Source: Deferribacterales bacterium Deferri_01 (GTDB taxonomy: Bacteria > Chrysiogenota > Deferribacteres > Deferribacterales > Geovibrionaceae). From it: a stretch of DNA of 64,000 bases. Within the stretch, counting starts at the first letter, position 1. Every line of letters begins with the position of its first letter. The position numbers and the translations under genes are program-made. The notes beneath the pieces were generated by a model. That model was not told the origin of the DNA. It searched no databases and worked only from the letters and a program-made list of their open reading frames with translations. Where the stretch lies: NCBI GenBank assembly GCA_001603805.1, contig LUZY01000013.1, positions 474,723-538,722 of the forward strand, given 5' to 3'. Below, piece after piece: positions 1 through 64,000 of this stretch.

Positions 1-245
1 ATTGACTTTTCAAGATAGTTTCCGCCTTCAAATTTTTTCAGGAGAGAATCATAAACCTCAAGACACTTTTCCTTATTTCCCATCTGGCAGTAGGCATCGC
101 CCATAAGGTTCATAGCCTCAAAGTTTTCAGGCTGCGTCATAAGAATTTCGCCGCAGGCTTTTACAGTCTGTTTATAGTTTTTTTTGGAGTATAAGGACAT
201 GGCGTCCTGAAAGGTTTTTTCTTTTCTCCCGAAAAAAAGCATCAT
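1..245 (-). CDS. TPR-repeat protein, N-terminal part, cut by window edge
   Basis: The reading frame begins with two adjacent ATG codons and its first ATG overlaps the queE stop codon as ATGA, so it is probably translationally coupled to queE. About 81 residues are visible. They read as helical pairs, for example KNYKQTVKACGEILMTQPEN followed by FEAMNLMGDAYCQMGNKEKC, which is the spacing and residue pattern of tetratricopeptide repeats. TPR proteins are protein-binding scaffolds; the partner cannot be told from this fragment. There is no signal peptide or membrane segment in the visible part. The rest lies outside the window to the left. It is the last visible gene of the scpA-scpB-rluB-queD-queE run. 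Confidence 0.75.
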   Translation of the reverse strand, partial: MMLFFGRKEKTFQDAMSLYSKKNYKQTVKACGEILMTQPENFEAMNLMGDAYCQMGNKEKCLEVYDSLLKKFEGGNYLEKS

Positions 246-958
246 CTTATCCCAAGAAACCTATGTATTTGAGGACGGTAGAACATTTCGACCCCTTCCT
301 TTGAGAATATCACCTGAACGGTATCTATTCTATTAAAATCCGCTTTATTATCCACTGATTGAGCAAAAACCTCAGTAACACCTGCTTTGTATAATACCGA
401 AGCGGCCTCTGCGAGTTCCTCTTCCATGTTAGTATCACCAAAAACAGCCTTGAGGTAATACTTATTCTTGCCGAGAAATTTCAATACAGGCAGCAGCTTG
501 GCAATATTTTCCCGCCAGTCTGCACGGCAGAGCTTGATATCCACGCTGAATATATCAAAAACAGTCTTAAGTTCCTTCAGTTCGGAGTGTCTGTAACCGG
601 AAGTCTCCAGAAAAAGCATGCAGCCTGCCTGTTTGAACAGAATAGCAGTTTCCTTAAGAAATTTAAGCTGCTCCGTAGGCTCTCCTCCGGTAAAAGAAAC
701 AGAGTGAAACAGGCTTAAGTCCGCTCCGGCGCATACTGAAACAAAGAACTCCTCCGGAGTGACGGGATTGCTTACTATTTTTCCATATACATCAAAACTT
801 TCCGGCGCACTAAATTCTGTGTCACAGTATTCGCACCCTACAGAGCAGCCGGCAAGGCGGACAAAAAGCTGGCGCGCACCGGCATAAAGCCCCTCACCCT
901 GAACAGAATGAAAGACCTCGTTTATTTGCCCCTTATTCCCAGTATTCCGCAGCGGCAT
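242..958 (-). CDS. queE: 7-carboxy-7-deazaguanine synthase QueE (radical SAM)
   Basis: QueE converts 6-carboxy-5,6,7,8-tetrahydropterin to 7-carboxy-7-deazaguanine in the queuosine (preQ0) pathway, using a [4Fe-4S] cluster and S-adenosylmethionine. The 238-residue protein has the family opening INEVFHSVQGEG and the radical-SAM cluster motif CSVGCEYC (Cys38, Cys42, Cys45), then SFTGGEPTEQ, the glycine-rich SAM-binding strand. A GGAGA ribosome-binding sequence precedes the ATG. It overlaps the end of queD by 26 bases, so the two consecutive steps of the pathway are encoded together; queC and queF are not in the window. Identification is firm from motif and context. Confidence 0.93.
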   Translation of the reverse strand: MPLRNTGNKGQINEVFHSVQGEGLYAGARQLFVRLAGCSVGCEYCDTEFSAPESFDVYGKIVSNPVTPEEFFVSVCAGADLSLFHSVSFTGGEPTEQLKFLKETAILFKQAGCMLFLETSGYRHSELKELKTVFDIFSVDIKLCRADWRENIAKLLPVLKFLGKNKYYLKAVFGDTNMEEELAEAASVLYKAGVTEVFAQSVDNKADFNRIDTVQVIFSKEGVEMFYRPQIHRFLGIR

Positions 959-1292
959 TGTCGCTCTCCCACACTACAACTCTTTCTACCATGGAGCCAA
1001 AATGCTCTTTAAGTTTATCGTAGATAAATTTGCTCATATTTTCGCTGGTAGGGTTCACTGTTTTAAAATATTCCAGCTCATTTATGTATTTGTGGTCAAG
1101 CCCGTCCAGAATTTCGTTAAGATGCTTCTTTAAAACTTTGAAATCCACAAGCATGCCTATTTTATCAAGCTTATCGGAAGTGAGATAAGCCTCTACCTTC
1201 CAGTTATGTCCGTGGAGGTTTTCGCAGTCTCCTTCGTATTCCCTTAAATTGTGGGCGGATGCGAAACTTTTTATAACTCTTACCCTATACAT
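933..1292 (-). CDS. queD: 6-carboxytetrahydropterin synthase QueD
   Basis: QueD makes 6-carboxy-5,6,7,8-tetrahydropterin from dihydroneopterin triphosphate, the step before QueE. The 119-residue protein has the small T-fold length typical of the PTPS/QueD family. Zinc ligands are visible as His14 in FASAHNL and His27/His29 in CENLHGHNW, with catalytic Cys23 in the CxxxHGH motif that marks QueD. The partner half of the active site, with DHKYINE and TSENMSKFIYDKL, follows. It overlaps both rluB upstream and queE downstream by a few bases, so it is within one transcription unit. Confidence 0.93.
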   Translation of the reverse strand: MYRVRVIKSFASAHNLREYEGDCENLHGHNWKVEAYLTSDKLDKIGMLVDFKVLKKHLNEILDGLDHKYINELEYFKTVNPTSENMSKFIYDKLKEHFGSMVERVVVWESDNAAAEYWE

Positions 1293-1981
1293 TTTCTTAG
1301 CTCCGTAATTTCTTTCGGCGAGAGACTCTTTATCTCTCCCGTTCTTAGTCCGTTTATGGTTATGTTTCCTATTCTCACTCTTAAAAGCCTTGATACACGC
1401 AGTCCGAAAAAGCGGAAAATCTCACGCACCTGACGTTTTTTACCTTCGGTGAGTATAAGGCGGAAATGCCCGGCTTTTATCCTTTCTGCACCGCATGGTA
1501 GGTAGTGCATTTCATCGGTTTTCAGACCGCTGCGTATTTCATCCAGTTCTCTTTCATCCAAATCACCGTTTACCCAGACAAGGTATTCCTTTTCAGCCTT
1601 AAATTCCGATTTCTGAAGCCTGAGTATCAGATCTCCGTCGTTGGTAAAAATAATAAGACCTTCGCTGTCATAGTCAAGTCTGCCGGAGTAAGCCAGTTTC
1701 TTTTCCCTCAAAAGAGGTATCTCTTCAAGGGTGTCCTTGCCTCTGCCGTCGCCGTAAGCGGTGAGCATCCCTCTGGGCTTGAAAAACCTGTAGTATTCGA
1801 GGGCAGTCTCCGTAACAGGTTTGCCGTCCAGCTCAACGGAATCGGTTTCTGCAACCTGAACGCCAAGCTCCGCAACACCTGCGCCGTTTATGCGCACACG
1901 CCCTTCTTCTATCAGCCTGTCCGCCTCACGGCGGGAGACACCGCAGTTAGCGGAAAGAAATTTATTAAGTCTTACTGTCAT
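1280..1981 (-). CDS. rluB: 16S/23S rRNA pseudouridine synthase, RsuA/RluB family
   Basis: A 233-residue pseudouridine synthase. Residues 3-45 form an S4 RNA-binding domain (RLNKFLSANCGVSRREAD). The catalytic domain follows with the family signature GRLDYDSEGLIIFTNDGD, where Asp103 is the expected catalytic aspartate, and the C-terminal GKKRQVREIFRFFG motif of the RsuA/RluB/RluE/RluF group. Family members modify one uridine in rRNA; RluB-type enzymes next to scpA and scpB usually modify 23S rRNA. Substrate choice between RluB and RsuA is inference from the neighbours. The start overlaps the scpB stop by four bases. Confidence 0.88.
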   Translation of the reverse strand: MTVRLNKFLSANCGVSRREADRLIEEGRVRINGAGVAELGVQVAETDSVELDGKPVTETALEYYRFFKPRGMLTAYGDGRGKDTLEEIPLLREKKLAYSGRLDYDSEGLIIFTNDGDLILRLQKSEFKAEKEYLVWVNGDLDERELDEIRSGLKTDEMHYLPCGAERIKAGHFRLILTEGKKRQVREIFRFFGLRVSRLLRVRIGNITINGLRTGEIKSLSPKEITELRKCIG

Positions 1982-2505
1982 CCGCCGCCCTGTTTAAGTT
2001 CCTGCCACTCACGGAAAGTAGGCATCTCGGAAAGGTCATTCATTCCGAAATATTCCAGAAAGTGCTTTGTAGTTACATAAAGCAGAGGCTTGCCCGGCAC
2101 ATCTTTCCTGCCTGCCACTTTAACGAGGTTGCGGTCAAGAAGGTATTTTACCGTACCGGAGGAGTTCACCCCTCTTATTTCATCTATTTCAAGCCTTGTC
2201 ACAGGCTGTTTGTATGCTATTATAGCCGCTGTCTCAAGGCTTGCCCTGCCCAGCGCATCGGACTTTTCGCCGAAATGAGGACGGAGTTCCTCCACAAGGG
2301 AGCTTTCCGTAACAAGCTGAAACCCGCCGGAAACCATGCGGATTCTAAGCCCTGTATCCAGCTTATTAAATTCTTCGGCATATTCCAGAAGCCGGTTTTC
2401 AAGATTTACCGGCTCAAAGAACGCACGGAAAAACTTCTTTTCCAGAGGAGTGCCGGAGAGAAAAAGAGAAGCATAAAAAATCTTTTTTTCCCGTGTTTTA
2501 TCCAT
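1978..2505 (-). CDS. scpB: Segregation and condensation protein B (ScpB)
   Basis: ScpB is the winged-helix partner of the SMC-ScpA condensin, which compacts and helps segregate the chromosome. The 175-residue protein shows the two-winged-helix pattern of the family, with the conserved ETAAIIAYKQPVTRLEIDEI segment and RGVNSSGTVKYLLDRNLV. It overlaps the end of scpA by eight bases and the start of rluB by four, the classic scpA-scpB-rluB arrangement. smc itself is not in the window. Confidence 0.93.
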   Translation of the reverse strand: MDKTREKKIFYASLFLSGTPLEKKFFRAFFEPVNLENRLLEYAEEFNKLDTGLRIRMVSGGFQLVTESSLVEELRPHFGEKSDALGRASLETAAIIAYKQPVTRLEIDEIRGVNSSGTVKYLLDRNLVKVAGRKDVPGKPLLYVTTKHFLEYFGMNDLSEMPTFREWQELKQGGG

Positions 2506-3217
2506 CCTTCTCCTCCGTTTTTTCTATAACAATCTCGCCAAAGTTTTCACTCTGGGACGCATCAGCAACTTTGTTTTTAAGAAGGTCAAGTACCGCAAGA
2601 AGCGACACAGCGACCTCTTTTCTGCTCCTGCATGATTTTACAATATCGCTCCAGAACATGCGGCATTTCCTTATGACCAGACTTTTCAGCCTCGCCACTA
2701 CTTCCTTGAAATCCACAATATTCTTCTCCACCACCATCTTGGTTTTTCGTTCCTTTGTGGTGAGGTCAAAGAAAGAGTCTGCAAGCAGAAACGGGTCTTC
2801 CGTATCTGCCTGTTCCTTGGCAATGAACACAGTGTCCGCACGCATGAGAAATTTGGAGGATTCCTCCTCCCTCTTTTTAAGAACAGCAGAAACATCCTTA
2901 TAAAAAGAGTATTCCACAAGCTTCTGTGTAAAAAGGTATTTTTCTTCTTCCGGGTCAAGTTCCTCTTCAAAGAAGGTATCTCTGGGAAGAAGCATTCTTG
3001 ACTTCAGGTAAACAAGGTATGACGCCATGTTTATGAAATCCGAAGCCACTTCTATGTCAAGCTGCTCCATCCTTTTTACAGCGGCGATGAAGCTTTCCGT
3101 AATGATCGCTATGGGAATGTCGTAAATATTCAGCTCATTCTTATATATGAGGTGGATCAGCAGATCCAGTGGACCCTCAAAGTTTTCCAGTGAAACATCA
3201 AGAAGTTCGCTGCTCAT
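2498..3217 (-). CDS. scpA: Segregation and condensation protein A (ScpA kleisin)
   Basis: ScpA is the kleisin subunit that bridges SMC heads in bacterial condensin. The N-terminus LENFEGPLDLLIHLIYKNEL is the strongly conserved kleisin opening and the middle segment DFINMASYLVYLKSRMLLP is equally typical. The 239-residue length matches the family. The start codon overlaps the trpS stop, so scpA is co-transcribed with trpS upstream and scpB downstream. Confidence 0.93.
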   Translation of the reverse strand: MSSELLDVSLENFEGPLDLLIHLIYKNELNIYDIPIAIITESFIAAVKRMEQLDIEVASDFINMASYLVYLKSRMLLPRDTFFEEELDPEEEKYLFTQKLVEYSFYKDVSAVLKKREEESSKFLMRADTVFIAKEQADTEDPFLLADSFFDLTTKERKTKMVVEKNIVDFKEVVARLKSLVIRKCRMFWSDIVKSCRSRKEVAVSLLAVLDLLKNKVADASQSENFGEIVIEKTEEKDG

Positions 3218-4194
3218 ATTTTTATGGCTTCACGCACCTTTTCCATAACTCTGCCCGCCTCATCGTTCGCTTTTTTCTGCGAAACTTCGAGGAACTCGTC
3301 CATATCCTTTATCTCGGAGTCAAACTTGCGCCTGCGCTCCTGAATCGGCTCAAGGAACTCTCTCATATGCTTAATAAGAATCATCTTGCAGTCCATACAT
3401 CCTATTCCCGCTCTTTTGCACTCTGTGGTGATGTATGCCCTCTCCTCGTCTGTTGAGAAAACCTTGTGGTAGTCAAACACGGGACAGACTTCAGGATCGC
3501 CCGGATCTGTCTTACGCTGGCGGCGGGTATCAGTCTTCATGCGTTTCAGCTTCATTTCAACTTCATCAAGGTCTTCGGAAAGCATAATAGCATTGCCGTA
3601 GCTTTTGCTCATTTTGCGCCCGTCAAGCCCCGGAAGCTTGGGAACTTCCGTCAGCAGACCTTCCGGCTCAACAAATACATCAGCATTATAAAGAAACTGG
3701 AAGCGGCGCACTATCTCACGGGCTATTTCAAGGTGAGGAAGCTGGTCTATACCAACAGGAACATAATTTGCGCCGTAGATTATTATGTCCGAACTCATAA
3801 GAACCGGATAACCGAGGAAGCCCAGGTTCGAAAGATCCTTATCGGTAATTTCCTGTTTGATCTCCTTATATGTCGGGCATCTTTCAAGCCAGCTCACGGG
3901 AGTTATCATTGAAAGCAGCAGAAAAAGCTCCGCATGGTATAAGTTTTTCGACTGAACAAACAGGGTCGCCTTTTCAGGGTCAATGCCGGATGCGAGCCAG
4001 TCAAGCACAAGCTCACGCCTCATCTCTATAATATTTTCGGGATTTTCATAATTGGTTGTAAGTGCGTGCCAGTCCGCCACGAAGTAAAAGCATTCGTGTT
4101 CGTTCTGGAGCTTCACCCAGTTTTTGAGCGCACCGAAGTAGTGTCCTATATGGAGTTTGCCCGTGGGGCGCATTCCGCTTAAAACTCTTTTCAT
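3214..4194 (-). CDS. trpS: Tryptophanyl-tRNA synthetase
   Basis: A class I aminoacyl-tRNA synthetase charging tRNA-Trp. The 326-residue protein is the usual length for a compact bacterial TrpRS. Both ATP-binding signatures are present: HIGH within GKLHIGHYFG near residue 15 and KMSKS at residues 194-198. Tryptophan-pocket segments such as SSDIIIYGANYVPVGIDQ lie between them. It is followed by scpA with a four-base overlap and preceded by an M50 protease gene about 20 bases away. No T-box or trp leader is visible in that short gap. Confidence 0.95.
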   Translation of the reverse strand: MKRVLSGMRPTGKLHIGHYFGALKNWVKLQNEHECFYFVADWHALTTNYENPENIIEMRRELVLDWLASGIDPEKATLFVQSKNLYHAELFLLLSMITPVSWLERCPTYKEIKQEITDKDLSNLGFLGYPVLMSSDIIIYGANYVPVGIDQLPHLEIAREIVRRFQFLYNADVFVEPEGLLTEVPKLPGLDGRKMSKSYGNAIMLSEDLDEVEMKLKRMKTDTRRQRKTDPGDPEVCPVFDYHKVFSTDEERAYITTECKRAGIGCMDCKMILIKHMREFLEPIQERRRKFDSEIKDMDEFLEVSQKKANDEAGRVMEKVREAIKI

Positions 4195-4217
4195 CTATTT
4201 TTACCTCTTATCAAATT

Positions 4218-4856
4218 CTAAAGAAGAAACGCTGTCAGGTAACGGATTACGGGAAGAACTGTTTTATCAAAAATACCCGTAAGAAACAGCAGGATAATGA
4301 TGATAAACCCGTAACGCTCTGTCTGCGAAAACTTGTACGCTTTTTCAAAAGGGAGAAAATTGGTGAGTATTCGCCCTCCGTCAAGGGGAAGGATCGGAGT
4401 AAGGTTGAATATGGCGAGGGCAACATTTATCTGCACAGAGAGTTTCAGCATTATCGCAATGGGCATAGCCACTCTGGCAAGCATTGTATCAGCATGGATA
4501 GGCACAACGAGTATTGCCTGTAAAAGCAGTGCGGATGCAAGGGCAACAACAATATTAGAAACAGGACCTGCGGCGGCAACAATAGCCATGCCGTATTTAT
4601 TGTTCCTTATGCGGGAGAAGTTTACGGGAACAGGCTTCGCCCAGCCGAAAAGCTGTGTGATAAGCAGGAAAAGAAGCCCTACAATGTCAATATGCGCAAA
4701 CGGATTAAGGGTAAGACGCCCAAGCCTTTTTGCCGTATCGTCACCAAGCATGTACGCAGCAACCCCGTGCGAAAGCTCATGCACGGTGATAGCGAAAAAG
4801 AAAGGCACAATCGCCAGAGACATAAATCTGATATATTCTGTAATATTAAAATCCAT
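4218..4856 (-). CDS. Site-2 protease family (M50) membrane metalloprotease
   Basis: A polytopic membrane protein of 212 residues in the M50 family. The zinc motif HELSHG is at residues 26-31 inside the first hydrophobic helix, and a second metal-site motif, NLTPILPLDGGRIL, lies near residues 150-163, as expected for NxxPxxxLDG. There is no PDZ domain, so it belongs to the short Rv/YwhC-like group rather than to RseP. Such proteins cleave substrates within the membrane, but the target here is unknown. In many genomes this gene lies just upstream of trpS and scpA, as here. Confidence 0.88.
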   Translation of the reverse strand: MDFNITEYIRFMSLAIVPFFFAITVHELSHGVAAYMLGDDTAKRLGRLTLNPFAHIDIVGLLFLLITQLFGWAKPVPVNFSRIRNNKYGMAIVAAAGPVSNIVVALASALLLQAILVVPIHADTMLARVAMPIAIMLKLSVQINVALAIFNLTPILPLDGGRILTNFLPFEKAYKFSQTERYGFIIIILLFLTGIFDKTVLPVIRYLTAFLL

Positions 4857-4907
4857 CAGAATTTAATACCAGATAAACGGGTTGCCGTCAATTTCTCATA
4901 CCGCACA

Positions 4908-6509
4908 TCACAGCAGCAGAACAAAGGACATAAACCAGTTAAGCTCCATCCTGTCCAGATCTCGCTGTCCGCAGGGAGCGGAGTAATATTTGAGTGATTT
5001 TCTGGTGAGGCAGGGGTAGCGGTATTCTTTGAGGATATGCTCATATTCCTTCATGGCCTCCCCTCTTCTGCCGGAAATATCCATAAGCATGGCACGCATC
5101 ATCATCACTGTGCCTTCTCTGTAATGATCGAGTCCGTGGGCGAGGGTTTCGTCAGCAAATTCCAGAGCTTTTGCGTATTCCCCCAGCTTGGCATACGAAA
5201 CAGAGAGAAACAGCGGGAAAGCGTACTCATCCTGTTTCATGTTTTTCAGCCCTGACATTATGCTCACAAGCTCTTCATAGTCATGCTTTTCTGAATGTTC
5301 GCAGCCGGAAAGGGTGTAGGTCTCCATAACTTCCGAATGCGGAACATCAGGCTTAATAACCCTTAAGGGCTCTGTTTTGCCTGCAAACAGGTCAGAGATG
5401 GAATAGTCGTATATATCACCCGCTGTTGACGGGGTTGTTCCGTCTGCAACGGCTATGCGGTCATCAGCAAAACTGAAGCTGGCGCTTGAGATTGTGTTGC
5501 TGTTGGCAACAGTACATCCGGCATAGAGATCTTTCTTCATGCCTATATCATAAAAATCGCCGAGTATTTTGAACATTTTTATATGGTCCACACCGAACCA
5601 CATTGAACTCAGCATATCATCCATTCTTTTTTTACGGTAAAAGTTGTTCTGAACCCAGATGTACGCCGGAACAAACTCATCCGCTTTCTTTGCGGGAGTA
5701 TGTGCCATGTTGGCGTAACTGAATTTGTTTTCAGTGACTTTAAATTCGCTCATTCCTTTGCTGTTCATTTCAAAAACGGAGCATTCGCCTGTTTTGCCGT
5801 CTGTGATGAGAATACCCCAGCCGCCTGCCGTTTTCTTCGTTTCAAGGAGAGAGCGGACATCCGCTAAGTTCCGGCATGTTCCCATAATATCTGAAACTAT
5901 GCCAAGCACAGGCTCACCGCTTAGTGACACTTCTCTGGTGAAAAGAACATGAAGCGAAATGGCGAGACCTTCCTCATTTATGCTGGTTAGACCGGGAAGA
6001 AGAAGACCATCCGCCGTGAGGGTGATAGAGCCGATTTTATCCTTTGGCTTGATAACGATCAGGGCGTGATCCCTTGTCCAGTATTTCCCGCCGTAAAAGT
6101 CCAGATTTCGCCCGTGGATTATTCCATTCCCTTTTTTGACGGCGAGGCTTGAGCATCCGAGAAAAATCTGCGGCATTCCACTTATGAAATAGCCGGATTT
6201 GCCAACCAGATACAGAAGCATGTCAGGGTATGACAGACTCTTTGACACCGTAGCATAGTCAAGCCCAAGCAACTCGGAATATGTTTTCCAGAAAAGCAGG
6301 TCGTTTTTGTTATATTTTGATGAAATAAGCCCCGTAAGCTTTTTCAGAGCAAAAAGCCCCATGTTGCCCAGAAGGTTATTTCCCATTATTCCGCCGAGAA
6401 CCATGCGGGGGAAGTCCATGAAGTAATCGAGGGTTTCCCTGTGCGCTATCTGCCCGTAAAGGGCGGTAGCTATCTCTTCCTGTGTGCCTTTAGCGTATAT
6501 AACTTTCAT
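4908..6509 (-). CDS. C45/acyl-transferase-like Ntn hydrolase with C-terminal helical repeats
   Basis: A 533-residue protein whose middle resembles the C45 (acyl-CoA:6-aminopenicillanic acid acyltransferase) group of Ntn hydrolases. The candidate nucleophile is Cys119 in FLGCSSLAVKKGNGIIHGRN, followed by the family NxD element HGRNLDF. Central segments GLTSINEEGLAISLH and ANSNTISSASFSF also fit that fold. C45 enzymes normally mature by self-cleavage before the cysteine, but the 118-residue leader here is long, and cleavage is an inference. The last roughly 120 residues are helical with TPR-like features (YAFPLFLSVSYAKLGEYAKA). The ATG overlaps ispD by four bases. Substrate unknown; an amidase or acyltransferase role is most likely. 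Confidence 0.7.
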   Translation of the reverse strand: MKVIYAKGTQEEIATALYGQIAHRETLDYFMDFPRMVLGGIMGNNLLGNMGLFALKKLTGLISSKYNKNDLLFWKTYSELLGLDYATVSKSLSYPDMLLYLVGKSGYFISGMPQIFLGCSSLAVKKGNGIIHGRNLDFYGGKYWTRDHALIVIKPKDKIGSITLTADGLLLPGLTSINEEGLAISLHVLFTREVSLSGEPVLGIVSDIMGTCRNLADVRSLLETKKTAGGWGILITDGKTGECSVFEMNSKGMSEFKVTENKFSYANMAHTPAKKADEFVPAYIWVQNNFYRKKRMDDMLSSMWFGVDHIKMFKILGDFYDIGMKKDLYAGCTVANSNTISSASFSFADDRIAVADGTTPSTAGDIYDYSISDLFAGKTEPLRVIKPDVPHSEVMETYTLSGCEHSEKHDYEELVSIMSGLKNMKQDEYAFPLFLSVSYAKLGEYAKALEFADETLAHGLDHYREGTVMMMRAMLMDISGRRGEAMKEYEHILKEYRYPCLTRKSLKYYSAPCGQRDLDRMELNWFMSFVLLL

Positions 6510-7186
6510 ATATTACCGTAATATTTGTCCATCAGACTTTTCACCAGTTCAATATCGGATGAATAGGTGATTTTTATATTTTCCGGAGTGGATTCCACAT
6601 ATTTTACAATGTGACCTGCCATCTCCATAGCCATTGACTCATCTGTCGGGTTTGTTTTCATTCTCGCTGCATCCATTACGGCGGCAAGGAGCTTTCTAAG
6701 CTCAAAAACCTGGGGTGTGTGGCTCAGAACATATCTGTTTCTGTCCACAGTGCCCTCTATTCCGTTTTGCGATATTTTTTTGAGGGTCTCCCTCACAGGA
6801 ACACAGCATATGCAGGCGCCATGCTCCTCTGCTGTTTTGATGGTTTCTCTTGTCACTTCTGCCGGAACAAACGGACGCACGGCATCGTGTATAAGCACAT
6901 GGGTGCTTTTCACCTCAAGCAGGCAGTTAAGCACCGTCTGCCAGCGTTCTGAACCGCCTTTAACAATAGAGTATTTTATACCCAGAGAATCTGAAACATC
7001 CCTGATCACAGGGAAGTCGTCCTCCCCTGCTCCGATTATAAATTCGTCAAACTCATAAGCATCGCACAGACATTTCAGAGCATAATATAAAACAGGACGT
7101 CCGCCGAATTCGGCAAACTGCTTTTTAACATCACCGCCAAAGCGCTTCCCCACTCCGGCAGCAGGAATAACGGCAGTTACGCTCAA
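6506..7186 (-). CDS. ispD: 2-C-methyl-D-erythritol 4-phosphate cytidylyltransferase
   Basis: IspD joins CTP and 2-C-methyl-D-erythritol 4-phosphate in the non-mevalonate isoprenoid pathway. The 226-residue protein has the nucleotidyltransferase loop VIPAAGVGKRFG at the N-terminus, and the conserved HDAVRPFV and TDESMAME segments that bind substrate and metal. Length is standard. It overlaps the PIN-TRAM gene upstream and the C45 gene downstream by four bases each, so all three form one operon. ispF, often fused or adjacent, is absent here. Confidence 0.94.
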   Translation of the reverse strand: MSVTAVIPAAGVGKRFGGDVKKQFAEFGGRPVLYYALKCLCDAYEFDEFIIGAGEDDFPVIRDVSDSLGIKYSIVKGGSERWQTVLNCLLEVKSTHVLIHDAVRPFVPAEVTRETIKTAEEHGACICCVPVRETLKKISQNGIEGTVDRNRYVLSHTPQVFELRKLLAAVMDAARMKTNPTDESMAMEMAGHIVKYVESTPENIKITYSSDIELVKSLMDKYYGNI

Positions 7187-8157
7187 GAACGCACCTTAGT
7201 AAAAATTATACGCCCGGATTCTGTCTGGAGGAGACTTGTAACGTTCACCTTAACATTTTCCCCCATCATTTTACGCCCGTTTTCCAGAACAACCATTGTG
7301 CCGTCATCCAGATAGCCCACGCCCTGTCCGTGTTCCTTGCCTTCTTTCACAATAGTGATGGTAAGGTCTTCACCGGGCAAGATATTCTGGCGCATAGCCA
7401 TGGCAAGGTTATTAAGGTTTATCGCCCTTATATTCTGGATTTCCGCCACTTTCAGCAGGTTAAAATCTGTGGTGATTATATAAGCTTTAAGTTTTTTTGC
7501 CAGAGCCACAAGTTTTTCATCCACAGTGCCTATATCGGTGAAATCTGTCTGGTTTATCTCAACGGGGATTTTGGTCTGTTCCTGTAATTTCTTCAATACA
7601 TTCAAGCCCCTGCGCCCCTTCTGCCTGCGAAGATGATCGTGTGAATCGGCAATGTTCTGAAGTTCCTTCAAAACAAAAGTGGGAATAACCAAAGCGCCTT
7701 CCATCAAACCAGTGTCAACAATATCCGCTATGCGTCCGTCAATAAGGGTTGAGGTGTCCAGAACCTTCTGCTGGGCAACATATTTTACTGTTTTCTGCTT
7801 CGAGCTTAATATCTTGGAAAACAGAAGCTCAAAGACCCAATGCACCTTCATCCCGAGGATGATACCAAGATAAAGCATAAAGAAATACAGACCGAGTTTA
7901 ACTGCCTCGTTTGATACCAGCGAGTCAAAAATCGTCGCAAGAAGATAGGCAATAAGCGAAAAAACAACTCCACCCACAGCTCCGGCTAAGAACTTGTAAC
8001 TTTTAAAATCTGAAAAAAGACTCTCTATGAAGTAAATAGAGAAAATAATGACCACTGAATAGGTCACTGCGTAATAGATGTCGATGCCGAGAGATTCGTG
8101 CATCAGCACAAAAACGGAAAAAATCATTAAAGAATACAAAAACCTGAAAAGCCACAT
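7183..8157 (-). CDS. PIN and TRAM domain membrane protein (YacL-like)
   Basis: A 324-residue protein with four N-terminal hydrophobic segments (about residues 5-115), then a cytoplasmic PIN nuclease-like domain beginning at VLDTSTLIDGRIADI with acidic residues of the metal site (also TTDFNLLKVAEI), and a C-terminal TRAM domain (EGKEHGQGVGYLDDGTMVV). This is the PRC-barrel-free YacL family found next to ispD in many bacteria. The PIN domain suggests RNA cleavage at the membrane and the TRAM domain RNA binding, but no substrate is established for this family as far as I know. It begins the unit PIN-TRAM, ispD, C45, downstream of a terminator. Confidence 0.88.
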   Translation of the reverse strand: MWLFRFLYSLMIFSVFVLMHESLGIDIYYAVTYSVVIIFSIYFIESLFSDFKSYKFLAGAVGGVVFSLIAYLLATIFDSLVSNEAVKLGLYFFMLYLGIILGMKVHWVFELLFSKILSSKQKTVKYVAQQKVLDTSTLIDGRIADIVDTGLMEGALVIPTFVLKELQNIADSHDHLRRQKGRRGLNVLKKLQEQTKIPVEINQTDFTDIGTVDEKLVALAKKLKAYIITTDFNLLKVAEIQNIRAINLNNLAMAMRQNILPGEDLTITIVKEGKEHGQGVGYLDDGTMVVLENGRKMMGENVKVNVTSLLQTESGRIIFTKVRS

Positions 8158-8174
8158 AAGCTTCCCCCTAGAAT

Positions 8175-8212
8175 AGAAAAAACAGCCCCGCCGGTATTAA
8201 AAGAAGGCGGGG
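8175..8212 (-). terminator. Rho-independent terminator after the YggT gene
   Basis: On the minus strand a 7-bp GC stem (ccccgcc paired with ggcgggg) closes a 13-base loop and is followed shortly by a run of six T residues. It lies between the YggT gene and the PIN-TRAM gene, and separates the yggS/pgeF side from the ispD unit. Confidence 0.75.
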
Positions 8213-8259
8213 AAAAAGACTATAATTCCAAATATGGTCGGATATACAAAAAAAACAAG

Positions 8260-9075
8260 CTACAGCAAACCTATAAGCCTGCTCAACATTATACGGACAA
8301 AATATATCACCACAAGCAGTATAATAGGGCTGATATCTATCAAACCGAGAGGGGGAATAATCTTCCTGAAAGGCTCCATTACAGGTTCTGTCATAGCTAT
8401 AACAAACTGAACCACAGGATTTCTCGGATCCGGACTAACCCATGACATAAGCGCACGGATAATAATAAGCCATGTGAAAAGTCCGAGGAGGTCGATCAAA
8501 ACCTTTATTCCGCCGGCTACAGCACCCTTAATTGCCGGAACAATCTGCACGGCTCCGGTTGTGGAGATGTAAAAGCCGAGGTGGAAAAAACTGTCCATAA
8601 CAACAAAAAGAGCAAAAAGAACAACCAGCGCTGGCAACACAACAGCATTGCCGGGCAGATTAATAAAGCTCCTTGTGAGTTTAACCCAAGGCAGAGCAAT
8701 ACGGTAGAAGAAAGTGGAGTAAGTTGTTGTGCCAAATCGATTTATCGTACTGCCAACAAGAACGGCAACAACATAAAACATCAGGATAAAACGCAATACA
8801 TCATCAAAAGCATAGAAAAAACCCCACACTATCCCGCTTGAGCTGAGGAATGAGACTGTGAGCCCGTAAGCCACAGCTATAACAGCCACAAAAAGCGGAG
8901 CAAGGGTGTCGGAACGTTTTTTTGTCATTTTGAGCATGTTCATATATACAGGATTGGTAATAGACGCTACCAGCTTTCCAAGCGGGTTAAAATGAAGCTC
9001 CTGCGAAGTCATCGCCGCATGAAGCAGTATTACGCATATAAGAAACTTAACGGCAAAGCCTAATATAATAATCAT
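8260..9075 (-). CDS. YggT family membrane protein with two YGGT domains
   Basis: A 271-residue hydrophobic protein made of two YGGT units. Each has paired membrane helices and a conserved proline-rich motif: NPVYMNMLKMTKKR near residue 40 and the better conserved DPRNPVVQFVIAMTEPVMEP near residue 220. YGGT proteins are inner-membrane proteins associated with cell shape, division or osmotic stress in different bacteria, and often lie next to yggS, as here. Function in this organism is not certain. A terminator follows. Confidence 0.85.
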   Translation of the reverse strand: MIIILGFAVKFLICVILLHAAMTSQELHFNPLGKLVASITNPVYMNMLKMTKKRSDTLAPLFVAVIAVAYGLTVSFLSSSGIVWGFFYAFDDVLRFILMFYVVAVLVGSTINRFGTTTYSTFFYRIALPWVKLTRSFINLPGNAVVLPALVVLFALFVVMDSFFHLGFYISTTGAVQIVPAIKGAVAGGIKVLIDLLGLFTWLIIIRALMSWVSPDPRNPVVQFVIAMTEPVMEPFRKIIPPLGLIDISPIILLVVIYFVRIMLSRLIGLL

Positions 9076-9091
9076 TTAAACAACTTCCTCC

Positions 9092-9781
9092 TCAATAACG
9101 TCCGCCGAAAAGAGCTGTACCGATCCTGATCAGAGTCGACCCCTCTTCCACGGCGACTTTAAAATCATCGCTCATTCCCATTGAAAGAATGCGCAAATCT
9201 ATATTATCGCAAGTAAATTTCTTCTTCATCTCTTCCATAAGCTCACGGGTGCGTGCAAAATGCACCCTGTTTTCCTCCGCCTCATTCACGAGGGGCGGCA
9301 TCATGGTAAAGCCGTTTACTTTTATGTGTCCGCATTTTGACGCCGCTTCAAGAAGTTCAGGCAGTTCATCCATAGAAACACCTGATTTGGCGGGATCATT
9401 TGCGGTATTAACCTGAATAAGCACGTCCTGCACTCTGTCAATGCGGGCAAAATGCTTTTCCATTTCATTTAAAAGCGGTATCCTGTCCACAGAGTAGATC
9501 AGTCCGAAGTTATCTTTAAGATATTTTACCTTATTTGTCTGCAAATGTCCGATGAAATGAAGATCCAGATCCTTTAAGCCTTTCAGCTTTTCACGTTTAT
9601 CCAGAGCTTCCTGAATCTTGTTTTCACCGAATAATCTCTGCCCCTGTTCATATGCTTCGATTATACTTTCTGCGGGAAAAGTTTTGCTCACGGCGAGAAG
9701 AGTTACACTGTCAGTCCTCCCGGCACGCTTAAGAGCTTCCTCCACTTCCCGCATTATTCTTTCTTTCTGTTCCTTGAACAA
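9092..9781 (-). CDS. PLP homeostasis protein YggS/PLPBP
   Basis: A 229-residue single-domain TIM-barrel protein that binds pyridoxal 5'-phosphate and buffers vitamin B6 and amino-acid pools. The PLP lysine is Lys33 in LLAVSKTFP. The family segments FGENKIQEALDK, LHFIGHLQTNK and LSMGMSDDFKVAVEEGSTLI are all present. It sits between pgeF (one base apart) and the YggT gene (16 bases), the widespread yggS-yggT pairing. Confidence 0.93.
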   Translation of the reverse strand: MFKEQKERIMREVEEALKRAGRTDSVTLLAVSKTFPAESIIEAYEQGQRLFGENKIQEALDKREKLKGLKDLDLHFIGHLQTNKVKYLKDNFGLIYSVDRIPLLNEMEKHFARIDRVQDVLIQVNTANDPAKSGVSMDELPELLEAASKCGHIKVNGFTMMPPLVNEAEENRVHFARTRELMEEMKKKFTCDNIDLRILSMGMSDDFKVAVEEGSTLIRIGTALFGGRY

Positions 9782-9782
9782 T

Positions 9783-10523
9783 TTACTTCCTCATCAGGAC
9801 TGAAATCATCCTGCCTGTTCTGCCGTTGTCCCGCCTGTACGAGAAAAGATATTCTGATGAGTATGTACAGTCAGAAACACGGACTATTTTTGTTATCCCG
9901 GCATTGCGGAGTACATTTTCCACCGCTCCGCCAATGGAGAAGCAGGTTCTGCCGCCGGAAACTTCCACATTCCCGCCGTGTCCTGCTTCGGTAAAAGCCT
10001 TAACCAGCTCTTCGCCGACCTCGTAGTTTGCCGCACTTATACCGGGACCTACAACGGCTTTTACAACCTTATCACCCGCATCTGCAAACATATCGAGCGC
10101 TTTTTCCACTATTCCCGCAGCTGCGCTCTTCCACCCGCAATGTAAGCTTGCGAGACAGGTTTCACCCATCAGATGCACATTCCAGCAGTCAGCAGTCAAA
10201 ATCCCCAGAGCGATTCCCCTCTCACGGGTAAAAAGCCCGTCACCGTCAGAAAACATAACGTCTGCGATGTTATCCGCTGTCACTTCGTGTATCAGGTTTC
10301 CGTGAACCTGATTCAGCGTAACAAGCCTGTCGATATTCCATGCGGTTTTAAGTTTCTCAAGGTTTTTCAGCACCTTAAAGCAGTCATCCCCCACATGCAG
10401 AGCGGCATTAAAAGAGGTGTACTCCCCTTCGCTGAACCCGCCTCTGTTTGTGGAGGTTATCTGCAAAATATCGTCATCATTCACAGCGCATATATAATCA
10501 GCGCCGTCTTTGGTAATCAGCAA
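9783..10523 (-). CDS. pgeF: Peptidoglycan editing factor PgeF (multicopper-oxidase-like fold)
   Basis: PgeF (YfiH/YlmD) is a cytoplasmic zinc enzyme that removes misincorporated L-Ser from peptidoglycan precursors; some members also show purine-nucleoside activity. In the 246-residue protein the zinc-site residues are recognisable in TLNQVHGN, GILTADCWNVHLMGE and SLHCGWKSAAAGIV. The start is a TTG, preceded by a good AGGA ribosome-binding sequence that overlaps the end of the Bax-inhibitor gene. An internal GTG about 14 codons later is a weaker choice. Confidence 0.88.
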   Translation of the reverse strand: MLITKDGADYICAVNDDDILQITSTNRGGFSEGEYTSFNAALHVGDDCFKVLKNLEKLKTAWNIDRLVTLNQVHGNLIHEVTADNIADVMFSDGDGLFTRERGIALGILTADCWNVHLMGETCLASLHCGWKSAAAGIVEKALDMFADAGDKVVKAVVGPGISAANYEVGEELVKAFTEAGHGGNVEVSGGRTCFSIGGAVENVLRNAGITKIVRVSDCTYSSEYLFSYRRDNGRTGRMISVLMRK

Positions 10524-10525
10524 AA

Positions 10526-11347
10526 TTATTTCCTTTCCTGAAGCTTGGCAAGCAGTCTGAGTATTTCAATATACAGCCAGATCAGCGTTACCATAAGCCC
10601 GAATGCCGCATACCACTCCATATACTTCGGAGCGCCTGCTTCTGCGCCGTTTTCTATGAAATCGAAGTCAAGCACAAGGTTAAGGGCGGCGATTATCACC
10701 ACTACAACGCTTATACCTATGCTGAGTGGGCTTGAATCGTGCATGAAGTTCATCTGTATGCCGAAAAAACCGAGAACAAAGCTGGCAAGATACAGGATCA
10801 TTATTCCGCCTGTAGCAGCAACAACACCGAGTTTGAAATTTTCTGTCGCCTTGATGTACCCGCTTGTATAAGCAAGAAGCAGAGCAACAAGGACAGCCAC
10901 GGTGAGCATGATAGCCTGAAGGACTATGCCCGGATAACGCATTTCAAAAAGAACCGATATTCCGCCGATGGCAAGCCCCTGAAGAGCGGCATAAAGGGGA
11001 GCTGTTATCGCAGCATATTCCTTTTTGAAAGCTGTGATGAGAGCAACCACAAGTCCGCCGATCATACCTGTTATCATGAGCGCGCCAAGATACTGAGTAT
11101 TCCCGCTTACAGCCATATTCCAAGGGATATAGCCTGCAATGAGAAGGATCACAGTGAGCAGGAATGTTTTATTGACAGTGCCTCTGACTGTCATAGCATC
11201 GTCAAATCTGGCTGCGGATGTGCCAAGGGAACTTCCGCTCTCGCCCTTGGTATAAGTGGCGGCAGATGCAGCCACCCTTTCGCCTCTGGCGGCAGCGGCT
11301 GCTTTCTGGAATGCTTTGTCTGTAAGCATAGGGTTTGATGTTCTCAT
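10526..11347 (-). CDS. Bax inhibitor-1/YccA-family membrane protein
   Basis: A 273-residue protein with a polar N-terminus of about 60 residues followed by seven hydrophobic segments, as in the bacterial BI-1/YccA (UPF0005) group related to B. subtilis YetJ. Those proteins are pH-sensitive calcium leak channels or FtsH-interacting proteins; which applies here is unknown. Conserved acidic residues toward the C-terminus (LDFDFIENGAEAG) match the proposed gating diaspartyl region. It heads the run BI-1, pgeF, yggS, yggT. A tandem structured repeat array lies immediately upstream. Confidence 0.88.
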   Translation of the reverse strand: MRTSNPMLTDKAFQKAAAAARGERVAASAATYTKGESGSSLGTSAARFDDAMTVRGTVNKTFLLTVILLIAGYIPWNMAVSGNTQYLGALMITGMIGGLVVALITAFKKEYAAITAPLYAALQGLAIGGISVLFEMRYPGIVLQAIMLTVAVLVALLLAYTSGYIKATENFKLGVVAATGGIMILYLASFVLGFFGIQMNFMHDSSPLSIGISVVVVIIAALNLVLDFDFIENGAEAGAPKYMEWYAAFGLMVTLIWLYIEILRLLAKLQERK

Positions 11348-11363
11348 TTTCGTAAAAGCTCCT

Positions 11364-11466
11364 TTATTTAATAATCCAAAAAACTACATCCTGTATTTTT
11401 TGTATACACGCTCGCGGCAGGATAAACCTGCCTTCGCTACGCACGGCGACGTCCCATCCATGGGAC
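11364..11466 (+). repeat. Three-hairpin element, copy 1 (103-bp tandem unit)
   Basis: First full unit of a tandem array, ending 17 bases upstream of the BI-1 gene. H1 is 11377-11402 (caaaaaa with ttttttg, centre atcct), H2 is 11416-11432 (ggcagg, loop ataaa, cctgcc), H3 is 11451-11466 (gtccca, loop tcca, tgggac). The linkers acacgctcgc and ttcgctacgcacggcg match the family. Orientation is given as the strand on which the linker reads acacgctcgcg. Confidence 0.9.
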
Positions 11467-11569
11467 TTATTTAATAATCCAAAAAATTACATCCTGTATT
11501 TTTTGTATACACGCTCGCGGCAGGATAAACCTGCCTTCGCTACGCACGGCAACGTCCCATCCATGGGAC
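11467..11569 (+). repeat. Three-hairpin element, copy 2 (103-bp tandem unit)
   Basis: A near-perfect direct repeat of copy 1, exactly 103 bases later, differing at only a couple of positions. One difference changes the bulged base in H1. All three hairpins and both linkers are intact. The two units share the boundary ttatttaataatcc. Confidence 0.9.
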
Positions 11570-11655
11570 TTATTTAATAATCCAAAAAACTACATCCTAA
11601 GTTTAACTATACATACTCACACCGTGATAAACACGACTTCGCTACGCACGGCGGA
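11570..11655 (+). repeat. Three-hairpin element, copy 3 (degenerate)
   Basis: It begins with the same ttatttaataatccaaaaaa boundary and the H1 loop tacatcct, but the second half of the H1 stem is lost. H2 is weakened (cgtg, ataaa, cacg) and the linker cttcgctacgcacggcgg is still clear. H3 cannot be recognised. It looks like an older decayed unit at the distal end of the array. Between this copy and the MFS gene (11656-11804) I see only one hairpin and no gene. Confidence 0.75.
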
Positions 11656-11691
11656 AAAATTCTGCTAAACCATATATCAGAATATCCCAGA

Positions 11692-11718
11692 GGCGGAAAC
11701 TCTTCAAGAGAATCCGCC
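11692..11718. terminator. Long stem-loop downstream of the MFS gene
   Basis: A nearly continuous hairpin: ggcgga pairs with tccgcc, and inside it ctctt pairs with aagag. It lies downstream of the minus-strand MFS gene. There is no clear run of T residues on either side, so it may be a mRNA 3'-end stabiliser rather than a true intrinsic terminator. Confidence 0.4.
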
Positions 11719-11804
11719 ATAGTGTATGGAACATAAAATATGCTTATGGTTTTTACAAGACAATAATAACTATGAAAAATTCAAAGAAATTTTAAGCAAA
11801 TATA

Positions 11805-12950
11805 TCAATCCTGCCCTTTGAGGCGTAGTTCTCTGTCGATAAACTGACTGAATACCAGAGAGACAAGAGCAAGCACAGCCCCTGCTACAAAAGGAATGCG
11901 GTAATCAAGCATCCAAAGCAGACCACCGGTCAAAGGAATTACAACAGCGGCAATATGGTTTATGGTAAAGCCCACAGCCATTGTGGGGGCTATGTCCGCA
12001 GAATCACCTATCTTCTGGAAAAAGGTTCTTATAGCCACGGCAAAATTGAAAAAGATGTGATCCAATATATACATAACAGCTATTATCCATTTATTGTCAA
12101 CATAGGCGTAAGCAAGGAAAATCCCTATCAGACTCACATACTCAAGGGTAAGTACCCCACGTTCACCGAATTTGTTTATAGCCTTCCCTATCATCGGGTT
12201 AAGGAAATAATTAACAGCATTGTTAATAACAAAAAGCACAGCAATGGCAAATGCTGAAAACCCGAATTTTTCAACCATAAGAAACACTGAAAATGCCACG
12301 AAAACCTGCCTTCTCGCACCGGAAAGGAATGTCAGAGTGTAGTACAGCCAGTATTTCTTCCGCAGAAACATGTTCTTGCGCTGAACAGGCATATTTTCCT
12401 TTGTGGGGTCGATAAAAAGGCAGTAAATACCGCCGGCAATAAGCAAGACACCGACAAGGAGATAGATTGTCTGATAGTCGAAAACTTTCAGCATCCCCAT
12501 AACTGCAATACCCGCTATAATGCTGCATGCGGCGGATATGCTCCTGAATCTGCTCAGAACAAGCGGTGTTTCCTGTTTTGTAAAATACTGAAGCGTAAGG
12601 GACTGGTTCACTGTTTCGTAATAATGAAACCCGAAGGACATTATCAGTGTGGTAAATATAAGCCCGTAATAAGTAGGCAGAAAACCGGTAAGCGCTATGC
12701 CAGCTCCCAGGAGAATTATTGAAACAGCACCGAGCTTATGTTCAGGAATAAAGCGGATAACATATATCACAAGTAGAGCAAGAAAGCCGGGAATCTCCCT
12801 GACTGACTGTATAACGCCCATTTGATAACCGTTTATGCCTGCCTGTTCCACCGCAAAGTTATTGAAAAGAGTCTGCCACGTCTGGGTTCCGACAATAGCC
12901 GCAACGGTAAGAAGAAACAGGAAGAAATACATTTTATTGTCTCTTGTCAC
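11805..12950 (-). CDS. Major facilitator superfamily transporter
   Basis: A 381-residue protein with about 12 hydrophobic segments and no signal peptide, of MFS length and layout. The loop after the second helix carries a basic motif (IRFIPEHKLG) where MFS carriers usually have motif A, but the match is loose. Residues about 186-200 form the charged central loop (DPTKENMPVQRKNMFLRKK). Substrate cannot be told. It is a single gene with about 55 bases to the macrodomain gene on one side and the repeat array on the other. Confidence 0.8.
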   Translation of the reverse strand: MTRDNKMYFFLFLLTVAAIVGTQTWQTLFNNFAVEQAGINGYQMGVIQSVREIPGFLALLVIYVIRFIPEHKLGAVSIILLGAGIALTGFLPTYYGLIFTTLIMSFGFHYYETVNQSLTLQYFTKQETPLVLSRFRSISAACSIIAGIAVMGMLKVFDYQTIYLLVGVLLIAGGIYCLFIDPTKENMPVQRKNMFLRKKYWLYYTLTFLSGARRQVFVAFSVFLMVEKFGFSAFAIAVLFVINNAVNYFLNPMIGKAINKFGERGVLTLEYVSLIGIFLAYAYVDNKWIIAVMYILDHIFFNFAVAIRTFFQKIGDSADIAPTMAVGFTINHIAAVVIPLTGGLLWMLDYRIPFVAGAVLALVSLVFSQFIDRELRLKGQD

Positions 12951-13007
12951 CGCACCCTCTTAAATAAGAAAAATCATACAATAATTATAACCAGCCGGAA
13001 AATATGC

Positions 13008-13538
13008 TTAAAGCTTTTTAGCGGCCTTCTCGAAAACAGCCAAGTCTTTATCGGAGTAAAGGCACACAACCACTTTTTTCAGGCTTTCAGGTGAATGTTC
13101 AGCAAAGTCACTCACTGCCTTTATGATGATACCCGCCGCCTCATCTTCTGGAAAACCGTTTATCCCCATTGATATAGCTGGTAGGGCAATGGATGATAAG
13201 CCTTTTGTTTCAGCCGTCATGAGGCTTGAGAAAACAGCACCATAAAGATTTTTTTCAGGTGCAGGGTCAATGCCGTATCTGGGACCGACAGCATGGATCA
13301 CATATCTCGCCTTAAGGTTTCCGCCGCCTGTGATAACAGCGGAACCAAGAGGACAATAGCCGATTTCGTCACACTCTTTCTGAATACTGTCCCCGCCTTT
13401 TGTCCTGATAGCGCCGGCAACACCGCTGCCGAGTTTGAGGTTTGTATTTGCAGCATTGACAATAGCGTCCATTTCGGTTTCGGTTATATCACCCTTTACG
13501 AGTCCGAGAGTAACTCCGTTTACAAGCATTTTAAGCAT
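13008..13538 (-). CDS. Macrodomain protein, probable ADP-ribose/O-acetyl-ADP-ribose hydrolase
   Basis: A single 176-residue macrodomain. It shows the substrate-binding sequence VNAANTNLKLGSGVAGAIRT near residues 27-46 and the second loop ALPAISMGINGFPEDEAA, both typical of the MacroD/YmdB group that deacetylates O-acetyl-ADP-ribose or removes mono-ADP-ribose from proteins. GSAVITGGGNL and YVIHAVGP are also family strands. No ADP-ribosyltransferase is in the window. It lies three bases after the thioesterase gene, so the two are probably co-transcribed. Confidence 0.9.
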   Translation of the reverse strand: MLKMLVNGVTLGLVKGDITETEMDAIVNAANTNLKLGSGVAGAIRTKGGDSIQKECDEIGYCPLGSAVITGGGNLKARYVIHAVGPRYGIDPAPEKNLYGAVFSSLMTAETKGLSSIALPAISMGINGFPEDEAAGIIIKAVSDFAEHSPESLKKVVVCLYSDKDLAVFEKAAKKL

Positions 13539-13540
13539 CC

Positions 13541-14065
13541 TCAGCCCCCTTTGCGCCCCGCTTTCCAGTTTTCGTATAATTTAATGAAAACAGGGTGGTA
13601 TGTCAGCGTGGAGTCCATACGGAGATAATTCATTGTTTCGTCCATTTTCTCAGACGGAATAGATATAAACTGCCCGAACCCTTCCGCATAAACTGTACCT
13701 TCAGAATCTTTTATACACCCCTCAGCCTCATAAAACATCCTGTTTTTTCCTGAGAATGATGTAATAAGTGTTAAAGGAGTTTCCGAAGGTGTATTCTTTC
13801 TGAATTTTATATTGAGGTTTCTGGTAAAGCAGAGAGTATCTTTTGTTCCGAAGACACTCGCGCTCCATCCCATACATTCATCAAGCAAAGCAGAAACTAT
13901 GCCGCCGTGGATCACGCCATTAAAACCGCAGAAGCGTGAAGGTATCCAAAGATCCGCCTTAACACACTGATCCTCCACGTAAAAACGTGCATCCACTCCG
14001 AAAGAATTTTCCTCACCACAGATAAAACATCCGCTTGAATGAGGGAGATAATATCTTATGCCCAT
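13541..14065 (-). CDS. PaaI-like hotdog-fold thioesterase
   Basis: A 174-residue hotdog-fold protein. The catalytic region FNGVIHGGIVSALLDECMGW matches the PaaI/YiiD acyl-CoA thioesterase family, with the HGG turn and an acidic residue on the following helix. The N-terminal CFICGEEN pair of cysteines is seen in a subset of these proteins. Substrate is unknown. It overlaps the glgP stop by ten bases and precedes the macrodomain gene. Confidence 0.85.
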   Translation of the reverse strand: MGIRYYLPHSSGCFICGEENSFGVDARFYVEDQCVKADLWIPSRFCGFNGVIHGGIVSALLDECMGWSASVFGTKDTLCFTRNLNIKFRKNTPSETPLTLITSFSGKNRMFYEAEGCIKDSEGTVYAEGFGQFISIPSEKMDETMNYLRMDSTLTYHPVFIKLYENWKAGRKGG

Positions 14066-16605
14066 TTTATCTGATTCAGCTCAAAACGTTCCTTTACAAA
14101 TTTATGTCTGGGAAGAACGGCAAAAGCCACTTTCATCTTGCCCGCTTTTTTCAATTTTGTACTTGTTGAAAAGCTGTAAACGCCGTTTTCAGCTCCTTTG
14201 AACTCAAGCTCCACAAACTCAGGATCTTTAAATTCACCGCTCGCACCGTCAAACTCAACAACGGCGCATACGGAAAGATTGTCGGGCTGAATAGCATCCG
14301 AGCGGACAGAAGCGCTGAATGTCACACCGGACTCCATTTTCATTTCGTCCGCTTCAACCTTCGTGTCGATAAACTGCACATTGTCCCAGCTCTGGATTAT
14401 ACTGTCTTTCCAGAGAATGTATTCCTTAGCCTCTTCGTGCTTGTTCGCTCTGAAGGCAGAGTTAAGCTCATGAACAGGAACATAATACTGATCCGTGTAG
14501 TTCATAACCATGCGGGAGGTATTAAAGAAAGCGGCGCAGGTTTTTATTGCCTGCTTCATCATCCTTGTCCATTCCCTGGGAACGCCCGCTCTGTCTCTGG
14601 TGTAGAAAAGGGGTATAATCTCGTTTTCCAGCTTATCGTAAAGCTCCATGCTTTCCACATGATCCTGATAAGTTTCCTTCTCATACTCCTCGCCTGCACC
14701 TATCGCCCAGCCGTTTTCACCGTTGTACCCCTCGTCCCACCATCCGTCAAGTATGGAAAGGTTAAGCCCTCCGTTTGCGGCTATTTTCATTCCGCTCGTG
14801 CCGGATGCTTCCATGGGCCTTTTCGGCGTGTTCAGCCATATGTCTACACCCTGAGCGAGATACTTCGCCACTTCAATGTCATAATCCTCTATAAACACAA
14901 CCTTATCCCTGAACATCGGCTTACGGCATATGTGGAATATCTTTTTGATAATCTCTTTTCCGCCGTTATCCTTGGGATGCGCCTTTCCGGCTATTATGAT
15001 CTGCACGGGGCGGTCTGTGTTATTAAGTATCTGGTGAAGCCTCTGTTCGTCCATAAACAGAAGATAACCTCTTTTATAAGTTGCAAACCTTCTTGCAAAG
15101 CCGATTGTGAGATAATCAGGGTTAAGAACCTCATCAGCTTTTACAAGCTCACCGGATGTTCCGCCGCGCTGAAGGATCTGATTTTTAAGATGCCTTCTGG
15201 CAAATGCGATAAGTTTCTCCCTCTGCCTTTGTTTTGCTTTAAACAGGGCTGCATCGGGTATGCTTTCCGTTTTTTCCCATATGCTGAAGTCATAAGGTTT
15301 ATAGTACCAGTTTTCGCCTAGGTATCTGTTATACATGGTTTTAAAATCATCGGATATAAATGTGGGGAGATGCACACCGTTTGTCACATGCCCCACAGGA
15401 ATAGAATTTTCAAGGGCGTTAGGCCAGATATTTTTAAACATCTTCCTGGAAACCTCTCCATGAAGACGGCTTACACCATTTCTGTATGTACTGAGTTTGA
15501 TTCCGCAGACAGCCATAGCAAAGCCTTCGCTTTCATCAAACGGGTTTACTCTGCCGAAGCCCATAAGCTGATTTATGTTCAGGACGCAGTTTTCAAAAAG
15601 CGGTCCGAGGTAACGCTTGATCTGGTCTGTTCCGAATATATCAAATCCGGCGGGAACAGGCGTATGTGTTGTGAATATTGTACTCTTGCGTACAACCTCC
15701 ACAGCAGTGCGGAATTCCATCCCTTCTGATACGTAGTTTCTGATACGCTCAAGGTTCACAAATGAGGGGTGTCCTTCGTTGATATGGTAAACGGTGGGGC
15801 GTCTGCCTATGGCACGGATAGCTCTGTAACCGGCTATGCCGAGGATTATCTCCTGTTTGAGACGCATATTCGAGTCTCCGCCGTAAAGCTGTCCTGTGAT
15901 CTGCCTGTCCTCTTTGGTGTTTCCTTCCACATCAGTATCAAGGAGGATAAGCTCAATCTTGCCCACAATCATACGCCATACATTGACCTTAACGTTTCTG
16001 TTTTCAACCATAACTTCAACGCAAACCTCTTCTCCATCGGGGTTGAGGGCACGGCGCATGGGCATGTTGTAAAATTCGTTATATGGATAATATTCCTGCT
16101 GCCATCCGTCTGAGTTCAGGTACTGGTGGAAATATCCGTTTCTATAAAGAAGACCTATGGCAGAAAAAGGTATGCCTACATCGCTGGCAGATTTGCAATG
16201 GTCTCCTGAAAGAACTCCGAGACCGCCTGAATAAAGCTTAACAGACTCATGTATGCCGTATTCAGCGGAGAAGTATGCAACATGCATATTTTCAGCAACC
16301 TTATCGGGATGCTCAAGCTCAAACCAGCGAGGCAGACTCATATATTCGGAAAACTGTTTATGCACAGCCTCAAGGCGGGACATAAAAACAGGATCTTTAA
16401 GCAGTTTTTCGTAACCCTCATTAGTGAGGCTTCCGATAACAGCCACTGGGTTATGGCGTGATTTTTCCCATGCAGCGGGATTTATGCTTTTAAAAAGCTC
16501 AAGAGCATCATCATTCCAAGCCCACCAGAGATTATATGCTATCTCTTCAAGGGCTTTCAGCTCCTGCGGCAGATCAGGCTTCACATTGTATTCTGAAATT
16601 TTCAT
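14056..16605 (-). CDS. glgP: Alpha-glucan (glycogen) phosphorylase, short GT35 type
   Basis: A PLP-dependent phosphorylase that releases glucose 1-phosphate from glycogen or maltodextrin. The 849-residue protein belongs to the short bacterial type: an N-terminal DUF3417-like region (LPQELKALEEIAYNLWWAWN), then the catalytic core with AYFSAEYGIHESVKLYSGGL, NEGHPSFV and the PLP-lysine segment EASGTSGMKIAANGGLN. The C-terminal roughly 100 residues are beta-rich. A GGGGG ribosome-binding sequence precedes the ATG. No other glycogen genes are adjacent. Confidence 0.95.
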   Translation of the reverse strand: MKISEYNVKPDLPQELKALEEIAYNLWWAWNDDALELFKSINPAAWEKSRHNPVAVIGSLTNEGYEKLLKDPVFMSRLEAVHKQFSEYMSLPRWFELEHPDKVAENMHVAYFSAEYGIHESVKLYSGGLGVLSGDHCKSASDVGIPFSAIGLLYRNGYFHQYLNSDGWQQEYYPYNEFYNMPMRRALNPDGEEVCVEVMVENRNVKVNVWRMIVGKIELILLDTDVEGNTKEDRQITGQLYGGDSNMRLKQEIILGIAGYRAIRAIGRRPTVYHINEGHPSFVNLERIRNYVSEGMEFRTAVEVVRKSTIFTTHTPVPAGFDIFGTDQIKRYLGPLFENCVLNINQLMGFGRVNPFDESEGFAMAVCGIKLSTYRNGVSRLHGEVSRKMFKNIWPNALENSIPVGHVTNGVHLPTFISDDFKTMYNRYLGENWYYKPYDFSIWEKTESIPDAALFKAKQRQREKLIAFARRHLKNQILQRGGTSGELVKADEVLNPDYLTIGFARRFATYKRGYLLFMDEQRLHQILNNTDRPVQIIIAGKAHPKDNGGKEIIKKIFHICRKPMFRDKVVFIEDYDIEVAKYLAQGVDIWLNTPKRPMEASGTSGMKIAANGGLNLSILDGWWDEGYNGENGWAIGAGEEYEKETYQDHVESMELYDKLENEIIPLFYTRDRAGVPREWTRMMKQAIKTCAAFFNTSRMVMNYTDQYYVPVHELNSAFRANKHEEAKEYILWKDSIIQSWDNVQFIDTKVEADEMKMESGVTFSASVRSDAIQPDNLSVCAVVEFDGASGEFKDPEFVELEFKGAENGVYSFSTSTKLKKAGKMKVAFAVLPRHKFVKERFELNQIKWA

Positions 16606-16653
16606 AATAATACCCCCTGAGAATTACATAGAGAAAAATACATATTTGATTCA

Positions 16654-16682
16654 ATTATACTTGTAAAAGAAAATTTTTCCAT
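16654..16682 (-). promoter_or_regulatory. Possible promoter of glgP
   Basis: On the minus strand a perfect TATAAT box stands about 50 bases before the glgP ATG, with only a weak -35-like TGGAAA 16 bases upstream. The AT-rich leader continues to the ribosome-binding site. Proposed from sequence only. Confidence 0.35.
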
Positions 16683-16762
16683 CGGGTTTTTGGAAAAGAG
16701 CAGATGAAATCATGGTTTCTTTAAATCAGTCAGTATAATGACAGTTTTAAAATCCGATCATT

Positions 16763-17545
16763 TCACTTATGCTTCCATATTTTGTAAGAGGAAATGAAAA
16801 GTATCGCCGAAAGAGAAGGAAGAAGTATGTATTCGGGCACGATTCCGAGAAGCCTGCCGCCGATAAATGTTCCTGCTATGGAACCTGCCGCCATGAATAT
16901 TATGAATATATTATTCTTTCTGATCACGGCAAAACTCCGGTCTTTTGAATATCTTGCAAATCCTGCAAGCATTGTCGGAAGACTCACTGCAAGGGAAAGG
17001 CTCCCTGCTGTTTTTATATCAAGCCCGAAGAGAAGAATAAGCGTAGGGATAAGCAGTTCTCCACCGGCAACACCCAGAAGAGAAGCAAACACACCTATGA
17101 TAAACCCCGCAGCAACTCCAAGAACTGTCTGAAGAGTTCCCTGTTCAAAGTATGCTGCTCCGGATATCATACCGTGGCTGAAAAGCAGAATAAAAGCTAT
17201 TATAACAAGCATCGCAGCAATTATCCTGAAAAAGGTCTTTGAATGCAGTTTAACAGCAAAGCTGGCTCCGATCCATGCGCCCAGAACACTGCCTGCCAAG
17301 AGATTGAGGATTACTGTCCAGTGGTCACTGAAAACGCTTACAGGAACAGACTGTGCCCTGAAAGGAATAGCGGAGGCAACTACCACTAGGCTAGCCGCTT
17401 TGTTCAGTATTACAGCGTCCAAAGCAGAGAAACGGAAAAAAGATATGAGAACAGGAAGCCTGAACTCTGCTCCGCCCAAACCGATTAAACCGCCCAGAGT
17501 GCCTATAGACAAACCGCTTATAAAACTTGCGATATTCCTTCTCAT
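16763..17545 (-). CDS. TSUP (TauE/SafE) family sulfite/anion permease
   Basis: A polytopic membrane protein with about eight helices in two pseudo-repeats; each begins with the family glycine-rich turn, GTLGGLIGLGGAEFRLPVL in the first half and GVFASLLGVAGGELLIPTL in the second. TSUP proteins export or import sulfite, sulfonates or related oxidised organosulfur anions. The ATG chosen (260 residues) has an AGAGGT site six bases upstream; a TTG 11 codons earlier lacks one. It diverges from a regulator gene with a molybdate-type ligand domain, and an inverted repeat lies between, so it may be regulated by that protein. Confidence 0.85.
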   Translation of the reverse strand: MRRNIASFISGLSIGTLGGLIGLGGAEFRLPVLISFFRFSALDAVILNKAASLVVVASAIPFRAQSVPVSVFSDHWTVILNLLAGSVLGAWIGASFAVKLHSKTFFRIIAAMLVIIAFILLFSHGMISGAAYFEQGTLQTVLGVAAGFIIGVFASLLGVAGGELLIPTLILLFGLDIKTAGSLSLAVSLPTMLAGFARYSKDRSFAVIRKNNIFIIFMAAGSIAGTFIGGRLLGIVPEYILLPSLSAILFISSYKIWKHK

Positions 17546-17582
17546 TTCAACCTCTGTCAAATCAATATAAAATATCAAACAG

Positions 17583-17623
17583 TATGAAACATGATAAATA
17601 TAAACATTAAATCATGTTTCATA
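17583..17623. promoter_or_regulatory. 12-bp perfect inverted repeat, candidate operator
   Basis: The arms tatgaaacatga and tcatgtttcata are exact reverse complements separated by 17 bases (centre to centre 29). They lie in the divergent region between the TSUP permease and the HTH regulator. A further partial half-site, taatcatg, follows the right arm. Position and symmetry suggest binding of a dimeric regulator, most simply the divergent HTH protein. Confidence 0.6.
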
Positions 17624-17706
17624 TTGTTTAATCATGCAATATCATCTATAAATATATTAGTCAATATTATTAAATGAACATATATATAAAACTAAAAGGT
17701 CGAATT

Positions 17707-18648
17707 ATGAAAAACCAGACAGCATTAACAGTTCAAGATGTCGCTGAAATGCTTAATATTGCTAAAAACACAGTCTATGACTTGATCAAGAGGAAAGAAA
17801 TCAACTCTTACAAGGTTGGAAGAAAAGTCAGGTTTACTCTAAAAGATGTTGAAGACTACATCTCAAACTCAAAAAAGATCCGCACATTGGAAAAATGTGA
17901 GATATGCCATGCTGAAAACATTTCTGCAGAAGGACAAAAGGAGAAAGGTTTTGTAATATGCGGACAGGATCTGGTTCTTGACGCTCTTGTGGAGAGCATG
18001 CAGAAAAAACCACTCCAACAGCCCGTTCTCCGCTCATATCTCAGCAGTTATGACGGGCTTGTTGAGCTTTACAGAGGCAATGCTTCCGTTACCGCTGCTC
18101 ATCTTTGGGACAGTAGCACAAATACATATAATATACCTTTCGTACGTGCCCTGCTTCCAGGCGTTTCTGCCGTAATAGTGCATCTCACCGTAAGAATACA
18201 GGGATTTTTTGTTGCAAAAGGAAACCCAAAACATATAAAAGGCTGGGAAGACCTCGGTCGCAAGGATATTAAAATAGTCAATAGAGAAAAAGGAGCTGGC
18301 TCAAGAGTTCTGCTGGATGAACATCTTCGCCTGTTAGGGATTAAGGCATCCTCTGTTAACGGATACTTCACTGAAACCGCTGCACATGTAGGGCTTGCCA
18401 GTACAGTTGGCAGAGGAGATGCCGATATAGCGGTGGGGAGCGAATTTATTGCCTGTCAAATGGAATCAGTGGATTTTATACCGTTGCAGAAGGAAAGCTT
18501 TGAACTTGTCATAAAAAAAGAAGATTTAGTTAAAGACAGTGTCAGGCAAATGATGCGTATTTTAGAATCTTCTCAATTTCGGCAGGAGTTTGAAGGCATA
18601 ACTGGCTACGATGTGGCAAATATGGGCACAATCGTAGCCGAAACCTGA
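17707..18648 (+). CDS. One-component regulator: excisionase-type HTH plus molybdate-binding-like PBP domain
   Basis: A fusion of a short MerR/excisionase-like DNA-binding domain (LTVQDVAEMLNIAKNTVYDL, then the VGRKVRFTLKDVEDYI wing) with a C-terminal periplasmic-binding-protein-like domain of the COG1910 type. That domain shows GNASVTAAHLWD, YNIPFVRALLPG, NREKGAGSRVLLDEHL and GRGDADIAVGSEF, usually linked to molybdate or tungstate sensing in the cytoplasm. The start with MKNQTAL is preferred over an ATG 11 codons upstream because AAAGG sits just ahead of it; it gives 313 residues. The cysteines CEICH near residue 60 are an oddity. It is one of only two plus-strand genes and converges on dut. 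Confidence 0.85.
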   Translation: MKNQTALTVQDVAEMLNIAKNTVYDLIKRKEINSYKVGRKVRFTLKDVEDYISNSKKIRTLEKCEICHAENISAEGQKEKGFVICGQDLVLDALVESMQKKPLQQPVLRSYLSSYDGLVELYRGNASVTAAHLWDSSTNTYNIPFVRALLPGVSAVIVHLTVRIQGFFVAKGNPKHIKGWEDLGRKDIKIVNREKGAGSRVLLDEHLRLLGIKASSVNGYFTETAAHVGLASTVGRGDADIAVGSEFIACQMESVDFIPLQKESFELVIKKEDLVKDSVRQMMRILESSQFRQEFEGITGYDVANMGTIVAET

Positions 18649-18652
18649 GTTT

Positions 18653-19093
18653 TTATTTTACTCCGGAATGCCCGAAACCGCCTGAGGAGCGTTCTGTATC
18701 GTCTAGGGTTTGAACCGCCTGAATGTCCATCCTTGCAACTTTCGCAAAAACAGCCTGAGCTATGCGATCCCCTTTTTCATACTTAAATGTATTTTTTGAG
18801 TGATTTATGAGGATAATACCCACTTCGCCCCTGTAATCGCTGTCGATTGTACCGGGAGAGTTAAGTACCGTAACGCCCTGTTTGAGAGCAAGCCCGCTTC
18901 TGGGACGAATCTGGGCTTCGTATCCTTCGGGTATAGCCATTTTCAGTCCGGTTTTAACCAGCTTGAAGCAGCCTGCTTCTATCTCGCCTGATTCCCCTGC
19001 TCTTATATCCATACCAGCAGCACCGTCTGTCTGATACATAGGGATAAATTCCGCTCCGTGTTCGCTTATGATTCTGACGGTAGTATAAGACAT
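18653..19093 (-). CDS. dut: Deoxyuridine 5'-triphosphate nucleotidohydrolase (dUTPase)
   Basis: Trimeric dUTPase, which hydrolyses dUTP to dUMP and keeps uracil out of DNA. All five family motifs appear in the 146-residue protein: AAGMDIRAG, RPRSGLALK, GTIDSDYRGEVG, KGDRIAQAVF, and the C-terminal RSSGGFGHSG arm that closes over the active site. Its start overlaps the M16 peptidase gene by 28 bases. It is convergent with the HTH regulator, only a few bases apart, with no visible terminator between. Confidence 0.95.
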   Translation of the reverse strand: MSYTTVRIISEHGAEFIPMYQTDGAAGMDIRAGESGEIEAGCFKLVKTGLKMAIPEGYEAQIRPRSGLALKQGVTVLNSPGTIDSDYRGEVGIILINHSKNTFKYEKGDRIAQAVFAKVARMDIQAVQTLDDTERSSGGFGHSGVK

Positions 19094-20292
19094 CTCGACT
19101 CCTCCGCTGAGTAATATTTTTCCGCAATGGAATTAACGCCCGAAAGCGTCATACTTTTGATTCTCTTCGTTATATTGTCACTGTCAACAGTCTTTCCATG
19201 AAAAAAGAACTGGCGAAGATTGGAAAACATTCTGCCTGATGAAGTTTCCAGACCGGAGCAGAAGCCGTAGAGCATCTGATTAACCGCAAGCTCAAACTCA
19301 GCCTTTGTAATGCCGTGCTTTGCCATACGTTTAATTTCATTCATTGTTATTTCCTCAACTGCTCCGAGATTTTCACGATCACAGCTGAAAAATACAGAAA
19401 GTGCGCCGCACATTGCGTACAGGCTCATATCTGTCTCAATATTATAGCAAAGCCCTCTTTTCTCCCTGACCTCTTGAAAGAGGCGGGAACTCATCAGGCC
19501 GCCAAGGATCATATTAAGGGCTGAAAGCTCAAAACGCTCGTCATTTGATGCTGTACAGGCCGGCAGCATGTACTGAGCATAGACCTGTTCTACACCAAGG
19601 CTGAGAGTTTTATCAAACCTTTTGCTCACGCACTCTTTATCGAATGGGGCAGTCGCTTTTGAATATACATCAGCACCAATGTTGTCCAAAGCTTTTACAA
19701 CATCATCTGCTGTTGCACTCCCCGCAACCGAGATAATACAGTTCCCTGCGGTGTACTTCTCATTGTAAAAGGTTCTTAAAGATTCAACACCAAACCCCTT
19801 CACTGACTGTTCTGTACCCGAAATAGGCATAGCCATCGGGTGTCCTTCAAAGAAATAACCTTCCGCCTCTTCATCAAGATATTCTTCCGGACTGTCTTTC
19901 AGAGAAGCTATCTCTGTAAGAATAACCTTCTGCTCGTGCTTAAAGTCGGCTTCGGAAAGCTTCGGGAAAAAGGCAATATCAAGCAGAATATCCATAAATT
20001 TATCAAAATTGCCGGAAAAACCGTTAATGTAGAAGGTCGTCTGTTCTTTTGTGGTATAGGCGTTCATGTACCCGCCCAGTCTTTCAGATTCCTTACTTAT
20101 CTCTTCCTGAGTGTATTTGCGGCTTCCTCTGAAAACAAGATGCTCAATAAAGTGAGATACACCGTTTACTGCCGGAGTTTCAGACATGCTGCCGTTTTTA
20201 AATGTTACAGATAAGGAGACAAGCCCGTTTGAACCGATGGAACTGTCTGTTAGTATAGGCAATTCGCCGTGATATGTAAGTATGGGTTTCAT
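19066..20292 (-). CDS. M16 (insulinase/processing-peptidase) family zinc protease
   Basis: A 408-residue single-chain M16B peptidase. The inverted zinc motif HFIEH (His47, Glu50, His51) lies in VSHFIEHLVFRGS, and the distal glutamate helix is in EQKVILTEIASLKDSPEEYLDE. The second half carries the inactive repeat with VREKRGLCYNIE. No signal peptide is visible, so it is probably cytoplasmic like B. subtilis YmxG/MlpA, which is also encoded downstream of pnp and next to dut. Substrate is unknown. Confidence 0.92.
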   Translation of the reverse strand: MKPILTYHGELPILTDSSIGSNGLVSLSVTFKNGSMSETPAVNGVSHFIEHLVFRGSRKYTQEEISKESERLGGYMNAYTTKEQTTFYINGFSGNFDKFMDILLDIAFFPKLSEADFKHEQKVILTEIASLKDSPEEYLDEEAEGYFFEGHPMAMPISGTEQSVKGFGVESLRTFYNEKYTAGNCIISVAGSATADDVVKALDNIGADVYSKATAPFDKECVSKRFDKTLSLGVEQVYAQYMLPACTASNDERFELSALNMILGGLMSSRLFQEVREKRGLCYNIETDMSLYAMCGALSVFFSCDRENLGAVEEITMNEIKRMAKHGITKAEFELAVNQMLYGFCSGLETSSGRMFSNLRQFFFHGKTVDSDNITKRIKSMTLSGVNSIAEKYYSAEESRCLILPSES

Positions 20293-20302
20293 AAGAATCT
20301 AC

Positions 20303-20331
20303 AAAAAAGGCACACATAAAGTGTGCCTTTT
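20303..20331 (-). terminator. Rho-independent terminator after pnp
   Basis: An 11-bp perfect stem (aaaaggcacac with gtgtgcctttt) with loop ataaa (tttat on the minus strand) and a run of six T on the minus strand. It lies 45 bases after the pnp stop and only about 10 bases before the M16 peptidase ATG, so M16 and dut depend on read-through or on a promoter overlapping this site. Confidence 0.85.
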
Positions 20332-20375
20332 ATTATTTTTATTAATTATTTCAAAAAATTCGTAAAGAACAGAGA

Positions 20376-22475
20376 TTACAACAGCACCTTTCTGGAAATT
20401 TTGTGCCTGCCGTTCTGATCTTTTCCGAGATATTTTACTTCAACAACGTCACCGAGTTTAAGAAAATCAGCTATGTTATTGATACGCTCGTTGCTGTACT
20501 GGGAAACGTGAAGAAGAGCTTCAACGCCGGGGATTATCTCCACAAATGCGCCGTAGTCCATTATCTTCTTAACTTTACCCTGATAAACCTTGTCAAGCTC
20601 CACTTCCTGAACCGTACCGTTGATTCTGGCTATGGCTGCTTCTATGGCTTCTTTGCTCACGGCAAATACGTTTACCTGACCTGTATCATCGATATCGATC
20701 TGGGCTCCGGTATCTTCAACGATTGCTTTTATGTTCTTTCCGCCGGGTCCTATAAGAAGTCCGATCTTCTCAGGGTTAATCTTGAGAGTCTGGTATCTGG
20801 GTGCAGTTTCGGCGAGTTCTTCCCTGTAAGTGGGGAGAGCTTCTTTCATTTTACCGAGGATATGCAGCCTTGATCTCTTAGCTTGTGCAAGGGCTTCCTC
20901 AAGAAGCTTTCTTGAAAGACCTTCAATCTTAATATCCATCTGAAGAGCGGTGATTCCGTTTTCTGTTCCGGCTACTTTAAAGTCCATATCGCCGAGGTGG
21001 TCTTCAGTTCCCATAATGTCGCTGAGGATTATGTATCTGTCGCCTTCTTTGATGAGACCCATAGCAACACCTGCTACAACATCCTTAACGGGCACGCCCG
21101 CATCCATAAGGCTGAGGCAGCCGCCGCAAACAGTCGCCATTGAAGACGAACCGTTGGACTCAAGAACCTCAGAAACAACTCTGAGCGAATAAGGGAAGTC
21201 CGCTTCAGCGGGGAGAATTGGTAAAAGGGCTCTTTCAGCAAGAGCGCCATGACCTATCTCTCTTCTGCCGGGACCTCTGAGAAAGCCAACCTCACCCACA
21301 CAGAATGGGGGGAAGTTGTAGTGAAGCATAAAGCGTTTTTTCGATTCGCCTTCTATGTTGTCCAGCATCTGTGTATCGGTTTTTGTACCGAGAGTGGCAA
21401 CAGCAAGTGCCTGAGTTTCGCCTCTGGTGAAGAGAGCAGAACCGTGGGGCATGGGCAGAAGGTGAGTTTCGATATCAATGGGGCGTACATCTTCAGCCGT
21501 ACGTCCGTCGATTCTTTTACCGCTGTCAAGGGAGAAGTCACGGAAGACTTTTTTCTCAACATGGTGCCATACTTCTTTATAGAAGCTCTTCTTATCAGCG
21601 TATTCTTCGCCGAGTCTGGCTTCAACTGTTTCAAAATACTCGTCCCTGACCTGATCAAGGGCTGCGTATTTTTCAAGCTTGCCGGGAATAACAAGAGCTG
21701 CGTTGATTTTTTCTTTAAGTTCTTTTTCAGCTTCTTCCAGAACTTCCGCAGGAACAGAGAAATCTTTATATTCAAATTTCGCTTTTCCGCATTTTTCGGC
21801 AAATTCCTTCTGAGTGCTGCAAAGAATTTTTATTTGATCATGGGCAAACTGGAGTGCCTCGACAACCTCTTCCTCGGTAACCATTTCCATTCCGGCTTCA
21901 ACCATGTTAATGGCATCGTCCGAACCTGCAACAACTATATTCATCGTAAGTTCGCTGAATATTTCGTATGAGGGGTTGATTATAAGCTGTCCGTTGTGTT
22001 TACCGATCCTTACACCCGCAACAGGAGTGTTAAAGGGTATATCCGAAATGAGCAGAGCAGCACTGGAAGCGTTTATTGCAAGTACATCAGGCGAATGCTT
22101 GCCGTCATAAGACACAACGGTAGCGATAACCTGAGTCTCGTTTCTGAACCCGTCGGGGAACATAGGACGAAGGGGTCTGTCAATAAGCCTTGCTATAAGG
22201 GTTTCCTTGTCAGAGGGTTTGTTCTCTCTTTTAAGGAATCCGCCGGGCACTTTGCCCACTGCGTAGAATTTTTCAACGTAGTTTACAGTAAGGGGGAAGA
22301 AATCCACACCGTCAGAGGCTTCTTTTCTTCCTGTGGCGGTAACAAGTATAACTGTGCCGCCTTGACGTATCCAGATACTTCCGTTAGCCTGCTTTGCTTT
22401 CCAGCCCGTTTCAAATATTATGGGTTCGGCATCTTCACGCAAGCTTACCGATACGGTATCGAGTTTTTTATCCAT
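20376..22475 (-). CDS. pnp: Polynucleotide phosphorylase
   Basis: PNPase degrades RNA 3' to 5' using phosphate, in the degradosome. The 699-residue protein has two RNase PH domains (the second with FTRGETQALAVATLGT and DHLGDMDFKVAGT), then a KH domain (IGLLIGPGGKNIKAIVEDTG) near residue 565 and a C-terminal S1 domain (GKVKKIMDYGAFVEIIPG). It follows rpsO after three bases, the conserved rpsO-pnp order. In E. coli this pair is controlled by RNase III cleavage in the intercistronic region, but here the gap is too short for such a hairpin. Confidence 0.97.
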   Translation of the reverse strand: MDKKLDTVSVSLREDAEPIIFETGWKAKQANGSIWIRQGGTVILVTATGRKEASDGVDFFPLTVNYVEKFYAVGKVPGGFLKRENKPSDKETLIARLIDRPLRPMFPDGFRNETQVIATVVSYDGKHSPDVLAINASSAALLISDIPFNTPVAGVRIGKHNGQLIINPSYEIFSELTMNIVVAGSDDAINMVEAGMEMVTEEEVVEALQFAHDQIKILCSTQKEFAEKCGKAKFEYKDFSVPAEVLEEAEKELKEKINAALVIPGKLEKYAALDQVRDEYFETVEARLGEEYADKKSFYKEVWHHVEKKVFRDFSLDSGKRIDGRTAEDVRPIDIETHLLPMPHGSALFTRGETQALAVATLGTKTDTQMLDNIEGESKKRFMLHYNFPPFCVGEVGFLRGPGRREIGHGALAERALLPILPAEADFPYSLRVVSEVLESNGSSSMATVCGGCLSLMDAGVPVKDVVAGVAMGLIKEGDRYIILSDIMGTEDHLGDMDFKVAGTENGITALQMDIKIEGLSRKLLEEALAQAKRSRLHILGKMKEALPTYREELAETAPRYQTLKINPEKIGLLIGPGGKNIKAIVEDTGAQIDIDDTGQVNVFAVSKEAIEAAIARINGTVQEVELDKVYQGKVKKIMDYGAFVEIIPGVEALLHVSQYSNERINNIADFLKLGDVVEVKYLGKDQNGRHKISRKVLL

Positions 22476-22478
22476 GCG

Positions 22479-22748
22479 TTATTTCCTGATTCCGAGAGTC
22501 TCGATAATCGTGCGGTATCTTTTGAAATCTTTCTTTTTCACGTAATCGAGAAGCTGACGTCTCTGTCCGACAAGGAGGAGCAGACCTCTTCTTGAGTGGT
22601 GATCCTTGGGATTAGTTTTGAAGTGTTCAGTCAGGTAAGTTATTCTCTCAGTGAGAAGAGCTACCTGTACTTCAGGTGATCCTGTGTCTTTTTCGTGCGT
22701 TTTAAACTTGTCGATCAGTTCTGTTTTCTGTTCTTTAGTCATGACCAT
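22479..22748 (-). CDS. rpsO: 30S ribosomal protein S15
   Basis: S15 binds the central domain of 16S rRNA early in 30S assembly. The start MVMTKEQ gives 89 residues, the family length, and has a strong GGAGGT ribosome-binding site (22758-22763) nine bases upstream. A frame extending 47 codons further upstream has no support and would include the leader. Signature segments are [40 protein letters not shown] and [12 protein letters not shown]. It is transcribed ahead of pnp. Confidence 0.97.
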
Positions 22749-22779
22749 TATGATAATACCTCCACAAGCTAAGCCTGAA

Positions 22780-22808
22780 TTTATAACAAATCCGCTGCCA
22801 AAAAACAA
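22780..22808 (-). promoter_or_regulatory. Candidate promoter of rpsO-pnp
   Basis: Minus-strand TTGTTT and TATAAA boxes separated by 17 bases, about 32 bases upstream of the rpsO ATG. Upstream of it lies a hairpin, gcggca (22842-22847 on the complementary reading) with tgccgc (22825-22830). The gap 22749-22881 between truB and rpsO otherwise holds no gene. Confidence 0.5.
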
Positions 22809-22881
22809 GGCAATAATAACATTTGCGGCACATTTTTTGTATGCCGCTATAATTATTTTACCCGATTTTCCGCGTTTTATC

Positions 22882-23784
22882 CTATACAAGAACTTTTATA
22901 ATTTTTAGCGGACAGTCCCCGCCCCTTGCTTTCTCTGCGATGGCGAGTACACGCCCGTTTTTCTCTGATATAAAAAACATTTCCCCGTCTTTGCTCCCTT
23001 CAAAAGGAAGACAGGCATAGTTCCATTCTTTTACCGAAACCCCGTTGGAAACAAGTTTAACCGCCTCATCTTTAACAATTGCATGTTTCCAGTTAAGCAT
23101 AGTTGAAACCGGATGAACAGCAGCGGTGAGCGTTCCCTTGGACGCCATTTCTTCCAAAGCGCTCAAAGTAACCGCATGGGCTACACGGAACATTCCGTTT
23201 GCAGAGCGTATAAGACCGCTCATTACAGCGAAGCAGCCCATTTTAAGCCCTGCTTCATGGATTATGCTCCGTATATATGTCCCCTTGCCGCATTGCACTT
23301 TAACAACGCCCTTAGGGTATGCGTATTCAACCAGCTCAACGGAGTATATACGCATATTCCGTTTTCCGGCATCTTCTATCTCGCCTTTTCTGGCAAGTTT
23401 ATAAGCTCTTTCACCGTTTATCTTTTTTGATGAAAAAGCTGGTATAGTCAGTTCAACTTCTCCGGTGAAAGATTTAAAAATATTTTCAACTTCGGTTATA
23501 TCCGGGCTAATCTGATGATTTTCATCAAGGACAGTCCCTTCAGTGTCAAAGGAGTCGGTTTTCATTCCAAGAGTGAATTCGGCAATATATTCTTTGTCCA
23601 CATCCATGAGATAGTCAACAAATTTTGTGGCATTGCCCACGCACACTGGCAGAACCCCTTCAGCCATAGGATCAAGAGTTCCAAGGTGCCCGCATTTCTT
23701 TACACTGATAATCTTCCGCAGCCTGTCCACCGCCTTGAAAGATGTCATCCCTTTTTCTTTGTAAAGATTAACTATCCCGTTCAT
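22882..23784 (-). CDS. truB: tRNA pseudouridine-55 synthase TruB
   Basis: TruB makes the universal pseudouridine 55 in the tRNA T-loop and acts as an RNA chaperone. The 300-residue protein opens with [20 protein letters not shown] and has the catalytic sequence [18 protein letters not shown] with Asp38. YKLARKGE and [12 protein letters not shown] also match. It overlaps rbfA by 17 bases in the conserved infB-rbfA-truB order. Confidence 0.96.
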
Positions 23785-24124
23785 CGTCTTCTTTGATTAT
23801 TTCACGGAGAACCTCATCAATTCTGCTTCCGTATTCGGAAGAATCATCAATGAAGAACATAAGTTTAGACGGTGTTTTTTTAAGATGCACCGCTTTTTGA
23901 AGCTGATGTCTTATGAATCCGGCTGAACTCATAAGCCCCCTGTGGATATACTTTAGATTCTCTTTGTTATAGCTGGTGAAAAAAACTTTCGCCTGAGAGA
24001 GATCTCTTGTCACCTCGATTGAGGTTATAACAACATCTTTGACCTTCGGGTCTTTTACATCAAACTGTATTATTCTTGAAATCTCCTCTTTAAGGAGTTC
24101 TGAAACTCTTTCTATTCTATGCAA
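23768..24124 (-). CDS. rbfA: 30S ribosome-binding factor A
   Basis: RbfA helps late 16S rRNA maturation in the small subunit. The 118-residue KH-like protein opens MHRIERVSELLKEEISRII and contains KDVVITSIEVTRDLSQAKVF and LHLKKTPSKLMFFIDDS-type segments (here VHLKKTPSKLMFFIDDSSEY), all typical. It lies between the DUF503 gene and truB. Confidence 0.95.
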   Translation of the reverse strand: MHRIERVSELLKEEISRIIQFDVKDPKVKDVVITSIEVTRDLSQAKVFFTSYNKENLKYIHRGLMSSAGFIRHQLQKAVHLKKTPSKLMFFIDDSSEYGSRIDEVLREIIKEDDERDS

Positions 24125-24148
24125 TTTAAACCTGACCTTTTAAGAAGC

Positions 24149-24430
24149 TCAGAATATTTCCTCATTAATGGAAATAACCTCAACTTCCCCATACGATTCA
24201 ACAAAGTCCATCACAGCCGAAAGCTGGCTTTCAGCATGCTGCCGTTCGGCAGAGACCGTAACAACGGCTATCTCTGCCCTGTTCCATATATCATGTGACC
24301 CGACTTCGCTTACGGCAACATTAAATTTATTTTTCAGTCTGGTTTTGAGACCTGAGATAACCCGTCTTTTATCCTTGAGGGAAAAAGCCTGTTCTATCCC
24401 AAGCCCAAATACCACTGATGCAATGATCAT
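24149..24430 (-). CDS. YlxP-like DUF503 protein
   Basis: A 93-residue ferredoxin-like-fold protein of the DUF503/YlxP family, with the conserved opening IIASVVFGLGIEQAFSLKDK, RRVISGLKTRLKNKFNVAVSE and EVGSHDIWNRAEIAVVTVS. It lies between infB and rbfA as in Firmicutes and many other phyla. The context suggests a role in ribosome assembly or translation; no biochemical function is assumed here. Confidence 0.92.
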   Translation of the reverse strand: MIIASVVFGLGIEQAFSLKDKRRVISGLKTRLKNKFNVAVSEVGSHDIWNRAEIAVVTVSAERQHAESQLSAVMDFVESYGEVEVISINEEIF

Positions 24431-24449
24431 ACACTATGCCACTTGTATC

Positions 24450-24474
24450 GGCAAACCAGCATCCTGTGTTTGCC
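24450..24474 (+). repeat. Solo H1-type hairpin of the dispersed element
   Basis: A perfect 7-bp stem (ggcaaac with gtttgcc) closes a loop cagcatcctgt, matching the tacatcctgt loop of H1 in the full elements. No linker or H2 follows. It lies in the 55-base gap after the infB stop and before the DUF503 gene. Confidence 0.6.
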
Positions 24475-24485
24475 TGAAAGCACTG

Positions 24486-27400
24486 TTATTCTGTTTTTGC
24501 AGCTTCCTGTGCTTTCTGTTTTTCAAGATCGCTTTTCTTAACATCGTCAAGCGTTCTCTTTTCCTCAACAGTGATAAAGGCTTCTATTACATCGCCCTCT
24601 TTAAGGTCGTTGAATTTCTCCACACCAATACCGCATTCATAACCTGCCATAACTTCTTTGGCATCGTCCTGAAAGCGTTTGAGAGAGGAAATTTTGCCTT
24701 CGTAAACAACAATGGAGTTCCTGATAACACGAACGCCTGCTGTCCTTGAAACCTTTCCTTCCGTAACGTATGAACCGGCGATTTTGCCGATTTTCGGTAC
24801 GGAGAACACCTGTCTGACTTCTGCCTGACCGATGATCTGCTCTCTGAGGTTCGGGTCTATCATACCTTCAAGTGCCTGTTTAACATCATCCACAATCTGA
24901 TAGATTACGGAGTAAAGGTTGATGTCCACGCCCTCTTTCTCTGCTTTTTCTCTGGCTTTGGCATCCGGTCTTACGTTAAAGCCGAATATCAGACCGTTTG
25001 AAGCAGCGGTGAGGATAATATCGTTCTCGTTAATACCGCCCACACCAGAGTGGATTATATTAACCTTGATTTCTGTGCTGGTGAGCTTGTTGAGCGAGTT
25101 TTCAAGAGCAGCAAGTGAGCCCTGAACATCCGCCTTAAGAACTATATTAAGCTCTTTCAGCTCGCCTTCTTTAATTTTTGCAAAAAGATCAGTAAGAGAA
25201 ACTTTTGTTTTCTCCATAAGAGCTTTTTCGCGTTTATTGTCCGCTCTGAGTTCTGCCAGCTGTTTAGCTACCTTTTCATCAGGGGTGACGATAAATCTAT
25301 CGCCTGACTGAGGAACATCGGAAAAGCCCATAAGCTCCACAGGAATTGAAACTCCCGCTTCCTTAACAGACATTCCCTTATAGTTGAACATAGCCCTGAC
25401 CTTGCCGTATTCTGTTCCGCATACAAAGTAATCGCCTTTTTTGAGGCTTCCGTTTCTTATAAGAACTGTGGCAACCGGACCTTTCTGTTTGTCAAGTTTG
25501 GACTCAATAATAATACCTTCAGCAGGCTTGTTTGGGTTACCTTTAAGGTCAAGCATTTCTGCCTCAAGGAGAACTCTTTCAAGCAGAGTATCAATATTGA
25601 GGTTCTTTTTAGCTGAAATTTCCTGAAACTGATTATCCCCGCCCCATTCTTCAGAAATAATTCCGAGTTCGGAGAGCTGGCTTTTAACCATATCAGGGTT
25701 GGCATTTTCCTTATCTATCTTGTTGACTGCAACAACGATTTTAACGCCTGCCGCCTTTGAGTGGTCAATTGCTTCTTTTGTCTGGGGCATAACGCCGTCA
25801 TCCGCCGCAACCACCAGAATAACTATATCCGTAACCTGTGCGCCTCTTGCACGAAGAGTTGTGAACGCCTCGTGACCGGGGGTATCGAGGAATACGATCT
25901 TTCCGTGGTCGAGTTCGACTTCATATGCGCCGATATGCTGAGTAATGCCGCCTGCCTCTTTTTCTGCAACAGATGTTCTTCTGATTGCATCAAGGAGTGA
26001 TGTTTTACCATGGTCAACGTGACCCATAACCGTAACGATCGGAGGACGGGGAACGAGATCTTCCGGCTTGTCAGCAACAGTGGGGAGGAGATCCTCTTCT
26101 GTAACCACTTTTGTTTTGACATCTATGCCATATTCTGTAGCAAGAAGTGCAGCTGTATCCGCATCAACAGCCTGATTCATAGACGCCATAATGCCGAGGC
26201 TGAGAAGTTTTTTAACAAGCTCAGTCGCCTTAACCGCCATAAGTTTAGCAAGGTCGGAAACAATAATGTTTTCACCTATTTCAATGCTTGACGGACGCAC
26301 TATAACCTTAGGTTCAGTCTCCTGACGTCTTCTGCCTCGTTTGTCCATTCTGGGTCTTGAGGTCTGCGGTTTTTTCTTAACCGGTTCCTCTTCTACCTCT
26401 TCCTTTTCAACCGGAGCAGCAGCAGCCACGCTTGTATCAATTTCATGTTCAATAGTGAGTTCGTCAAAACCTTCAGCCACTGTTTTGTGGAAGCTTTTAG
26501 GTTTATCCGTCTTTTTGACCGGCTTCTTTTTAACTTCAGCCTTCTGAGGTTCAGGTTTATCTTTTATCTTCTTCTTGATCTCAAGTTTAATTTCATCTTT
26601 AGGGCTCATGCCGTTTGACTGGGCAGGTCTCTGCGGACGTCTGTCACCATACTGCGGTCTGTCGCCTCTGTCTTTATCCATAGGAGGACGTCTGTCGCCG
26701 TACTGAGGTCTGTCGCCCTGAGGACGTCTGTCACCGTACTGCGGTCTGTCACCCTGGGGACGCCTGTCACCGTACTGGGGTCTATCGCCCTGAGGACGTC
26801 TGTCACCGTACTGAGGTCTATCACCCTGAGGACGTCTGTCACCGTATTGGGGTCTATCACCCTGAGGACGTCTGTCACCCTGCGGTCTGTCGCCTCTGTC
26901 ATTGTTGTACTGAGGTCTGTCACCCTGAGGACGCCTGTCACCATACTGCGGTCTGTCGCCTCTGTCATTGTTATACTGGGGTCTGTCACCCTGAGGACGC
27001 CTGTCACCGTACTGAGGTCTCTCGCCTCTGTCATTGTTATACTGGGGTCTGTCACCCTGAGGACGCCTGTCACCCTGAGGTCTGTCGCCCCTGTCATTGT
27101 TATACTGGGGTCTGTCACCCTGAGGACGTCTGTCACCGTATTGAGGTCTGTCGCCTCTGTCGTTGTTGTACTGGGGTCTGTCGCCCTGAGGACGCCTGTC
27201 ACCCTGAGGTCTGTCGCCCCTGTCATTGTTATACTGGGGTCTGTCACCCTGAGGACGCCTGTCACCGTACTGAGGTCTGTCGCCTCTGTCATTGTTGTAC
27301 TGGGGTCTGTCGCCCTGAGGACGCCTGTCACCGTACTGAGGTCTCTCGCCCCTGTCATTGTTGTACTGACGGTCACCCTGAGGTCTGCGGTCGCCGTACT

Positions 27401-28049
27401 GAGGTCTGTCGTTTGAATGGGGCTTTGATGCAGGTTTTTCCTGTTCTTCGCCTCGCGTCTGCGAGTCTTTTTCCTGCTGAAGCATTTTTTCTCTCTCACC
27501 TTGTTGACGGCTTTCAGGCGCTTTCGGGGTTTCAGCCTGAGCAGAGCCGGCAGATATATTGTTCTGGGGTTTTTCAGCGGAAGCAGGAGTCTTTTCAGTG
27601 GTAACCGGGGTTTCCTTTTTCTCTGCTGAAACAGTCTGTTCCTTTGCCGCAGAAGCTGCTTCGACCGGTTTGGAAGCAGCGGGAGCAGTCTGCGGTGTTT
27701 CGGGAGCCGCTGGTGCTTTTACATCTGTTTCCTTAGTATACTGCTCCCTCTGTTCATCCACTTTACGGATGTTTTTCTCAAGGGCGCGTTTGCGGTTAAG
27801 CAATTCTTCACGGGATATTTTCTTAGGCTGCTGAGGATCTTCCTCTCCGCCTTTTATTTTCACTTCTCTTGCTCGGGGGTGTCTTTTGTGTCTTTCGAGG
27901 GCTTTTTGAAGCAGTTCCTGACGTTTGTTCAGTTTGGATTTTGCGGATTCATCGGAATCGCCTTCGGCTAAATCCATTCCCGTATTTTCAAGTTCGTCAT
28001 TTCTATTCAATTTTTTCCCCTCATCATTATTTTTAAAATCTGACATCAA
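24486..28049 (-). CDS. infB: Translation initiation factor IF-2 with expanded Arg/Gln-rich repeat region
   Basis: IF-2 is the GTPase that places fMet-tRNA on the 30S subunit and drives subunit joining. The 1187-residue protein is several hundred residues longer than usual. The excess is in the N-terminus: an acidic/Ala-rich part to about residue 205, then about 260 residues (roughly 210-470) made of repeated [12 protein letters not shown] and NNDRGDRPQ units. The IF2-N helical domain ([20 protein letters not shown]) comes near residue 600. The G domain carries GHVDHGKT at 676-683, DTPGHEAF and [11 protein letters not shown], and domains II-IV follow intact ([17 protein letters not shown]). 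The repeats are in frame and end before any conserved domain. The gene follows the YlxR/L7Ae gene by one base. Confidence 0.97.
26637..27416 (-). repeat. In-frame coding repeats in infB (about 36- and 66-bp units)
   Basis: The DNA encoding the N-terminal region of IF-2 consists of short near-identical units. One codes for [12 protein letters not shown] (12 codons) and one for that plus [10 protein letters not shown] (22 codons); a variant lacks the Tyr codon. GDRRP occurs about 15 times. Units differ mainly at silent positions. The region is likely to slip or recombine, and the repeats hold open long spurious frames on the other strand. Confidence 0.9.
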
Positions 28050-28751
28050 TTACACCCCGTTAAGCCAACTCTTTATTACATCCGCTCTTTTGAGCGGAAC
28101 GGATACAGCTTCCGCTAGTTTCTCGTCCGTTACTGCAAAAGCGGCTCTCAAGGGAACATCAAGTTCCTCCGCCATTGCAAGCTTTGCCGGACATTTCATC
28201 ACGGTAACGCCTTTTGCTTCCGCCACGGTGAGAATTTTCTTTACCGTATCATCAGAAGCGTCTTCGGGAACAAGAACCAGCTTTGCCTGTGATGTTTCAA
28301 GCAGCTTTTCGCATTTCCCGCTGCCGCCTGCCACAAGTTCCGCTCCTCTGCCCGCTTTGAGCAGAGCGAAGAAATAATCGGCGGTAACCGTGTATATCTC
28401 TTCCAGAAGCTGTTTATATTCCTTTTTATTTATCTTTTCCTTAAAGCCTTTGGAAAAAAGATTCTTTTTTGCCGCAAGCTTAAGGCACTCATCGTCAAAG
28501 CAGAGGTACACACCTCTTCCGGGCAGTTTGCCCTTGCGGTCATAAACCACTTTCCCTTCACCGTCCGTCACAAAGCGGAGAAACGCAGGTTTTTCTGTCG
28601 TCTTTCCGCATGCAATGCAGGTTCTTTCGGGAATTTCAGGTTTATCTACCTTCTTCGTCTTCTCTGATTTCTTCGTTTTCTTCGTCTTCTTCGGAGAAAT
28701 CTTCTTCAAGTTCGTCAAGTTCGCCTTCTTCAAAAACGCCCGCCTCTTCAA
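28050..28751 (-). CDS. YlxR (DUF448) plus L7Ae-like (YlxQ) fusion protein
   Basis: A 233-residue protein joining two RNA-binding units that are separate genes in many bacteria. The YlxR part (about residues 40-100) has PERTCIACGKTTEKPAFLRF, RKGKLPGRGVYLCFD and CLKLAAKKNLF. The rest resembles a YlxQ/L7Ae domain (ADYFFALLKAGRGAELVAGG, AKLVLVPEDASD). The frame overlaps the end of nusA by 110 bases; this part codes for a Lys-rich N-tail (KKTKKTKKSEKTKK) opposite the acidic nusA tail. The exact start is uncertain: the ATG is deep in nusA and TTG codons occur about 12 and 15 codons later. It sits in the nusA-ylxR-infB operon. Confidence 0.82.
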   Translation of the reverse strand: MKRRAFLKKANLTNLKKISPKKTKKTKKSEKTKKVDKPEIPERTCIACGKTTEKPAFLRFVTDGEGKVVYDRKGKLPGRGVYLCFDDECLKLAAKKNLFSKGFKEKINKKEYKQLLEEIYTVTADYFFALLKAGRGAELVAGGSGKCEKLLETSQAKLVLVPEDASDDTVKKILTVAEAKGVTVMKCPAKLAMAEELDVPLRAAFAVTDEKLAEAVSVPLKRADVIKSWLNGV

Positions 28752-30027
28752 GTTTTGATGAAAGATAGTCTATTGCTTTATTAATAAGCCCGACAGCCTC
28801 TTCCTCTGTTATTTCAAGTTCTTCCGTAAGCTCATCCGGCGTGGCATTGGAGAGCTTTTCTATATCGTCTATCCCTGCTTCAAGGAGAGCGGAGATGGAC
28901 GAATCGCTGAGACCTTCAAGATTTTCAAGGTTGTACAGCTCATAGAAGTCTTTCATTTCCTGTTCCTGAGCAACAAGACGTTCTTTTCTGATTTCAGCGT
29001 ATTCACTTTCTTTCAGAACGTCAATTCTCCAGTCGGTAAGTCTGGCTGCGAGTCTTACATTCTGCCCTTTTTTGCCAATGGCAAGCGAAAGCTGATCATC
29101 GGGAACCACGACTTCTATTGTTCCTTCATCTTCAAAAACATTTGTAAGAACAACATCAGCAGGTGAAATGGCGTTGCACACAAACCTCACAGGATCGGGT
29201 GACCACTCAACCACATCTATTTTTTCACCTCTGAGTTCATGGCTGATTGAGTTAATTCTTGAGCCTTTAAGACCGATGCAGGCACCGACAGGGTCAATAT
29301 TGCTGTTCTGGCTGTAAACTGCAACCTTTGCTCTGTCTCCGGGTTCTCTGGCAACTGATTTTACATCTATAATCCCCTCGAAAACTTCGGGAATCTCTGT
29401 TTCAAAGAGTTTTTTCATAAATTCAGGATGAGTTCTGGAAAGAACAAGCTGCGGCCAGCCTTTATGGGTTTTGATGTCAAGCAGAAGAGCGCGCACATAG
29501 TCGCCTCTGTTGAAGTAATCACCTGCCATCATCTCCCTGCGGGGAAGGATTGCCTCGGTTTTGCCTATGCTGACTGTCAGCAGGTCTCTGTCAGCTTTAA
29601 GGAGAGTTCCGTTTATGATATCGCCCTTTTTGCTGTTGAACTGGTCAAAAACAACCTGGCGTTCGGCGTCACGGAGCTTCTCAAAAAGTTTCTGTTTTGC
29701 AACAAGAGCCGCCTGTCTGCCAAGATCATCCAGAGTAACTGAAACCATAAGCACATCGCCAAGCTGTGGGTCTTCTTTGTATTTCGCAGCTTCGTCCATA
29801 TCTATTTCAAACCATTTGTTGGTCACATCTTCACTGACCTCTTTAGGAACAAGTATTTCTATATTTCCTTTATCAAGGTCAACAACCACTTCCGGTTCAA
29901 GGTATTTTCCTATTTTTCTGCCAACAGCCGCAACTATCGCCTCTTTGAGTGCTTCTGCGAGAATTTCTCTGGAAACCCCTTTTTCACGACCCAGTTCATC
30001 GGCAACCTTAGCAAGTTCCCTTATCAT
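28642..30027 (-). CDS. nusA: Transcription termination/antitermination factor NusA
   Basis: NusA binds RNA polymerase and modulates pausing, termination and antitermination. The 461-residue protein has the N-terminal RNAP-binding domain, an S1 domain (NSKKGDIINGTLLKADRDLL), two KH domains (DPVGACIGLKGSRINSIS and LAIGKKGQNVRLAARLTDW) and a C-terminal helix-hairpin-helix-like segment (LEGLSDSSISALLEAGIDDI). It ends with a strongly acidic tail of Glu and Asp. It is nine bases from rimP in the rimP-nusA-ylxR-infB operon. Confidence 0.96.
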   Translation of the reverse strand: MIRELAKVADELGREKGVSREILAEALKEAIVAAVGRKIGKYLEPEVVVDLDKGNIEILVPKEVSEDVTNKWFEIDMDEAAKYKEDPQLGDVLMVSVTLDDLGRQAALVAKQKLFEKLRDAERQVVFDQFNSKKGDIINGTLLKADRDLLTVSIGKTEAILPRREMMAGDYFNRGDYVRALLLDIKTHKGWPQLVLSRTHPEFMKKLFETEIPEVFEGIIDVKSVAREPGDRAKVAVYSQNSNIDPVGACIGLKGSRINSISHELRGEKIDVVEWSPDPVRFVCNAISPADVVLTNVFEDEGTIEVVVPDDQLSLAIGKKGQNVRLAARLTDWRIDVLKESEYAEIRKERLVAQEQEMKDFYELYNLENLEGLSDSSISALLEAGIDDIEKLSNATPDELTEELEITEEEAVGLINKAIDYLSSKLEEAGVFEEGELDELEEDFSEEDEENEEIREDEEGR

Positions 30028-30035
30028 TGTTCCTC

Positions 30036-30521
30036 CTAAAAATCGAGCTGTAAGACCGCCTTAGCGATGTTGTCCAGCTTTATGCAGAATTCTTTATTTT
30101 CTTTTTCAACAAACAGCTTAACGCAGCCGTTTTCTACACCGGTAATACTTCCGGTGTAGCTTTTGCGCCCCGTTTCATCCTTTTCTTTGGCTGTAACTTT
30201 GCAGATTTTCCCGGAGAACTTGAGAAAGTCCTTCTCGCTGCGGAGCGGTCTTTCAAGTCCGGGAGTGGAGACTTCGAGGCTGTAGCGTTCGTAAGGGATC
30301 AAATCTGTTTCGTCCAGCCATTTTGAAATGCGCCTGCTGACTTCTGCACATTCGTCAAGTCCGGGCAGGTTATCTTCCCTGTCGATAATAATACGAAGGG
30401 TGCGACCTGTTTTTTCCCGCCTGAAAGTTACATCAAAAATATCTACGTCTATCTCTTTTACGATAGGAATAAGCGCGTTTCTGACTTTGGACGAAATATC
30501 TTTCTCTATAAAACTACCCAT
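30036..30521 (-). CDS. rimP: Ribosome maturation factor RimP
   Basis: RimP is needed for 30S maturation. The 161-residue protein fits the family with EIDVDIFDVTFRREKTGRTL, IIIDREDNLPGLDECAEVSR and the diagnostic YSLEVSTPGLERPLR. It starts 12 bases after the T-run of a terminator-like hairpin and is the first gene of the nusA-infB operon. Confidence 0.95.
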   Translation of the reverse strand: MGSFIEKDISSKVRNALIPIVKEIDVDIFDVTFRREKTGRTLRIIIDREDNLPGLDECAEVSRRISKWLDETDLIPYERYSLEVSTPGLERPLRSEKDFLKFSGKICKVTAKEKDETGRKSYTGSITGVENGCVKLFVEKENKEFCIKLDNIAKAVLQLDF

Positions 30522-30532
30522 ATAAACAGCTA

Positions 30533-30560
30533 CAAAAAAATTGGTGGGATAACTCCCACC
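30533..30560 (-). terminator. Terminator-like hairpin just before rimP
   Basis: A 7-bp stem (ggtggga with tcccacc, loop of 4) followed on the minus strand by seven T. It can end transcripts of the PHP gene. Because it lies only 12 bases before the rimP ATG, downstream of a possible promoter, it could also act as an attenuator of the rimP-nusA operon. Confidence 0.75.
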
Positions 30561-30627
30561 GCTAATTTAACTACCACATTTTTTATTCTAATGCAAGATT
30601 TTTGATTGTACGAAGCCTGTACAGTGT

Positions 30628-31635
30628 TCAGATTCTGAAAAGCGAGCAGTTTTTATCCATAATTCTCTCAATAAGACACTCCGCCACGGAAGAATCCGGA
30701 CAGCCATGTCCGCCTAAATGTATGGAAGGTTTGATTCTTTCACCATGAAAATCGCTCCCCGCTGTTACAAGCAGTCCTTTTGCAGCTGCAAACCTGAGAT
30801 AATCAGTCCTTTGCTGCGCATTATGATAGGAAGAGTAAACCTCTATCCCTTCTACACCGTCAATAAACAGTTCATCCATTTTTTTCTGAGGATAAAGCCC
30901 AGGATGAGCAACAGCAAGCACTGATTTACCGGCGAGCGCTGCGACCGTTTTGCGGTAGTCCAGCAGACTGACGTCAACATACGCCCTCCCGCCTTTAAAG
31001 AAATAGTCAAAATAGAATTTTGTATAAGGGGAATCAGACTTTTCACCCTTAAGATAAGGATGAAGCTCTGCCCTGTTTTTCTCATTCTCCGCCAGTACCT
31101 TAAGGAATGTAACGCCGGAAGGAGTCTTGCCGTCAGCAACCTCTATAACACGGTCAAAATCTACTTCAAATCCGAGACTTCTAAGCTTATCTGTACGCAG
31201 TTTCGCCTGAGAAAGCCTGTTTGCGGCAAATTCTTCAAGCAGAGCTGTAAGGTCAGCATCATCAGGATCTATGCCGTATGGGATGATGTGTATCTCTGTA
31301 TCCTTATGATATGTGGAAAGCTCAACAGCGGGAATATATGTCATGCTGCCGTCACCATACTTAAAGGAAAGCATTTCACGAACAGATGAAACAGTGTTGT
31401 GGTCGGTTATGGCAAAAAGGGAGTAGCTTCGTGAGCGCAGAACAGTATAAACATCAACAGGAGACAATACACCGTCGGAGCTGTGATTTGTATGAATATG
31501 CAGGTCGAATTGATTAATAGTTCCCAGACCGGCACATCCTGTCCGGCTGCTCACACGCTCACGGCAGGGTAAACCCGCCTTCGCTTCGCACGGCGCAGTT
31601 CCATCCTTGGAACTGTCAGTACCTGATTTATGCAT
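30628..31635 (-). CDS. PHP-domain phosphoesterase with repeat-derived N-terminus
   Basis: A 335-residue PHP protein (predicted metal-dependent phosphoesterase, TrpH/YciV-like). Metal-site motifs are DLHIHTNHSSDG from residue 44, FAITDHN, AVELST and TAGSDFHGE. TrpH-type enzymes hydrolyse nucleoside 3',5'-bisphosphate or short RNA 5' ends; the substrate here is unproven. PHP proteins normally start a few residues before the DLHxHT motif. Here residues about 7-40 (including DGTAPCEAKAGLPC) are translated from a copy of the three-hairpin element. The ATG has a good AAGGA site eight bases upstream, so the extension is plausibly made. A GTG within the element is an alternative start. Confidence 0.82.
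   Translation of the reverse strand: MHKSGTDSSKDGTAPCEAKAGLPCRERVSSRTGCAGLGTINQFDLHIHTNHSSDGVLSPVDVYTVLRSRSYSLFAITDHNTVSSVREMLSFKYGDGSMTYIPAVELSTYHKDTEIHIIPYGIDPDDADLTALLEEFAANRLSQAKLRTDKLRSLGFEVDFDRVIEVADGKTPSGVTFLKVLAENEKNRAELHPYLKGEKSDSPYTKFYFDYFFKGGRAYVDVSLLDYRKTVAALAGKSVLAVAHPGLYPQKKMDELFIDGVEGIEVYSSYHNAQQRTDYLRFAAAKGLLVTAGSDFHGERIKPSIHLGGHGCPDSSVAECLIERIMDKNCSLFRI
31510..31616 (+). repeat. Three-hairpin element, copy 4, inside the PHP gene
   Basis: H1 31525-31549 (cagaccgg/ccggctg with one bulge, loop cacatcctgt), linker acacgctcac, H2 31563-31579 (ggcaggg/cccgcc with a bulged a, loop taaa), linker cttcgcttcgcacggcg, H3 31596-31615 (cagttcca, tcct, tggaactg). It is read on the other strand as codons of the PHP protein without a stop. 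Confidence 0.88.
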
Positions 31636-31648
31636 ACTGCTTTTCCTT

Positions 31649-31756
31649 TTGATTAATAGTTCCCAGACCGGTACATCCTGTCCGGCTGCTCACACGCTCG
31701 CGGCGGGGCAAGCCCGCCTTCGCTTCGCACGGCGCAGTTCCATCCTTGGAACTGTC
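31649..31756 (+). repeat. Three-hairpin element, copy 5, upstream of the PHP gene
   Basis: A near duplicate of copy 4, 139 bases away, sharing the left boundary ttgattaatagttccc. H1 31664-31688, H2 31702-31718 (ggcggg, loop gcaag, cccgcc), H3 31735-31754 (cagttcca, tcct, tggaactg). The bulge in H2 of copy 4 is repaired here by a different base, supporting selection on pairing. The rest of the gap 31636-31870 holds the terminator of the autotransporter and no gene. Confidence 0.88.
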
Positions 31757-31808
31757 AGTAGCTTTCTCATTCATAGTCCGCAGACTTATACATCCCCTGA
31801 TTGTTCAG

Positions 31809-31844
31809 AAAAAGCCCCGACCACAAAACAATTAATCAGGGCTT
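31809..31844 (-). terminator. Probable terminator after the autotransporter gene
   Basis: On the minus strand aagccc pairs with gggctt across a loop of 21 bases, followed by a short run of T. It lies about 27 bases past the autotransporter stop. The loop is long, so strength is uncertain. Confidence 0.5.
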
Positions 31845-31870
31845 GTATGTTCTAAAATATCACAACATTA

Positions 31871-34800
31871 TCAAAACGCAACGCTGATTGACGCTTTGCC
31901 GTGATGCTCCGTAATATAATCACCGAAACTTCCGCCATATCCCACACTTAAATTAACTGCCTCTGTTATATTACATTTTAAGTCTGTACCTATGATAAAA
32001 CTGTCTTCATCCAAAGGAAGCCCCTTTGTTTCAAACCTGCTTCCTCCTGATACAAAACGGCTTCTTCTTTCCGGTTCATAACCTTCTGTAATACGCTGAT
32101 AAACAGCATGTGCGCCCAGACTGAAAATACCGGAGAAAGCCACATTTCCCCTGAACCCGAAAGATGCAGCAAACATGCTGTCGCTGTAATCGCTTACAGC
32201 CAGTGCCATATCACCTCCGGCTTCATTAAAGGAATCAGCTTCCGTATAAATATAAGAAGCGCCGATAAAAGGCATAATGTTTACTTTGCCAAGATCTACT
32301 TTTTTACCGACTTCTGCAAATGCCTGAAAAATTCTTGCTCTGTAGTCGCCGTCAAGGGTTTCGATGATCCCTCCTGCTTCTGCTGTTCTTTCAGTATCAA
32401 CATCTGAAAAACCCATCAGACCGCCTGCCCTGAACTCGGCAAAACCTGTATCATATGAACCGTACGCACCCAAATGGATTGTTTTTATATCGGCATCAGA
32501 ATTGCGCCCTTCTCTGATTTCAACTTTTCCTGATTCAAACCCCAGAGCAATGCCAAAACGTCCTGAAGGCATCGGCTGAAAATCTACACCGCCGATCAGA
32601 ATCTGACCGTCTGCATCATATTTTGCCGCATTGCCATCAGAATCTGTATCTGCTGTAAATCCGAAAAGTTTGACCCATGAGCTGTTTTCTGCAGTTATTT
32701 TCACATCAGTTCTTTCAATAAGATGGGCAGTCAGCGAATCTCTTATAAGCCTGCTGTTATTCAATACTGCCGAAATGGCAGTTGCATGTATTTCACCGTT
32801 CATACTGTCAAAAGCACTGCGTGCGGAAGCTGCACTCATTCCTAAAATCTCTTTGTACACTTCGCTGTCCGTGCCAAGGGCTGCCAATGCGCTCGAAATA
32901 TTTTTCTGGTTATATGTTCTGGTTACAGATTCAAAGCTTGCATCGTTTCTGTAAACATCAAGTATAACTGAGTTATTTTTATATTTCAGAAAAGGATCAA
33001 GAAACGCTAGGTTGCTTGAAATCCCCTGGAATTCGCCTGTTAAACTTCCTGCTTCCAGTATTGTAAATGCGGTAAAATTGCCCCAGTCACCATTTTCTGC
33101 CAAAACAGAAACATGCCCGCCAGAGAGTTCTGCATTTCCCGCAATTATTGCAAGATCACTTGTGCCATCTGAATTTACCTCAACTTCATAAACAGAGCCA
33201 TTTTCAAAGATCACACTGTTCATTGTAATTACGCCTATTGAATTGCCGGGAGAAAGAGTACCTGAGAGACTGATGGCGTTATTAACTGTTCCGCTGCCTG
33301 CTATTTCAGCATTTTCGCTTATACTGATTAAACCCGCCGAGATTTCGCCAGCAGCAACGCCTTTTGCATTGCCCAGAGAATCATATCCGTTGGAAACTTC
33401 GTTTTCTCTGTATAAGTAAAGTGTTCCTTCCGTTATTTGCAGAGTGCCCTCACCAAAGTCATTGACTCCGCCAAGTTTCCAGACCCCTGAACCCGTTTTA
33501 ACAACGTCAACTGCTGTTAAATCAGCAGCAGAAACTGGATCACGCATATCGACCACAGAATTATCTTCAGTATTAACAGTTAAGACAGAGTCATGAGTTA
33601 CAAAGAAAATTGAATTTGCCTCGCCTTCGGCAAGATTTCCCGAAATCAGCGTAACGCCGTCATCCTGTGTATTAAATGTAATGTTTCTTCCTGCATAAAC
33701 TGCACCTCCGGGACCTGAGGCCGTATTGTCTGTCAGTGATATATTATTCCCGAAAACAACATTACCTGTGGCTGCGTAAACTGCTCCACCCGAACCGTAA
33801 GTAGCGGAATTCCCTGAAATCACCGCATCAGCCCCGAACTCAAGATTACCGCTGACTAAATAAACCGCTCCGCCTATATAGCCTGCGGTATTGCCCTTAA
33901 GTTCCGCACTGTTCCCGAAAACAGCACCGTTGTAAACAAGAAGCGCACCCCCGTAAGCGGCAGTATTATCAGTAAGTATTGCACCGTTTCCAAAAGTTAC
34001 CGTATTTTCAGAATAAACACCGCCACCGTAAGCATAAGCGCTGTTTCCGCTTATTTCGGCATCATCGCTGAAATTAACAGTTCCTTCTGAGTAAACTGCG
34101 CCGCCGTTACCTCCGGTTGAAACGTTTCCGGAAAGGGTTGTACCATCGCCAAAGACTGCGCTTTCAAACGAATATATAGCTCCGGTGGTATAAGCGGTAT
34201 TATTTGTAATCTCCGCACTTTCGCCAAAAATAACATTAGTCGCAGCAACAGCACCGCCAACACCGGAAGCAATATTGCCGGACAAAAGTGCATTATCACC
34301 AAATGAAGCTGTCTGCCCTGAAGAGACAGCTCCGCCGTGACCATTTTCCGCCTCATTTCCTGTAAGAACAGCATTGTTTCCGAAGGTGATGCTCCCTATG
34401 CCTGAATAAACCGCTCCGCCTCCATGTCCTGCTGTGTTATCCATTATAACTGCATTATCACCAAACTCTGCATTATTATAAGTATTTACAGCCCCGCCAC
34501 TTCCTGTTGAAGAAGTATTTCCTGTTAATGAGGCATTATCTGAAAAAATAATATCATTAGCTGCCCAGAGTGCGCCGCCTGAAGTATTCGCAACATTGCC
34601 TGAAATCGATGCGCCATTACCAAAGGTGATGTTACCCGTGCCTGATTCAGCTGCTCCGCCCTGCCCGTATGCGGCTATATTATCAGTCAGTTCTGCATTA
34701 TCACCAAATGTAATGCTTCCTACGGCTATAACAGCGCCGCCTTCTCCTCCGGTGTTGTTATCAAGAGTTGCACTGTCGCCAAATTCAACATCTCCGCCTG

Positions 34801-35392
34801 CAAAAATTCCTCCTCCGAGGTTTGCTGTCATATTTCCAGAAAAATGCGCTCCATCGCCAAGATACACATTTCCGGTATTGGAAAAGATAGCTCCGCCGCT
34901 GCCATTTAAAGATGAATTGCCTGAAAATACTGCAGAGTTATTAAAAGTTACATCCCCTTCTGCATAGACAGCACCGCCGAACATATTTTCGGTGTTAGAT
35001 GAAAAGCTTATTGTTCCTAAACCCGTAAAACTTATTTTCCCTGATGTGTTAAAAGCACTGGATAAACGATTCGCCACAGAAAAAGTTATGCCTTCCGCCA
35101 CACTGAAGACTGCGTGGGTGTCAACCGCACCGGTAAAATTTCCATTCATAACATCAGCACTGTCAATAACAAAGCGTCCTGCCTGCGTGCTTAATACCGG
35201 AGAGGTAAAATTCAGATCAGATAAAAGTATCCCCGGATTATTGCTTAACAAAATCTCATCATTTTCCATTATATCCAGAGCAAATACATTAAAGGTTAAA
35301 AAAATAACAAATAAAGAAACAGTTAATAATTTGAAACAGACTATAGAAATCAAGAAGAAAAGTCTTTTACAGCAGATATTAACGAACAACAT
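31871..35392 (-). CDS. Autotransporter with Pmp-like FxxN/GGA repeats
   Basis: A 1173-residue secreted protein. Residues 1-38 are a long hydrophobic signal sequence. From about residue 110 to 620 come some twenty repeats with the pattern FGDNAxLTGNTA then GGAVY, i.e. the FxxN and GGA(I/V/L) pairs that define Chlamydia-type polymorphic outer-membrane protein repeats and predict a beta-helix passenger. A junction region follows (GTLSPGNSIGVITMNSVIFE, as in autotransporter-associated repeats), then a C-terminal beta-barrel (about 905-1173) ending in Phe, expected for BAM-inserted porins. A GGAGGG site is just before the ATG. It is probably a surface adhesin; the function is inferred from architecture only. 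Confidence 0.9.
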   Translation of the reverse strand: MLFVNICCKRLFFLISIVCFKLLTVSLFVIFLTFNVFALDIMENDEILLSNNPGILLSDLNFTSPVLSTQAGRFVIDSADVMNGNFTGAVDTHAVFSVAEGITFSVANRLSSAFNTSGKISFTGLGTISFSSNTENMFGGAVYAEGDVTFNNSAVFSGNSSLNGSGGAIFSNTGNVYLGDGAHFSGNMTANLGGGIFAGGDVEFGDSATLDNNTGGEGGAVIAVGSITFGDNAELTDNIAAYGQGGAAESGTGNITFGNGASISGNVANTSGGALWAANDIIFSDNASLTGNTSSTGSGGAVNTYNNAEFGDNAVIMDNTAGHGGGAVYSGIGSITFGNNAVLTGNEAENGHGGAVSSGQTASFGDNALLSGNIASGVGGAVAATNVIFGESAEITNNTAYTTGAIYSFESAVFGDGTTLSGNVSTGGNGGAVYSEGTVNFSDDAEISGNSAYAYGGGVYSENTVTFGNGAILTDNTAAYGGALLVYNGAVFGNSAELKGNTAGYIGGAVYLVSGNLEFGADAVISGNSATYGSGGAVYAATGNVVFGNNISLTDNTASGPGGAVYAGRNITFNTQDDGVTLISGNLAEGEANSIFFVTHDSVLTVNTEDNSVVDMRDPVSAADLTAVDVVKTGSGVWKLGGVNDFGEGTLQITEGTLYLYRENEVSNGYDSLGNAKGVAAGEISAGLISISENAEIAGSGTVNNAISLSGTLSPGNSIGVITMNSVIFENGSVYEVEVNSDGTSDLAIIAGNAELSGGHVSVLAENGDWGNFTAFTILEAGSLTGEFQGISSNLAFLDPFLKYKNNSVILDVYRNDASFESVTRTYNQKNISSALAALGTDSEVYKEILGMSAASARSAFDSMNGEIHATAISAVLNNSRLIRDSLTAHLIERTDVKITAENSSWVKLFGFTADTDSDGNAAKYDADGQILIGGVDFQPMPSGRFGIALGFESGKVEIREGRNSDADIKTIHLGAYGSYDTGFAEFRAGGLMGFSDVDTERTAEAGGIIETLDGDYRARIFQAFAEVGKKVDLGKVNIMPFIGASYIYTEADSFNEAGGDMALAVSDYSDSMFAASFGFRGNVAFSGIFSLGAHAVYQRITEGYEPERRSRFVSGGSRFETKGLPLDEDSFIIGTDLKCNITEAVNLSVGYGGSFGDYITEHHGKASISVAF

Positions 35393-35422
35393 TTCGCACC
35401 CTCCGAATTAACATAAATACAT

Positions 35423-35450
35423 TTTATATGAAGTAAACATGAATATCAAA
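35423..35450 (-). promoter_or_regulatory. Candidate promoter of the autotransporter
   Basis: Minus-strand TTTGAT/TTGATA and TATAAA boxes separated by 15-16 bases, about 30 bases upstream of the ATG. The region is AT-rich and follows the iorB terminator. Confidence 0.4.
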
Positions 35451-35497
35451 TTAACATTATGTTCTAGTAAAAAATTATCAGAAGGAAAAATTATCAA

Positions 35498-35528
35498 CAA
35501 AAAAGGCGGGAAGCAAACGCTCCCCGCC
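35498..35528 (-). terminator. Rho-independent terminator of iorB
   Basis: A strong stem (ggcggg/cccgcc extended by agc/gct, loop aaac) followed on the minus strand by six or more T. It lies about 27 bases beyond the distal duplicated iorB end rather than beside the present iorB stop, as if the element had been inserted between the gene and its terminator. Confidence 0.85.
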
Positions 35529-35554
35529 CTGAAAAGACTGGATAAAATAGTTAA

Positions 35555-35599
35555 TATCTAGAACTGATACCCGGCGTTGAATGCAGCCAGATTAACATC
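35555..35599 (-). repeat. Distal copy of the iorB 3' end (direct repeat A)
   Basis: On the minus strand this reads DVNLAAFNAGYQF and a TAG stop, the exact C-terminus of IorB, but it is disconnected from the gene by an element. It differs from the copy on the gene at five third-codon positions out of 14 codons, all silent. Confidence 0.9.
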
Positions 35600-35602
35600 T
35601 CA

Positions 35603-35704
35603 ACTAATATCGCCGTATCTACATCCTGTGATACGGCTGAAAACGCTCGCGCCCTGCAAAGCAGGGCTTCGCTTCGCACGGCGCAGTTCCATCCATGGAA
35701 CTGC
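35603..35704 (+). repeat. Three-hairpin element, copy 6, between two iorB ends
   Basis: The best-paired copy. H1 35612-35637 (gccgtatc, loop tacatcctgt, gatacggc), linker aaacgctcgc, H2 35651-35667 (gccctgc, aaa, gcagggc), linker ttcgcttcgcacggcg, H3 35683-35704 (gcagttcc, loop atccat, ggaactgc). Stems are perfect and unlike those of copies 1-5 in H1 and H2. Confidence 0.92.
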
Positions 35705-35707
35705 AAC

Positions 35708-35752
35708 TATCTAGAACTGGTAGCCTGCGTTGAACGCTGCCAGATTAACATC
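35708..35752 (-). repeat. Proximal copy of the iorB 3' end (direct repeat B)
   Basis: The 3' end of the present iorB gene, 45 bases matched to the distal copy at 40 positions; all five differences fall on silent third bases. Together with the distal copy it brackets element copy 6. Confidence 0.9.
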
Positions 35753-36283
35753 AATGGTCTTAGGCGGAACTTTTTTGGAGATTACAGAGCGCCAGATTTC
35801 CGCATCAAAGGGAAGAAGAGCTGCAAGCTTGCCGAGCATAACCATACCCGCAACCTTTGAGTTGCCTAAGCCTGTGGCTGTTGTCATGGCGTCTATCTCA
35901 AAAACTTCTTTGAAAGCAATTTTGGTTTCTTCTGTCTGTTCAGAAGGATATGTTTCCTGACCGCCGGCAACAGAAGGAGGGTAGATCCGGTACTTATTTA
36001 CTACGAGAGATGTTTCCTTGCCTGCATATTCGGGGTAGCGGAGAAACTCCATATTTTCAAAAGAGATAACAATATTCGCCTCACCTACAGGGATAACAGG
36101 TGAAAGCACCTTGTCCCCTATACGTACATGGGAAACAACACTCCCGCCCCTCTGCGCCATGCCGTGAATTTCGCTTTTTTTAACATCTGCATCTCCGGCA
36201 AGAGCCACATCGCAGACTATATCGCTGGAGAGAACAGTTCCCTGCCCTCCCACACCTATCATGAGTATATTAATATCTTTCAT
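35711..36283 (-). CDS. iorB: Indolepyruvate:ferredoxin oxidoreductase, beta subunit
   Basis: IorB is the gamma-like subunit of the IorAB complex, which oxidises aryl pyruvates (from Trp, Phe, Tyr transamination) to aryl-acetyl-CoA while reducing ferredoxin. The 190-residue protein has the POR-gamma opening IGVGGQGTVLSSDIVCDVAL, then KKSEIHGMAQRGGSVVSHVR and ATGLGNSKVAGMVMLG. It is downstream of iorA with 115 bases between, filled by an element copy. Its last 14 codons are repeated beyond a second element copy. Confidence 0.93.
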   Translation of the reverse strand: MKDINILMIGVGGQGTVLSSDIVCDVALAGDADVKKSEIHGMAQRGGSVVSHVRIGDKVLSPVIPVGEANIVISFENMEFLRYPEYAGKETSLVVNKYRIYPPSVAGGQETYPSEQTEETKIAFKEVFEIDAMTTATGLGNSKVAGMVMLGKLAALLPFDAEIWRSVISKKVPPKTIDVNLAAFNAGYQF

Positions 36284-36304
36284 TATTTACCTACCTTACT
36301 GATA

Positions 36305-36396
36305 ATTCAAAATTTATCATCCATGAAAATTTTGAATACACGCTTGCGGTCTGCAAAGCAAACCTTCGCTACACACGCAACCACATATATGTGGTT
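36305..36396 (+). repeat. Three-hairpin element, copy 7, between iorA and iorB
   Basis: H1 36305-36337 has a perfect 11-bp stem (attcaaaattt with aaattttgaat) and the loop core catcca. Linker acacgcttgcg. H2 about 36348-36364 is weakened (ggtctgc, aaa, gcaaacc). Linker cttcgctacacacgc, then H3 36379-36396 (aaccacata with tatgtggtt). It occupies the operon gap between iorA and iorB. Confidence 0.8.
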
Positions 36397-36398
36397 TT

Positions 36399-38138
36399 TT
36401 ATTTTCTCTGGTGGATAGCGTCAAATCTGCATACCTTCACGCAAAGCTCACAGCCGGTGCAGAGAGTTTCGTCTATAAACGCCCTTTTCTCTTCTTTATT
36501 CCAGAGAATTGCGGGGCATCCAAGCCTTGTGCAGATTGTACATCCTGAGCAATTATTCACATCCACAAAGAAAGGCGGGCGAATCACGCTTCTGTCAGCA
36601 AAAATACATGGTTTATCAGTAACAATAACACTCAGCTCCTCTTTAGCGGTTTCTTCCTTAAGGACCTTTATGCACTCGTCAGGATCAAATGGGTTCACCG
36701 TCCTGATATTTTTCACTCCCATAGCTTCAAGAAGCTTGGGAAAATTTATTCTCTGCGTTGGCGTGCCTTTAATTGTGCAGCCTGTTCCGGGGTTGGGCTG
36801 GTGTCCGGTCATTCCTGTTATTCTGTTATCCAGAATAATAACGGTTGATGTACCCGCATTGTACACAGAGTTCAGGAGACCGTTTATTCCTGTATGGAAA
36901 AATGTTGAATCGCCTATTACTGCAACGGATTTTCTAGCCATTGCTCCTTCCGTCGCTTTATCCAGACCGTGCGCCATAGGAATGCTCGCACCCATACAAA
37001 CAGTGGAGTTTATTGCGCTCAAGGGCGGCAAAAGACCGAGGGTATAACAGCCGATATCACCTGCGGCGAAAAGCTTCAGTTTAGCGATTGCATAAAACAT
37101 TCCCCTGTGTGAACAGCCGGGGCACATATTAGGCGGACGTGCGGGAAGCTGTTTGGGGTCAAAAGCAGGCTCTTTCACCTCTTTGCCGAAAAGCTTTCTG
37201 ACTTCATCCACCGAAAGCTCACCGCACACGCTTCTGTTAAGAGGCTGAACCTCAATTCCGGCGGCTTTGAGTTCATTTTCGATGAATCTGTCGAGTTCTT
37301 CAACTACATAAAGCTTCTGAACCTTCTCAGCGAAACGCTTAACCTTTTCAAAACAGATAGGGTAAACCATTTCAAGCTTCAGTATAGAAGCTTCGGGCAT
37401 TGCTTCTTTAACGTAATGGTAAGTAACTCCGGCACAGATTATGCCGATCTCCTCGCTGCGGAATTCCACAGGATTGAGAGTAAGCCTGCCCGTATCTGCA
37501 CAGTCTGAAAGCCTTTCAAGCCTGTTTTCAACTACCTTATGGCGTACTCTGGCATTTGCGGGAACCATAACCCATTTTTTTATATCATTCTCCGGTTCAA
37601 AAACAGGAGGTGTATTTCTCGGTTTAATTTTGACAACGGATTTACTGTGGGAAATCCTTGTGCATGAGCGGACAAGCACGGGAGTACAGTATTTTTCAGA
37701 CATGTCAAGGGCAACACCTATGAAGTCTTTTGCTTCCTGACTATCTGCCGGTTCAAGCATGGGAACCTTGGCAAGACGAGCATAGTGTCTGCTGTCCTGT
37801 TCATTCTGTGAGCTGAACATATTAGGGTCATCAGCCACAACAATTACAAGACCGCCGTTCACCCCTGTGTATGAGACTGTCATAAGCGGATCAGCCGCCA
37901 CATTAAGCCCCACATGCTTCATACAGGTCATAGCACGTCTTCCGGCAAGGGATGCTCCAATAACTGTTTCAAGGGCAACCTTCTCATTGGTCGCCCATTC
38001 GCTGTATATCTGTTCATACTGAGCCACATGCTCTGTAATTTCGGTACTTGGCGTTCCGGGGTATGAGCTTACAACTTTAACCCCATATTCATACGCTCCT
38101 CTGGCAAACGCCTCATTTCCGCTTAAAACTTCCTTCAT
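36399..38138 (-). CDS. iorA: Indolepyruvate:ferredoxin oxidoreductase, alpha subunit
   Basis: The large TPP- and iron-sulfur-containing subunit of indolepyruvate ferredoxin oxidoreductase. The 579-residue protein has the pyrimidine-binding domain (VKVVSSYPGTPSTEITEHVA), a TPP-binding core (GDIGCYTLGLLPPLSA, IGDSTFFHTGINGLLNSVYN, DNRITGMTGHQPNPG) and a C-terminal ferredoxin with two clusters: CSGCTICTRLGC and CTGCELCVKVC. It presumably takes part in fermentation or reductive synthesis of aromatic amino acids. The ATG overlaps nothing and abuts the stop of the YfgM-like gene. Confidence 0.96.
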   Translation of the reverse strand: MKEVLSGNEAFARGAYEYGVKVVSSYPGTPSTEITEHVAQYEQIYSEWATNEKVALETVIGASLAGRRAMTCMKHVGLNVAADPLMTVSYTGVNGGLVIVVADDPNMFSSQNEQDSRHYARLAKVPMLEPADSQEAKDFIGVALDMSEKYCTPVLVRSCTRISHSKSVVKIKPRNTPPVFEPENDIKKWVMVPANARVRHKVVENRLERLSDCADTGRLTLNPVEFRSEEIGIICAGVTYHYVKEAMPEASILKLEMVYPICFEKVKRFAEKVQKLYVVEELDRFIENELKAAGIEVQPLNRSVCGELSVDEVRKLFGKEVKEPAFDPKQLPARPPNMCPGCSHRGMFYAIAKLKLFAAGDIGCYTLGLLPPLSAINSTVCMGASIPMAHGLDKATEGAMARKSVAVIGDSTFFHTGINGLLNSVYNAGTSTVIILDNRITGMTGHQPNPGTGCTIKGTPTQRINFPKLLEAMGVKNIRTVNPFDPDECIKVLKEETAKEELSVIVTDKPCIFADRSVIRPPFFVDVNNCSGCTICTRLGCPAILWNKEEKRAFIDETLCTGCELCVKVCRFDAIHQRK

Positions 38139-38711
38139 TTAGCTTTCCCACCTTTTAACCATTTCATAAAGAGGACTCTCCGGATATTTTGAGCCGAACT
38201 CCTCAAGAAGTTTTGCTTTTTCATCACCTTCTGCTGAAAGCACAGCCCTGTAATACCAGAGAGGCTTCATGCTTCCTTTAGCAATGTATGTTTTGGGGTC
38301 AATATCTTTTGAGCCAAGGTCATAGGCAAGGCTGTCGGCAAGCTCAGCGAGACTTCCGTCAACAGCGGCAAGTGTTGCCTGCGCATCAGGCATATTGTTG
38401 TTTGCCTCGATTATTCCGGCTTTGAGGTAAATATAGTTTTTTGAGGAAGATTTCCTGCCCGCAAGAGCCTTATAAGAGGAAAGAGATTCTGCATTTGCAC
38501 CGTTTACCGCCATTTTTGTTTCCGCTGATCCGATTTCCGCTTCAGCTTTTTCTGCACTGACTGCCATAATCTGACGGACAGTATAAGCTGCAATGAAGAC
38601 AAGCAGACATGCACCCACAACCATCACTATTTTTTTGTAGTTCTGAAACATAAAGTCTTCGACTTTATCAATCGGCACTTCCTGAACGGGCTTTTTCTTT
38701 CTCCTGACCAC
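38139..38711 (-). CDS. YfgM-like membrane-anchored TPR protein
   Basis: A 190-residue protein with a basic N-tail (MVRRKKKP), one transmembrane helix (IVMVVGACLLVFIAAYTV, about residues 28-46) and a periplasmic helical region ending with EEFGSKYPESPLYEMVKRW, the signature of the TPR_21/YfgM family. YfgM-type proteins assist secreted proteins at the Sec translocon. It lies between a PHP gene and iorA; the link with either is not clear. Length and topology fit, sequence similarity is moderate. Confidence 0.65.
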   Translation of the reverse strand: MVRRKKKPVQEVPIDKVEDFMFQNYKKIVMVVGACLLVFIAAYTVRQIMAVSAEKAEAEIGSAETKMAVNGANAESLSSYKALAGRKSSSKNYIYLKAGIIEANNNMPDAQATLAAVDGSLAELADSLAYDLGSKDIDPKTYIAKGSMKPLWYYRAVLSAEGDEKAKLLEEFGSKYPESPLYEMVKRWES

Positions 38712-38712
38712 C

Positions 38713-39375
38713 TTAGCCTCCCAATTTACTTAAAAAAAGTTTTTTATTATTTTCAAAAACTTCCGCCGCCTGCAAGGTATTAAGCCCTGCGCCGAGGAGT
38801 ATTTTTTCCGCCTGTTCCGCACTCACAGCATCACCGGGAGCGTGGAAATCATTATTAATAACAAGTGATGCACCGTTTTCAAAGGCTGTCTTTGCTACAT
38901 AACCGTTGGAAAGTGAATGTCCTTTCCTTGTGGTTATTTCAAGATACACACCTTTTTTGGCAGCAAGTCTGCAAAGCTCCGCAGATATAAGCCCCGGATG
39001 CGCCAGTATATCCGCTCCGGCTTCTATGGCTGCTTTATTTGTGCCTTCTGCCACTGGTTCGGTGAGGGTCTCACCGTGTACTATAACCAGATCCGCTCCG
39101 AAGCGCCTAGCCTCTTCCGTGAGTCTTCCCACAGACGAAGGCAGAACATGGGTAAGCTCAACACCTGCAAGCACTTTAAACTCTCCTGACTCTCTGTTGA
39201 ACCTTTCCTTAAAGCGGAGAAGGTTCTCAAGAACCAGAATCAGGTTAGAATCATCGGCGTGGTCGGTAAACGCCATACCGCCGTATCCTTTTTCCTCTGC
39301 CCTGCGTGCTGATTCCGCAGGAACAAGAACTCCGTCACTGAAAACTGTATGAGTGTGCAGATCATACATCCGCAT
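38713..39375 (-). CDS. PHP-domain protein, histidinol-phosphatase-like
   Basis: A 220-residue PHP protein. Metal-binding motifs: YDLHTHTVFSDGVL at the start, MAFTDHADDSN, GVELTHV, IVHGET, ILAHPGLIS and NNDFHAPGD. This short type is often annotated histidinol phosphate phosphatase, but no his genes are near and the enzyme may hydrolyse another phosphomonoester. Stop and start of the flanking genes are one or a few bases apart. Confidence 0.85.
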   Translation of the reverse strand: MRMYDLHTHTVFSDGVLVPAESARRAEEKGYGGMAFTDHADDSNLILVLENLLRFKERFNRESGEFKVLAGVELTHVLPSSVGRLTEEARRFGADLVIVHGETLTEPVAEGTNKAAIEAGADILAHPGLISAELCRLAAKKGVYLEITTRKGHSLSNGYVAKTAFENGASLVINNDFHAPGDAVSAEQAEKILLGAGLNTLQAAEVFENNKKLFLSKLGG

Positions 39376-39405
39376 AACATGCCCCCTGTTTTATATCACA
39401 AAGCC

Positions 39406-40089
39406 TTAACTTGCAAGGAAACGCTTAACAGCTTCCACCGCTTCGTAAGGGTCATCTTCCATCTGAATGAGGTCAAGATCTTTGGGGGTGATAAATCCTC
39501 TTGAGAGCATGCTCTCCTTGACCCAGTCAATCATCCCTTTCCAGAAGTCGCTCCCCATCATGATAATGGGAAAAGGCTTTATTTTATGTGTCTGTATAAG
39601 GGTGATTGCTTCAAAAAGCTCATCCATAGTACCGAAACCGCCGGGCATTATTATGAATGCGCTTGAATATTTCACAAGCATTACCTTGCGTATGAAAAAG
39701 TAGTTGAAGGAAACGCTTACATTAGTATAGGGATTGGGCTTCTGTTCATACGGAAGCTCAATATTGCAGCCCACAGAGCGCCCGCCTTTTTCAAAGGCTC
39801 CTCTGTTTGCCGCTTCCATGATGCCCGGACCGCCGCCTGTCATCACTGCGATTCCCTCGTCAGCAAGCAGACGTCCGACTTTGCGGGCGAGTTCGTAATC
39901 GTAATCTCCTTCTCTTACACGTGCAGAGCCGAACACAGTAGCGCATCCGCCAACTTTGGAAAGGGTTTCAAATCCGTCCACAAATTCTGCAAGTATTTTG
40001 AACACACGCCACGTATCACCGACTTTCATATCGTCAATGAGATACTGAAGCCCGTTGAGATTAAGTTCACCGTTATTCAATTGAATCAC
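39406..40089 (-). CDS. LOG-family (TIGR00730) nucleotide 5'-monophosphate nucleosidase
   Basis: A 227-residue Rossmann-fold protein of the LOG/PpnN-like family. Key motifs are MTGGGPGIMEAANRGAFEKG and IIMPGGFGTMDELFEAITL (PGGxGTxxE), which form the nucleotide-phosphate site. Members cleave AMP-type nucleotides or cytokinin ribotides to base plus ribose phosphate. Often mislabelled lysine decarboxylase; there is no sign of a PLP domain. It is the first gene of a minus-strand unit leading to iorAB. Confidence 0.88.
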   Translation of the reverse strand: MIQLNNGELNLNGLQYLIDDMKVGDTWRVFKILAEFVDGFETLSKVGGCATVFGSARVREGDYDYELARKVGRLLADEGIAVMTGGGPGIMEAANRGAFEKGGRSVGCNIELPYEQKPNPYTNVSVSFNYFFIRKVMLVKYSSAFIIMPGGFGTMDELFEAITLIQTHKIKPFPIIMMGSDFWKGMIDWVKESMLSRGFITPKDLDLIQMEDDPYEAVEAVKRFLAS

Positions 40090-40341
40090 TCCTCATAAAA
40101 CCGTACTGTTTTTGACCGATAAAAAATATAATAGAGCATTTTTTCAAAAGCTTCAAAGAAAAACATTTCCCGTTCATAGCCCTTAACCTTGAATTGTCGT
40201 CGGAATCAATATTATGCAAACTTTATTGCTTTTCAGATGTCAGTTTTTATGCGGGATGCACTGTGCGGTTATTTCTTTAATGTTTCCGCATGCTTTCCGT
40301 TTGTGCTAATATTCTTTAATTACTACGGAAGGTGACAATTT
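40090..40341. other. Divergent intergenic region between LOG gene and TolC-like gene
   Basis: No gene or family repeat is seen. Toward the plus strand there is a possible promoter, TTTCCG and TAATAT separated by 18 bases, ending at about 40311, and an AAGGTG ribosome-binding site before the TolC-like ATG. Nothing symmetrical enough to call an operator was noticed. Confidence 0.4.
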
Positions 40342-41610
40342 ATGATAAAAAAAGCTGCGGCTGCTGCTTTATGTTTTTCATTCGCTGTTTCCGCCCATGC
40401 CCTCACACTTGAGGGGGCGGTGAACAAAGCTCTGACAGGCAATCACGAAATAACCGAATACAAGTACCTCACAGAACAAAAGGAAAGGCAGGTAGGCACT
40501 GCTTTTTCCCCTTTTCTTCCTTCTCTTGATGCAAGCTACTCTTATCAGCGTTCAAACGAGAACGACAAATACGGTTTGGACAAGAATCAGGCTTCAAGCG
40601 CTGATGTTACTGTCAGTTATAACCTTTTCAAAGGAGGGGCTGACAGTCTGAACCTGAAGTCGGCAAAATCATCCTTTGAAGCACAGAAATACATGGAAAA
40701 CAGCATCAAGTCAGACGTTGTTCTTGATGTTAAAAAAGCTTTTTTCAGTATTTTACAGGCAAAGAAGGATGTTGAGGCTGCAAAAGAAAGCGTTGAGCTT
40801 CTCGAAAGCCAGCTTAAAGATGCACAGCTTAATTACGATGTAGGCATATCACCAAAAAATGAGGTGCTTAAGGTTGAAGCTGAACTGGCCTCACAAAGAC
40901 AGGCGCTTTTGCAGGCAAAAAGTACCGAGAACACCTCTGTATTTGAGCTTGAAAGGCTTATAAATGAAAATATTCCCTCAAATGAAATATACGAGGATTT
41001 CAGCGCACCATCACAAAAGAAACTGGATTCGGCGGCTCTTTTTGAAAGCCTCAAGGCTAACAGAAGTGAGCTTAAATATGTGCGTGAACTTGTAAAGGCT
41101 CAGAATTATTCCGCTGATGCAACAAAACGGGGCGGACTGCCATCGATAAACGTATCTGCTTCGTACAATTCCTACGGTGACGATGCAAAGCCCGCAGACA
41201 GGGACAGCACGTATGACGATGAGGTTATCTTCGGCGCAAGTGCAAACTGGAGTATTTTTGACGGAAATGCCCGCAGAAGCACGGCAGCAGCGGAAAAAGC
41301 CTACGCAATGTCCCTCAAACATCAGGAACTTAAAACAACAGCGCAGATGAAATACCAGCTTGAAAATGCACTTGAGCAGTATGACCTTGCCACTGGAAGC
41401 CTTGCTGTGGCAGAAAAAGAAACCGAGTCAGCAGAAGAGAACTACCGCATAACCGAAAATCAATATAAACAGCGTGTGGCAACATCCACTGAGCTTTTGG
41501 ATGCCCGTGTGATGCTCACCAGAGCAAGAAACAACTATAACAAGGCTTTGTATGACATTTACAAGGCAATGGCAGAAATAGAGCGGGTTACGGAAGAGCA
41601 AGTCTTCTGA
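40342..41610 (+). CDS. TolC-family outer membrane efflux protein
   Basis: A 422-residue outer-membrane factor that forms the exit duct of tripartite efflux pumps or type I secretion. Residues 1-20 are a signal peptide (AAAAALCFSFAVSAHA). Two repeats follow, each of beta strands and long helices, e.g. LEGAVNKALTGNHEITEY and SFEAQKYMENSIKSDVVLDV, then the second set with TAAAEKAYAMSLKHQELK and AEENYRITENQYKQRVATST. No inner-membrane pump or adaptor is next to it; a terminator follows, so it is monocistronic. Confidence 0.92.
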   Translation: MIKKAAAAALCFSFAVSAHALTLEGAVNKALTGNHEITEYKYLTEQKERQVGTAFSPFLPSLDASYSYQRSNENDKYGLDKNQASSADVTVSYNLFKGGADSLNLKSAKSSFEAQKYMENSIKSDVVLDVKKAFFSILQAKKDVEAAKESVELLESQLKDAQLNYDVGISPKNEVLKVEAELASQRQALLQAKSTENTSVFELERLINENIPSNEIYEDFSAPSQKKLDSAALFESLKANRSELKYVRELVKAQNYSADATKRGGLPSINVSASYNSYGDDAKPADRDSTYDDEVIFGASANWSIFDGNARRSTAAAEKAYAMSLKHQELKTTAQMKYQLENALEQYDLATGSLAVAEKETESAEENYRITENQYKQRVATSTELLDARVMLTRARNNYNKALYDIYKAMAEIERVTEEQVF

Positions 41611-41648
41611 AAAAGCTTAACCGGTAAAAAAACAGTTTATCATCTAAA

Positions 41649-41680
41649 CGGAGCGGTCAACACGCCTGCTCCGTTTTTTT
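41649..41680 (+). terminator. Rho-independent terminator of the TolC-like gene
   Basis: A stem cggagc with gctccg, loop of 13, then seven T on the plus strand. It also abuts the end of the convergent pilC-like gene. Confidence 0.85.
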
Positions 41681-42887
41681 ATTGTATAACGTCACCAAGT
41701 TTGAAAATCGGCAAATACATTGCGATAATAACAAAACCTACCGCTCCGCCCACAAAAAGCATGAGAAACGGTTCGATAAGCTTTGTAAGCCCCTCCACAG
41801 ACCTGTCCACCTCATCATCATAGAAATCGGCTATTTTCTGAAGCATAAGGTCAAGGGAGCCTGTTTCCTCGCCCACAGAGATCATCTGGATAACCATAGA
41901 AGGAAAAACGCCTGATTTCTCAAGTGGTTCAACAATTGTTTTACCTGATTCTATATCCCTCTTGCTGTCCAGAAGAGCCTTTTCAATAACCTTATTGCCA
42001 CTGGTTTTAGCAACAATATCAAGCGCCTCAAGAATCGAAACACCGCTGGACAAAAGAGTTCCGAATGTTCGGGAAAATTTGGCAACTGCAACTTTGCGAA
42101 TCAGATCCCCGATTTTCGGAATACGCAGAAAAACCTGATCCATCTTATACCGTCCCGCTGGGGATCTCGTATAAGTGAGCTTGAGAAGTGTAAATGAGAC
42201 TATGATAGTAGCAAAGATAAGCCCGCCCCCGTACCATTTACTAAGGAAATCGCTTATGGATATGGCAAGCTGAGTCAGAGCGGGAAGCTCACCGCCGAAG
42301 CCCTCGTACATCTCCTTAAACTTAGGGATGATGAACACCATAAGTCCGTAAACAACTGCTATAGCCACAATGAGAACCACAGTGGGGTATGTCATAGCCG
42401 CTTTGACTTTTCTTTTAAGAGATATTGATTTTTCGAGATAGTTGGCAAGCCTGTCCAGAATGGAGTCAAGGAGACCGCCCGCCTCACCGGCGGCTATCAT
42501 GTTAACATAGAGATCGCCGAACTCATTTTTATATTTACCCAGAGCCTTATTAAACTCCGAGCCTGTTTCGATACCACCCTTAACATCGGTGAATATTTTA
42601 CGCATGCGTTTTTTGGACGCCTGAGTGGCAATTATATCAAGCGCTTTAACAATGGGCAGACCCGCATCCACCATAACACTAAGCTGTCTGGTGGAGATGA
42701 GTATATCCTCGTCCTTTACTTTTTCAGGCAGACTTATTTCAGCCTTGCCCAAGTCTCTTTTTATCTCCCGCACATTGATTTTGCGGTTTTTGAGAATATC
42801 CTGAGCCTGCTGTTTGTTATCTGCTTCAATAATACTTTGTATGGGCTGACCGCCGGGGTCCGTGCCTCTGTACTTAAAAACTGCCAT
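41679..42887 (-). CDS. pilC: Type IV pilus inner-membrane platform protein PilC
   Basis: A 402-residue GspF/PilC protein, the platform on which the motor ATPases act. It has the two T2SSF domains: the first after ISTRQLSVMVDAGLPIVKAL with GEAGGLLDSILDRLANYLEK, and the second in FSRTFGTLLSSGVSILEALD with GEETGSLDLMLQKIADFYDD. Three hydrophobic segments fit the usual topology. It ends the pilB-pilT-pilC unit, five bases from pilT. Confidence 0.93.
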   Translation of the reverse strand: MAVFKYRGTDPGGQPIQSIIEADNKQQAQDILKNRKINVREIKRDLGKAEISLPEKVKDEDILISTRQLSVMVDAGLPIVKALDIIATQASKKRMRKIFTDVKGGIETGSEFNKALGKYKNEFGDLYVNMIAAGEAGGLLDSILDRLANYLEKSISLKRKVKAAMTYPTVVLIVAIAVVYGLMVFIIPKFKEMYEGFGGELPALTQLAISISDFLSKWYGGGLIFATIIVSFTLLKLTYTRSPAGRYKMDQVFLRIPKIGDLIRKVAVAKFSRTFGTLLSSGVSILEALDIVAKTSGNKVIEKALLDSKRDIESGKTIVEPLEKSGVFPSMVIQMISVGEETGSLDLMLQKIADFYDDEVDRSVEGLTKLIEPFLMLFVGGAVGFVIIAMYLPIFKLGDVIQ

Positions 42888-42892
42888 GAGAC

Positions 42893-43978
42893 CTACCTTT
42901 TCCTGCGGGGTCCGCCTGCCCTGTCGATAAGCTGTCTTACCTCGTCAGGGTAAACGGCACGGTTTACAGCATCTTCATATGTGATAAGCCCTTTACTGTA
43001 ATTTTCAAACAAAGACTGGCTCATGGTCTGCATTCCGTGCTCGGACTGCCCTGACTGCATCATGGAGTAAACCTGATGGAGCTTGTCTTCTCTGATCAGG
43101 TTGCGTATGGCGGAATTGGGAACCATAACCTCACAGCACATAACACGCCCTTTGCCGTCTGCCCTCTGGATAAGCTGCTGAGAAACAACCCCTTCAAGGA
43201 CAAAGGAAAGCTGTGCCCTTATCTGCGGCTGCTGGTGGGGCGGGAAAACATCTATAATACGGTTGATGGTCTGCACCGCACTGTTGGTGTGCAGTGTTCC
43301 GAAGGTAAGGTGACCTGTTTCGGAAACGGTGAGCGCAGCTTCTATGGTTTCAAGGTCACGCATCTCACCTATGAGAACAACGTCAGGGTCCTGACGGAGT
43401 ATATATTTAAGCGCATTTCGGAAAGACTTTGTGTCTGCATGAAGTTCTCTCTGATTCACTGTGGCTTTTTTATGCACATGAACATACTCGATCGGGTCCT
43501 CCACAGTTACGATGTGAACGGGTTCCTCTGTGTTTATTTTATCTACCATAGAGGCGAGAGTGGTCGATTTACCGCTGCCTGTAGGTCCTGTAACCAGAAT
43601 AAGTCCCCTTGGTTTGTCGCATAATGATTTCACAACAGCAGGGAGATGAAGCTCTTCAAATGTGAGGATTTTATATGGAATACGGCGGAATGCGGCTGCT
43701 ATAGCCCCTCTCTGCATGAAAAAATTCGCCCTGAAACGGCTGACGCCTTTAAGTCCGAAGGAAAGGTCAAGCTCCCAGTCCTCCTCAAGCCTCTGTTTCT
43801 GAGCCTCAGTGAGAATACTGTAACAAAGCTGTTTTGTTTCGGCGGGCTTCATGGGCTCGCCTTCTATACGGACAAGATCACCGCTGACACGGTATGTGGG
43901 CGGTGTACCCACTGTTATGTGCATATCGCTTGCGTCAAGCTCCACCATTTTGGAGAGAAGTTCCTGAAGGCTGTACAT
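42893..43978 (-). CDS. pilT: Type IV pilus retraction ATPase PilT
   Basis: A hexameric AAA-like motor that depolymerises pilin. The 361-residue protein has Walker A VTGPTGSGKSTTLAS, the Asp box EDPIEYVHVHKK, Walker B DVVLIGEMRDLETIEAAL and the His box GHLTFGTLHTNSAVQTINRI. The C-terminal AIRNLIREDKLHQVYSMMQS carries the AIRNLIRE motif specific for PilT, which tells it from PilB. Confidence 0.95.
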   Translation of the reverse strand: MYSLQELLSKMVELDASDMHITVGTPPTYRVSGDLVRIEGEPMKPAETKQLCYSILTEAQKQRLEEDWELDLSFGLKGVSRFRANFFMQRGAIAAAFRRIPYKILTFEELHLPAVVKSLCDKPRGLILVTGPTGSGKSTTLASMVDKINTEEPVHIVTVEDPIEYVHVHKKATVNQRELHADTKSFRNALKYILRQDPDVVLIGEMRDLETIEAALTVSETGHLTFGTLHTNSAVQTINRIIDVFPPHQQPQIRAQLSFVLEGVVSQQLIQRADGKGRVMCCEVMVPNSAIRNLIREDKLHQVYSMMQSGQSEHGMQTMSQSLFENYSKGLITYEDAVNRAVYPDEVRQLIDRAGGPRRKR

Positions 43979-43993
43979 TTATAATCCTCCGAA

Positions 43994-45715
43994 TCAGTCG
44001 GTGAAGGTGACTCTCACCACCTCTTCCACTGTGGTTATGCCGCTTTTAATTTTTTCAAGACCGCTGCGTCTTAATGATATCATACCGTCACTAAGCGCCG
44101 CTCTCTTAATTTCACCCGCATTTGCACCCCTGAGAATACACTCACGGATGTTTTCGGTTATCTCCATGACTTCGTAGAACGCCACCCTTCCCTTGTAGCC
44201 TGTTCCGCCGCACTTTTCACAGCCTTTACCTTTATGAGGCTTAAAGGTGCCTATCTCGTCCTTTCCAAAGCCTATGCTTAAGAGAGCCTCCGGCGGAAGG
44301 TCTATTTCCTCGGCGCATGACTGGCATATCCTCCTCGCAAGCCTCTGGGCAAGTATGAGGTTTGTTGAGGATGCAACAAGGAAAGGCTCTATACCCATGT
44401 TAAGCAGCCTGTTTATGGTGCTTGGAGCATCGTTCGTATGCAGAGTGGAAAGGACAAGGTGCCCAGTCAGGGCTGCTTTGATGGCTATTTCGCCTGTTTC
44501 ATAGTCCCTGATCTCACCCACCATGATGATGTCCGGGTCCTGCCTGAGAAATGAACGCAGGGAGGCAGCAAAGTTAAGCCCTATTTCATCTTTCATCTGA
44601 ACCTGATTAACACCGAAGAGGTTGTACTCAACCGGGTCTTCAGCAGTCATGATGTTTACATCTTCCTTATTGAGCCTGCTGAGGGCGGAGTAAAGAGTTG
44701 TGGATTTACCGCTGCCCGTTGGTCCTGTTACAAGAACCATTCCGTAAGGACTTTCTATAGCTTTGATCAGTCTGTCCAGAGACTCCCGTTCAAAGCCCAG
44801 CTTCTCCATATCAAGCTGAAGGTTGCTTTTATCCAGAAGACGGATAACCACCTTCTCTCCAAAAAGAACCGGCAGGGTTGAAACCCTCATGTCTATAGTT
44901 GTTGAGCCGAGTTTCAGCTTAATACGTCCGTCCTGCGGGAGTCTGCGTTCTGCGATATCAAGATCCGCAAGAATTTTGATACGGGAAATAACCGCATCCT
45001 TAATGCTTTTCGGCGGGTTCATCAGCTCCTGCAGCACGCCGTCAACCCTGAGGCGAACACGAAACTCCTTTTCGTAGGGCTCTATGTGTATATCCGATGC
45101 ACGTCTTTTGACAGCTTCGTTCATTATATGGTTAACCAGCTTGACAATAGGTGTGTCTTCTATGTCTTTACGGAGCTGTTCGAGGGCGATGTCCTGTTCA
45201 GCCACAGTTTCGATCTCAAGGTCATCCATATCAAAGTCGCCGATCTCTTTAAAAATATCGGCTTTACTTTCCTCATCCTTCTCCTGCCGCTGCTTGATAA
45301 ACTCATTCATCATGGATTCAACAGTCACATACGGTTCCATGTTAAAACCTGAAACAAAGCGGAGTTCTTCAAGAGCGTATGCGTTGGAAGGATCGGTTAT
45401 GGCAACTTTGAGGGTTTTACCCTGTCTGGCAAAAGGGACTACATTATATTTTTTACAAAGGTCAGTGGAAAGGGCATCTGCTGCGGACTGGTCTATCTCT
45501 ATTTCGGAAATATCAACATAAGGAACACCATACTGACGGCTCAGGAGCTTGGCTATATGAAGCTCATCCACAAAACCCATTTCGATAAGGATTGTGCCCA
45601 GCCTGCCGCCCCTGTGAACCTGATGCTCAAGGGCTTTTTCAAGCTGCTCCTGTGTGATCAGATTCTCCTGAATAAGCATGCTTCCAAGCTTGGTGCTTTT
45701 CCTGACGGTGTTCAA
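43994..45715 (-). CDS. pilB: Type IV pilus assembly ATPase PilB
   Basis: The extension motor of the type IV pilus. In 573 residues it has an N-terminal T2SSE-N domain (LGSMLIQENLITQEQLEKAL), the C-terminal ATPase with Walker A VTGPTGSGKSTTLYSAL, DPVEYNLFGVNQVQ, Walker B DIIMVGEIRDYETGEIAI, and the tetracysteine zinc element CQSCAEEI to CEKCGGTGYKGR. It begins the pilB-pilT-pilC unit and overlaps aroE by four bases. Confidence 0.95.
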   Translation of the reverse strand: MNTVRKSTKLGSMLIQENLITQEQLEKALEHQVHRGGRLGTILIEMGFVDELHIAKLLSRQYGVPYVDISEIEIDQSAADALSTDLCKKYNVVPFARQGKTLKVAITDPSNAYALEELRFVSGFNMEPYVTVESMMNEFIKQRQEKDEESKADIFKEIGDFDMDDLEIETVAEQDIALEQLRKDIEDTPIVKLVNHIMNEAVKRRASDIHIEPYEKEFRVRLRVDGVLQELMNPPKSIKDAVISRIKILADLDIAERRLPQDGRIKLKLGSTTIDMRVSTLPVLFGEKVVIRLLDKSNLQLDMEKLGFERESLDRLIKAIESPYGMVLVTGPTGSGKSTTLYSALSRLNKEDVNIMTAEDPVEYNLFGVNQVQMKDEIGLNFAASLRSFLRQDPDIIMVGEIRDYETGEIAIKAALTGHLVLSTLHTNDAPSTINRLLNMGIEPFLVASSTNLILAQRLARRICQSCAEEIDLPPEALLSIGFGKDEIGTFKPHKGKGCEKCGGTGYKGRVAFYEVMEITENIRECILRGANAGEIKRAALSDGMISLRRSGLEKIKSGITTVEEVVRVTFTD

Positions 45716-46530
45716 TTAACAGCTCCGCTCAGTTTTATTAAATCCTGCATGTCTATTTCGGCTTTTCTGCCTGTCCAGATCTCAAAAGCTTTGTGAGCCT
45801 GATGAACAAGCATTGAGAAACCATTAATTATTTTACACCCGCTGTCTGCATAACATTGCAGAAAAGGCGTGACCCAAGGCTTATACTGTAAATCGACCGC
45901 CGCCTTTGTGCAGATTGTTTTTTTCATATTTATAAAAGGAGAACCGTCCAGACCGATGGAAGTGGCGTTAATTACTGCGTCATAAGCGGCTTCCCTGCTG
46001 ATGTAATTATAATCGTATATTTCAGCGTTGTCAAAATTAAGAAATTTCAAAATCTTTTCAGCTTTTTCAGTGTCTCTGTTTATTACAGTAAGTCTTATAT
46101 CTTCATAGTCTTTCAAACAGCGCAGAACAGCCTTCGCAGCCCCGCCGCAGCCCAGCATCAACACTTTTGAGCCGCTGAAATCAAGGCTGTTTTCTCTAAG
46201 TGTTTCGGCAAAACCGTGTACATCGGTATTAAAACCCTTTGTATAATCGTCTTCAAAGAGGATGGTATTAACTGCCTGTAGGTCTTCCGCCAGAGGGTCA
46301 AGAAAATCCATAAACCTTATGACGTCTTCTTTATAGGGAACAGTAACGTTGACGCCTCTGAATCTGAATTTTTTAAGTAAGGAAAAAACATCAGGAAGCT
46401 GTTCTTTTGAAGGAGTCTCAAAGCAGGCATATCCGCCGTTAAGCCCGGCGGACACAAGAAAGCGTGAATGGATCGATGGTGAAAGGGTATGAGATAAGGG
46501 ATTGCCGATAAGCCCCAGATTAAGATACAT
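45712..46530 (-). CDS. aroE: Shikimate dehydrogenase
   Basis: AroE reduces 3-dehydroshikimate with NADPH in aromatic amino-acid synthesis. Family motifs: LGLIGNPLSHTLSPSIH, NVTVPYKEDVIRFMD with the catalytic Lys, LQAVNTILF, FNTDVHGF, LGCGGAAKAVL (nucleotide loop), and VDLQYKPWVTPFLQCYADSG. The ATG of MYLNLGLIG gives 272 residues and is preferred; a TTG 13 codons upstream has no family match. Its start lies within the last codons of the DUF502 gene. It is co-transcribed with the pil genes, as in several deltaproteobacteria-like genomes. Confidence 0.92.
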   Translation of the reverse strand: MYLNLGLIGNPLSHTLSPSIHSRFLVSAGLNGGYACFETPSKEQLPDVFSLLKKFRFRGVNVTVPYKEDVIRFMDFLDPLAEDLQAVNTILFEDDYTKGFNTDVHGFAETLRENSLDFSGSKVLMLGCGGAAKAVLRCLKDYEDIRLTVINRDTEKAEKILKFLNFDNAEIYDYNYISREAAYDAVINATSIGLDGSPFINMKKTICTKAAVDLQYKPWVTPFLQCYADSGCKIINGFSMLVHQAHKAFEIWTGRKAEIDMQDLIKLSGAVN

Positions 46531-47185
46531 TTCCCTTTTCCGGTGCGTAATCTTTGTCGAATGGTTCAAGTATTCCGGCGGAGATAATGTATTTTATGCC
46601 TTCCTCAACAGGTATCTTAAGCTCAGTGAGTTCGCATTTAGGAATAATAAGCACAAAGCCGGAGGTTGGGTTCGGAGTGGTGGGTATGAAAACACTCACG
46701 CAGTCCTGTCCTGTGGCTTTTGTAAAAAAGTCCGATGCATCCTTGGTTATAAAGCCCATGCTGTATATTCCCTTTCGGGGATATTCCACCAGAATAACTT
46801 TCTTAAAATTATTCCCGCCTGCGTTCTGAAAAGTATCAACAATCTGGCGCATGATACCGTACACACTTTTTGCAAAGGGAATCTTGGATACCAAAACCTC
46901 AAGAAGGTTAAAAAACTTCTTTCCCACATAATGTTTAGCCACAAGCCCTATACAGAGTATGGCAAGCAAAATCACTATAAAGGAGAATAATTCCATTATG
47001 TATCTGGGAATTACAAGGTCATACCTCACCACGAACATATCGAAGTAAGGGAGCAGGAAGCCGGAGAACTTCTCAAATACGAAACGGAGAAAATAGAATG
47101 TCACCACTATGGGTAAGCACGATAAAATTCCGGCTATAAAGGCATTTCTCAAAAATATTCTGAATTTTTTCATGAAAAAAAGCAT
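46520..47185 (-). CDS. DUF502 membrane protein
   Basis: A 221-residue protein of the DUF502 (LIKE COV) family. Two N-terminal transmembrane helices (AFIAGILSCLPIVVTFYFLR and MELFSFIVILLAILCIGLVA) are followed by a soluble domain with SKIPFAKSVYGIMRQIVDTF, VILVEYPRKGIYSMGF, VFIPTTPNPTSGFVLIIPK and a final EGIKYIISAG; these strings are highly conserved in the family. Biochemical function is unknown. The first ATG is given; a second ATG four codons later is possible. Confidence 0.88.
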   Translation of the reverse strand: MLFFMKKFRIFLRNAFIAGILSCLPIVVTFYFLRFVFEKFSGFLLPYFDMFVVRYDLVIPRYIMELFSFIVILLAILCIGLVAKHYVGKKFFNLLEVLVSKIPFAKSVYGIMRQIVDTFQNAGGNNFKKVILVEYPRKGIYSMGFITKDASDFFTKATGQDCVSVFIPTTPNPTSGFVLIIPKCELTELKIPVEEGIKYIISAGILEPFDKDYAPEKGNVS

Positions 47186-47219
47186 ACGATAGGAAATTGA
47201 ACTTGTCTATATTAATCAA

Positions 47220-47316
47220 ATTAAAAAATCACCATCCATGGGATTTTTTAATACACGCTCGCGCCGTGGTAAACACGGCTTCGCTTCGCACGGCGGAAAA
47301 GCACGTCCTGCGCTTT
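47220..47316 (+). repeat. Three-hairpin element, copy 8
   Basis: H1 47220-47252 (11-bp perfect stem attaaaaaatc with gattttttaat, loop with ccatccatgg), linker acacgctcgc, H2 47263-47279 (gccgtg, gtaaa, cacggc), linker ttcgcttcgcacggcgg, H3 47298-47316 (aaagc, loop acgtcctgc, gcttt). H1 carries the loop usually seen in H3, and H3 a loop like that usually seen in H1. Confidence 0.82.
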
Positions 47317-47383
47317 AGCTGAAAGCCCCTTGCTGCTTACGCTTTGTTTGCGTTCCTCACATTCGTTGCGGTACGCACTCCGC

Positions 47384-47450
47384 GAACACATCCGTGTGTT
47401 CACATACACGGCTTCGCTTCGCACGGCGGCTTGTATGCTTTAGCCGCCGC
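47384..47450 (+). repeat. Three-hairpin element, copy 9 (partly deleted)
   Basis: H1 47384-47401 (gaacaca, tccg, tgtgttc), then only the right half of H2 (cacggc), the linker ttcgcttcgcacggcgg, and H3 47424-47449 (cggcggct with agccgccg). The region between copies 8 and 9 (47317-47383) holds short GC-rich inverted words but no gene. Confidence 0.65.
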
Positions 47451-47468
47451 AGTGCCTTAAAGAAAAAA

Positions 47469-48401
47469 CTATTCCTCTTCTTTGTAGCCGTGTTTGAAGA
47501 TCTGACGCTCCAGAAGCCTGTCGTAGCCGCTCCAGCCTGTTTCCTGAACCTCGTCTTTAACAAAAATAGAAGAGAATGTATTTATTTTGGCGTCCATATC
47601 ATCAATATGGTGCAGTATAAGTGCCTCAATTGTTTTAGGTTTTTTCGGTGATCCAAACTCAAGGAAGCCGTGATGGCTCGCTATCATATGACAGATAAGA
47701 TCTTTTACATCATCAGGGAAGCCTTCCACTCTGTCTGCAATGTTTCTGAAAATCAAGATCCCCTGAATGAGGTGTCCAAGCAGCTTACCGCTTGACGTAT
47801 AGTCAAAGCCAAGCTTGGAATCAAGCTCAACAATTTTACCCATATCATGAAACAGAGCCCCGAAAAGCATATGCTCCGTATTCACTTTTTCCCCGTAATA
47901 ATCACCCATAAGCACAGCAAGCTTGGCAACACTCAAAGTATGCTCAAGGAGTCCGTTCACATATGCATGGTGAACGGCCTTTGCTGCGGGACTCTTCTTA
48001 AATTTATCGACCATCTTTTCATCAGCAAAAAACAGTTCCATAAACTGTTTGAGATAAGCTGTTTTGATCCTTGTATCAAACAGCCCTTTCAGCTCGTCCA
48101 TAAGTTTATCTGCATCAAGGCCGCTTGTGGGGAGGAAAAGCGAAGGATCTGCATCCTCTTTTTTCTCCATCATAGTTATTTTGAGCTGGGTCTGCCCGGA
48201 ATACTGCTGAAGTACGCCCTCAACAGTAACCACGTCACCGCCGGCAGGTTCAAACCCAAGCCTGTTGCTGTCAAACATGATTCCGTTATGTCTTGTGCCT
48301 TCGCTGTCGTTCAGGACAAGGCGGAGAAAAGGCTTGCCGTCCCTTGTTACATTCTTGTTTATGTCAGTGAGCATAAAATCTTTTTTAATAGTAAGTTCCA
48401 T
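47469..48401 (-). CDS. YhaM-like OB-fold/HD-domain 3'-5' exoribonuclease
   Basis: A 310-residue protein with an N-terminal OB-fold nucleic-acid domain (TIKKDFMLTDINKNVTRDGK) and a C-terminal HD domain. Metal motif HD appears in MLFGALFHDMGKIVELDS; HHAYVNGLLEHTLSVAKLAV precedes it and CHMIASHHGFLEFGSPKKPK follows. This is the architecture of YhaM/CBF1, which trims RNA or ssDNA from the 3' end. Its start overlaps the tldD stop by one base. Enzyme activity is inferred from domains. Confidence 0.88.
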   Translation of the reverse strand: MELTIKKDFMLTDINKNVTRDGKPFLRLVLNDSEGTRHNGIMFDSNRLGFEPAGGDVVTVEGVLQQYSGQTQLKITMMEKKEDADPSLFLPTSGLDADKLMDELKGLFDTRIKTAYLKQFMELFFADEKMVDKFKKSPAAKAVHHAYVNGLLEHTLSVAKLAVLMGDYYGEKVNTEHMLFGALFHDMGKIVELDSKLGFDYTSSGKLLGHLIQGILIFRNIADRVEGFPDDVKDLICHMIASHHGFLEFGSPKKPKTIEALILHHIDDMDAKINTFSSIFVKDEVQETGWSGYDRLLERQIFKHGYKEEE

Positions 48402-49765
48402 TATTTACCGCCTACAGTTATCAAAGGGATACGCAGAGTCGGCTGTGCATCGGAAACAGGTACGCCCTGTCCCGCTTTGCCGCAGGTTCCGATCCCGAAT
48501 CCGAGGTCGCTTCCTGTCATATCGATACTCTGCATAACTTCCGGTCCATTACCCATAAGAGTAGCATTTTTGACCGGTCTGTCTATCTGTCCGTTTTTTA
48601 TTATATAGCCTTCGGTTACTTCAAAAACAAAATCACCGTTAACTGTATTTACCTGTCCGCCGCCCATGTCAGCAACATAAATTCCGTTATCCACAGATTT
48701 TATAATGTCTTCCGGCTTGTCCTTACCGGGGGCGATGAATGTATTTGTCATCCGTACTATGGGTTTATGCCTGTAGCTTTCACGCCTGCCGTTTCCGGTG
48801 GGGGTGCCGCCGTTTTTCAGTGCATAAAGCCTGTCACGCATGTATCCTTTCAGTATGCCGTCTTCTATCAGAATGTTCCTTGCTCCGTCTGTACCTTCAT
48901 CATCAAATGGAATGTATCCACGCTTAGGTTTGAGTGTTCCGTCATCTATAACGCTGATAATCGGGTTCGCAACCTGCGTGCCGATCTTACCTTCATAAAC
49001 ACTCATTCCCTCTTCGGCGAGATCCGCCTCAAGTCCATGACCGACAGCTTCATGTACCATTGTGCCGCCAGCTTTAGAAGCAAGCACAACAGACATGCGC
49101 CCTGCCGGGGCATAGTCAGCCTCAAGGTTGTTAAGCGCCTTACGCAGAGCCTCTCTGCCAACAGTCTCAGGATCAAACCCTTCAAGACCTTCCGCACCGA
49201 AGACTCCGCCAAACGACTCATAGCCGGTTTGAAGCTCATCACCGTCTTTCGCAACGGCGTTTGCATAAATTGTCACGTATGACAACTTCTTGGTTTTATC
49301 ATCACCAAGGGAGTTGATAATCCGCACATCCCTGAAAACATCTCCGTAAAAGGAGCGTACCTGAACGACACGCTTGTCGCCATATGCCGCACGGCTTACT
49401 GCTTCTGCTATTTTAATTTTATCAGGCAGAGAAACTGCCTCACACGGACGTTCAAATGTGTAAACCGGAGCAGACTTTGTGAAATCAAGAATCCGCTCCT
49501 CACCTTTTGCGCCCAGAGCGGTAAGACCGTCTGTTATTTCGTCAAGAATATCAGGATCGGATGAGTTTGTGTATCCGTAGAAGGTTCTGCCGTTACGTAT
49601 AAGACGAAGCCCAACCCCTGCATCATCTTCCGAAGAGAGAGTATCTATTTTACCGTCTTCAAACACGATAATGCGCCTGAAGGAGCTTTCTATAAAAATA
49701 TCTGCGTAATCACCGCATGAGGCGAGTTTTTTAAGAATGCGGATATAGTCGGGAGATTTTACCAA
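48401..49765 (-). CDS. tldD: TldD-family metalloprotease
   Basis: TldD and PmbA/TldE form a protease that degrades unfolded peptides and matures some RiPPs. The 454-residue protein has the zinc site VHEAVGHGLEADLAEEGMSV in the middle (HExxxH), an N-terminal domain with SSFRRIIVFEDGKID and the C-terminal GNGPEVMQSIDMTGSDLGF. TldE/PmbA is not adjacent, which is unusual but seen elsewhere. It overlaps the DUF4911-like gene by seven bases. Confidence 0.93.
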   Translation of the reverse strand: MVKSPDYIRILKKLASCGDYADIFIESSFRRIIVFEDGKIDTLSSEDDAGVGLRLIRNGRTFYGYTNSSDPDILDEITDGLTALGAKGEERILDFTKSAPVYTFERPCEAVSLPDKIKIAEAVSRAAYGDKRVVQVRSFYGDVFRDVRIINSLGDDKTKKLSYVTIYANAVAKDGDELQTGYESFGGVFGAEGLEGFDPETVGREALRKALNNLEADYAPAGRMSVVLASKAGGTMVHEAVGHGLEADLAEEGMSVYEGKIGTQVANPIISVIDDGTLKPKRGYIPFDDEGTDGARNILIEDGILKGYMRDRLYALKNGGTPTGNGRRESYRHKPIVRMTNTFIAPGKDKPEDIIKSVDNGIYVADMGGGQVNTVNGDFVFEVTEGYIIKNGQIDRPVKNATLMGNGPEVMQSIDMTGSDLGFGIGTCGKAGQGVPVSDAQPTLRIPLITVGGK

Positions 49766-50007
49766 TTATCAACTTCCTCACTGAACTCTGTTCTGACATC
49801 CGTAATACCGATGCCGGATTTATTCAGTTCATCCAGTACCTTAATCAGTTTTTCATAAACAGTATCAGTGGAATATATAACCACATTGCCTTTAGCACTG
49901 TCCAGCGTACGGACAATGCCTAAACCTTCATACGAGTCCACAAGGCTGTTTACAAGGAGAATATTCTTCTTGTCTATATGACACTTAACTTTTACGGTAC
50001 GGGTCAT
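49759..50007 (-). CDS. Small conserved protein, DUF4911-like
   Basis: An 82-residue protein with ferredoxin-like (ACT-type) alternation: KVKCHIDKKNILLVNSLVDS, then GLGIVRTLDSAKGNVVIYST and KVLDELNKSGIGITDV. It resembles the DUF4911 family of short proteins found in Deferribacterota and Deltaproteobacteria. Function unknown; possible amino-acid binding by analogy to ACT folds is only a guess. It overlaps both the downstream tldD and the upstream unknown gene, so it is translated in a coupled series. Confidence 0.75.
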   Translation of the reverse strand: MTRTVKVKCHIDKKNILLVNSLVDSYEGLGIVRTLDSAKGNVVIYSTDTVYEKLIKVLDELNKSGIGITDVRTEFSEEVDNW

Positions 50008-50398
50008 CTGTAAATTCCATAAGCACTATTTCAATGCCCTCAAGCTCATCCTGAAGTTCTTTCACGTCAAAGTTAAGGGCATTTTCCATGTATATTTTAG
50101 TAAATCCTGCCTCTTTCACCTTTTCTGCAAACTTTGCGGGTGCTATTGACTGGAAATCTGTTACAAAAAAACCGTTTTCCTCAAAAAAACCGGTGGAACG
50201 CAGAAAAAGCCATTCCTCTTTTATAAAACGTCTTTCTTCAGAACTCAGACCACTCAGAACCCTGTTCAGCCCGCCGTAATAGAAAAGATCGAGCTTTGCA
50301 GACATTCCTCTGCATTTAAGCTCGGTTACGTTATAATCCAGAAATGCGGGGAAGAGCCCCTTATTATGCAGACCGACCTTGGCTTTAAGCATTTTCAC
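49985..50398 (-). CDS. Conserved hypothetical protein between nusB and DUF4911 gene
   Basis: A 137-residue soluble protein I do not recognise. It is charged and has no signal peptide or membrane helix. Noticeable words are GLNRVLSGLSSEERRFIKEE and a C-terminal KIYMENALNFDVKELQDELE. It overlaps nusB by 14 bases and the next gene by 23, so it is clearly a real gene in a tight operon. The regular codon usage agrees with its neighbours. Confidence 0.75.
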   Translation of the reverse strand: MKMLKAKVGLHNKGLFPAFLDYNVTELKCRGMSAKLDLFYYGGLNRVLSGLSSEERRFIKEEWLFLRSTGFFEENGFFVTDFQSIAPAKFAEKVKEAGFTKIYMENALNFDVKELQDELEGIEIVLMEFTDDPYRKS

Positions 50399-50822
50399 CT
50401 GCCGAAAGACTGTAGCTTTTTCTCACATTGTCCAAAATCCCGTTAACGAGTCCTGCTGCGGCTTCGTCGCTGAATTTTTTTGTAAGAGTGACAAAATCAT
50501 CCAGAACAGCAAAGTAAGGCGACTTTCCATCAAGAAGCTCAAACAATGCTACACGCATTATGTTTTTCTCAATTTCGCCCATACGCTCAAATGTCCAGCC
50601 GTTTTTGAGAAATTTTTCGATCATTGCGTCACTGTCGGATGCTTTTGCGGCAGCACCTCTGAAAAGAGTCTCCGCAAAGTCCTTAACCTCCGGTTCAATT
50701 GTTCCAAGAGGCTTCCAGAAGGTCAGCGGAATCTGAGCGGGAGTCTCTCCCGTCATACCATAGCGATACATCATCTGAAATGCGTATTCACGTGCTTTTG
50801 TCCGTTTCGATTTATCAACCAA
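50385..50822 (-). CDS. nusB: Transcription antitermination protein NusB
   Basis: NusB binds boxA RNA with NusE (S10) in rRNA antitermination. The 145-residue all-helical protein has the conserved opening [40 protein letters not shown] and the C-terminal [19 protein letters not shown]. It overlaps ribH by eight bases; the ribH-nusB pair is widespread. Confidence 0.95.
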
Positions 50823-51288
50823 GTTTATTGTCCTTAAAGAGATTTACAAGCTCAAGCGCACCCATTGCACAGTCAGCACCCTTGTTACCGCTTTTAGTTC
50901 CGGCTCTTTCCACAGCCTGCTCAATGGTATCTGTAGTAAGCACGCCGAATATAACAGGAACACCTGTATCCAGAGCAACTTTGGCAACACCTTTGGAAAC
51001 TTCGGCAGCCACAAAGTCAAAATGCGGAGTGGCTCCTCTTATCACGGCGCCAAGGGTAATTACTGCGTCATATTTCTTACTAAGAGCAAGTTTTTGTGCA
51101 GCAAGCGGAATTTCAAAAGCTCCGGGAACTTTGAACAAATCGATATTTTTTTCATCTGTGTTATGTCTCACAAGAGCGTCAACGGCTCCGTTTATGAGTG
51201 GCTGCGTAATAAAATCATTAAAACGGGAAGCGACTATGGCAAACTTTAATCCTTTGCCGTCATATTTTCCTTCTATAGGTTTGATCAT
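50815..51288 (-). CDS. ribH: 6,7-dimethyl-8-ribityllumazine synthase
   Basis: RibH condenses the RibA-derived pyrimidine with dihydroxybutanone phosphate to give lumazine, the substrate of riboflavin synthase; it assembles as a 60-mer or pentamer. The 157-residue protein has [55 protein letters not shown] and [20 protein letters not shown]-type strings. An AAGGAG ribosome-binding site precedes the ATG. Element copy 10 and a stray ribBA end lie upstream. Confidence 0.96.
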
Positions 51289-51350
51289 AAGGAACTCCTT
51301 ATATTATTAATTGCTTATAGGTTAGCGTATACCGCTGAATTTATATATTT

Positions 51351-51378
51351 ACAAATCCAGTTTATGCCCCATTTTATC
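51351..51378 (-). repeat. Distal copy of the ribBA 3' end (direct repeat A)
   Basis: A 28-base exact match to the gene end. On the minus strand it continues the frame KKKDKMGHKLDL with a TAA stop at 51349-51351, repeating the C-terminus of RibBA beyond the element. The neighbouring Lys codon is AAA here and AAG in the gene, and the stop is TAA against TGA. Confidence 0.88.
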
Positions 51379-51394
51379 TTTCTTTTTATAGTTC

Positions 51395-51486
51395 GAGAAA
51401 ACTACTTCCTGTGTTTTCTCTCACATGCTCGCGCCCTGCAAAGCAGGGCTTCGCTTCGCACGGCGCAATTCCTTCCATGGAATTGT
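51395..51486 (+). repeat. Three-hairpin element, copy 10, between two ribBA ends
   Basis: H1 51395-51420 (gagaaaac, loop tacttcctgt, gttttctc), linker cacatgctcgc, H2 51433-51449 (gccctgc, aaa, gcagggc), linker ttcgcttcgcacggcg, H3 51466-51485 (caattcc, ttccat, ggaattg). A further short hairpin tgctg/cagca follows before the gene. Stem sequences of H1 and H3 are unlike those of other copies. Confidence 0.9.
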
Positions 51487-51505
51487 GTTTGCTGAAAGCG
51501 CAGCA

Positions 51506-52720
51506 TCACAAATCCAGTTTATGCCCCATTTTATCCTTTTTAGTAAACAGATATTTTGCGTTTTCGGGGTTGAGGTCACTGTGTGTGCCGACCCTTTCCA
51601 CAAGCTCAAGCCCATAGCCAGACATGCAGCGCATCTTTTTAGGGTTATTTGTAATAAGGCGTATCTGGTTAATGCCAAGATGTCTTAATATCTGCGCACC
51701 GAAACCATAGTCACGCATATCTTCATTAAAACCCAGATGAATATTCGCTTCTATGGTGTCAAGCCCTTCATCCTGAAGATGGTAGGCATTGATTTTATTA
51801 AGTATGCCTATTCCTCTTCCTTCCTGAAACAGATAAAGTACAACGCCTCTTCCTTCTGCTTCCACCAGATCCATAGCCTCGTGGAGCTGTGAGCGGCAGT
51901 CGCACCTTCTTGAACCGAAAACATCGCCGGTGAGGCACTGCGAATGCACACGTACAAGCACGGGCTCGTCAGTGGTAACATCGCCTTTCATAAGAACAAC
52001 AGCTTCCTGACCGTCCACAACGCTTCTGAAGCCGAGTATATTAAATTCGCCGGCACTGGTGGGAAGCCTTGCGACATTAGTTTCTTCGATGAGCTTTTCA
52101 TGCTCCATTCTGTATGAAATAAGATCCGCTATAGTAACTATCTTCAGCCCGTGGATTCCTGCAAATTCATCAAGCTGGGGCATTCTTGCCATAGTGCCGT
52201 CATCGTTCATTATCTCGCAGATAACTCCGGCAGGTTTAAGCCCGGCGGACTTCATAAGATCCACAGAACCTTCTGTCTGCCCTGCACGCACAAGCACTCC
52301 GCCCTGCCTTGCACGCAGAGGGAAAACATGACCGGGTCTGGCGAGGTCTTTTGATGTTGATTTATCATCAATTGCAACCTTAACTGTGTGCGCTCTGTCA
52401 AAAGCAGAAATACCGGTGGTGACACCCTCTTTCGCCTCAATAGACACAGTAAAGGCTGTTCCGAAGCGGGCTGTGTTACCGTCTCCGCCAACCATGAGGT
52501 CAAGCCCCAGTCTGTCGCAGTTTTCTTCTGTCATTGCGAGGCAGATAAGACCACGGCCGTATTTAGCCATAAAGTTAATGGCTTCCGGAGTCACATACTC
52601 AGCGGCGCAAACAAGGTCGCCCTCATTTTCTCTGTCCTCATCATCCACAAGGATAATCATCTTACCCTGTTTAAGATCCTCAATAGCTGCGTCTATCGTA
52701 GCAATATTTTTATATTTCAT
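51506..52720 (-). CDS. ribBA: Bifunctional 3,4-dihydroxy-2-butanone-4-phosphate synthase / GTP cyclohydrolase II
   Basis: RibBA provides both branch precursors of riboflavin. The 404-residue protein has an N-terminal RibB domain (ILVDDEDRENEGDLVCAAEY and GRPGHVFPLRA-like DLARPGHVFPLRARQGGVL) and a C-terminal RibA domain with zinc cysteines in SQCLTGDVFGSRRCDC and VVLYLFQEGRGIGILNKINA, plus GLELVERV. After the last zinc cysteine the usual Gly is Arg (RCDCRSQL). The final codons, KDKMGHKLDL and stop, are repeated beyond element copy 10. It is between ribE and ribH. Confidence 0.95.
   Translation of the reverse strand: MKYKNIATIDAAIEDLKQGKMIILVDDEDRENEGDLVCAAEYVTPEAINFMAKYGRGLICLAMTEENCDRLGLDLMVGGDGNTARFGTAFTVSIEAKEGVTTGISAFDRAHTVKVAIDDKSTSKDLARPGHVFPLRARQGGVLVRAGQTEGSVDLMKSAGLKPAGVICEIMNDDGTMARMPQLDEFAGIHGLKIVTIADLISYRMEHEKLIEETNVARLPTSAGEFNILGFRSVVDGQEAVVLMKGDVTTDEPVLVRVHSQCLTGDVFGSRRCDCRSQLHEAMDLVEAEGRGVVLYLFQEGRGIGILNKINAYHLQDEGLDTIEANIHLGFNEDMRDYGFGAQILRHLGINQIRLITNNPKKMRCMSGYGLELVERVGTHSDLNPENAKYLFTKKDKMGHKLDL
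51508..51535 (-). repeat. Proximal copy of the ribBA 3' end (direct repeat B)
   Basis: The end of the present ribBA gene; 28 bases identical to the distal copy, with the stop codon TGA at 51506-51508. The two copies flank element copy 10. Confidence 0.88.
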
Positions 52721-52746
52721 CTTTTACCACCTGATTTTGTACTAAC

Positions 52747-52804
52747 CGTTCACGGTAAGGTAAACTGTATTAACGTTCCACGGCGGATTTCCCTCCATGG
52801 AAAT
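52747..52804 (+). repeat. Three-hairpin element, copy 11 (degenerate), between ribE and ribBA
   Basis: Remains of H2 (cacggtaaggtaaactgt), a mutated linker ending ccacggcg, and a good H3 (52787-52804: atttcc, loop ctccat, ggaaat). H1 is not recognisable. It looks like a decayed copy in the 91-base gap between the two rib genes. Confidence 0.55.
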
Positions 52805-52811
52805 ATATTCA

Positions 52812-53435
52812 TTACAGCATATTAAGAAGCGAAGTTATATCCTTCCCTTCCTTCTTTATCAACTTTTCAAGATAGCGTGCTATGACGTCAGCTTCAAGAT
52901 TAACTTTATCGCCACGGCGTTTATCTGAAAGAACCGTTTCCTTAAAAGTATGGGGGATCACAGCCACATCAAACGTCAGTCCGTTTAATGAAGCCACAGT
53001 AAGGCTTATACCGTCTATTGTTATTGAGCCTTTTTCCGCTATATATTTATCCATTTCCTGCGGAAACCTGATCCGCAGAACGTAAGAATCGCCCTTCGGT
53101 ATTACAGAATCCACAGTGCCCAGTCCATCAACATGTCCGCTGACTATGTGCCCTCCGAGACGGGTTGTGAGTGTGAGTGCCCTTTCCAGATTCACCCTTG
53201 TTCCGGCAGATACTCCGGCGAGGGATGTCCTTTTGAGGGTTTCATAGGAAATGTCCGCACTGAAACTGTCACCTGAAATTTCAGTTGCAGTCAGGCATAC
53301 ACCGTTAACCGCTATGGAGTCGCCGATTTTAGAGTCTTCAAGCACCTTTGTGCATCTGATTCTTATTACAGCAGAACTGCCCTTTATATTCAGGGCATCG
53401 ATTTTCCCTGTTTCTTCTATAATCCCCGTGAACAT
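52812..53435 (-). CDS. ribE: Riboflavin synthase, alpha subunit
   Basis: This enzyme dismutates two lumazines to riboflavin. The 207-residue protein has two lumazine-binding repeats, the first from MFTGIIEETGKIDAL with VNGVCLTATEI and the second from VSGHVDGLGTVDSVI with ITIDGISLTVASL. It overlaps ribD by 19 bases. No FMN riboswitch was seen upstream of ribD or here. Confidence 0.95.
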   Translation of the reverse strand: MFTGIIEETGKIDALNIKGSSAVIRIRCTKVLEDSKIGDSIAVNGVCLTATEISGDSFSADISYETLKRTSLAGVSAGTRVNLERALTLTTRLGGHIVSGHVDGLGTVDSVIPKGDSYVLRIRFPQEMDKYIAEKGSITIDGISLTVASLNGLTFDVAVIPHTFKETVLSDKRRGDKVNLEADVIARYLEKLIKKEGKDITSLLNML

Positions 53436-54544
53436 CTGTTCCTCAGTTTTTCTGTTAAATTCAGTACATGACTGCTGTAGTCATGAAAGCGTCCGCTTAT
53501 GAGTATATCATTCTCAAAATGCCTCATATCTGTTTCCAGCATCTCTTTTGAATTCTTTACAAAATCAGCTCCCTTTCCGGCAACACTCATCACAGCCTCA
53601 CGCCCGCCGATTATCTTCGGAGCTATAAAAAAATAGCCTTTATCCACAAGATCCGCATCGAAGAAACTTCCCGCTGTTTCGCCCCCGCCTTCAATGAGAA
53701 TATTCATTATTTTCATCTCAAGCAGTCTGCCGGAAAGCTCCCGCAGATCCAGACATCCGTTTATACATTCGATATCAAGCACATGTGCGCCTTTTGAGCG
53801 AAGACGTGATGCAGCGGCGGTTTCAGTGCCTTTTTCAGTTACATAGATAAGCCTATCCGGATTTTCCTCAAGTTTTCTGCCTTCGGGCATTCTTCCGTGA
53901 GGGTCAAGAACAATTTTATATGGATCATTATCGGAATGTACATCTCTTACATTAAGCTGAGGATCATCGGCTATAACCGTGTTCACTCCCACCAGAACAG
54001 CATCAGACACACTGCGGAGATAGTGTACATAAGTCCTTGAGGAAGCAGAGGAGATCCATTTTGAATCCCTTGTTCTGGTGGCAAGCTTGCCGTCTATGGA
54101 TGTGGCAGTTTTCAGAGAAAAGTAAGGAAGACCCGTAAGGATACGTTTTGTAAAATCCTCTATCAATGCGGCACAGAGCTTTTCCCGATATCCGAGAAAA
54201 ACCTCAACACCGTGTTCCATAAGTATATTAAGTCCGTTTCCTGCATTTACAGGGTTAGGGTCAACCACACCAACAAAAACACGCTTAATCCCTGTTTCTA
54301 TTATTTTATTAACACACGGCGGGGTTTTCCCGTGGTGGCTGCAAGGCTCAAGGGTAACATAGAGATCAGCACCCCGCACATCCCCCGCATCAGCTATTGC
54401 CATTACTTCGGCATGTGCTTTTCCATATTCCGAGTGCCAGCCTCTTCCGATGACCTTACCGTCTTTAACAACAATGGCGCCGACAATTGGGTTGGTTTTT
54501 GTAAAGCCCTTCCCTGCCAGAGCAAGAGAGGCACATTCATCCAT
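53417..54544 (-). CDS. ribD: Bifunctional riboflavin deaminase/reductase RibD
   Basis: RibD deaminates and then reduces the pyrimidine intermediate. The N-terminal deaminase domain has MDECASLALAGKGFTKTNP, the zinc site HAEVMAIAD and LEPCSHHGKTPPCVN; the C-terminal reductase has TATSIDGKLATRTRDSKWIS, VNTVIADDPQLNVRD and NILIEGGGETAGSF. The ATG of MDECAS is chosen as in the family. A TTG ten codons upstream, inside plsY, has an AGGA site and gives 385 residues, so the longer form cannot be excluded. Confidence 0.92.
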   Translation of the reverse strand: MDECASLALAGKGFTKTNPIVGAIVVKDGKVIGRGWHSEYGKAHAEVMAIADAGDVRGADLYVTLEPCSHHGKTPPCVNKIIETGIKRVFVGVVDPNPVNAGNGLNILMEHGVEVFLGYREKLCAALIEDFTKRILTGLPYFSLKTATSIDGKLATRTRDSKWISSASSRTYVHYLRSVSDAVLVGVNTVIADDPQLNVRDVHSDNDPYKIVLDPHGRMPEGRKLEENPDRLIYVTEKGTETAAASRLRSKGAHVLDIECINGCLDLRELSGRLLEMKIMNILIEGGGETAGSFFDADLVDKGYFFIAPKIIGGREAVMSVAGKGADFVKNSKEMLETDMRHFENDILISGRFHDYSSHVLNLTEKLRNRCSRGL

Positions 54545-54548
54545 TATA

Positions 54549-55139
54549 TCAAGAGGATTTACGGTTGAACTCAATTTTATTTTCCTCGCCTTTTATAATT
54601 CTGCTGATGTTTGTTCTGTGTTTATAGATCACAAAAGCGGCGATAACCACTGTAAAAATTTTTAAAGACAGACTCGTGTCCATAAGAACAACAGAGGCAG
54701 CAAGTACAGCGGCAGCTGTTATGGAGCTTAGAGACACCATTCGGGAAACATAAATCACCACACCGAATGCTACAGCAGCCACACCGAGGGGAACAGGAGC
54801 AAGAGCAAGAAAAACTCCCACCGCAGTTGCAACCCCTTTTCCACCTTTGAAGTTAAGAAAAACAGTGTAGGTATGTCCGAGAACCACAAGCACAGCGGCA
54901 GCAAGAACTACTTCGGGATAGTAAACCCCAATAATCCAGACAGGAAGAAAACCTTTGAGCATATCAATGGCAAAAACCGTGATAAACCCCCATCTGCCAA
55001 GTATTCTCGCAGCATTTGTTGCGCCCACGTTACCGCTGCCGACCGTTCTGATATCAATCCCTTTCAGCTTTTTAACCAAAAGATAGCCGGTAGGGATTGA
55101 CCCGATAAAATAACATAGAATAAGTAAAACAAATTTCAT
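54549..55139 (-). CDS. plsY: Glycerol-3-phosphate acyltransferase PlsY
   Basis: PlsY transfers an acyl group from acyl-phosphate to glycerol 3-phosphate, the first step of phospholipid synthesis. The 196-residue membrane protein has the family opening YFIGSIPTGYLLVKKLKGID, the motif SGNVGATNAARILGRWGF, and FNFKGGKGVATAVGVFLALA-type (LNFKGGKGVATAVGVFL) loops. About five to six helices are evident. It overlaps the DUF362 gene by four bases. Confidence 0.95.
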   Translation of the reverse strand: MKFVLLILCYFIGSIPTGYLLVKKLKGIDIRTVGSGNVGATNAARILGRWGFITVFAIDMLKGFLPVWIIGVYYPEVVLAAAVLVVLGHTYTVFLNFKGGKGVATAVGVFLALAPVPLGVAAVAFGVVIYVSRMVSLSSITAAAVLAASVVLMDTSLSLKIFTVVIAAFVIYKHRTNISRIIKGEENKIEFNRKSS

Positions 55140-56218
55140 CTTACAAACACCTTATGAAGAAATGAACGCCTCATGCCCACTGCATCTGATTCACAGACCT
55201 CGTGGCAGCAGAAACATTCTATACATTTTTCAGGTTCTATCAAAAACTCATCGTCTGAACGTATGGCGTCCACAGGACAGCTTTTTACACACAGACGGCA
55301 TTTTATACATTTTTCCGATATTATGAAAGGTTTTACGAAAATCCTGTCAGATACCCATGATTTAAGAAAGTCAGGCAGAATTGGAACACGTTTTGAGACG
55401 GGTATCTTTATTCCGAGCTGACCGTCCGGCTTATCCGCTTTAATATCTGAAGTGTCGTACCCTTTTCTTTTTGCACCCAGCGTTGTCAGGCAGAAATCCT
55501 CATCCAGACCGAGGAGCCTTGTCACTGCTGTATCCAGTGCCACGGCATCATCTGATGCTGCCATAATACCGAGATGCACGGGTTTTCCCCTTGAGGGTCC
55601 GTCCCCTTCGTGTGCGATGATTCCATCCAGAAGATTAAGAACCCGCCCTTCAAACATGGAGAAAAAGTCATAAATATTATAAGCCAGTTCCCTGTCATTC
55701 GGATGCGCTCTATGGTAGCCGACCTTAGCATTGCCCGGAACAAGTCCGAACATATTTTTAACGCACAGCGTCAGCCCTGTGAGAGAGTGGGTTTTCAGCT
55801 TGGCGATATTGATTATGATGTCTGCCTTATCAGCAGCCGGAGCATAAACACGCCCGTTTTTCATCTTAGGGGCAGAAGCCTCCATACGGACTGTTTTTAT
55901 GCGATGCTTTGCGCATAGATCTGCCATCCCTGTTTTATTAAGGACAGTCTCATATTTGCCGAAGTTCGCTCCGGGACTGTCACCAAGAATAAGCTCTGAT
56001 TTGGTATATTTACGAAGAACATTTATGACCGCTTCAACAAATAAGGGATGTGTGGTAATTCCCCTTTCCGGCGGAGCAGCAAGGAGAAGATTAGGCTTGA
56101 GAAGAATTGTTCCCGCCTCTTCAAGCCTTCCAGCATGGCGGGAAAAGAACGAATCTATAAACGAAACAACAGCAGGGTCATCATAACCCTTTGCAATATC
56201 AAGCTTTACTGTTTTCAT
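55136..56218 (-). CDS. DUF362 protein with C-terminal [4Fe-4S] ferredoxin domain
   Basis: The protein has a DUF362 domain (LLKPNLLLAAPPERGITTHP, LGDSPGANFGKYETVL, INIAKLKTHSLTGLTLCVKN) and a C-terminal ferredoxin with two clusters, CIKCRLCVKSCPVDAI and CIECFCCHEVCESDAV. DUF362 proteins are thought to be iron-sulfur proteins with unclear enzymatic role. The ATG of MKTVKLD (360 residues) is preferred; it overlaps the end of pgsA. A longer frame begins 33 codons upstream within pgsA and shows no family match. It lies between pgsA and plsY, two lipid genes. Confidence 0.88.
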   Translation of the reverse strand: MKTVKLDIAKGYDDPAVVSFIDSFFSRHAGRLEEAGTILLKPNLLLAAPPERGITTHPLFVEAVINVLRKYTKSELILGDSPGANFGKYETVLNKTGMADLCAKHRIKTVRMEASAPKMKNGRVYAPAADKADIIINIAKLKTHSLTGLTLCVKNMFGLVPGNAKVGYHRAHPNDRELAYNIYDFFSMFEGRVLNLLDGIIAHEGDGPSRGKPVHLGIMAASDDAVALDTAVTRLLGLDEDFCLTTLGAKRKGYDTSDIKADKPDGQLGIKIPVSKRVPILPDFLKSWVSDRIFVKPFIISEKCIKCRLCVKSCPVDAIRSDDEFLIEPEKCIECFCCHEVCESDAVGMRRSFLHKVFVR

Positions 56219-56771
56219 CAGCAGGTTTTCTGTAATAGCCTCTGAAATATTCCCATGCAGAATACATTGAAAATATAAGTGATATGTAAACAAGAATTGT
56301 TCCAATAAGATGAACATTCAGACCGAAAAGGCTGTTTTTGAAGATAATACAGCCTACACCTGTCATCTGAAAGCCGGTTTTCCACTTCCCTGCGTTTCCG
56401 GCAGCTATGATTATCCCTTTGCTTGCGGCAAGGTTTCTTAAAGCTCCCACGGCAAAGTCACGGGTGAGGATTATCATCAGCACAAAACCTTCCAGCCTGC
56501 CCATTTCCACAAGGGCTATCATAGTTGCGGCTACAAAAATCTTGTCGGCAACAGGGTCGAGGATTTTCCCTAAGTCTGTGACCATATTATATTTTCTGGC
56601 GATATAGCCATCCACATAATCAGTAACTGCAAAAACAGTATATATCACGCACGCAATAACATTGAGAAGAGGCTTATCGAAATAAAGAAAAACAAGAAAA
56701 ACAGGCACAGAAATAATTCGCAGTGCTGTAAGGAGGTTTGCAGGGTTCAGCTCACGCTGTGCTTTATTCAT
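56199..56771 (-). CDS. pgsA: CDP-diacylglycerol--glycerol-3-phosphate 3-phosphatidyltransferase
   Basis: PgsA makes phosphatidylglycerol phosphate. The 190-residue membrane protein opens with LNPANLLTALRIISVPVF and carries the CDP-alcohol phosphotransferase motif from DYVDGYIARKYNMVTDLGK through ILDPVADK with all acidic residues. About six helices fit. It is the first gene after a good candidate promoter. Confidence 0.93.
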   Translation of the reverse strand: MNKAQRELNPANLLTALRIISVPVFLVFLYFDKPLLNVIACVIYTVFAVTDYVDGYIARKYNMVTDLGKILDPVADKIFVAATMIALVEMGRLEGFVLMIILTRDFAVGALRNLAASKGIIIAAGNAGKWKTGFQMTGVGCIIFKNSLFGLNVHLIGTILVYISLIFSMYSAWEYFRGYYRKPADENSKA

Positions 56772-56805
56772 AAAAACTTCCGTTATAATTTTCTAATCCG
56801 CATGA

Positions 56806-56833
56806 ATTATATACGCTCAAAGATATTTTACAA
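56806..56833 (-). promoter_or_regulatory. Candidate promoter of pgsA
   Basis: Minus-strand TTGTAA and TATAAT separated by 16 bases, about 35 bases before the pgsA ATG. It lies within the 71-base gap after ptsI and may let the lipid genes be expressed apart from the pts genes. Confidence 0.5.
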
Positions 56834-56842
56834 GGCACTTTT

Positions 56843-58585
56843 TCAGGAGAAGAAAATACCCTCTCCCTGTTTTTCCACAAAGGCTGTAACTTTCTCCTCC
56901 GCCAGAATGGAGGTATCGCACCTGATAAGTTCTGTCACAAGCTGTTCGCAGTCATGAACCTTTAGCTGCTTTATGAGTTTCTTGGCACGCAGAATGTGCG
57001 CAGGACTCATACTGAGCTGTCTGTAGCCCAAACCAAGCAGTATGGGGATATAGCGTGGTTCACCTGCTATCTCACCGCAGACAGAGCAGTCTATCCCCTC
57101 TTTTCTGGCGGCGGTTATAATGGTGTTCAGCAGTGTGAGTATCGCCGGATGCGCAGGCTTGTAAAGATAAGCCACATATTCATTATTTCGGTCTATCCCT
57201 AAGGTGTACTGAATAAGGTCGTTAGTGCCGACACTCATAAAATCTACCTCACGGGCTATCATACCGCTTATGATAGCTATGGACGGAAGCTCCACCATTA
57301 TACCCAGCTTAATATTATCTGCAAAGGGAACTCCTTCCGCACGGAGTGACTTTTTAGCAGTTTCATAAACTTCTCTCACCTGACGGTATTCATGCAGACC
57401 TGAAATCATGGGGAACATGATCTTTATTTCACCATGCACGGAGGCACGGAGAATAGCCCTGAGCTGCCTGATAAAGAACTCTCTGAATCTGAGTGAGTAA
57501 CGCACGGCACGAAGCCCCATCACAGGGTTCTGCTCCTTCGGGTGGGGCATTTCCTCGGACAGTTTCTCCCCTCCGAGGTCAAATGTCCTTATGGTTGTGG
57601 GTTTACCGGCATTCAGCTCTATTGCTTCCTTAAGCACCTGAAACTGTTTTTCTTCCGAAACATCCCCATACTGAAGGTATATATATTCTGTTCTGTAAAG
57701 TCCGACTCCGGAAGCATTGTTAAGATTTGAGAGATGTATCTCGTCATTCAGCTCCACATTTGAGTAAAGATAAACATCCACGCCGTCCGCAGTCCGTACT
57801 TCGGTGTCGCGGAGATTTTCAAGAGAAGTGATATAGTCTTTATATCTTTTTTCCTTAATTGTATATTTTTCAAGGGTTTCGGCATCGGGGTCAATGATTA
57901 CCACCCCTTCAAAACCGTCAAGGATAATGGTGTCGCCTGTTTCAGCAATCTTTGATATATCCTCCAGTCCCACAACAGCGGGCAGACCAAGGGAACGGGC
58001 AAGTATTGAGGTATGTGAAATCTTGCTGCCGAGATCCGTTGCAAACCCTTTTATGTTTTTCTTGAGGATATGCGTTGTATCAGAAGGTGAAAGGTCGTGG
58101 GAAACAACAACAGAGTGTTCCTCAACCTTTTCCAGAATGTCGTATCCTTCCCCTGTGAGAAAACGCATCAGTTTCTGTACGATATGTACAACATCGTTGC
58201 CTCTTTCCCGCAGATATTCATCATCAGCACGCTGGAACATGCGGCTGAGTTCCCTGCCGGTCATGTGAAGGGCATGTTCGGCGTTTACCAGACTGTTCCT
58301 GACCAGCTCTTTGCTCTTTCCGATAAGCATTTCATCACGCAGAAGCATCAGGTAAACGTCGAAAATCATTGAGTGGCTTTCAGAGTAGCTGTCCTTGCCC
58401 ATCTCCCTCACCTGCTCAATATATGCGGTGGCATCGGCAACAGCAGCGTCCAGCCTTAAGCATTCGCTGTCTATCTCGCCCGGCTCTATTTTTCTCCTCT
58501 GAAAACTTACTTTCAAGCGGTCAAGAAGGTAACATTTCCCGATGGAAACGCCCTCTGACGAACCTATGCCTTTATAGATCTTCAT
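56843..58585 (-). CDS. ptsI: PTS enzyme I (phosphoenolpyruvate-protein phosphotransferase)
   Basis: Enzyme I takes phosphate from PEP and passes it to HPr. The 580-residue length is standard. The N-domain carries the phospho-histidine in GSKISHTSILARSLGLPAVV; the C-domain has TIRTFDLGGEK, FREFFIRQLRAILRAS, IMFPMISGLHEYRQVR and the PEP-binding DFMSVGTNDLIQYTLGIDRN and CSVCGEIAGE. The start overlaps ptsH. Confidence 0.96.
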   Translation of the reverse strand: MKIYKGIGSSEGVSIGKCYLLDRLKVSFQRRKIEPGEIDSECLRLDAAVADATAYIEQVREMGKDSYSESHSMIFDVYLMLLRDEMLIGKSKELVRNSLVNAEHALHMTGRELSRMFQRADDEYLRERGNDVVHIVQKLMRFLTGEGYDILEKVEEHSVVVSHDLSPSDTTHILKKNIKGFATDLGSKISHTSILARSLGLPAVVGLEDISKIAETGDTIILDGFEGVVIIDPDAETLEKYTIKEKRYKDYITSLENLRDTEVRTADGVDVYLYSNVELNDEIHLSNLNNASGVGLYRTEYIYLQYGDVSEEKQFQVLKEAIELNAGKPTTIRTFDLGGEKLSEEMPHPKEQNPVMGLRAVRYSLRFREFFIRQLRAILRASVHGEIKIMFPMISGLHEYRQVREVYETAKKSLRAEGVPFADNIKLGIMVELPSIAIISGMIAREVDFMSVGTNDLIQYTLGIDRNNEYVAYLYKPAHPAILTLLNTIITAARKEGIDCSVCGEIAGEPRYIPILLGLGYRQLSMSPAHILRAKKLIKQLKVHDCEQLVTELIRCDTSILAEEKVTAFVEKQGEGIFFS

Positions 58586-58857
58586 TTTCCCTCACCGAAT
58601 CTGTCAGAGACAAGATTTTCTATGGCGCATACAGCCTCATCGGCATCCGTTCCGTTTGCTGTAATCTCGATAAAACTGCCTTTCTGCGCAGCAAGCATCA
58701 TAAGTCCCATGATACTTTTTCCGTTTACCTCAAAGCCGTCCTTTTTCACTTTAATATCGCAGGAAAACTTCTCAGCAACCTTAACAAGGCTTGCTGCAGC
58801 TCTGGCGTGCAGACCAAGCTCATTTACTATTTCCAGCTTTTTGTTAAGTAACTGCAT
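58582..58857 (-). CDS. ptsH: Phosphocarrier protein HPr
   Basis: HPr relays phosphate from EI to EIIA proteins. The 91-residue protein has the active histidine His17 in ELGLHARAAASLVKVA and the regulatory Ser48 in GKSIMGLMML, the target of HPr kinase/phosphorylase; hprK is in the same operon. Both sites are intact, so it can be phosphorylated by either route. Confidence 0.95.
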   Translation of the reverse strand: MQLLNKKLEIVNELGLHARAAASLVKVAEKFSCDIKVKKDGFEVNGKSIMGLMMLAAQKGSFIEITANGTDADEAVCAIENLVSDRFGEGK

Positions 58858-59568
58858 TTAAACTCCCAACTGAAAAAAAATTATACCGCTTAAAATCAGG
58901 TTAATCATAAGCCCAAGGGTTATATCCAGCTTTTTAGCCATAATAAGCCCCATAGCGAGATAACCAGCGGCAATAAAGAAAACATCCACGCTTATTTCAG
59001 CGCCGGTTTTAAATATATATGCAAGAAAAACGCCTAAAAAGAAGACGCTTACCAGATCAAAGTGTTCAGGCCATTTGTTGAATCCTATCCGGTTAAACCA
59101 GACAATAACATCTCTTCCAAGCTCCATTCCAAGGCTGTAGCCGGTGAAAAGAAATGTAAAGTGAAACAGATTAAAAGTCAGAAGATATATCATTATCCCC
59201 AAAAACGGATCCACTGTTCCGGTTATTGCTGCAAATACAAAGGAAAAAGGGCGCAGAGAATGCCAGAAAAAGCTGTCACCTAATGCTCCGAAAGCAGATG
59301 AATAGGCTTTTTTGAAAGTTTCCGGATCCGACCCGTTTTTGTACTCAGTAAGCCACATACCTAAGATAAAATTGACCAGAAAAGGATGGGTATGAAAATA
59401 CTTACGCTGATTTTCAAGAACAGCGGAATCTATTTCAACCCCGTTGCGCTTTGCGGCATCCTTTAAAAGGTAAAAGAAGCCTGTACCCTGCATGTTTTCG
59501 TGGTTAAGCCCCGCATGGTAAAAAAGGCTCTTGAAAAGGGTGATTAAGCTTTTCATAATACTGCCCAC
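58858..59568 (-). CDS. Mannose-family PTS component IID
   Basis: A 236-residue membrane protein of the EIID-Man family, one of the two membrane components of mannose/sorbose-type PTS. It shows LFYHAGLNHENMQGTGFFYL, HPFLVNFILGMWLTEYKNG, FGALGDSFFWHSLRP and C-terminal helices. It is shorter than sugar-transporting IID (about 270-300 residues), mainly in the loops. Overlaps IIC by 16 bases. Confidence 0.88.
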   Translation of the reverse strand: MGSIMKSLITLFKSLFYHAGLNHENMQGTGFFYLLKDAAKRNGVEIDSAVLENQRKYFHTHPFLVNFILGMWLTEYKNGSDPETFKKAYSSAFGALGDSFFWHSLRPFSFVFAAITGTVDPFLGIMIYLLTFNLFHFTFLFTGYSLGMELGRDVIVWFNRIGFNKWPEHFDLVSVFFLGVFLAYIFKTGAEISVDVFFIAAGYLAMGLIMAKKLDITLGLMINLILSGIIFFQLGV

Positions 59569-60209
59569 CCCACGAGAACTCCGCCCAGAAACAGCAGATA
59601 CTTAACATAGCTGTTTCCTGAGAGAAACCGAAGCAGAAAACCGGAAAGAAATATTATAGTGAACACCATATAGGGTATGAAGTTGTCATTACCGGGCAGA
59701 TAAGCCGCAAACCACTGGTAAAGAGTGTATATAATAACAAAAGCAAGGTTGTAGACCACCAATCCCTGCCCGAAGTGGAACAGAAGACCCAGCTTAACAA
59801 GCTTTGCGGCATTAAACCTATCCCCTTTGGTAAGCTCACGGAGGTAAAGCCTCTTGTTGATCTTTCTGCATATATGGACAGACATAGTAACCGGATAAGT
59901 GAAGATAATCACAAGCATAAGAGCAAGGATAAAGTTGCTCATGCCTGTTACGGCGTGATAAGACAAAACAAGGCTGAAAGCATAGGCACCGAAGCTGTCG
60001 TCTCTGGCAATCCTTGTGCCCACAGGCACATCCACAAGACCTATTATCTCGAAGATAAGTCCGCCGAGAAAGCACAACTCAACTGAGCCGAAAATCATTC
60101 CGATTATTACGGATACAACAAGCGGTCTGGATATCATAGTGTTGAAGCCTGCGGCTCTGTCAACTGTGATTATCCCGGAAAAAGCCAAAAGCAGAATAAG
60201 CTGGGTCAT
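59553..60209 (-). CDS. Mannose-family PTS component IIC
   Basis: A 218-residue polytopic protein of the EIIC-Man/Sor type with about six to seven helices. Recognisable segments are RPLVVSVIIGMIFGSVELCF and FEIIGLVDVPVGTRIARDD. Full-length transporters of this family have about 250-260 residues, so it is on the short side. No sugar-specific enzyme is in the operon, so transport of a particular sugar cannot be proposed. Confidence 0.85.
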   Translation of the reverse strand: MTQLILLLAFSGIITVDRAAGFNTMISRPLVVSVIIGMIFGSVELCFLGGLIFEIIGLVDVPVGTRIARDDSFGAYAFSLVLSYHAVTGMSNFILALMLVIIFTYPVTMSVHICRKINKRLYLRELTKGDRFNAAKLVKLGLLFHFGQGLVVYNLAFVIIYTLYQWFAAYLPGNDNFIPYMVFTIIFLSGFLLRFLSGNSYVKYLLFLGGVLVGWAVL

Positions 60210-60697
60210 AACCCGCCTTTAAGCAGTTTTGAAAAATTTCGTATTTCTACGCTGGGTTCCCACGGAACTTTATGAATATACACCTCGACCATGTCCCTGA
60301 TTGAACAGACCTGCTCAATTTCGTTCAGGTCAAGAAACACAGTGTTGGATACCTCAACCTTATGCTCACGGCATGCAACACAGCCTATGTTTACATATAT
60401 ATCGCTGTCTATAAGGTTCATACATCGTGCCAGATCCTCAACAGACTCCATAAGGACAAGGGTATAGTCCTTCACCTTTTTCAGCCTGCTGAAACCGGCA
60501 ATAAACTGATCAACGCTCATAATCTCAAGGGTACAGCCCGAAGGCAGAGCGCTTTGAAAGATCATTCGCTGAAGGCTGTCTCCGGCTATGCGGTCACTCA
60601 CCACCATTATCCGGTGTATTTTGTAATACTTCACCCAGCCTTCAATCACCTGACCGTGTATAAGTCTGTCATCAACACGAAAAATAATCTTCTTCAT
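60206..60697 (-). CDS. Mannose-family PTS component IIB
   Basis: A 163-residue cytosolic EIIB of the mannose/sorbose type. The phospho-histidine is His14 in RVDDRLIHGQVIEGWV, followed by IMVVSDRIAGDSLQRMIFQS. Length and motif match fully. It overlaps IIC and IIA by four bases each. Confidence 0.93.
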   Translation of the reverse strand: MKKIIFRVDDRLIHGQVIEGWVKYYKIHRIMVVSDRIAGDSLQRMIFQSALPSGCTLEIMSVDQFIAGFSRLKKVKDYTLVLMESVEDLARCMNLIDSDIYVNIGCVACREHKVEVSNTVFLDLNEIEQVCSIRDMVEVYIHKVPWEPSVEIRNFSKLLKGGL

Positions 60698-61107
60698 GAT
60701 GTCTCTTTTAAAAGCTCTCCGGCAACTATAATACTCTGCCTTGCGGATTCAGCGCATTCATTGCACATCACCCTTATGGATTTATTTTCACGCCTCATCC
60801 CCAAAGCCTTTATCAGCATAGGGAGATTAACGCCTGAAACAACCTCAACATTTTTTGCGCCGAGGTAAGCCATAGCCACATTAGAGGGGCTGCCTCCGAA
60901 CATGTCGGTAAACACAATTGCCCCTGACTCTTCATATCTGGCGATTATTTTTTCTATTTCGTCGGCCACATCCGCCAGAGATGAGCCGTATTCCATGGAA
61001 ATCGTCTCCACACCTTCCTGAGATCCCAAGATCATTTCTGCGCTTTTTTTAAGCTCTTCCCCGAATCTTCCGTGTGTTACAAGAACTATTCCGACCATCA
61101 TTGTCAC
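60694..61107 (-). CDS. Mannose-family PTS component IIA
   Basis: A 137-residue cytosolic EIIA-Man domain. His12 in IVLVTHGRFGEELKKSAEMI is the expected phosphorylation site, and FTDMFGGSPSNVAMAYL is the conserved second loop. It lies directly after rapZ (four-base overlap). Confidence 0.93.
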   Translation of the reverse strand: MTMMVGIVLVTHGRFGEELKKSAEMILGSQEGVETISMEYGSSLADVADEIEKIIARYEESGAIVFTDMFGGSPSNVAMAYLGAKNVEVVSGVNLPMLIKALGMRRENKSIRVMCNECAESARQSIIVAGELLKETS

Positions 61108-61955
61108 CTGTCCATATCTCTGTGCTTAGTTATAACTTTAAATTTAGTAGCTTCTTTCAGATATTTCGATAGATTTTCGGCAATAGTCACGGATCTGTGT
61201 TTACCGCCTGTGCATCCTATTGATATGGTAAAAAATTTTTTCCCTTCCTCAAGATAGTTCGGGATGAGAAATTTAAGCATATCTTTCAGTTTATCAAGAA
61301 ATATCCCTGTATTTTGATCAGAAAAGACGAACTCCTGAACGTCTTTCTGCAAACCTGTTTTTTCCTTGAGTTCCTCTTCAAAAAATGGGTTTTTAAGAAA
61401 GCGGACATCAAAAAGCATGTCGGAATCCTCCGGCACACCGTATTTAAACCCGAAAGACTGAACAGTTATATTCAGCACAGCAGAATCATCGTCAGCGAAA
61501 TATGACTCCACCTGGCGGGCAAGCTCATGTACTGTTTTACGTGATGTATCTATGACAATATCAGCGGTTTCCCTTATCTCCCGAAGACTTTCGCGTTCGG
61601 TATTGATTGCTTCGGGCAGGCTTGCGCCAAGGGGGTGGGTGCGCCTTGTTTCTTTGTATCGCTTGATCAGTGTGGCGTTATCCGCCTCAATAAAAAGCAC
61701 CTTGGCACCGTAGCTTTTTTTAAGAAGAGAAATAACCTCGAATGCTTTTTGATTGTTCCTGCTGCGGATGTCTATCACAAGGGCAACCTTGGAAACATCC
61801 ATATTCAGAGTGCCAATGAGTTCAAGGAACTTTTCCAGAAGCTGAGGAGGAAAATTGTCCACTGTATAATAGCCGAGATCCTCCAGAACGTCAGCCGCCC
61901 TTGATTTACCGGCTCCGGAAAGTCCTGTGAGGACAACCAGAGAAACTCCCTCCAC
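61104..61955 (-). CDS. rapZ: RapZ/YvcJ-like nucleotide-binding protein
   Basis: A 283-residue P-loop protein. Walker A is GLSGAGKS (residues 11-18) and the C-terminal RapZ signature is ISIGCTGGKHRSVTIAENLS. In E. coli RapZ controls GlmZ small RNA and thereby GlmS and cell-wall precursors; in other phyla the family has roles linked to hprK. The neighbours (hprK, ptsN) are the classic context. The targets in this organism are not known. Confidence 0.93.
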   Translation of the reverse strand: MEGVSLVVLTGLSGAGKSRAADVLEDLGYYTVDNFPPQLLEKFLELIGTLNMDVSKVALVIDIRSRNNQKAFEVISLLKKSYGAKVLFIEADNATLIKRYKETRRTHPLGASLPEAINTERESLREIRETADIVIDTSRKTVHELARQVESYFADDDSAVLNITVQSFGFKYGVPEDSDMLFDVRFLKNPFFEEELKEKTGLQKDVQEFVFSDQNTGIFLDKLKDMLKFLIPNYLEEGKKFFTISIGCTGGKHRSVTIAENLSKYLKEATKFKVITKHRDMDR

Positions 61956-62956
61956 TATTCTTCCCCCTTTTTAGGAATATTTTTAAATGATAATATATCT
62001 CCGGTGGTGTTACCATTCTTTTTTCTCTTCGGGTTCATTTTATTGAGTAGATTTTCGGAAAAAACCTTTGCCGAATCATAACCCATTACCTTCAGAAGCT
62101 GGTTTCTGGCGGCGACTTCAACAATAACCGCCATATTTCGCCCGGCGGTGATGGGCAGAACAATCATCGGAATCTGGACATCAAGAGCTTCGTAAAACTT
62201 TTTTTCAAGCCCTATGCGGTCACAGCTTCCCACTTGATCCCAGTCCACAAACTCAATGACAAGCTCCATCTTCTTACGCATGCGGATCGCAGTCACACCG
62301 AACATGTCCTTAATGTTCAATATGCCCAGTCCTCTCACCTCTATGTGGTGGCGCAGTATATCATTACTCATCCCCACAAGAGTGTCATAACGTTTTTTTA
62401 TGGTGACTATATCATCCGCCACAAGCCTATGACCTCTTTTCACAAGCTCAACGGCGCATTCGCTTTTGCCTATGCCGCTTCTGCCTCTGATAAGAACACC
62501 GATGCCGTAAACATCCATAAGAACACCGTGGGTGTTTGTTTCGGGAGCAAGTCTTTCTTCAAGAAAATCCGTAATAAATTCAATAGCCTTTGAACTTAAA
62601 AGCTTTGTTTTCAGGAGAGGTATATCGCTCTCTTTGACAGCAGCGAGAAATTCTTTCGGTATTTTGAGATTTTTCGTAACGATAAAACAGCTTATGTTGT
62701 GCCGCATGAGGTTGTCGGCAGCAGTTCTGCGCTGTTTCGGGGGGAGTGTCCAGAGATAGCTTATTTCTGTATTGCCAAGGATTTGTATTCGCCCCTCGTG
62801 CAGATATTCGGTAAAACCCGCCAGAGCCAGCCCCGGTTTCTGGATTCGGTAGCTGGTTACAAAGCGTTCGTGAATCTGCTTCTTACCGTAAAGCAGTCTG
62901 AGCCCTATATGTTTCGCTCCCGCTGAGAGCAGATCGGAAACAGGCAGTTTATCCAT
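61955..62956 (-). CDS. hprK: HPr kinase/phosphorylase
   Basis: HprK phosphorylates and dephosphorylates the regulatory serine of HPr. The 333-residue protein has an N-terminal domain (DLLSAGAKHIGLRLLYGKKQ) and the kinase domain with Walker A GRSGIGKSECAVELVKRGHR (starting near residue 158) and the downstream VADDIVTIKK, HHIEVRGLGILNIKDMFG and IVLPITAGRNMAVIVEVAAR, the last one being the HprK-specific motif. It is adjacent to rapZ and about 27 bases from ptsN. Confidence 0.95.
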   Translation of the reverse strand: MDKLPVSDLLSAGAKHIGLRLLYGKKQIHERFVTSYRIQKPGLALAGFTEYLHEGRIQILGNTEISYLWTLPPKQRRTAADNLMRHNISCFIVTKNLKIPKEFLAAVKESDIPLLKTKLLSSKAIEFITDFLEERLAPETNTHGVLMDVYGIGVLIRGRSGIGKSECAVELVKRGHRLVADDIVTIKKRYDTLVGMSNDILRHHIEVRGLGILNIKDMFGVTAIRMRKKMELVIEFVDWDQVGSCDRIGLEKKFYEALDVQIPMIVLPITAGRNMAVIVEVAARNQLLKVMGYDSAKVFSENLLNKMNPKRKKNGNTTGDILSFKNIPKKGEE

Positions 62957-62983
62957 ACAGATTCATCCGGATATTTATCCTAT

Positions 62984-63442
62984 TTAAAGTTTCTGTTCCT
63001 CTTCACTGAGAATGCGGCACACATCGGCAACGCTTCCGGCTTCAAGCACCCTTTCTTTAAAACCCGTAGACTTCACAAGCCTGCTGATTTTTGCAAGTGT
63101 CTTAAGGTGCAGGTTCATTTGCTTTTCAGGCGCAAGGAGAAGAAAGAATATCCTCACATCTTTTCCGTCCGCTGAGTCAAAGGGTATTCCTTTGCTGAAG
63201 GCCAGCATGATCACAAGGTCTTCAATGGACGCAAGTTTTGCATGGGGAATCGCAATTTCCTCGCCAACCCCTGTGCTGCCAAGTTTTTCTCTTTCAAAGA
63301 GTGCCTTTAACGCCGAGTCCGTGTCGGAAAGAGCTTTCTTCTGATCCAGAAAGCCCACCATTTCCCTGATTGCGGAATCTTTATCATGAGCAGAAAGGGA
63401 GAGGATTACCCTCTCCCCGTCTATGTATTCGGAAAGATTCAT
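62984..63442 (-). CDS. ptsN: PTS IIA-like nitrogen-regulatory protein PtsN
   Basis: A 152-residue EIIA-Ntr/fructose-type domain. The phosphorylatable His67 is in GEEIAIPHAKLASIEDL, preceded by KLGSTGVG and followed by FSKGIPFDSADGKDVRIFFL and EKQMNLHLKTLAKISRLVKS. It regulates rather than transports, in the nitrogen-PTS pattern. It is between hprK and hpf; rpoN, usual in such clusters, is presumably upstream outside the window. Confidence 0.93.
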   Translation of the reverse strand: MNLSEYIDGERVILSLSAHDKDSAIREMVGFLDQKKALSDTDSALKALFEREKLGSTGVGEEIAIPHAKLASIEDLVIMLAFSKGIPFDSADGKDVRIFFLLLAPEKQMNLHLKTLAKISRLVKSTGFKERVLEAGSVADVCRILSEEEQKL

Positions 63443-63452
63443 TCAATTATGC

Positions 63453-63986
63453 CTAAGAGTCGATCAGACCGATGTTGCCGTCGTCTCTTTTGTAAACAAC
63501 GCTGAGATCGCCTGTTTCGGCATTGCGGAAAACAAAGAATGCCTTGTTAAGCAGATCCATCTGCATAACGGCTTCTTCAACATCCATAGGTTTAACAGGC
63601 ATGTCTTTAGACACTACCACACGGGGTTCATCAGCATCAAAGCTCTCAACGTCAAGAACGTTAAGTTTGAGAGGAGCTTTGAACTCTTTATCCATGAGTT
63701 TTTTGCTTTTCAGTTTTTCTTTGTATTTTATAAGCTGTTTTTCTATTTTATCCACGGCGAGGTCTATTGAGGCGTAGAGGTCTTCAGACTTTTCAAGACC
63801 TTTCATAAACACGCCTTTGGCAGTGATAAGCACTTCAACTATATGAAGATTTTTCTGAACCTCCAGAAGAACGTTTGCTTCGGTGATATGATCGAAGTAT
63901 TTTTCAAGTTTTGCGACTTTCTTTTCTGCGTAGCTTCTTATTGCATCCGTAATTTCAATGTTTCTTGCAGTGATCTGGACGTTCAT
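63453..63986 (-). CDS. hpf: Long-form ribosome hibernation promoting factor
   Basis: HPF binds the 30S A/P region and stores inactive ribosomes; the long form causes 100S dimers by its C-terminal domain. The 177-residue protein has the N-terminal S30EA domain (VQITARNIEITDAIRSYAEK, HIVEVLITAKGVFMKGLEKS, DLYASIDLAVDKIEKQL) and the C-terminal dimerisation domain (KPMDVEEAVMQMDLLNKAFF, FRNAETGDLSVVYKRDDGNI). A GGGAGGT ribosome-binding site just ahead of the ATG confirms the start. Confidence 0.95.
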   Translation of the reverse strand: MNVQITARNIEITDAIRSYAEKKVAKLEKYFDHITEANVLLEVQKNLHIVEVLITAKGVFMKGLEKSEDLYASIDLAVDKIEKQLIKYKEKLKSKKLMDKEFKAPLKLNVLDVESFDADEPRVVVSKDMPVKPMDVEEAVMQMDLLNKAFFVFRNAETGDLSVVYKRDDGNIGLIDS

Positions 63987-64000
63987 GCTACCTCCCGGTT

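Follow-up and report, generated by a model that had tools for sequence, protein, structure and literature searches.

Several families of short, structured repeats offer points of comparison for the element described here. REP elements form hairpins that a transposase recognises, and pneumococcal BOX elements are intergenic, modular in build and structured as RNA. Rickettsia palindromic elements (RPEs), ~105–150 bp in length, each form one long palindrome and can be read in frame in conserved protein genes as tolerated insertions. Nearly half of them lie inside ORFs (PMC10969869). Two reports on enterobacterial repeats describe RU-1/ERIC, RU-2/YPAL and RU-3 as sitting before or within ORFs and in some cases making new N-termini (YPO1552, YP_0349), with YPAL carrying internal inverted repeats and variable target duplications of 3–26 bp (PMC2229807, PMC2759123). 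The RNA targets of the regulatory protein CsrA form another relevant group. One report gives RUACARGGAUGU as the SELEX-derived consensus, places the CAGGA(U/A/C)G repeats of CsrB in hairpin loops, sets the span of dual-site bridging at 10–63 nt, and describes how a CsrA dimer on a hairpin just upstream bridges to the Shine–Dalgarno (SD) sequence of Escherichia coli glgC (PMC7652899). The high-affinity form is an ANGGAX hexaloop directly on a stem (PMC4005645).

The locus considered here lies in a window of 64,000 nucleotides (the whole stretch of DNA analysed), in which a first-pass annotation had read a repeat element in frame as the N-terminus of a PHP-family phosphoesterase and likened the case to that of RPEs. 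The features of the locus are listed below.

31635–30628, minus strand: PHP-family phosphoesterase ORF, 335 aa, with an N-terminal sequence that opens MHKSGTDSSKDGTAPCEAKAGLPCRERVSSRTGCAGLGTINQFDLHIHT
31633–31635, minus strand: ATG, most likely the PHP start codon of the window species
31644–31650, minus strand: SD-like AAAAGGA, 8 nt before the ATG
31513–31617, minus strand: element copy 2, PHP codons 7 to ~42
31603–31608, minus strand: apical hexaloop AAGGAT (ANGGAX) of the copy 2 5′ hairpin, on a 7-bp stem
31553–31590, minus strand: central core of copy 2, TGCGNAGCGAAG-hairpin-CGNGCGTGT
31536–31540, minus strand: apical loop AGGAT of the copy 2 3′ hairpin (inside CAGGATG)
31652–31756, minus strand: element copy 1, upstream of PHP, core end 56 nt before the PHP ATG
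31628–31774, minus strand: 48-aa ORF that reads copy 1 in the element frame used by PHP, with a TAA that overlaps the PHP ATG (ATGCATAA)

Copy 2 opens its 5′ hairpin at codon 7 and closes its tail at about codon 42, and the D of the DLHIHT metal motif is residue 44, in agreement with the earlier claim that codons ~7–40 are element sequence read stop-free on the minus strand. The annotation had also correctly placed an SD sequence at good spacing before the ATG (duplex energy of −5.6 kcal/mol, computed, like all SD energies here, as a duplex with an assumed anti-SD sequence) and a second copy directly upstream, where a repeat match at 31649–31775 is 91% identical to copy 2 across 127 nt, at a spacing of 139. 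Residues 43–298 of the ORF match models of 3′,5′-nucleoside bisphosphate phosphatase and RNase RNM (E values of 6e-29 and 1e-27), with both scores below the curated equivalog cut-offs. The matched stretch starts 3–14 residues after the chain start in solved PHP-family structures.

The genome of the window species (G000) was compared with those of two congeners (G001, G002) and of relatives from the same family or order, which carry the remaining labels; a PHP protein match was obtained in 26 of 31 genomes (the window's and 30 relatives). Both congeners have two tandem in-frame copies at the same PHP site, in frames open for 401 (G001) and 387 codons (G002) and with copy spacings of 117 and 129, respectively, both multiples of 3. 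The 5′ loops of the PHP arrays are intact in all six copies (two per species), on stems of 7–9 bp. The core motif was found in none of 14 outgroup PHP loci (3.8–3.9 kb fetched for each), and at the 13 where the gene start was readable (nine from the same family, four from the same order; the search pattern did not locate the PHP start at the other, L017) the previous stop codon lies 4–29 codons before the D. These 13 loci are without the extension, and no element-free orthologue with the same extension was encountered. A search for related loci with the PHP body as query gave no confirmed relative. Since the element is present in three species and absent from the outgroups, its entry is placed before the three species diverged and after their split from the other genera. 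What had been claimed as an in-frame, tolerated N-terminal repeat insertion thus holds for all three species of the genus compared here and for none of the 13 outgroup loci; the likeness to RPEs fared less well, as discussed below. The several cysteines ascribed to the added residues are a property of the window species, with three in the 37 codons before the D, and dwindle to two in G001 and one in G002.

In G003, PHP starts inside the 3′ end of the upstream gene, and G002 keeps an ATG there, 90 codons before the D. If the PHP start lay inside the end of the upstream gene, as it does in G003, an element inserted just after that gene's stop codon would come to lie between the PHP start codon and the PHP body, and translation would have to pass through it. 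The gene immediately before PHP in G002 is that of an oxidoreductase subunit; in the window, a gene for a 1173-aa autotransporter (31871–35392, minus strand) separates the indolepyruvate oxidoreductase subunit beta gene from PHP.

The reach of translation into the element was assessed from candidate start codons, numbered in codons relative to the D. In all three species the stretch from the element to DLHIH is free of ATG, GTG and TTG, which makes the PHP N-terminus at least partly element-derived in each. Upstream candidates are an ATG at −43 in G000 (SD −5.6), a TTG at −94 in G001 (SD −9.0, AAGGAG) and, in G002, the ATG at −90, which overlaps the upstream gene and is without an SD sequence. 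All three species share two further candidates, a GTG at −16 (SD −1.6 to −1.8) and, at −7, a CTG (SD −4.3 to −4.5), for which the AGGA is supplied by the loop of the element's own 3′ hairpin. Initiation within the element, at either of these two conserved codons, would leave only 7–16 residues element-derived. The CTG does lie near the usual start of the family, at −8 to −11, and the even codon-position pattern described below is compatible with non-translation upstream of it; we nevertheless regard an internal start as unlikely, given the weak SD energy of the GTG, the rarity of CTG start codons, and upstream frames that are open to start codons in all three species, those of G001 (TTG with AAGGAG) and G000 (ATG with AAAGGA) being the stronger. 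For the window species, the sequence indicates that the ATG at 31635 is the likely start and would give the full 43-residue extension. This ATG is favoured because the core of copy 1 ends at the element family's usual distance before it.

Comparison of the three species gives no sign of selection on the amino acids of the extension. Across 292 codons of the PHP body, pairwise substitutions at the first, second and third codon positions number 45, 31, 148; 35, 28, 145; and 37, 28, 134, a strong third-position bias, whereas in the 37 codons before the D, compared ungapped, they number 8, 5, 5; 11, 8, 8; and 6, 7, 5, and are thus even across positions. By this comparison the extension contains no conserved peptide. 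On sequence grounds, the flat pattern fits a tolerated leader rather than a selected one, and would equally fit non-translation of most of the extension.

Of 299 copies outside PHP, 108 have this frame open from end to end, so an open frame through the element is unremarkable in itself; an upstream start codon accompanies the open frame in 62 of the 299, and 14 have in addition an SD energy of −5.5 or lower. This background frequency is what might suggest an annotation artefact, with a frame that happens to be open and a PHP protein that starts elsewhere. Such an artefact is very improbable at this gene, where start codons are missing between the element and the metal motif in three species and the next one downstream, a TTG at +13, would remove DLHIH. 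Among 135 element clusters, a single gene, represented by three orthologues, has an upstream start and a frame open through the element into a conserved domain, a count obtained from genes called by a home-made codon-usage script and corrected by extending frames upstream, the script having picked a TTG downstream of DLHIH for the G001 and G002 PHP genes. The sole other flagged ORF with an upstream start encodes 56 aa (score 8). A protein-coding origin was accordingly rejected as a general property of the element: about one third of the copies have it open by chance as a reading frame, and one conserved gene alone uses that frame.

The element is a high-copy family within the genus. A strict core pattern returned at least 66 (G000), 87 (G001) and 225 (G002) copies, as opposed to none for the reversed control pattern, and a covariance model built on 48 copies returned 126, 147 and at least 150 matches in the same genomes. 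The element is ~105–120 nt long and is spanned by the 117 positions of the model. Between a 5′ and a 3′ hairpin, each of which forms one end, lies a rigid central core that includes a variable hairpin. The structure derived from the 48 copies has three hairpin regions, in which 20 of 28 pairs show two-sided changes. Paired cells amount to 93.8% vs. 68.8% in shuffled alignments (30–51.4% in slid versions), two-sided changes to 332 vs. 101, and the covariation score to 0.622 vs. 0.170; two of the five measures, the number of pairs with a two-sided change and the number of further pair types, are not clearly above the shuffles, 52 and 158 of 500 of which reach them. Further copies in the window, and an array near its 11-kb position, are as follows.

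11355–11573, minus strand: tandem pair of copies (unit of 103 nt), immediately before AAAGGAGC and the start codon ATG of a 273-aa ORF (11347–10526)
~11590–11660, minus strand: diverged third copy of the 11-kb array
35599–35701, minus strand: copy after the stop codon of the indolepyruvate oxidoreductase subunit beta gene, with a 45-bp direct repeat (35708–35752 / 35555–35599)
36290–36430, minus strand: copy directly upstream of the SD sequence and ATG of the subunit beta gene
47201–47317, minus strand: element copy
51371–51487, minus strand: element copy, with a 34-bp direct repeat (51508–51541 / 51351–51384) that duplicates a gene's 3′ end

Within arrays the spacing is constant, and it differs between arrays, with units of 92–203 nt including flank. 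Each unit of one four-copy array of G002 (L115, G002:C1:1549900-1553200) includes a short ORF that has an ATG and SD sequence of its own, runs through the element and is attached to no known gene. A second, related hairpin repeat of the GCACATGGATGTGC-CCGCGGAG type, with a GGATG loop, follows several copies (window 47340–47440, L061, L062, L069, L070). The window also contains a long array of 18- to 66-nt repeats at 26604–27410, within a minus-strand ORF of 1187 aa (28049–24486); the nearby ORF at 30027–28642 is presumably a nusA-like gene.

Outside the genus the element is sparse. In a search of 50 genomes of the phylum with the covariance model, 13 genomes gave matches, those outside the genus having 1–7 each. 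A separate count with the model within the family gave 8 matches in G007, 7 in G003, 1 in G009 and none in G005. In four G007 matches that were inspected the outer loops are still CCATGGATGG-like, and three of the four directly precede an SD sequence and ATG. Outer loops of the CATGGATG type mark sparse relatives of the element in G007 (L074, L174, L176, L178) and G003 (L173, L175), the central parts of which differ in G003. Rfam gave no match above the gathering threshold in the whole window, and none up to E = 5 for 31480–31800. Occurrence outside the family was considered and rejected: the core pattern, run against 84,980 genomes (a search from which records near the window may be left out), gave six single matches in unrelated organisms that were judged to be chance, flanking hairpins being missing by eye. 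The core pattern was absent from viral contigs, and a search of plasmids with one copy as query returned nothing. The literature searched yielded no recognised account of this element, or of a dispersed repeat that carries CsrA sites.

The most constant feature of the outer hairpins is the apical loop. Three hundred and five copies were scored (203 from G002, 88 from G000 and 14 from G001) at loci chosen because they hold copies. An A(N)GGA apical loop on a stem is present at the 5′ hairpin in 228 copies, at the 3′ hairpin in 251 and at both in 181, while 124 are without one or both loops by the criterion used. Random windows from the same loci, unmasked for elements, gave corresponding frequencies of 2.3, 2.6 and 0.6%; the antisense strand gave 0 and 1, and shuffled flanks 4 and 5 of 305. 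The 3′ rule allows a 1-nt 3′ bulge, chosen after the alignment had been seen and applied equally to the controls; without the bulge the 3′ count is 43 of 305. The 5′ loop is mostly an ANGGAX hexaloop, and the 3′ loop is mostly AGGAX on two pairs followed by a one-base 3′ bulge, with stems that vary freely. The conserved part of the element is thus an RNA-type structure with CsrA-type loops. The outer hairpins most likely represent paired CsrA-binding sites once transcribed, a prediction made from their sequence and fold. The two loops are 68–69 nt apart with a hairpin between them, slightly beyond the 10–63 nt given above for bridging. The resemblance to CsrA/RsmE target hairpins and to the CsrB/RsmZ sponge RNAs lies in the A(N)GGA apical loops and in the presence of several sites per RNA. 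The element differs from CsrB/RsmZ, and from single leaders, in being a genome-wide repeat instead of a dedicated small RNA, with recognition by CsrA being predicted. A single csrA gene (PF02599) was found in each of 12 family genomes searched, including all three of the genus, and overlaps fliW in G000 and G002; in the G000 ORF, counted from the second Met, position 4 is L and position 44 is R. As CsrA is common, the presence of csrA is weak evidence.

The disposition of the copies relative to genes is strongly strand-biased. Clusters between tandem genes lie in sense with both genes in 72 cases and antisense in 17 (p = 3e-9); the remaining clusters of the 135 lie between convergent (35) or divergent (9) gene pairs or are without one neighbour (2). 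The clusters are not independent, 18 of 79 in G002 sharing gene and side with a G000 cluster. The core ends 50–60 nt before a start codon in 29 of 193 copies with a downstream gene on the sense strand, vs. 0 of 94 for genes on the antisense strand. Thirty-six of the 305 copies have a sense gene that begins no more than 75 nt away, and in 20 of the 31 of these that were measurable the GGA of the 3′ loop lies 25–29 nt before the SD motif, a glgC-like layout with a site just upstream of the SD sequence. At the other end, 107 clusters have a co-directional upstream gene, and in 35 of them that gene's stop codon is no more than 38 nt from the core, at the 5′ hairpin or beside it. Many copies are located behind genes, where an effect of CsrA is less obvious.

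The element is probably mobile. At 23 of 135 clusters the flanks carry direct repeats that exceed the 99% level of a control with mismatched flanks; a few of these may be other repeats. The right repeat copy begins 36–47 nt after the core end in 20 of the 23, and the adjacent direct repeats are mostly 16–61 bp. At one G000 locus (L044 1395-1640, G000:C8), the element is flanked on each side by a 61-bp copy of a gene's 3′ end, one of which leaves the gene end intact, and the site is empty in G001 and G002 (L162, L163), each with a single uninterrupted 61-bp copy. At L137, the G002 repeats are absent from the other two species, but the surrounding sequence also differs.

These properties raise the possibility that the A(N)GGA hairpins are recognised not by CsrA but by a mobilising enzyme with single-stranded DNA or RNA as its substrate. 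The repetitive, arrayed nature of the element, its long target duplications and the precedent of REP hairpins are in keeping with this proposal, which we consider doubtful, since the fixed spacing to start codons occurs on the sense strand only and therefore points to mRNA. Neither of the two gene families tested provides a mobilising gene shared by G000–G002. Y1_Tnp (PF01797) was found in none of the three genus genomes, though six of the 12 genomes searched, G005 and G007 among them, have it, and reverse transcriptase (PF00078) was found among the three only in G000, as a single domain gene (L159, G000:C3:114810-115451). REP/RAYT mobilisation and retrotransposition were rejected for these reasons, even though the high-copy intergenic hairpin arrays recall REP/RAYT.

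The comparison with RPEs can now be drawn more closely. The element shares with them a short structured form, a length within their range, and in-frame reading in a conserved protein gene as a probably tolerated insertion. It is unlike them in that nearly all copies are intergenic, one gene is affected and no peptide is conserved, and in being built of three distinct hairpins where RPEs have a single long palindrome, with long target duplications as well. A selfish insertion in the manner of RPEs, namely a mobile palindrome that is chiefly translatable in frame and whose RNA has no role, would account for an in-frame copy kept in a conserved gene of all three species, and the 16–61 bp target duplications, with an empty site in two sister species, signify mobility or at least duplication on insertion. 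It would leave unexplained the loops conserved beyond chance while the stems vary, the strand bias and the single orthologous gene so read among 135 clusters, and we hold it to be improbable. Compared by description only, BOX elements are similar in modular intergenic layout and RNA secondary structure, and the enterobacterial RU repeats differ from the element, which has no Rfam match, target duplications up to 61 bp and CsrA-type loops. Nor do the target duplications, mostly of 16–61 bp, resemble the short fixed duplication (such as TA) of a MITE.

The reading we favour, with somewhat better than even confidence, is a dispersed mobile RNA element with paired predicted CsrA sites, an array of which occupies the upstream gene junction at PHP, where copy 2 is read as a 43-residue N-terminus. 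Once the element is transcribed, its outer hairpins would bind CsrA as a pair, and at the spacing seen upstream of genes CsrA on the 3′ hairpin could reach the SD sequence and alter translation or mRNA stability. At PHP, insertion would have taken place where the gene meets its upstream neighbour, before the three species split, and a two-copy tandem array would have formed. This array would have displaced an ancestral leader of ~8–11 residues, one copy becoming the N-terminus. Initiation at the ATG at 31635 would then provide the window species with an element-derived leader tolerated by the enzyme, while copy 1 would take the usual leader position before that ATG. A bolder formulation, which we put forward tentatively and at rather less than even odds, is that the element constitutes a transposable CsrA regulon device: genus-specific, each copy bringing a predicted pair of CsrA hairpins, often at a fixed distance from an SD sequence, with the PHP copy doubling as protein. 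Were this true, copies could place new genes under CsrA control and jointly act as a dispersed CsrA sponge, and at the RNase RNM-like PHP gene the same nucleotides would serve as both CsrA site and protein.

It is unusual for a dispersed repeat in bacteria to have, as its conserved part, the structure that a known global RNA-binding regulator recognises. The long target duplications, with their preserved gene ends, raise the question of mechanism. The PHP gene would represent an RNA element doubling as protein sequence, in which the frame is kept while the amino acids drift. If CsrA binds these hairpins, the element would offer a direct route by which mobile DNA rewires posttranscriptional control, and the three species, with their shared, private, filled and empty sites, provide the material for testing such rewiring.

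What the first reader, a model, noticed from the sequence alone, without database searches (positions are those of the whole stretch)
35555..35752. iorB 3' end duplicated around an element, with only silent differences
Seen: the last 14 codons of iorB (DVNLAAFNAGYQF and TAG) occur twice, at 35555-35599 and 35708-35752, with element copy 6 between. Five of the 45 bases differ, all at third codon positions. The strong iorB terminator lies beyond the distal copy. Inference: the element entered the 3' end of the gene while supplying or duplicating a functional end, so the protein was unharmed. The silent divergence is hard to explain by a fresh target duplication; it suggests that one copy was brought in from a diverged allele, or that both copies have at times been coding.
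Basis: partly seen in the sequence, partly recalled or inferred. Interest (0 to 1): 0.86.

Follow-up and report, generated by a model that had tools for sequence, protein, structure and literature searches.

The report
Hairpin element flanked by copied gene-ends
A ~105-base hairpin element scattered through this bacterial genus sits beside the stop codons of genes with the gene's last codons copied on its far side, and the two copies almost always spell the same protein in different codons, which suggests that the element moves between related bacteria together with a working gene end and so does no harm.

Summary
It is one case of a class. The element E (109, 123 and 282 copies in three genomes of the genus, none in one sister genus) is often flanked by a copy of an adjoining gene's last 5-23 codons plus stop: 33 genes, 46 displaced copies. 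Displaced and coding copies differ at 44 silent versus 5 non-silent bases, where drift would give 21-44% silent (P <= 2e-11). In iorB the copies differ by 0.38 silent changes per codon; orthologues of two species differ by 0.39. So the copies look like alleles of different lineages, both coding until recently. Element-free orthologous sites suggest that the displaced copy is the resident end and that the end beside E came with E. Best mechanism: homologous exchange within the shared gene end, which yields end-E-end without breaking the gene. How E first reaches a new gene is unknown; no Y1 transposase was found. At iorB the duplication predates the split from one relative, so the copies were also re-homogenised there.

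The parts
35711..36283 (-). iorB-like gene (190 aa) whose 3' end is duplicated
   Evidence: ORF list; single close match in each of the three genomes of the genus
35708..35752 (-). proximal, coding copy of the gene end (DVNLAAFNAGYQF and stop TAG)
35600..35707 (+). element E: left end with hairpin A (about 35610-35637), core with hairpin B (35644-35682), hairpin C (about 35685-35704), then 3-4 nt
   Evidence: family counts; hairpin B pairing
35555..35599 (-). distal, displaced copy of the gene end, same peptide, five silent differences; in-frame TGA directly upstream of it
35505..35529 (-). terminator-like stem-loop beyond the displaced copy
   Evidence: read from the sequence; not scanned
51508..51541 (-). 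second case: coding end of a RibA-like gene (KKDKMGHKLDL; stop TGA at 51506-51508)
51385..51507 (+). element E of the second case plus about 21 nt of filler before the gene end
51351..51384 (-). displaced copy of the RibA-like gene end, same peptide, stop TAA, two silent differences
31510..31775 (+). two tandem E units that carry copies of the first codons of the PHP-like gene, the ancestral neighbour of iorB
   Evidence: order in G002 and G003
11364..11656 (+). three tandem 'flank + E' units, the last one divergent

Best explanation
E is a ~105-nt, three-hairpin dispersed repeat confined, as far as tested, to this genus. At gene 3' ends it forms: gene body / end copy P with stop / E / end copy Q with stop / original downstream DNA. 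P and Q are mostly the ends of two alleles that were both coding until recently: Q with its downstream DNA is the resident end, and the stop-side part of P arrived with E from a related lineage. The inferred step is one homologous exchange inside the shared gene end between the resident gene and donor DNA carrying 'end + E' (a tandem end-E array or a circle popped out of one). This always leaves a complete gene end in front of E, so the insertion is harmless and only silent allelic differences appear. Further exchange, and expansion and contraction of end-E arrays, later homogenise the copies. Shown: duplications, silent-only divergence, element-free orthologous sites, tandem arrays, mosaics in a few genes. 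Inferred: lateral exchange as the route and the single crossover. Unknown: how E founds a new locus.
For: 44 silent versus 5 non-silent unique differences over 33 genes. The bias holds (18:2) for copies whose frame is closed upstream. P-Q divergence in iorB is 0.38 silent changes per codon, and G000-G001 iorB divergence is 0.39. Element-free orthologues exist (pheS, prfA, ilvN, fabD, proC), and the downstream DNA of Q matches them in pheS and ilvN. Stop codons differ between P and Q in ilvN, the RibA-like gene and the L135 gene, with Q's stop joined to the resident downstream DNA. proC of G001 is a reciprocal mosaic of a G002-like (E-bearing) and a G000-like (E-free) end; L120 and L152 genes agree. 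Tandem end-E arrays are common.
Against: The mosaic rests on about seven informative sites in three genes, read after the model was formed; the L135 gene of G001 does not fit at its stop side. iorB, the ATP synthase gamma gene and the L135 gene share their junction between species, so those insertions are old and need later homogenisation. Only one genome per species was available, and donors were not observed. The excess of junctions at stop codons is not explained by the model.
Confidence: 0.6

Rival explanations
1. Long, variable target-site duplication made by transposition of E, followed by independent drift of the two copies. The displaced copy is simply non-coding.
For: Direct duplications of 18-114 bp flank E at 75 places and 21 of 46 displaced gene ends are identical to the coding end, as fresh duplications would be. 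The junction inside the gene prefers GA (20 of 35). This may well be how new loci begin.
Against: Drift would give 21-44% silent changes; 90% are silent (44 of 49). Junctions on the other side cluster at the stop codon, which a blind duplication would not do.
Confidence: 0.15
2. The displaced end is itself under protein-level selection because it is translated, by read-through of E or from a start inside E.
For: The frame of the displaced copy is open through E in 15 of 30 cases against 13 of 60 for the other two frames; E is read in frame in the PHP-like gene of G002.
Against: Copies with a closed frame show the same bias, 18 silent to 2 non-silent, including iorB of this genome with TGA directly before the copy. 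The frame excess can follow from E's AT-rich end (ATT ATA AAG ACA) joined to GAN codons, and several of the cases are orthologues.
Confidence: 0.08
3. The copies are kept alike only by frequent gene conversion within one genome, and the differences are ordinary mutations since the last conversion.
For: Copies are more alike within a species than between species at iorB (V/M residue, stop codon), and silent variants are exchanged between coding and displaced copies in the L135 gene of G001 and G002.
Against: Mutations since the last conversion should still be 35-44% silent, not 90%. Pairs have either no difference or clusters of 4-6, which looks like imports. Conversion is needed in addition, not instead.
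Confidence: 0.12
4. The stray end is the remnant of a second, paralogous iorB or gene copy with a deletion between.
For: None found.
Against: Each of the three genomes has a single close iorB, and the same arrangement occurs at over 30 unrelated genes, always beside E.
Confidence: 0.01

Closest known systems
Prophage e14 in E. coli icd, and other integrative elements whose attachment site replaces the 3' end of a gene
   Same: The gene stays intact because the incoming element supplies a new 3' end; the two ends differ mostly silently (12 SNPs, 10 synonymous, PMC4759930).
   Different: There one element has one target and an integrase. Here a ~105-nt element without room for a gene is found with the ends of over 30 different genes.
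YPAL / RU-2 elements of Yersinia
   Same: ~168 bp, internal inverted repeats, no terminal TA, not A+T-rich, target duplications of variable length (PMC2229807).
   Different: Their duplications are 3-26 bp; here 18-114 bp, with junctions clustered at stop codons and silent divergence between copies.
REP / BIME / REPIN elements mobilised by RAYT (Y1) transposases
   Same: High copy number, palindromes, tandem clusters, often at gene 3' ends.
   Different: No Y1 transposase in the three genomes; units are ~105 nt with three hairpins; gene ends are duplicated with them.
Rickettsia palindromic element (RPE)
   Same: 105-146 bp, palindromic, genus-specific (PMC2229807); E is read in frame at least once.
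   Different: RPEs are known from in-frame insertion in proteins (own knowledge); many E copies here lie right after stop codons.

Membership tests
REP/BIME with RAYT | Cognate Y1 (IS200-like, PF01797) transposase in the genome | tested here: not met
   No match in G000, G001 or G002; the control genomes ring
REP/BIME with RAYT | 20-40 nt palindromes with a GTAG/CGTC-type tag | tested here: not met
   E is ~105 nt with three hairpins; no such tag was apparent in the aligned copies (by eye)
MITE / YPAL-like small mobile repeat | Non-coding repeat under 200 bp in many copies, with target duplications on insertion | tested here: met
   109-282 copies; flanking duplications at 75 places; element-free orthologous sites
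MITE | Terminal inverted repeats shared with an autonomous parent transposon | tested here: inconclusive
   No obvious terminal inverted repeats in the copies read; no search for a parent element by its ends was made
RPE | In-frame insertion within coding sequence as the usual location | tested here: inconclusive
   One clear in-frame case (PHP-like gene of G002); many copies lie at stop codons; not counted genome-wide
Integrative element with gene-end attachment site | Encodes an integrase | tested here: not met
   108 nt between the two copies at iorB, no room for a gene
Integrative element with gene-end attachment site | Gene 3' end replaced by a mostly silent recoded copy | tested here: met
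   44 silent to 5 non-silent differences over 33 genes
Retro-inserted element | Reverse transcriptase available in the genome | tested here: not met
   PF00078 only in G000, none in G001 and G002
Known structured RNA family | Match to an Rfam model at gathering score | tested here: not met
   No match anywhere in the window

The most novel reading that the evidence does not exclude
A small repeat whose unit of transfer is 'element plus the last codons of the host gene': it spreads between lineages by homologous recombination that uses the gene end as its address, so every insertion rebuilds the gene, and the paired ends record past exchanges between species.
Probability: 0.42. Interest if true: 0.8.

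Novelty: new variant of a known kind. Interest (0 to 1): 0.68.

Why it matters
Small bacterial repeats are usually thought to spread by a transposase and to survive by landing where they do no harm. Here the insertion comes with a functional replacement of the gene end it displaces, at over 30 genes including pheS, prfA, ilvN and proC. The silent differences between the two ends are a built-in record of recombination between diverged lineages, which makes the route of spread of such repeats testable from sequence alone.

Tried and rejected
Paralogue remnant: rejected, single close iorB in each genome of the genus and the same pattern at over 30 unrelated genes. Pure target duplication with drift: rejected by 44:5. 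Translated displaced copy: not needed, closed-frame copies show the same bias. RAYT-type mobilisation: no Y1 transposase. Retro-insertion: no reverse transcriptase in two of three genomes. Known RNA family: none. The genome-contig scan gave only family-level and more distant relatives. Eight ORFs in six loci that are translations of E itself were excluded from the counts by inspection; with them the raw count was 50:42, so this exclusion matters. They lie inside E arrays and have no claim to be genes. Two further rows without differences (L140; the 298-aa frame of L176) were also left out. A quick stem finder for hairpin A failed (median stem 1) and is not used.

Full report
WHAT IS THERE. The last 13 codons and stop of iorB (minus strand, ORF 35711-36283) occur at 35708-35752, in frame with the gene, and again at 35555-35599 on the far side of a 108-nt insert. 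The five differences are all silent. A terminator-like stem-loop lies beyond the distal copy (read, not scanned).

THE ELEMENT. The insert belongs to a repeat family, here called E. E has a left end (about TGTCTTTATAAT), hairpin A with a loop around ACATCCTGT, the constant words CGCTCGCG and CTTCGCTNCGCACGGC around hairpin B, and hairpin C with a loop around CATCCATG. The arms of hairpin B vary but pair in 97% of cells over 287 copies, against 56% when arms are shuffled between copies. There are 109, 123 and 282 copies at up to three mismatches in G000, G001 and G002 (same genus) and none in G003, a sister genus. Many copies stand in tandem arrays whose unit is E plus a stretch of local flank. 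No Rfam family matches.

A CLASS, NOT A SINGLE CASE. I read about 290 of the roughly 510 copies with their surroundings. At 75 places the two flanks of E share a direct duplication. The flank beside hairpin C often starts within a few bases of the stop codon of a gene that runs into E; over all copies read, the distance from the end of hairpin C to such a stop peaks at -1 to +1 nt. The duplication then covers the last 5-23 codons and the stop. The second case in this window is the RibA-like gene end at 51506-51541, copied at 51351-51384. One gene start is duplicated in the same way in G002 (L111, two silent differences). Twenty of 35 displaced copies begin with GA.

THE SILENT BIAS. After removing open frames that are only translations of E, 33 genes with 46 displaced copies remain. 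21 copies are identical to the coding end. The others differ at 44 silent and 5 non-silent unique bases, 41 of 49 at third positions, plus one in-frame 3-base deletion. Unconstrained change would be 21-28% silent, or 35-44% if half of the silent changes fell in the coding copy; P is at most 2e-11 in either case. The bias holds (18:2) for copies whose frame is closed upstream, including the iorB one, which has TGA directly before it. So selection on a translated displaced copy is not needed. Rather, both versions were coding for nearly all of the time in which they diverged. In iorB the copies differ by 5 silent changes in 13 codons (0.38 per codon), while the iorB bodies of G000 and G001 differ by 45 in 115 (0.39). 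The two ends are as different as two species' alleles.

WHICH END IS THE RESIDENT ONE. Orthologous gene ends were compared in the three genomes. Several genes lack E in one or two genomes: pheS, prfA, ilvN, fabD, proC, and the L120 and L152 genes (gene names are from the protein sequences, my own reading). In pheS of G002 the last displaced copy runs into the same leader of the next gene as in the element-free relatives. In ilvN of G002 the displaced copy has stop TAA followed by the downstream DNA of element-free G001, whereas the coding copy has TAG followed by filler and E. In the L135 gene of G002 the displaced copy has TAA and its own downstream DNA, the coding copy TGA-TTTCC-E as in the other two species. 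In proC of G001 the stop-side codons of the coding copy match element-bearing G002, those of the displaced copy match element-free G000, and at the first codon the match is reversed. The L152 and L120 genes agree at the few informative sites. That reciprocal pattern is what one crossover between a resident end and an incoming 'end + E' unit gives. These sites are few (about seven in three genes) and were read after the model was formed, and G001's L135 gene does not fit at its stop side.

HOW IT MOST LIKELY WORKS. Shown: E sits at gene ends with a second copy of the end, the copies differ silently at allele-like density, element-free orthologues exist, and end-E arrays are frequent. Inferred: E spreads between lineages by homologous recombination inside the gene end, which automatically leaves a complete gene in front of E; array expansion, contraction and conversion then make the copies alike again. 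The latter is needed at iorB, where G001 carries the same insertion at the same junction with its own residue (M for V) and stop in both copies. Not explained: how E founds a new locus, why it abuts stop codons, and what, if anything, it does there. The three genomes have no Y1 transposase, and only G000 has a reverse transcriptase.

COMPARISON WITH WHAT IS KNOWN. The nearest parallel in effect is prophage e14 in E. coli icd, where the icd sequences with and without the prophage differ by 12 SNPs, 10 of them synonymous (PMC4759930). E has no integrase and no room for one. Among small repeats the Yersinia YPAL/RU-2 elements also lack the usual termini and make variable target duplications of 3-26 bp (PMC2229807). 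REP/BIME elements share high copy number, palindromes and clusters, but their transposase is absent here. I did not find this element described.

LIMITS. Three species, one genome each; G001 is a 50-contig draft; genes were taken as open reading frames, not annotations; copies within one array are not independent; nearly half of the E copies were not read. Excluding ORFs that are translations of E is essential to the count (raw 50:42) and was done by inspection.

Noticed in passing
L033, just after the iorB stop (G002): Two E copies between iorB and the PHP-like gene form one open frame with the PHP-like gene, so E may be read as an N-terminal extension; the likely ATG lies inside the iorB end. 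In G003 the two genes also appear to overlap.
   Followed up: partly
window 31871-35392: A 1173-aa autotransporter-like ORF sits between iorB and the PHP-like gene in this genome; in G002 and G003 the two genes are adjacent.
   Followed up: no
window 30628-31635: The start of the PHP-like ORF as listed lies inside E sequence, so its annotated N-terminus is doubtful.
   Followed up: no
L062, L166, L199, L205 and others: A second repeat, GTCATTGCGAACCCTGAAAGGGTGAAGCAATCTC, often lies next to E in G001 and G002 and is duplicated with it in arrays.
   Followed up: no
L356 (G000:C3:114810-115451): A reverse transcriptase domain in a 501-aa open frame is present in G000 but not in G001 or G002.
   Followed up: no
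window 26604-27410: A dense array of 18-66 nt coding-like tandem repeats, unrelated to E.
   Followed up: no
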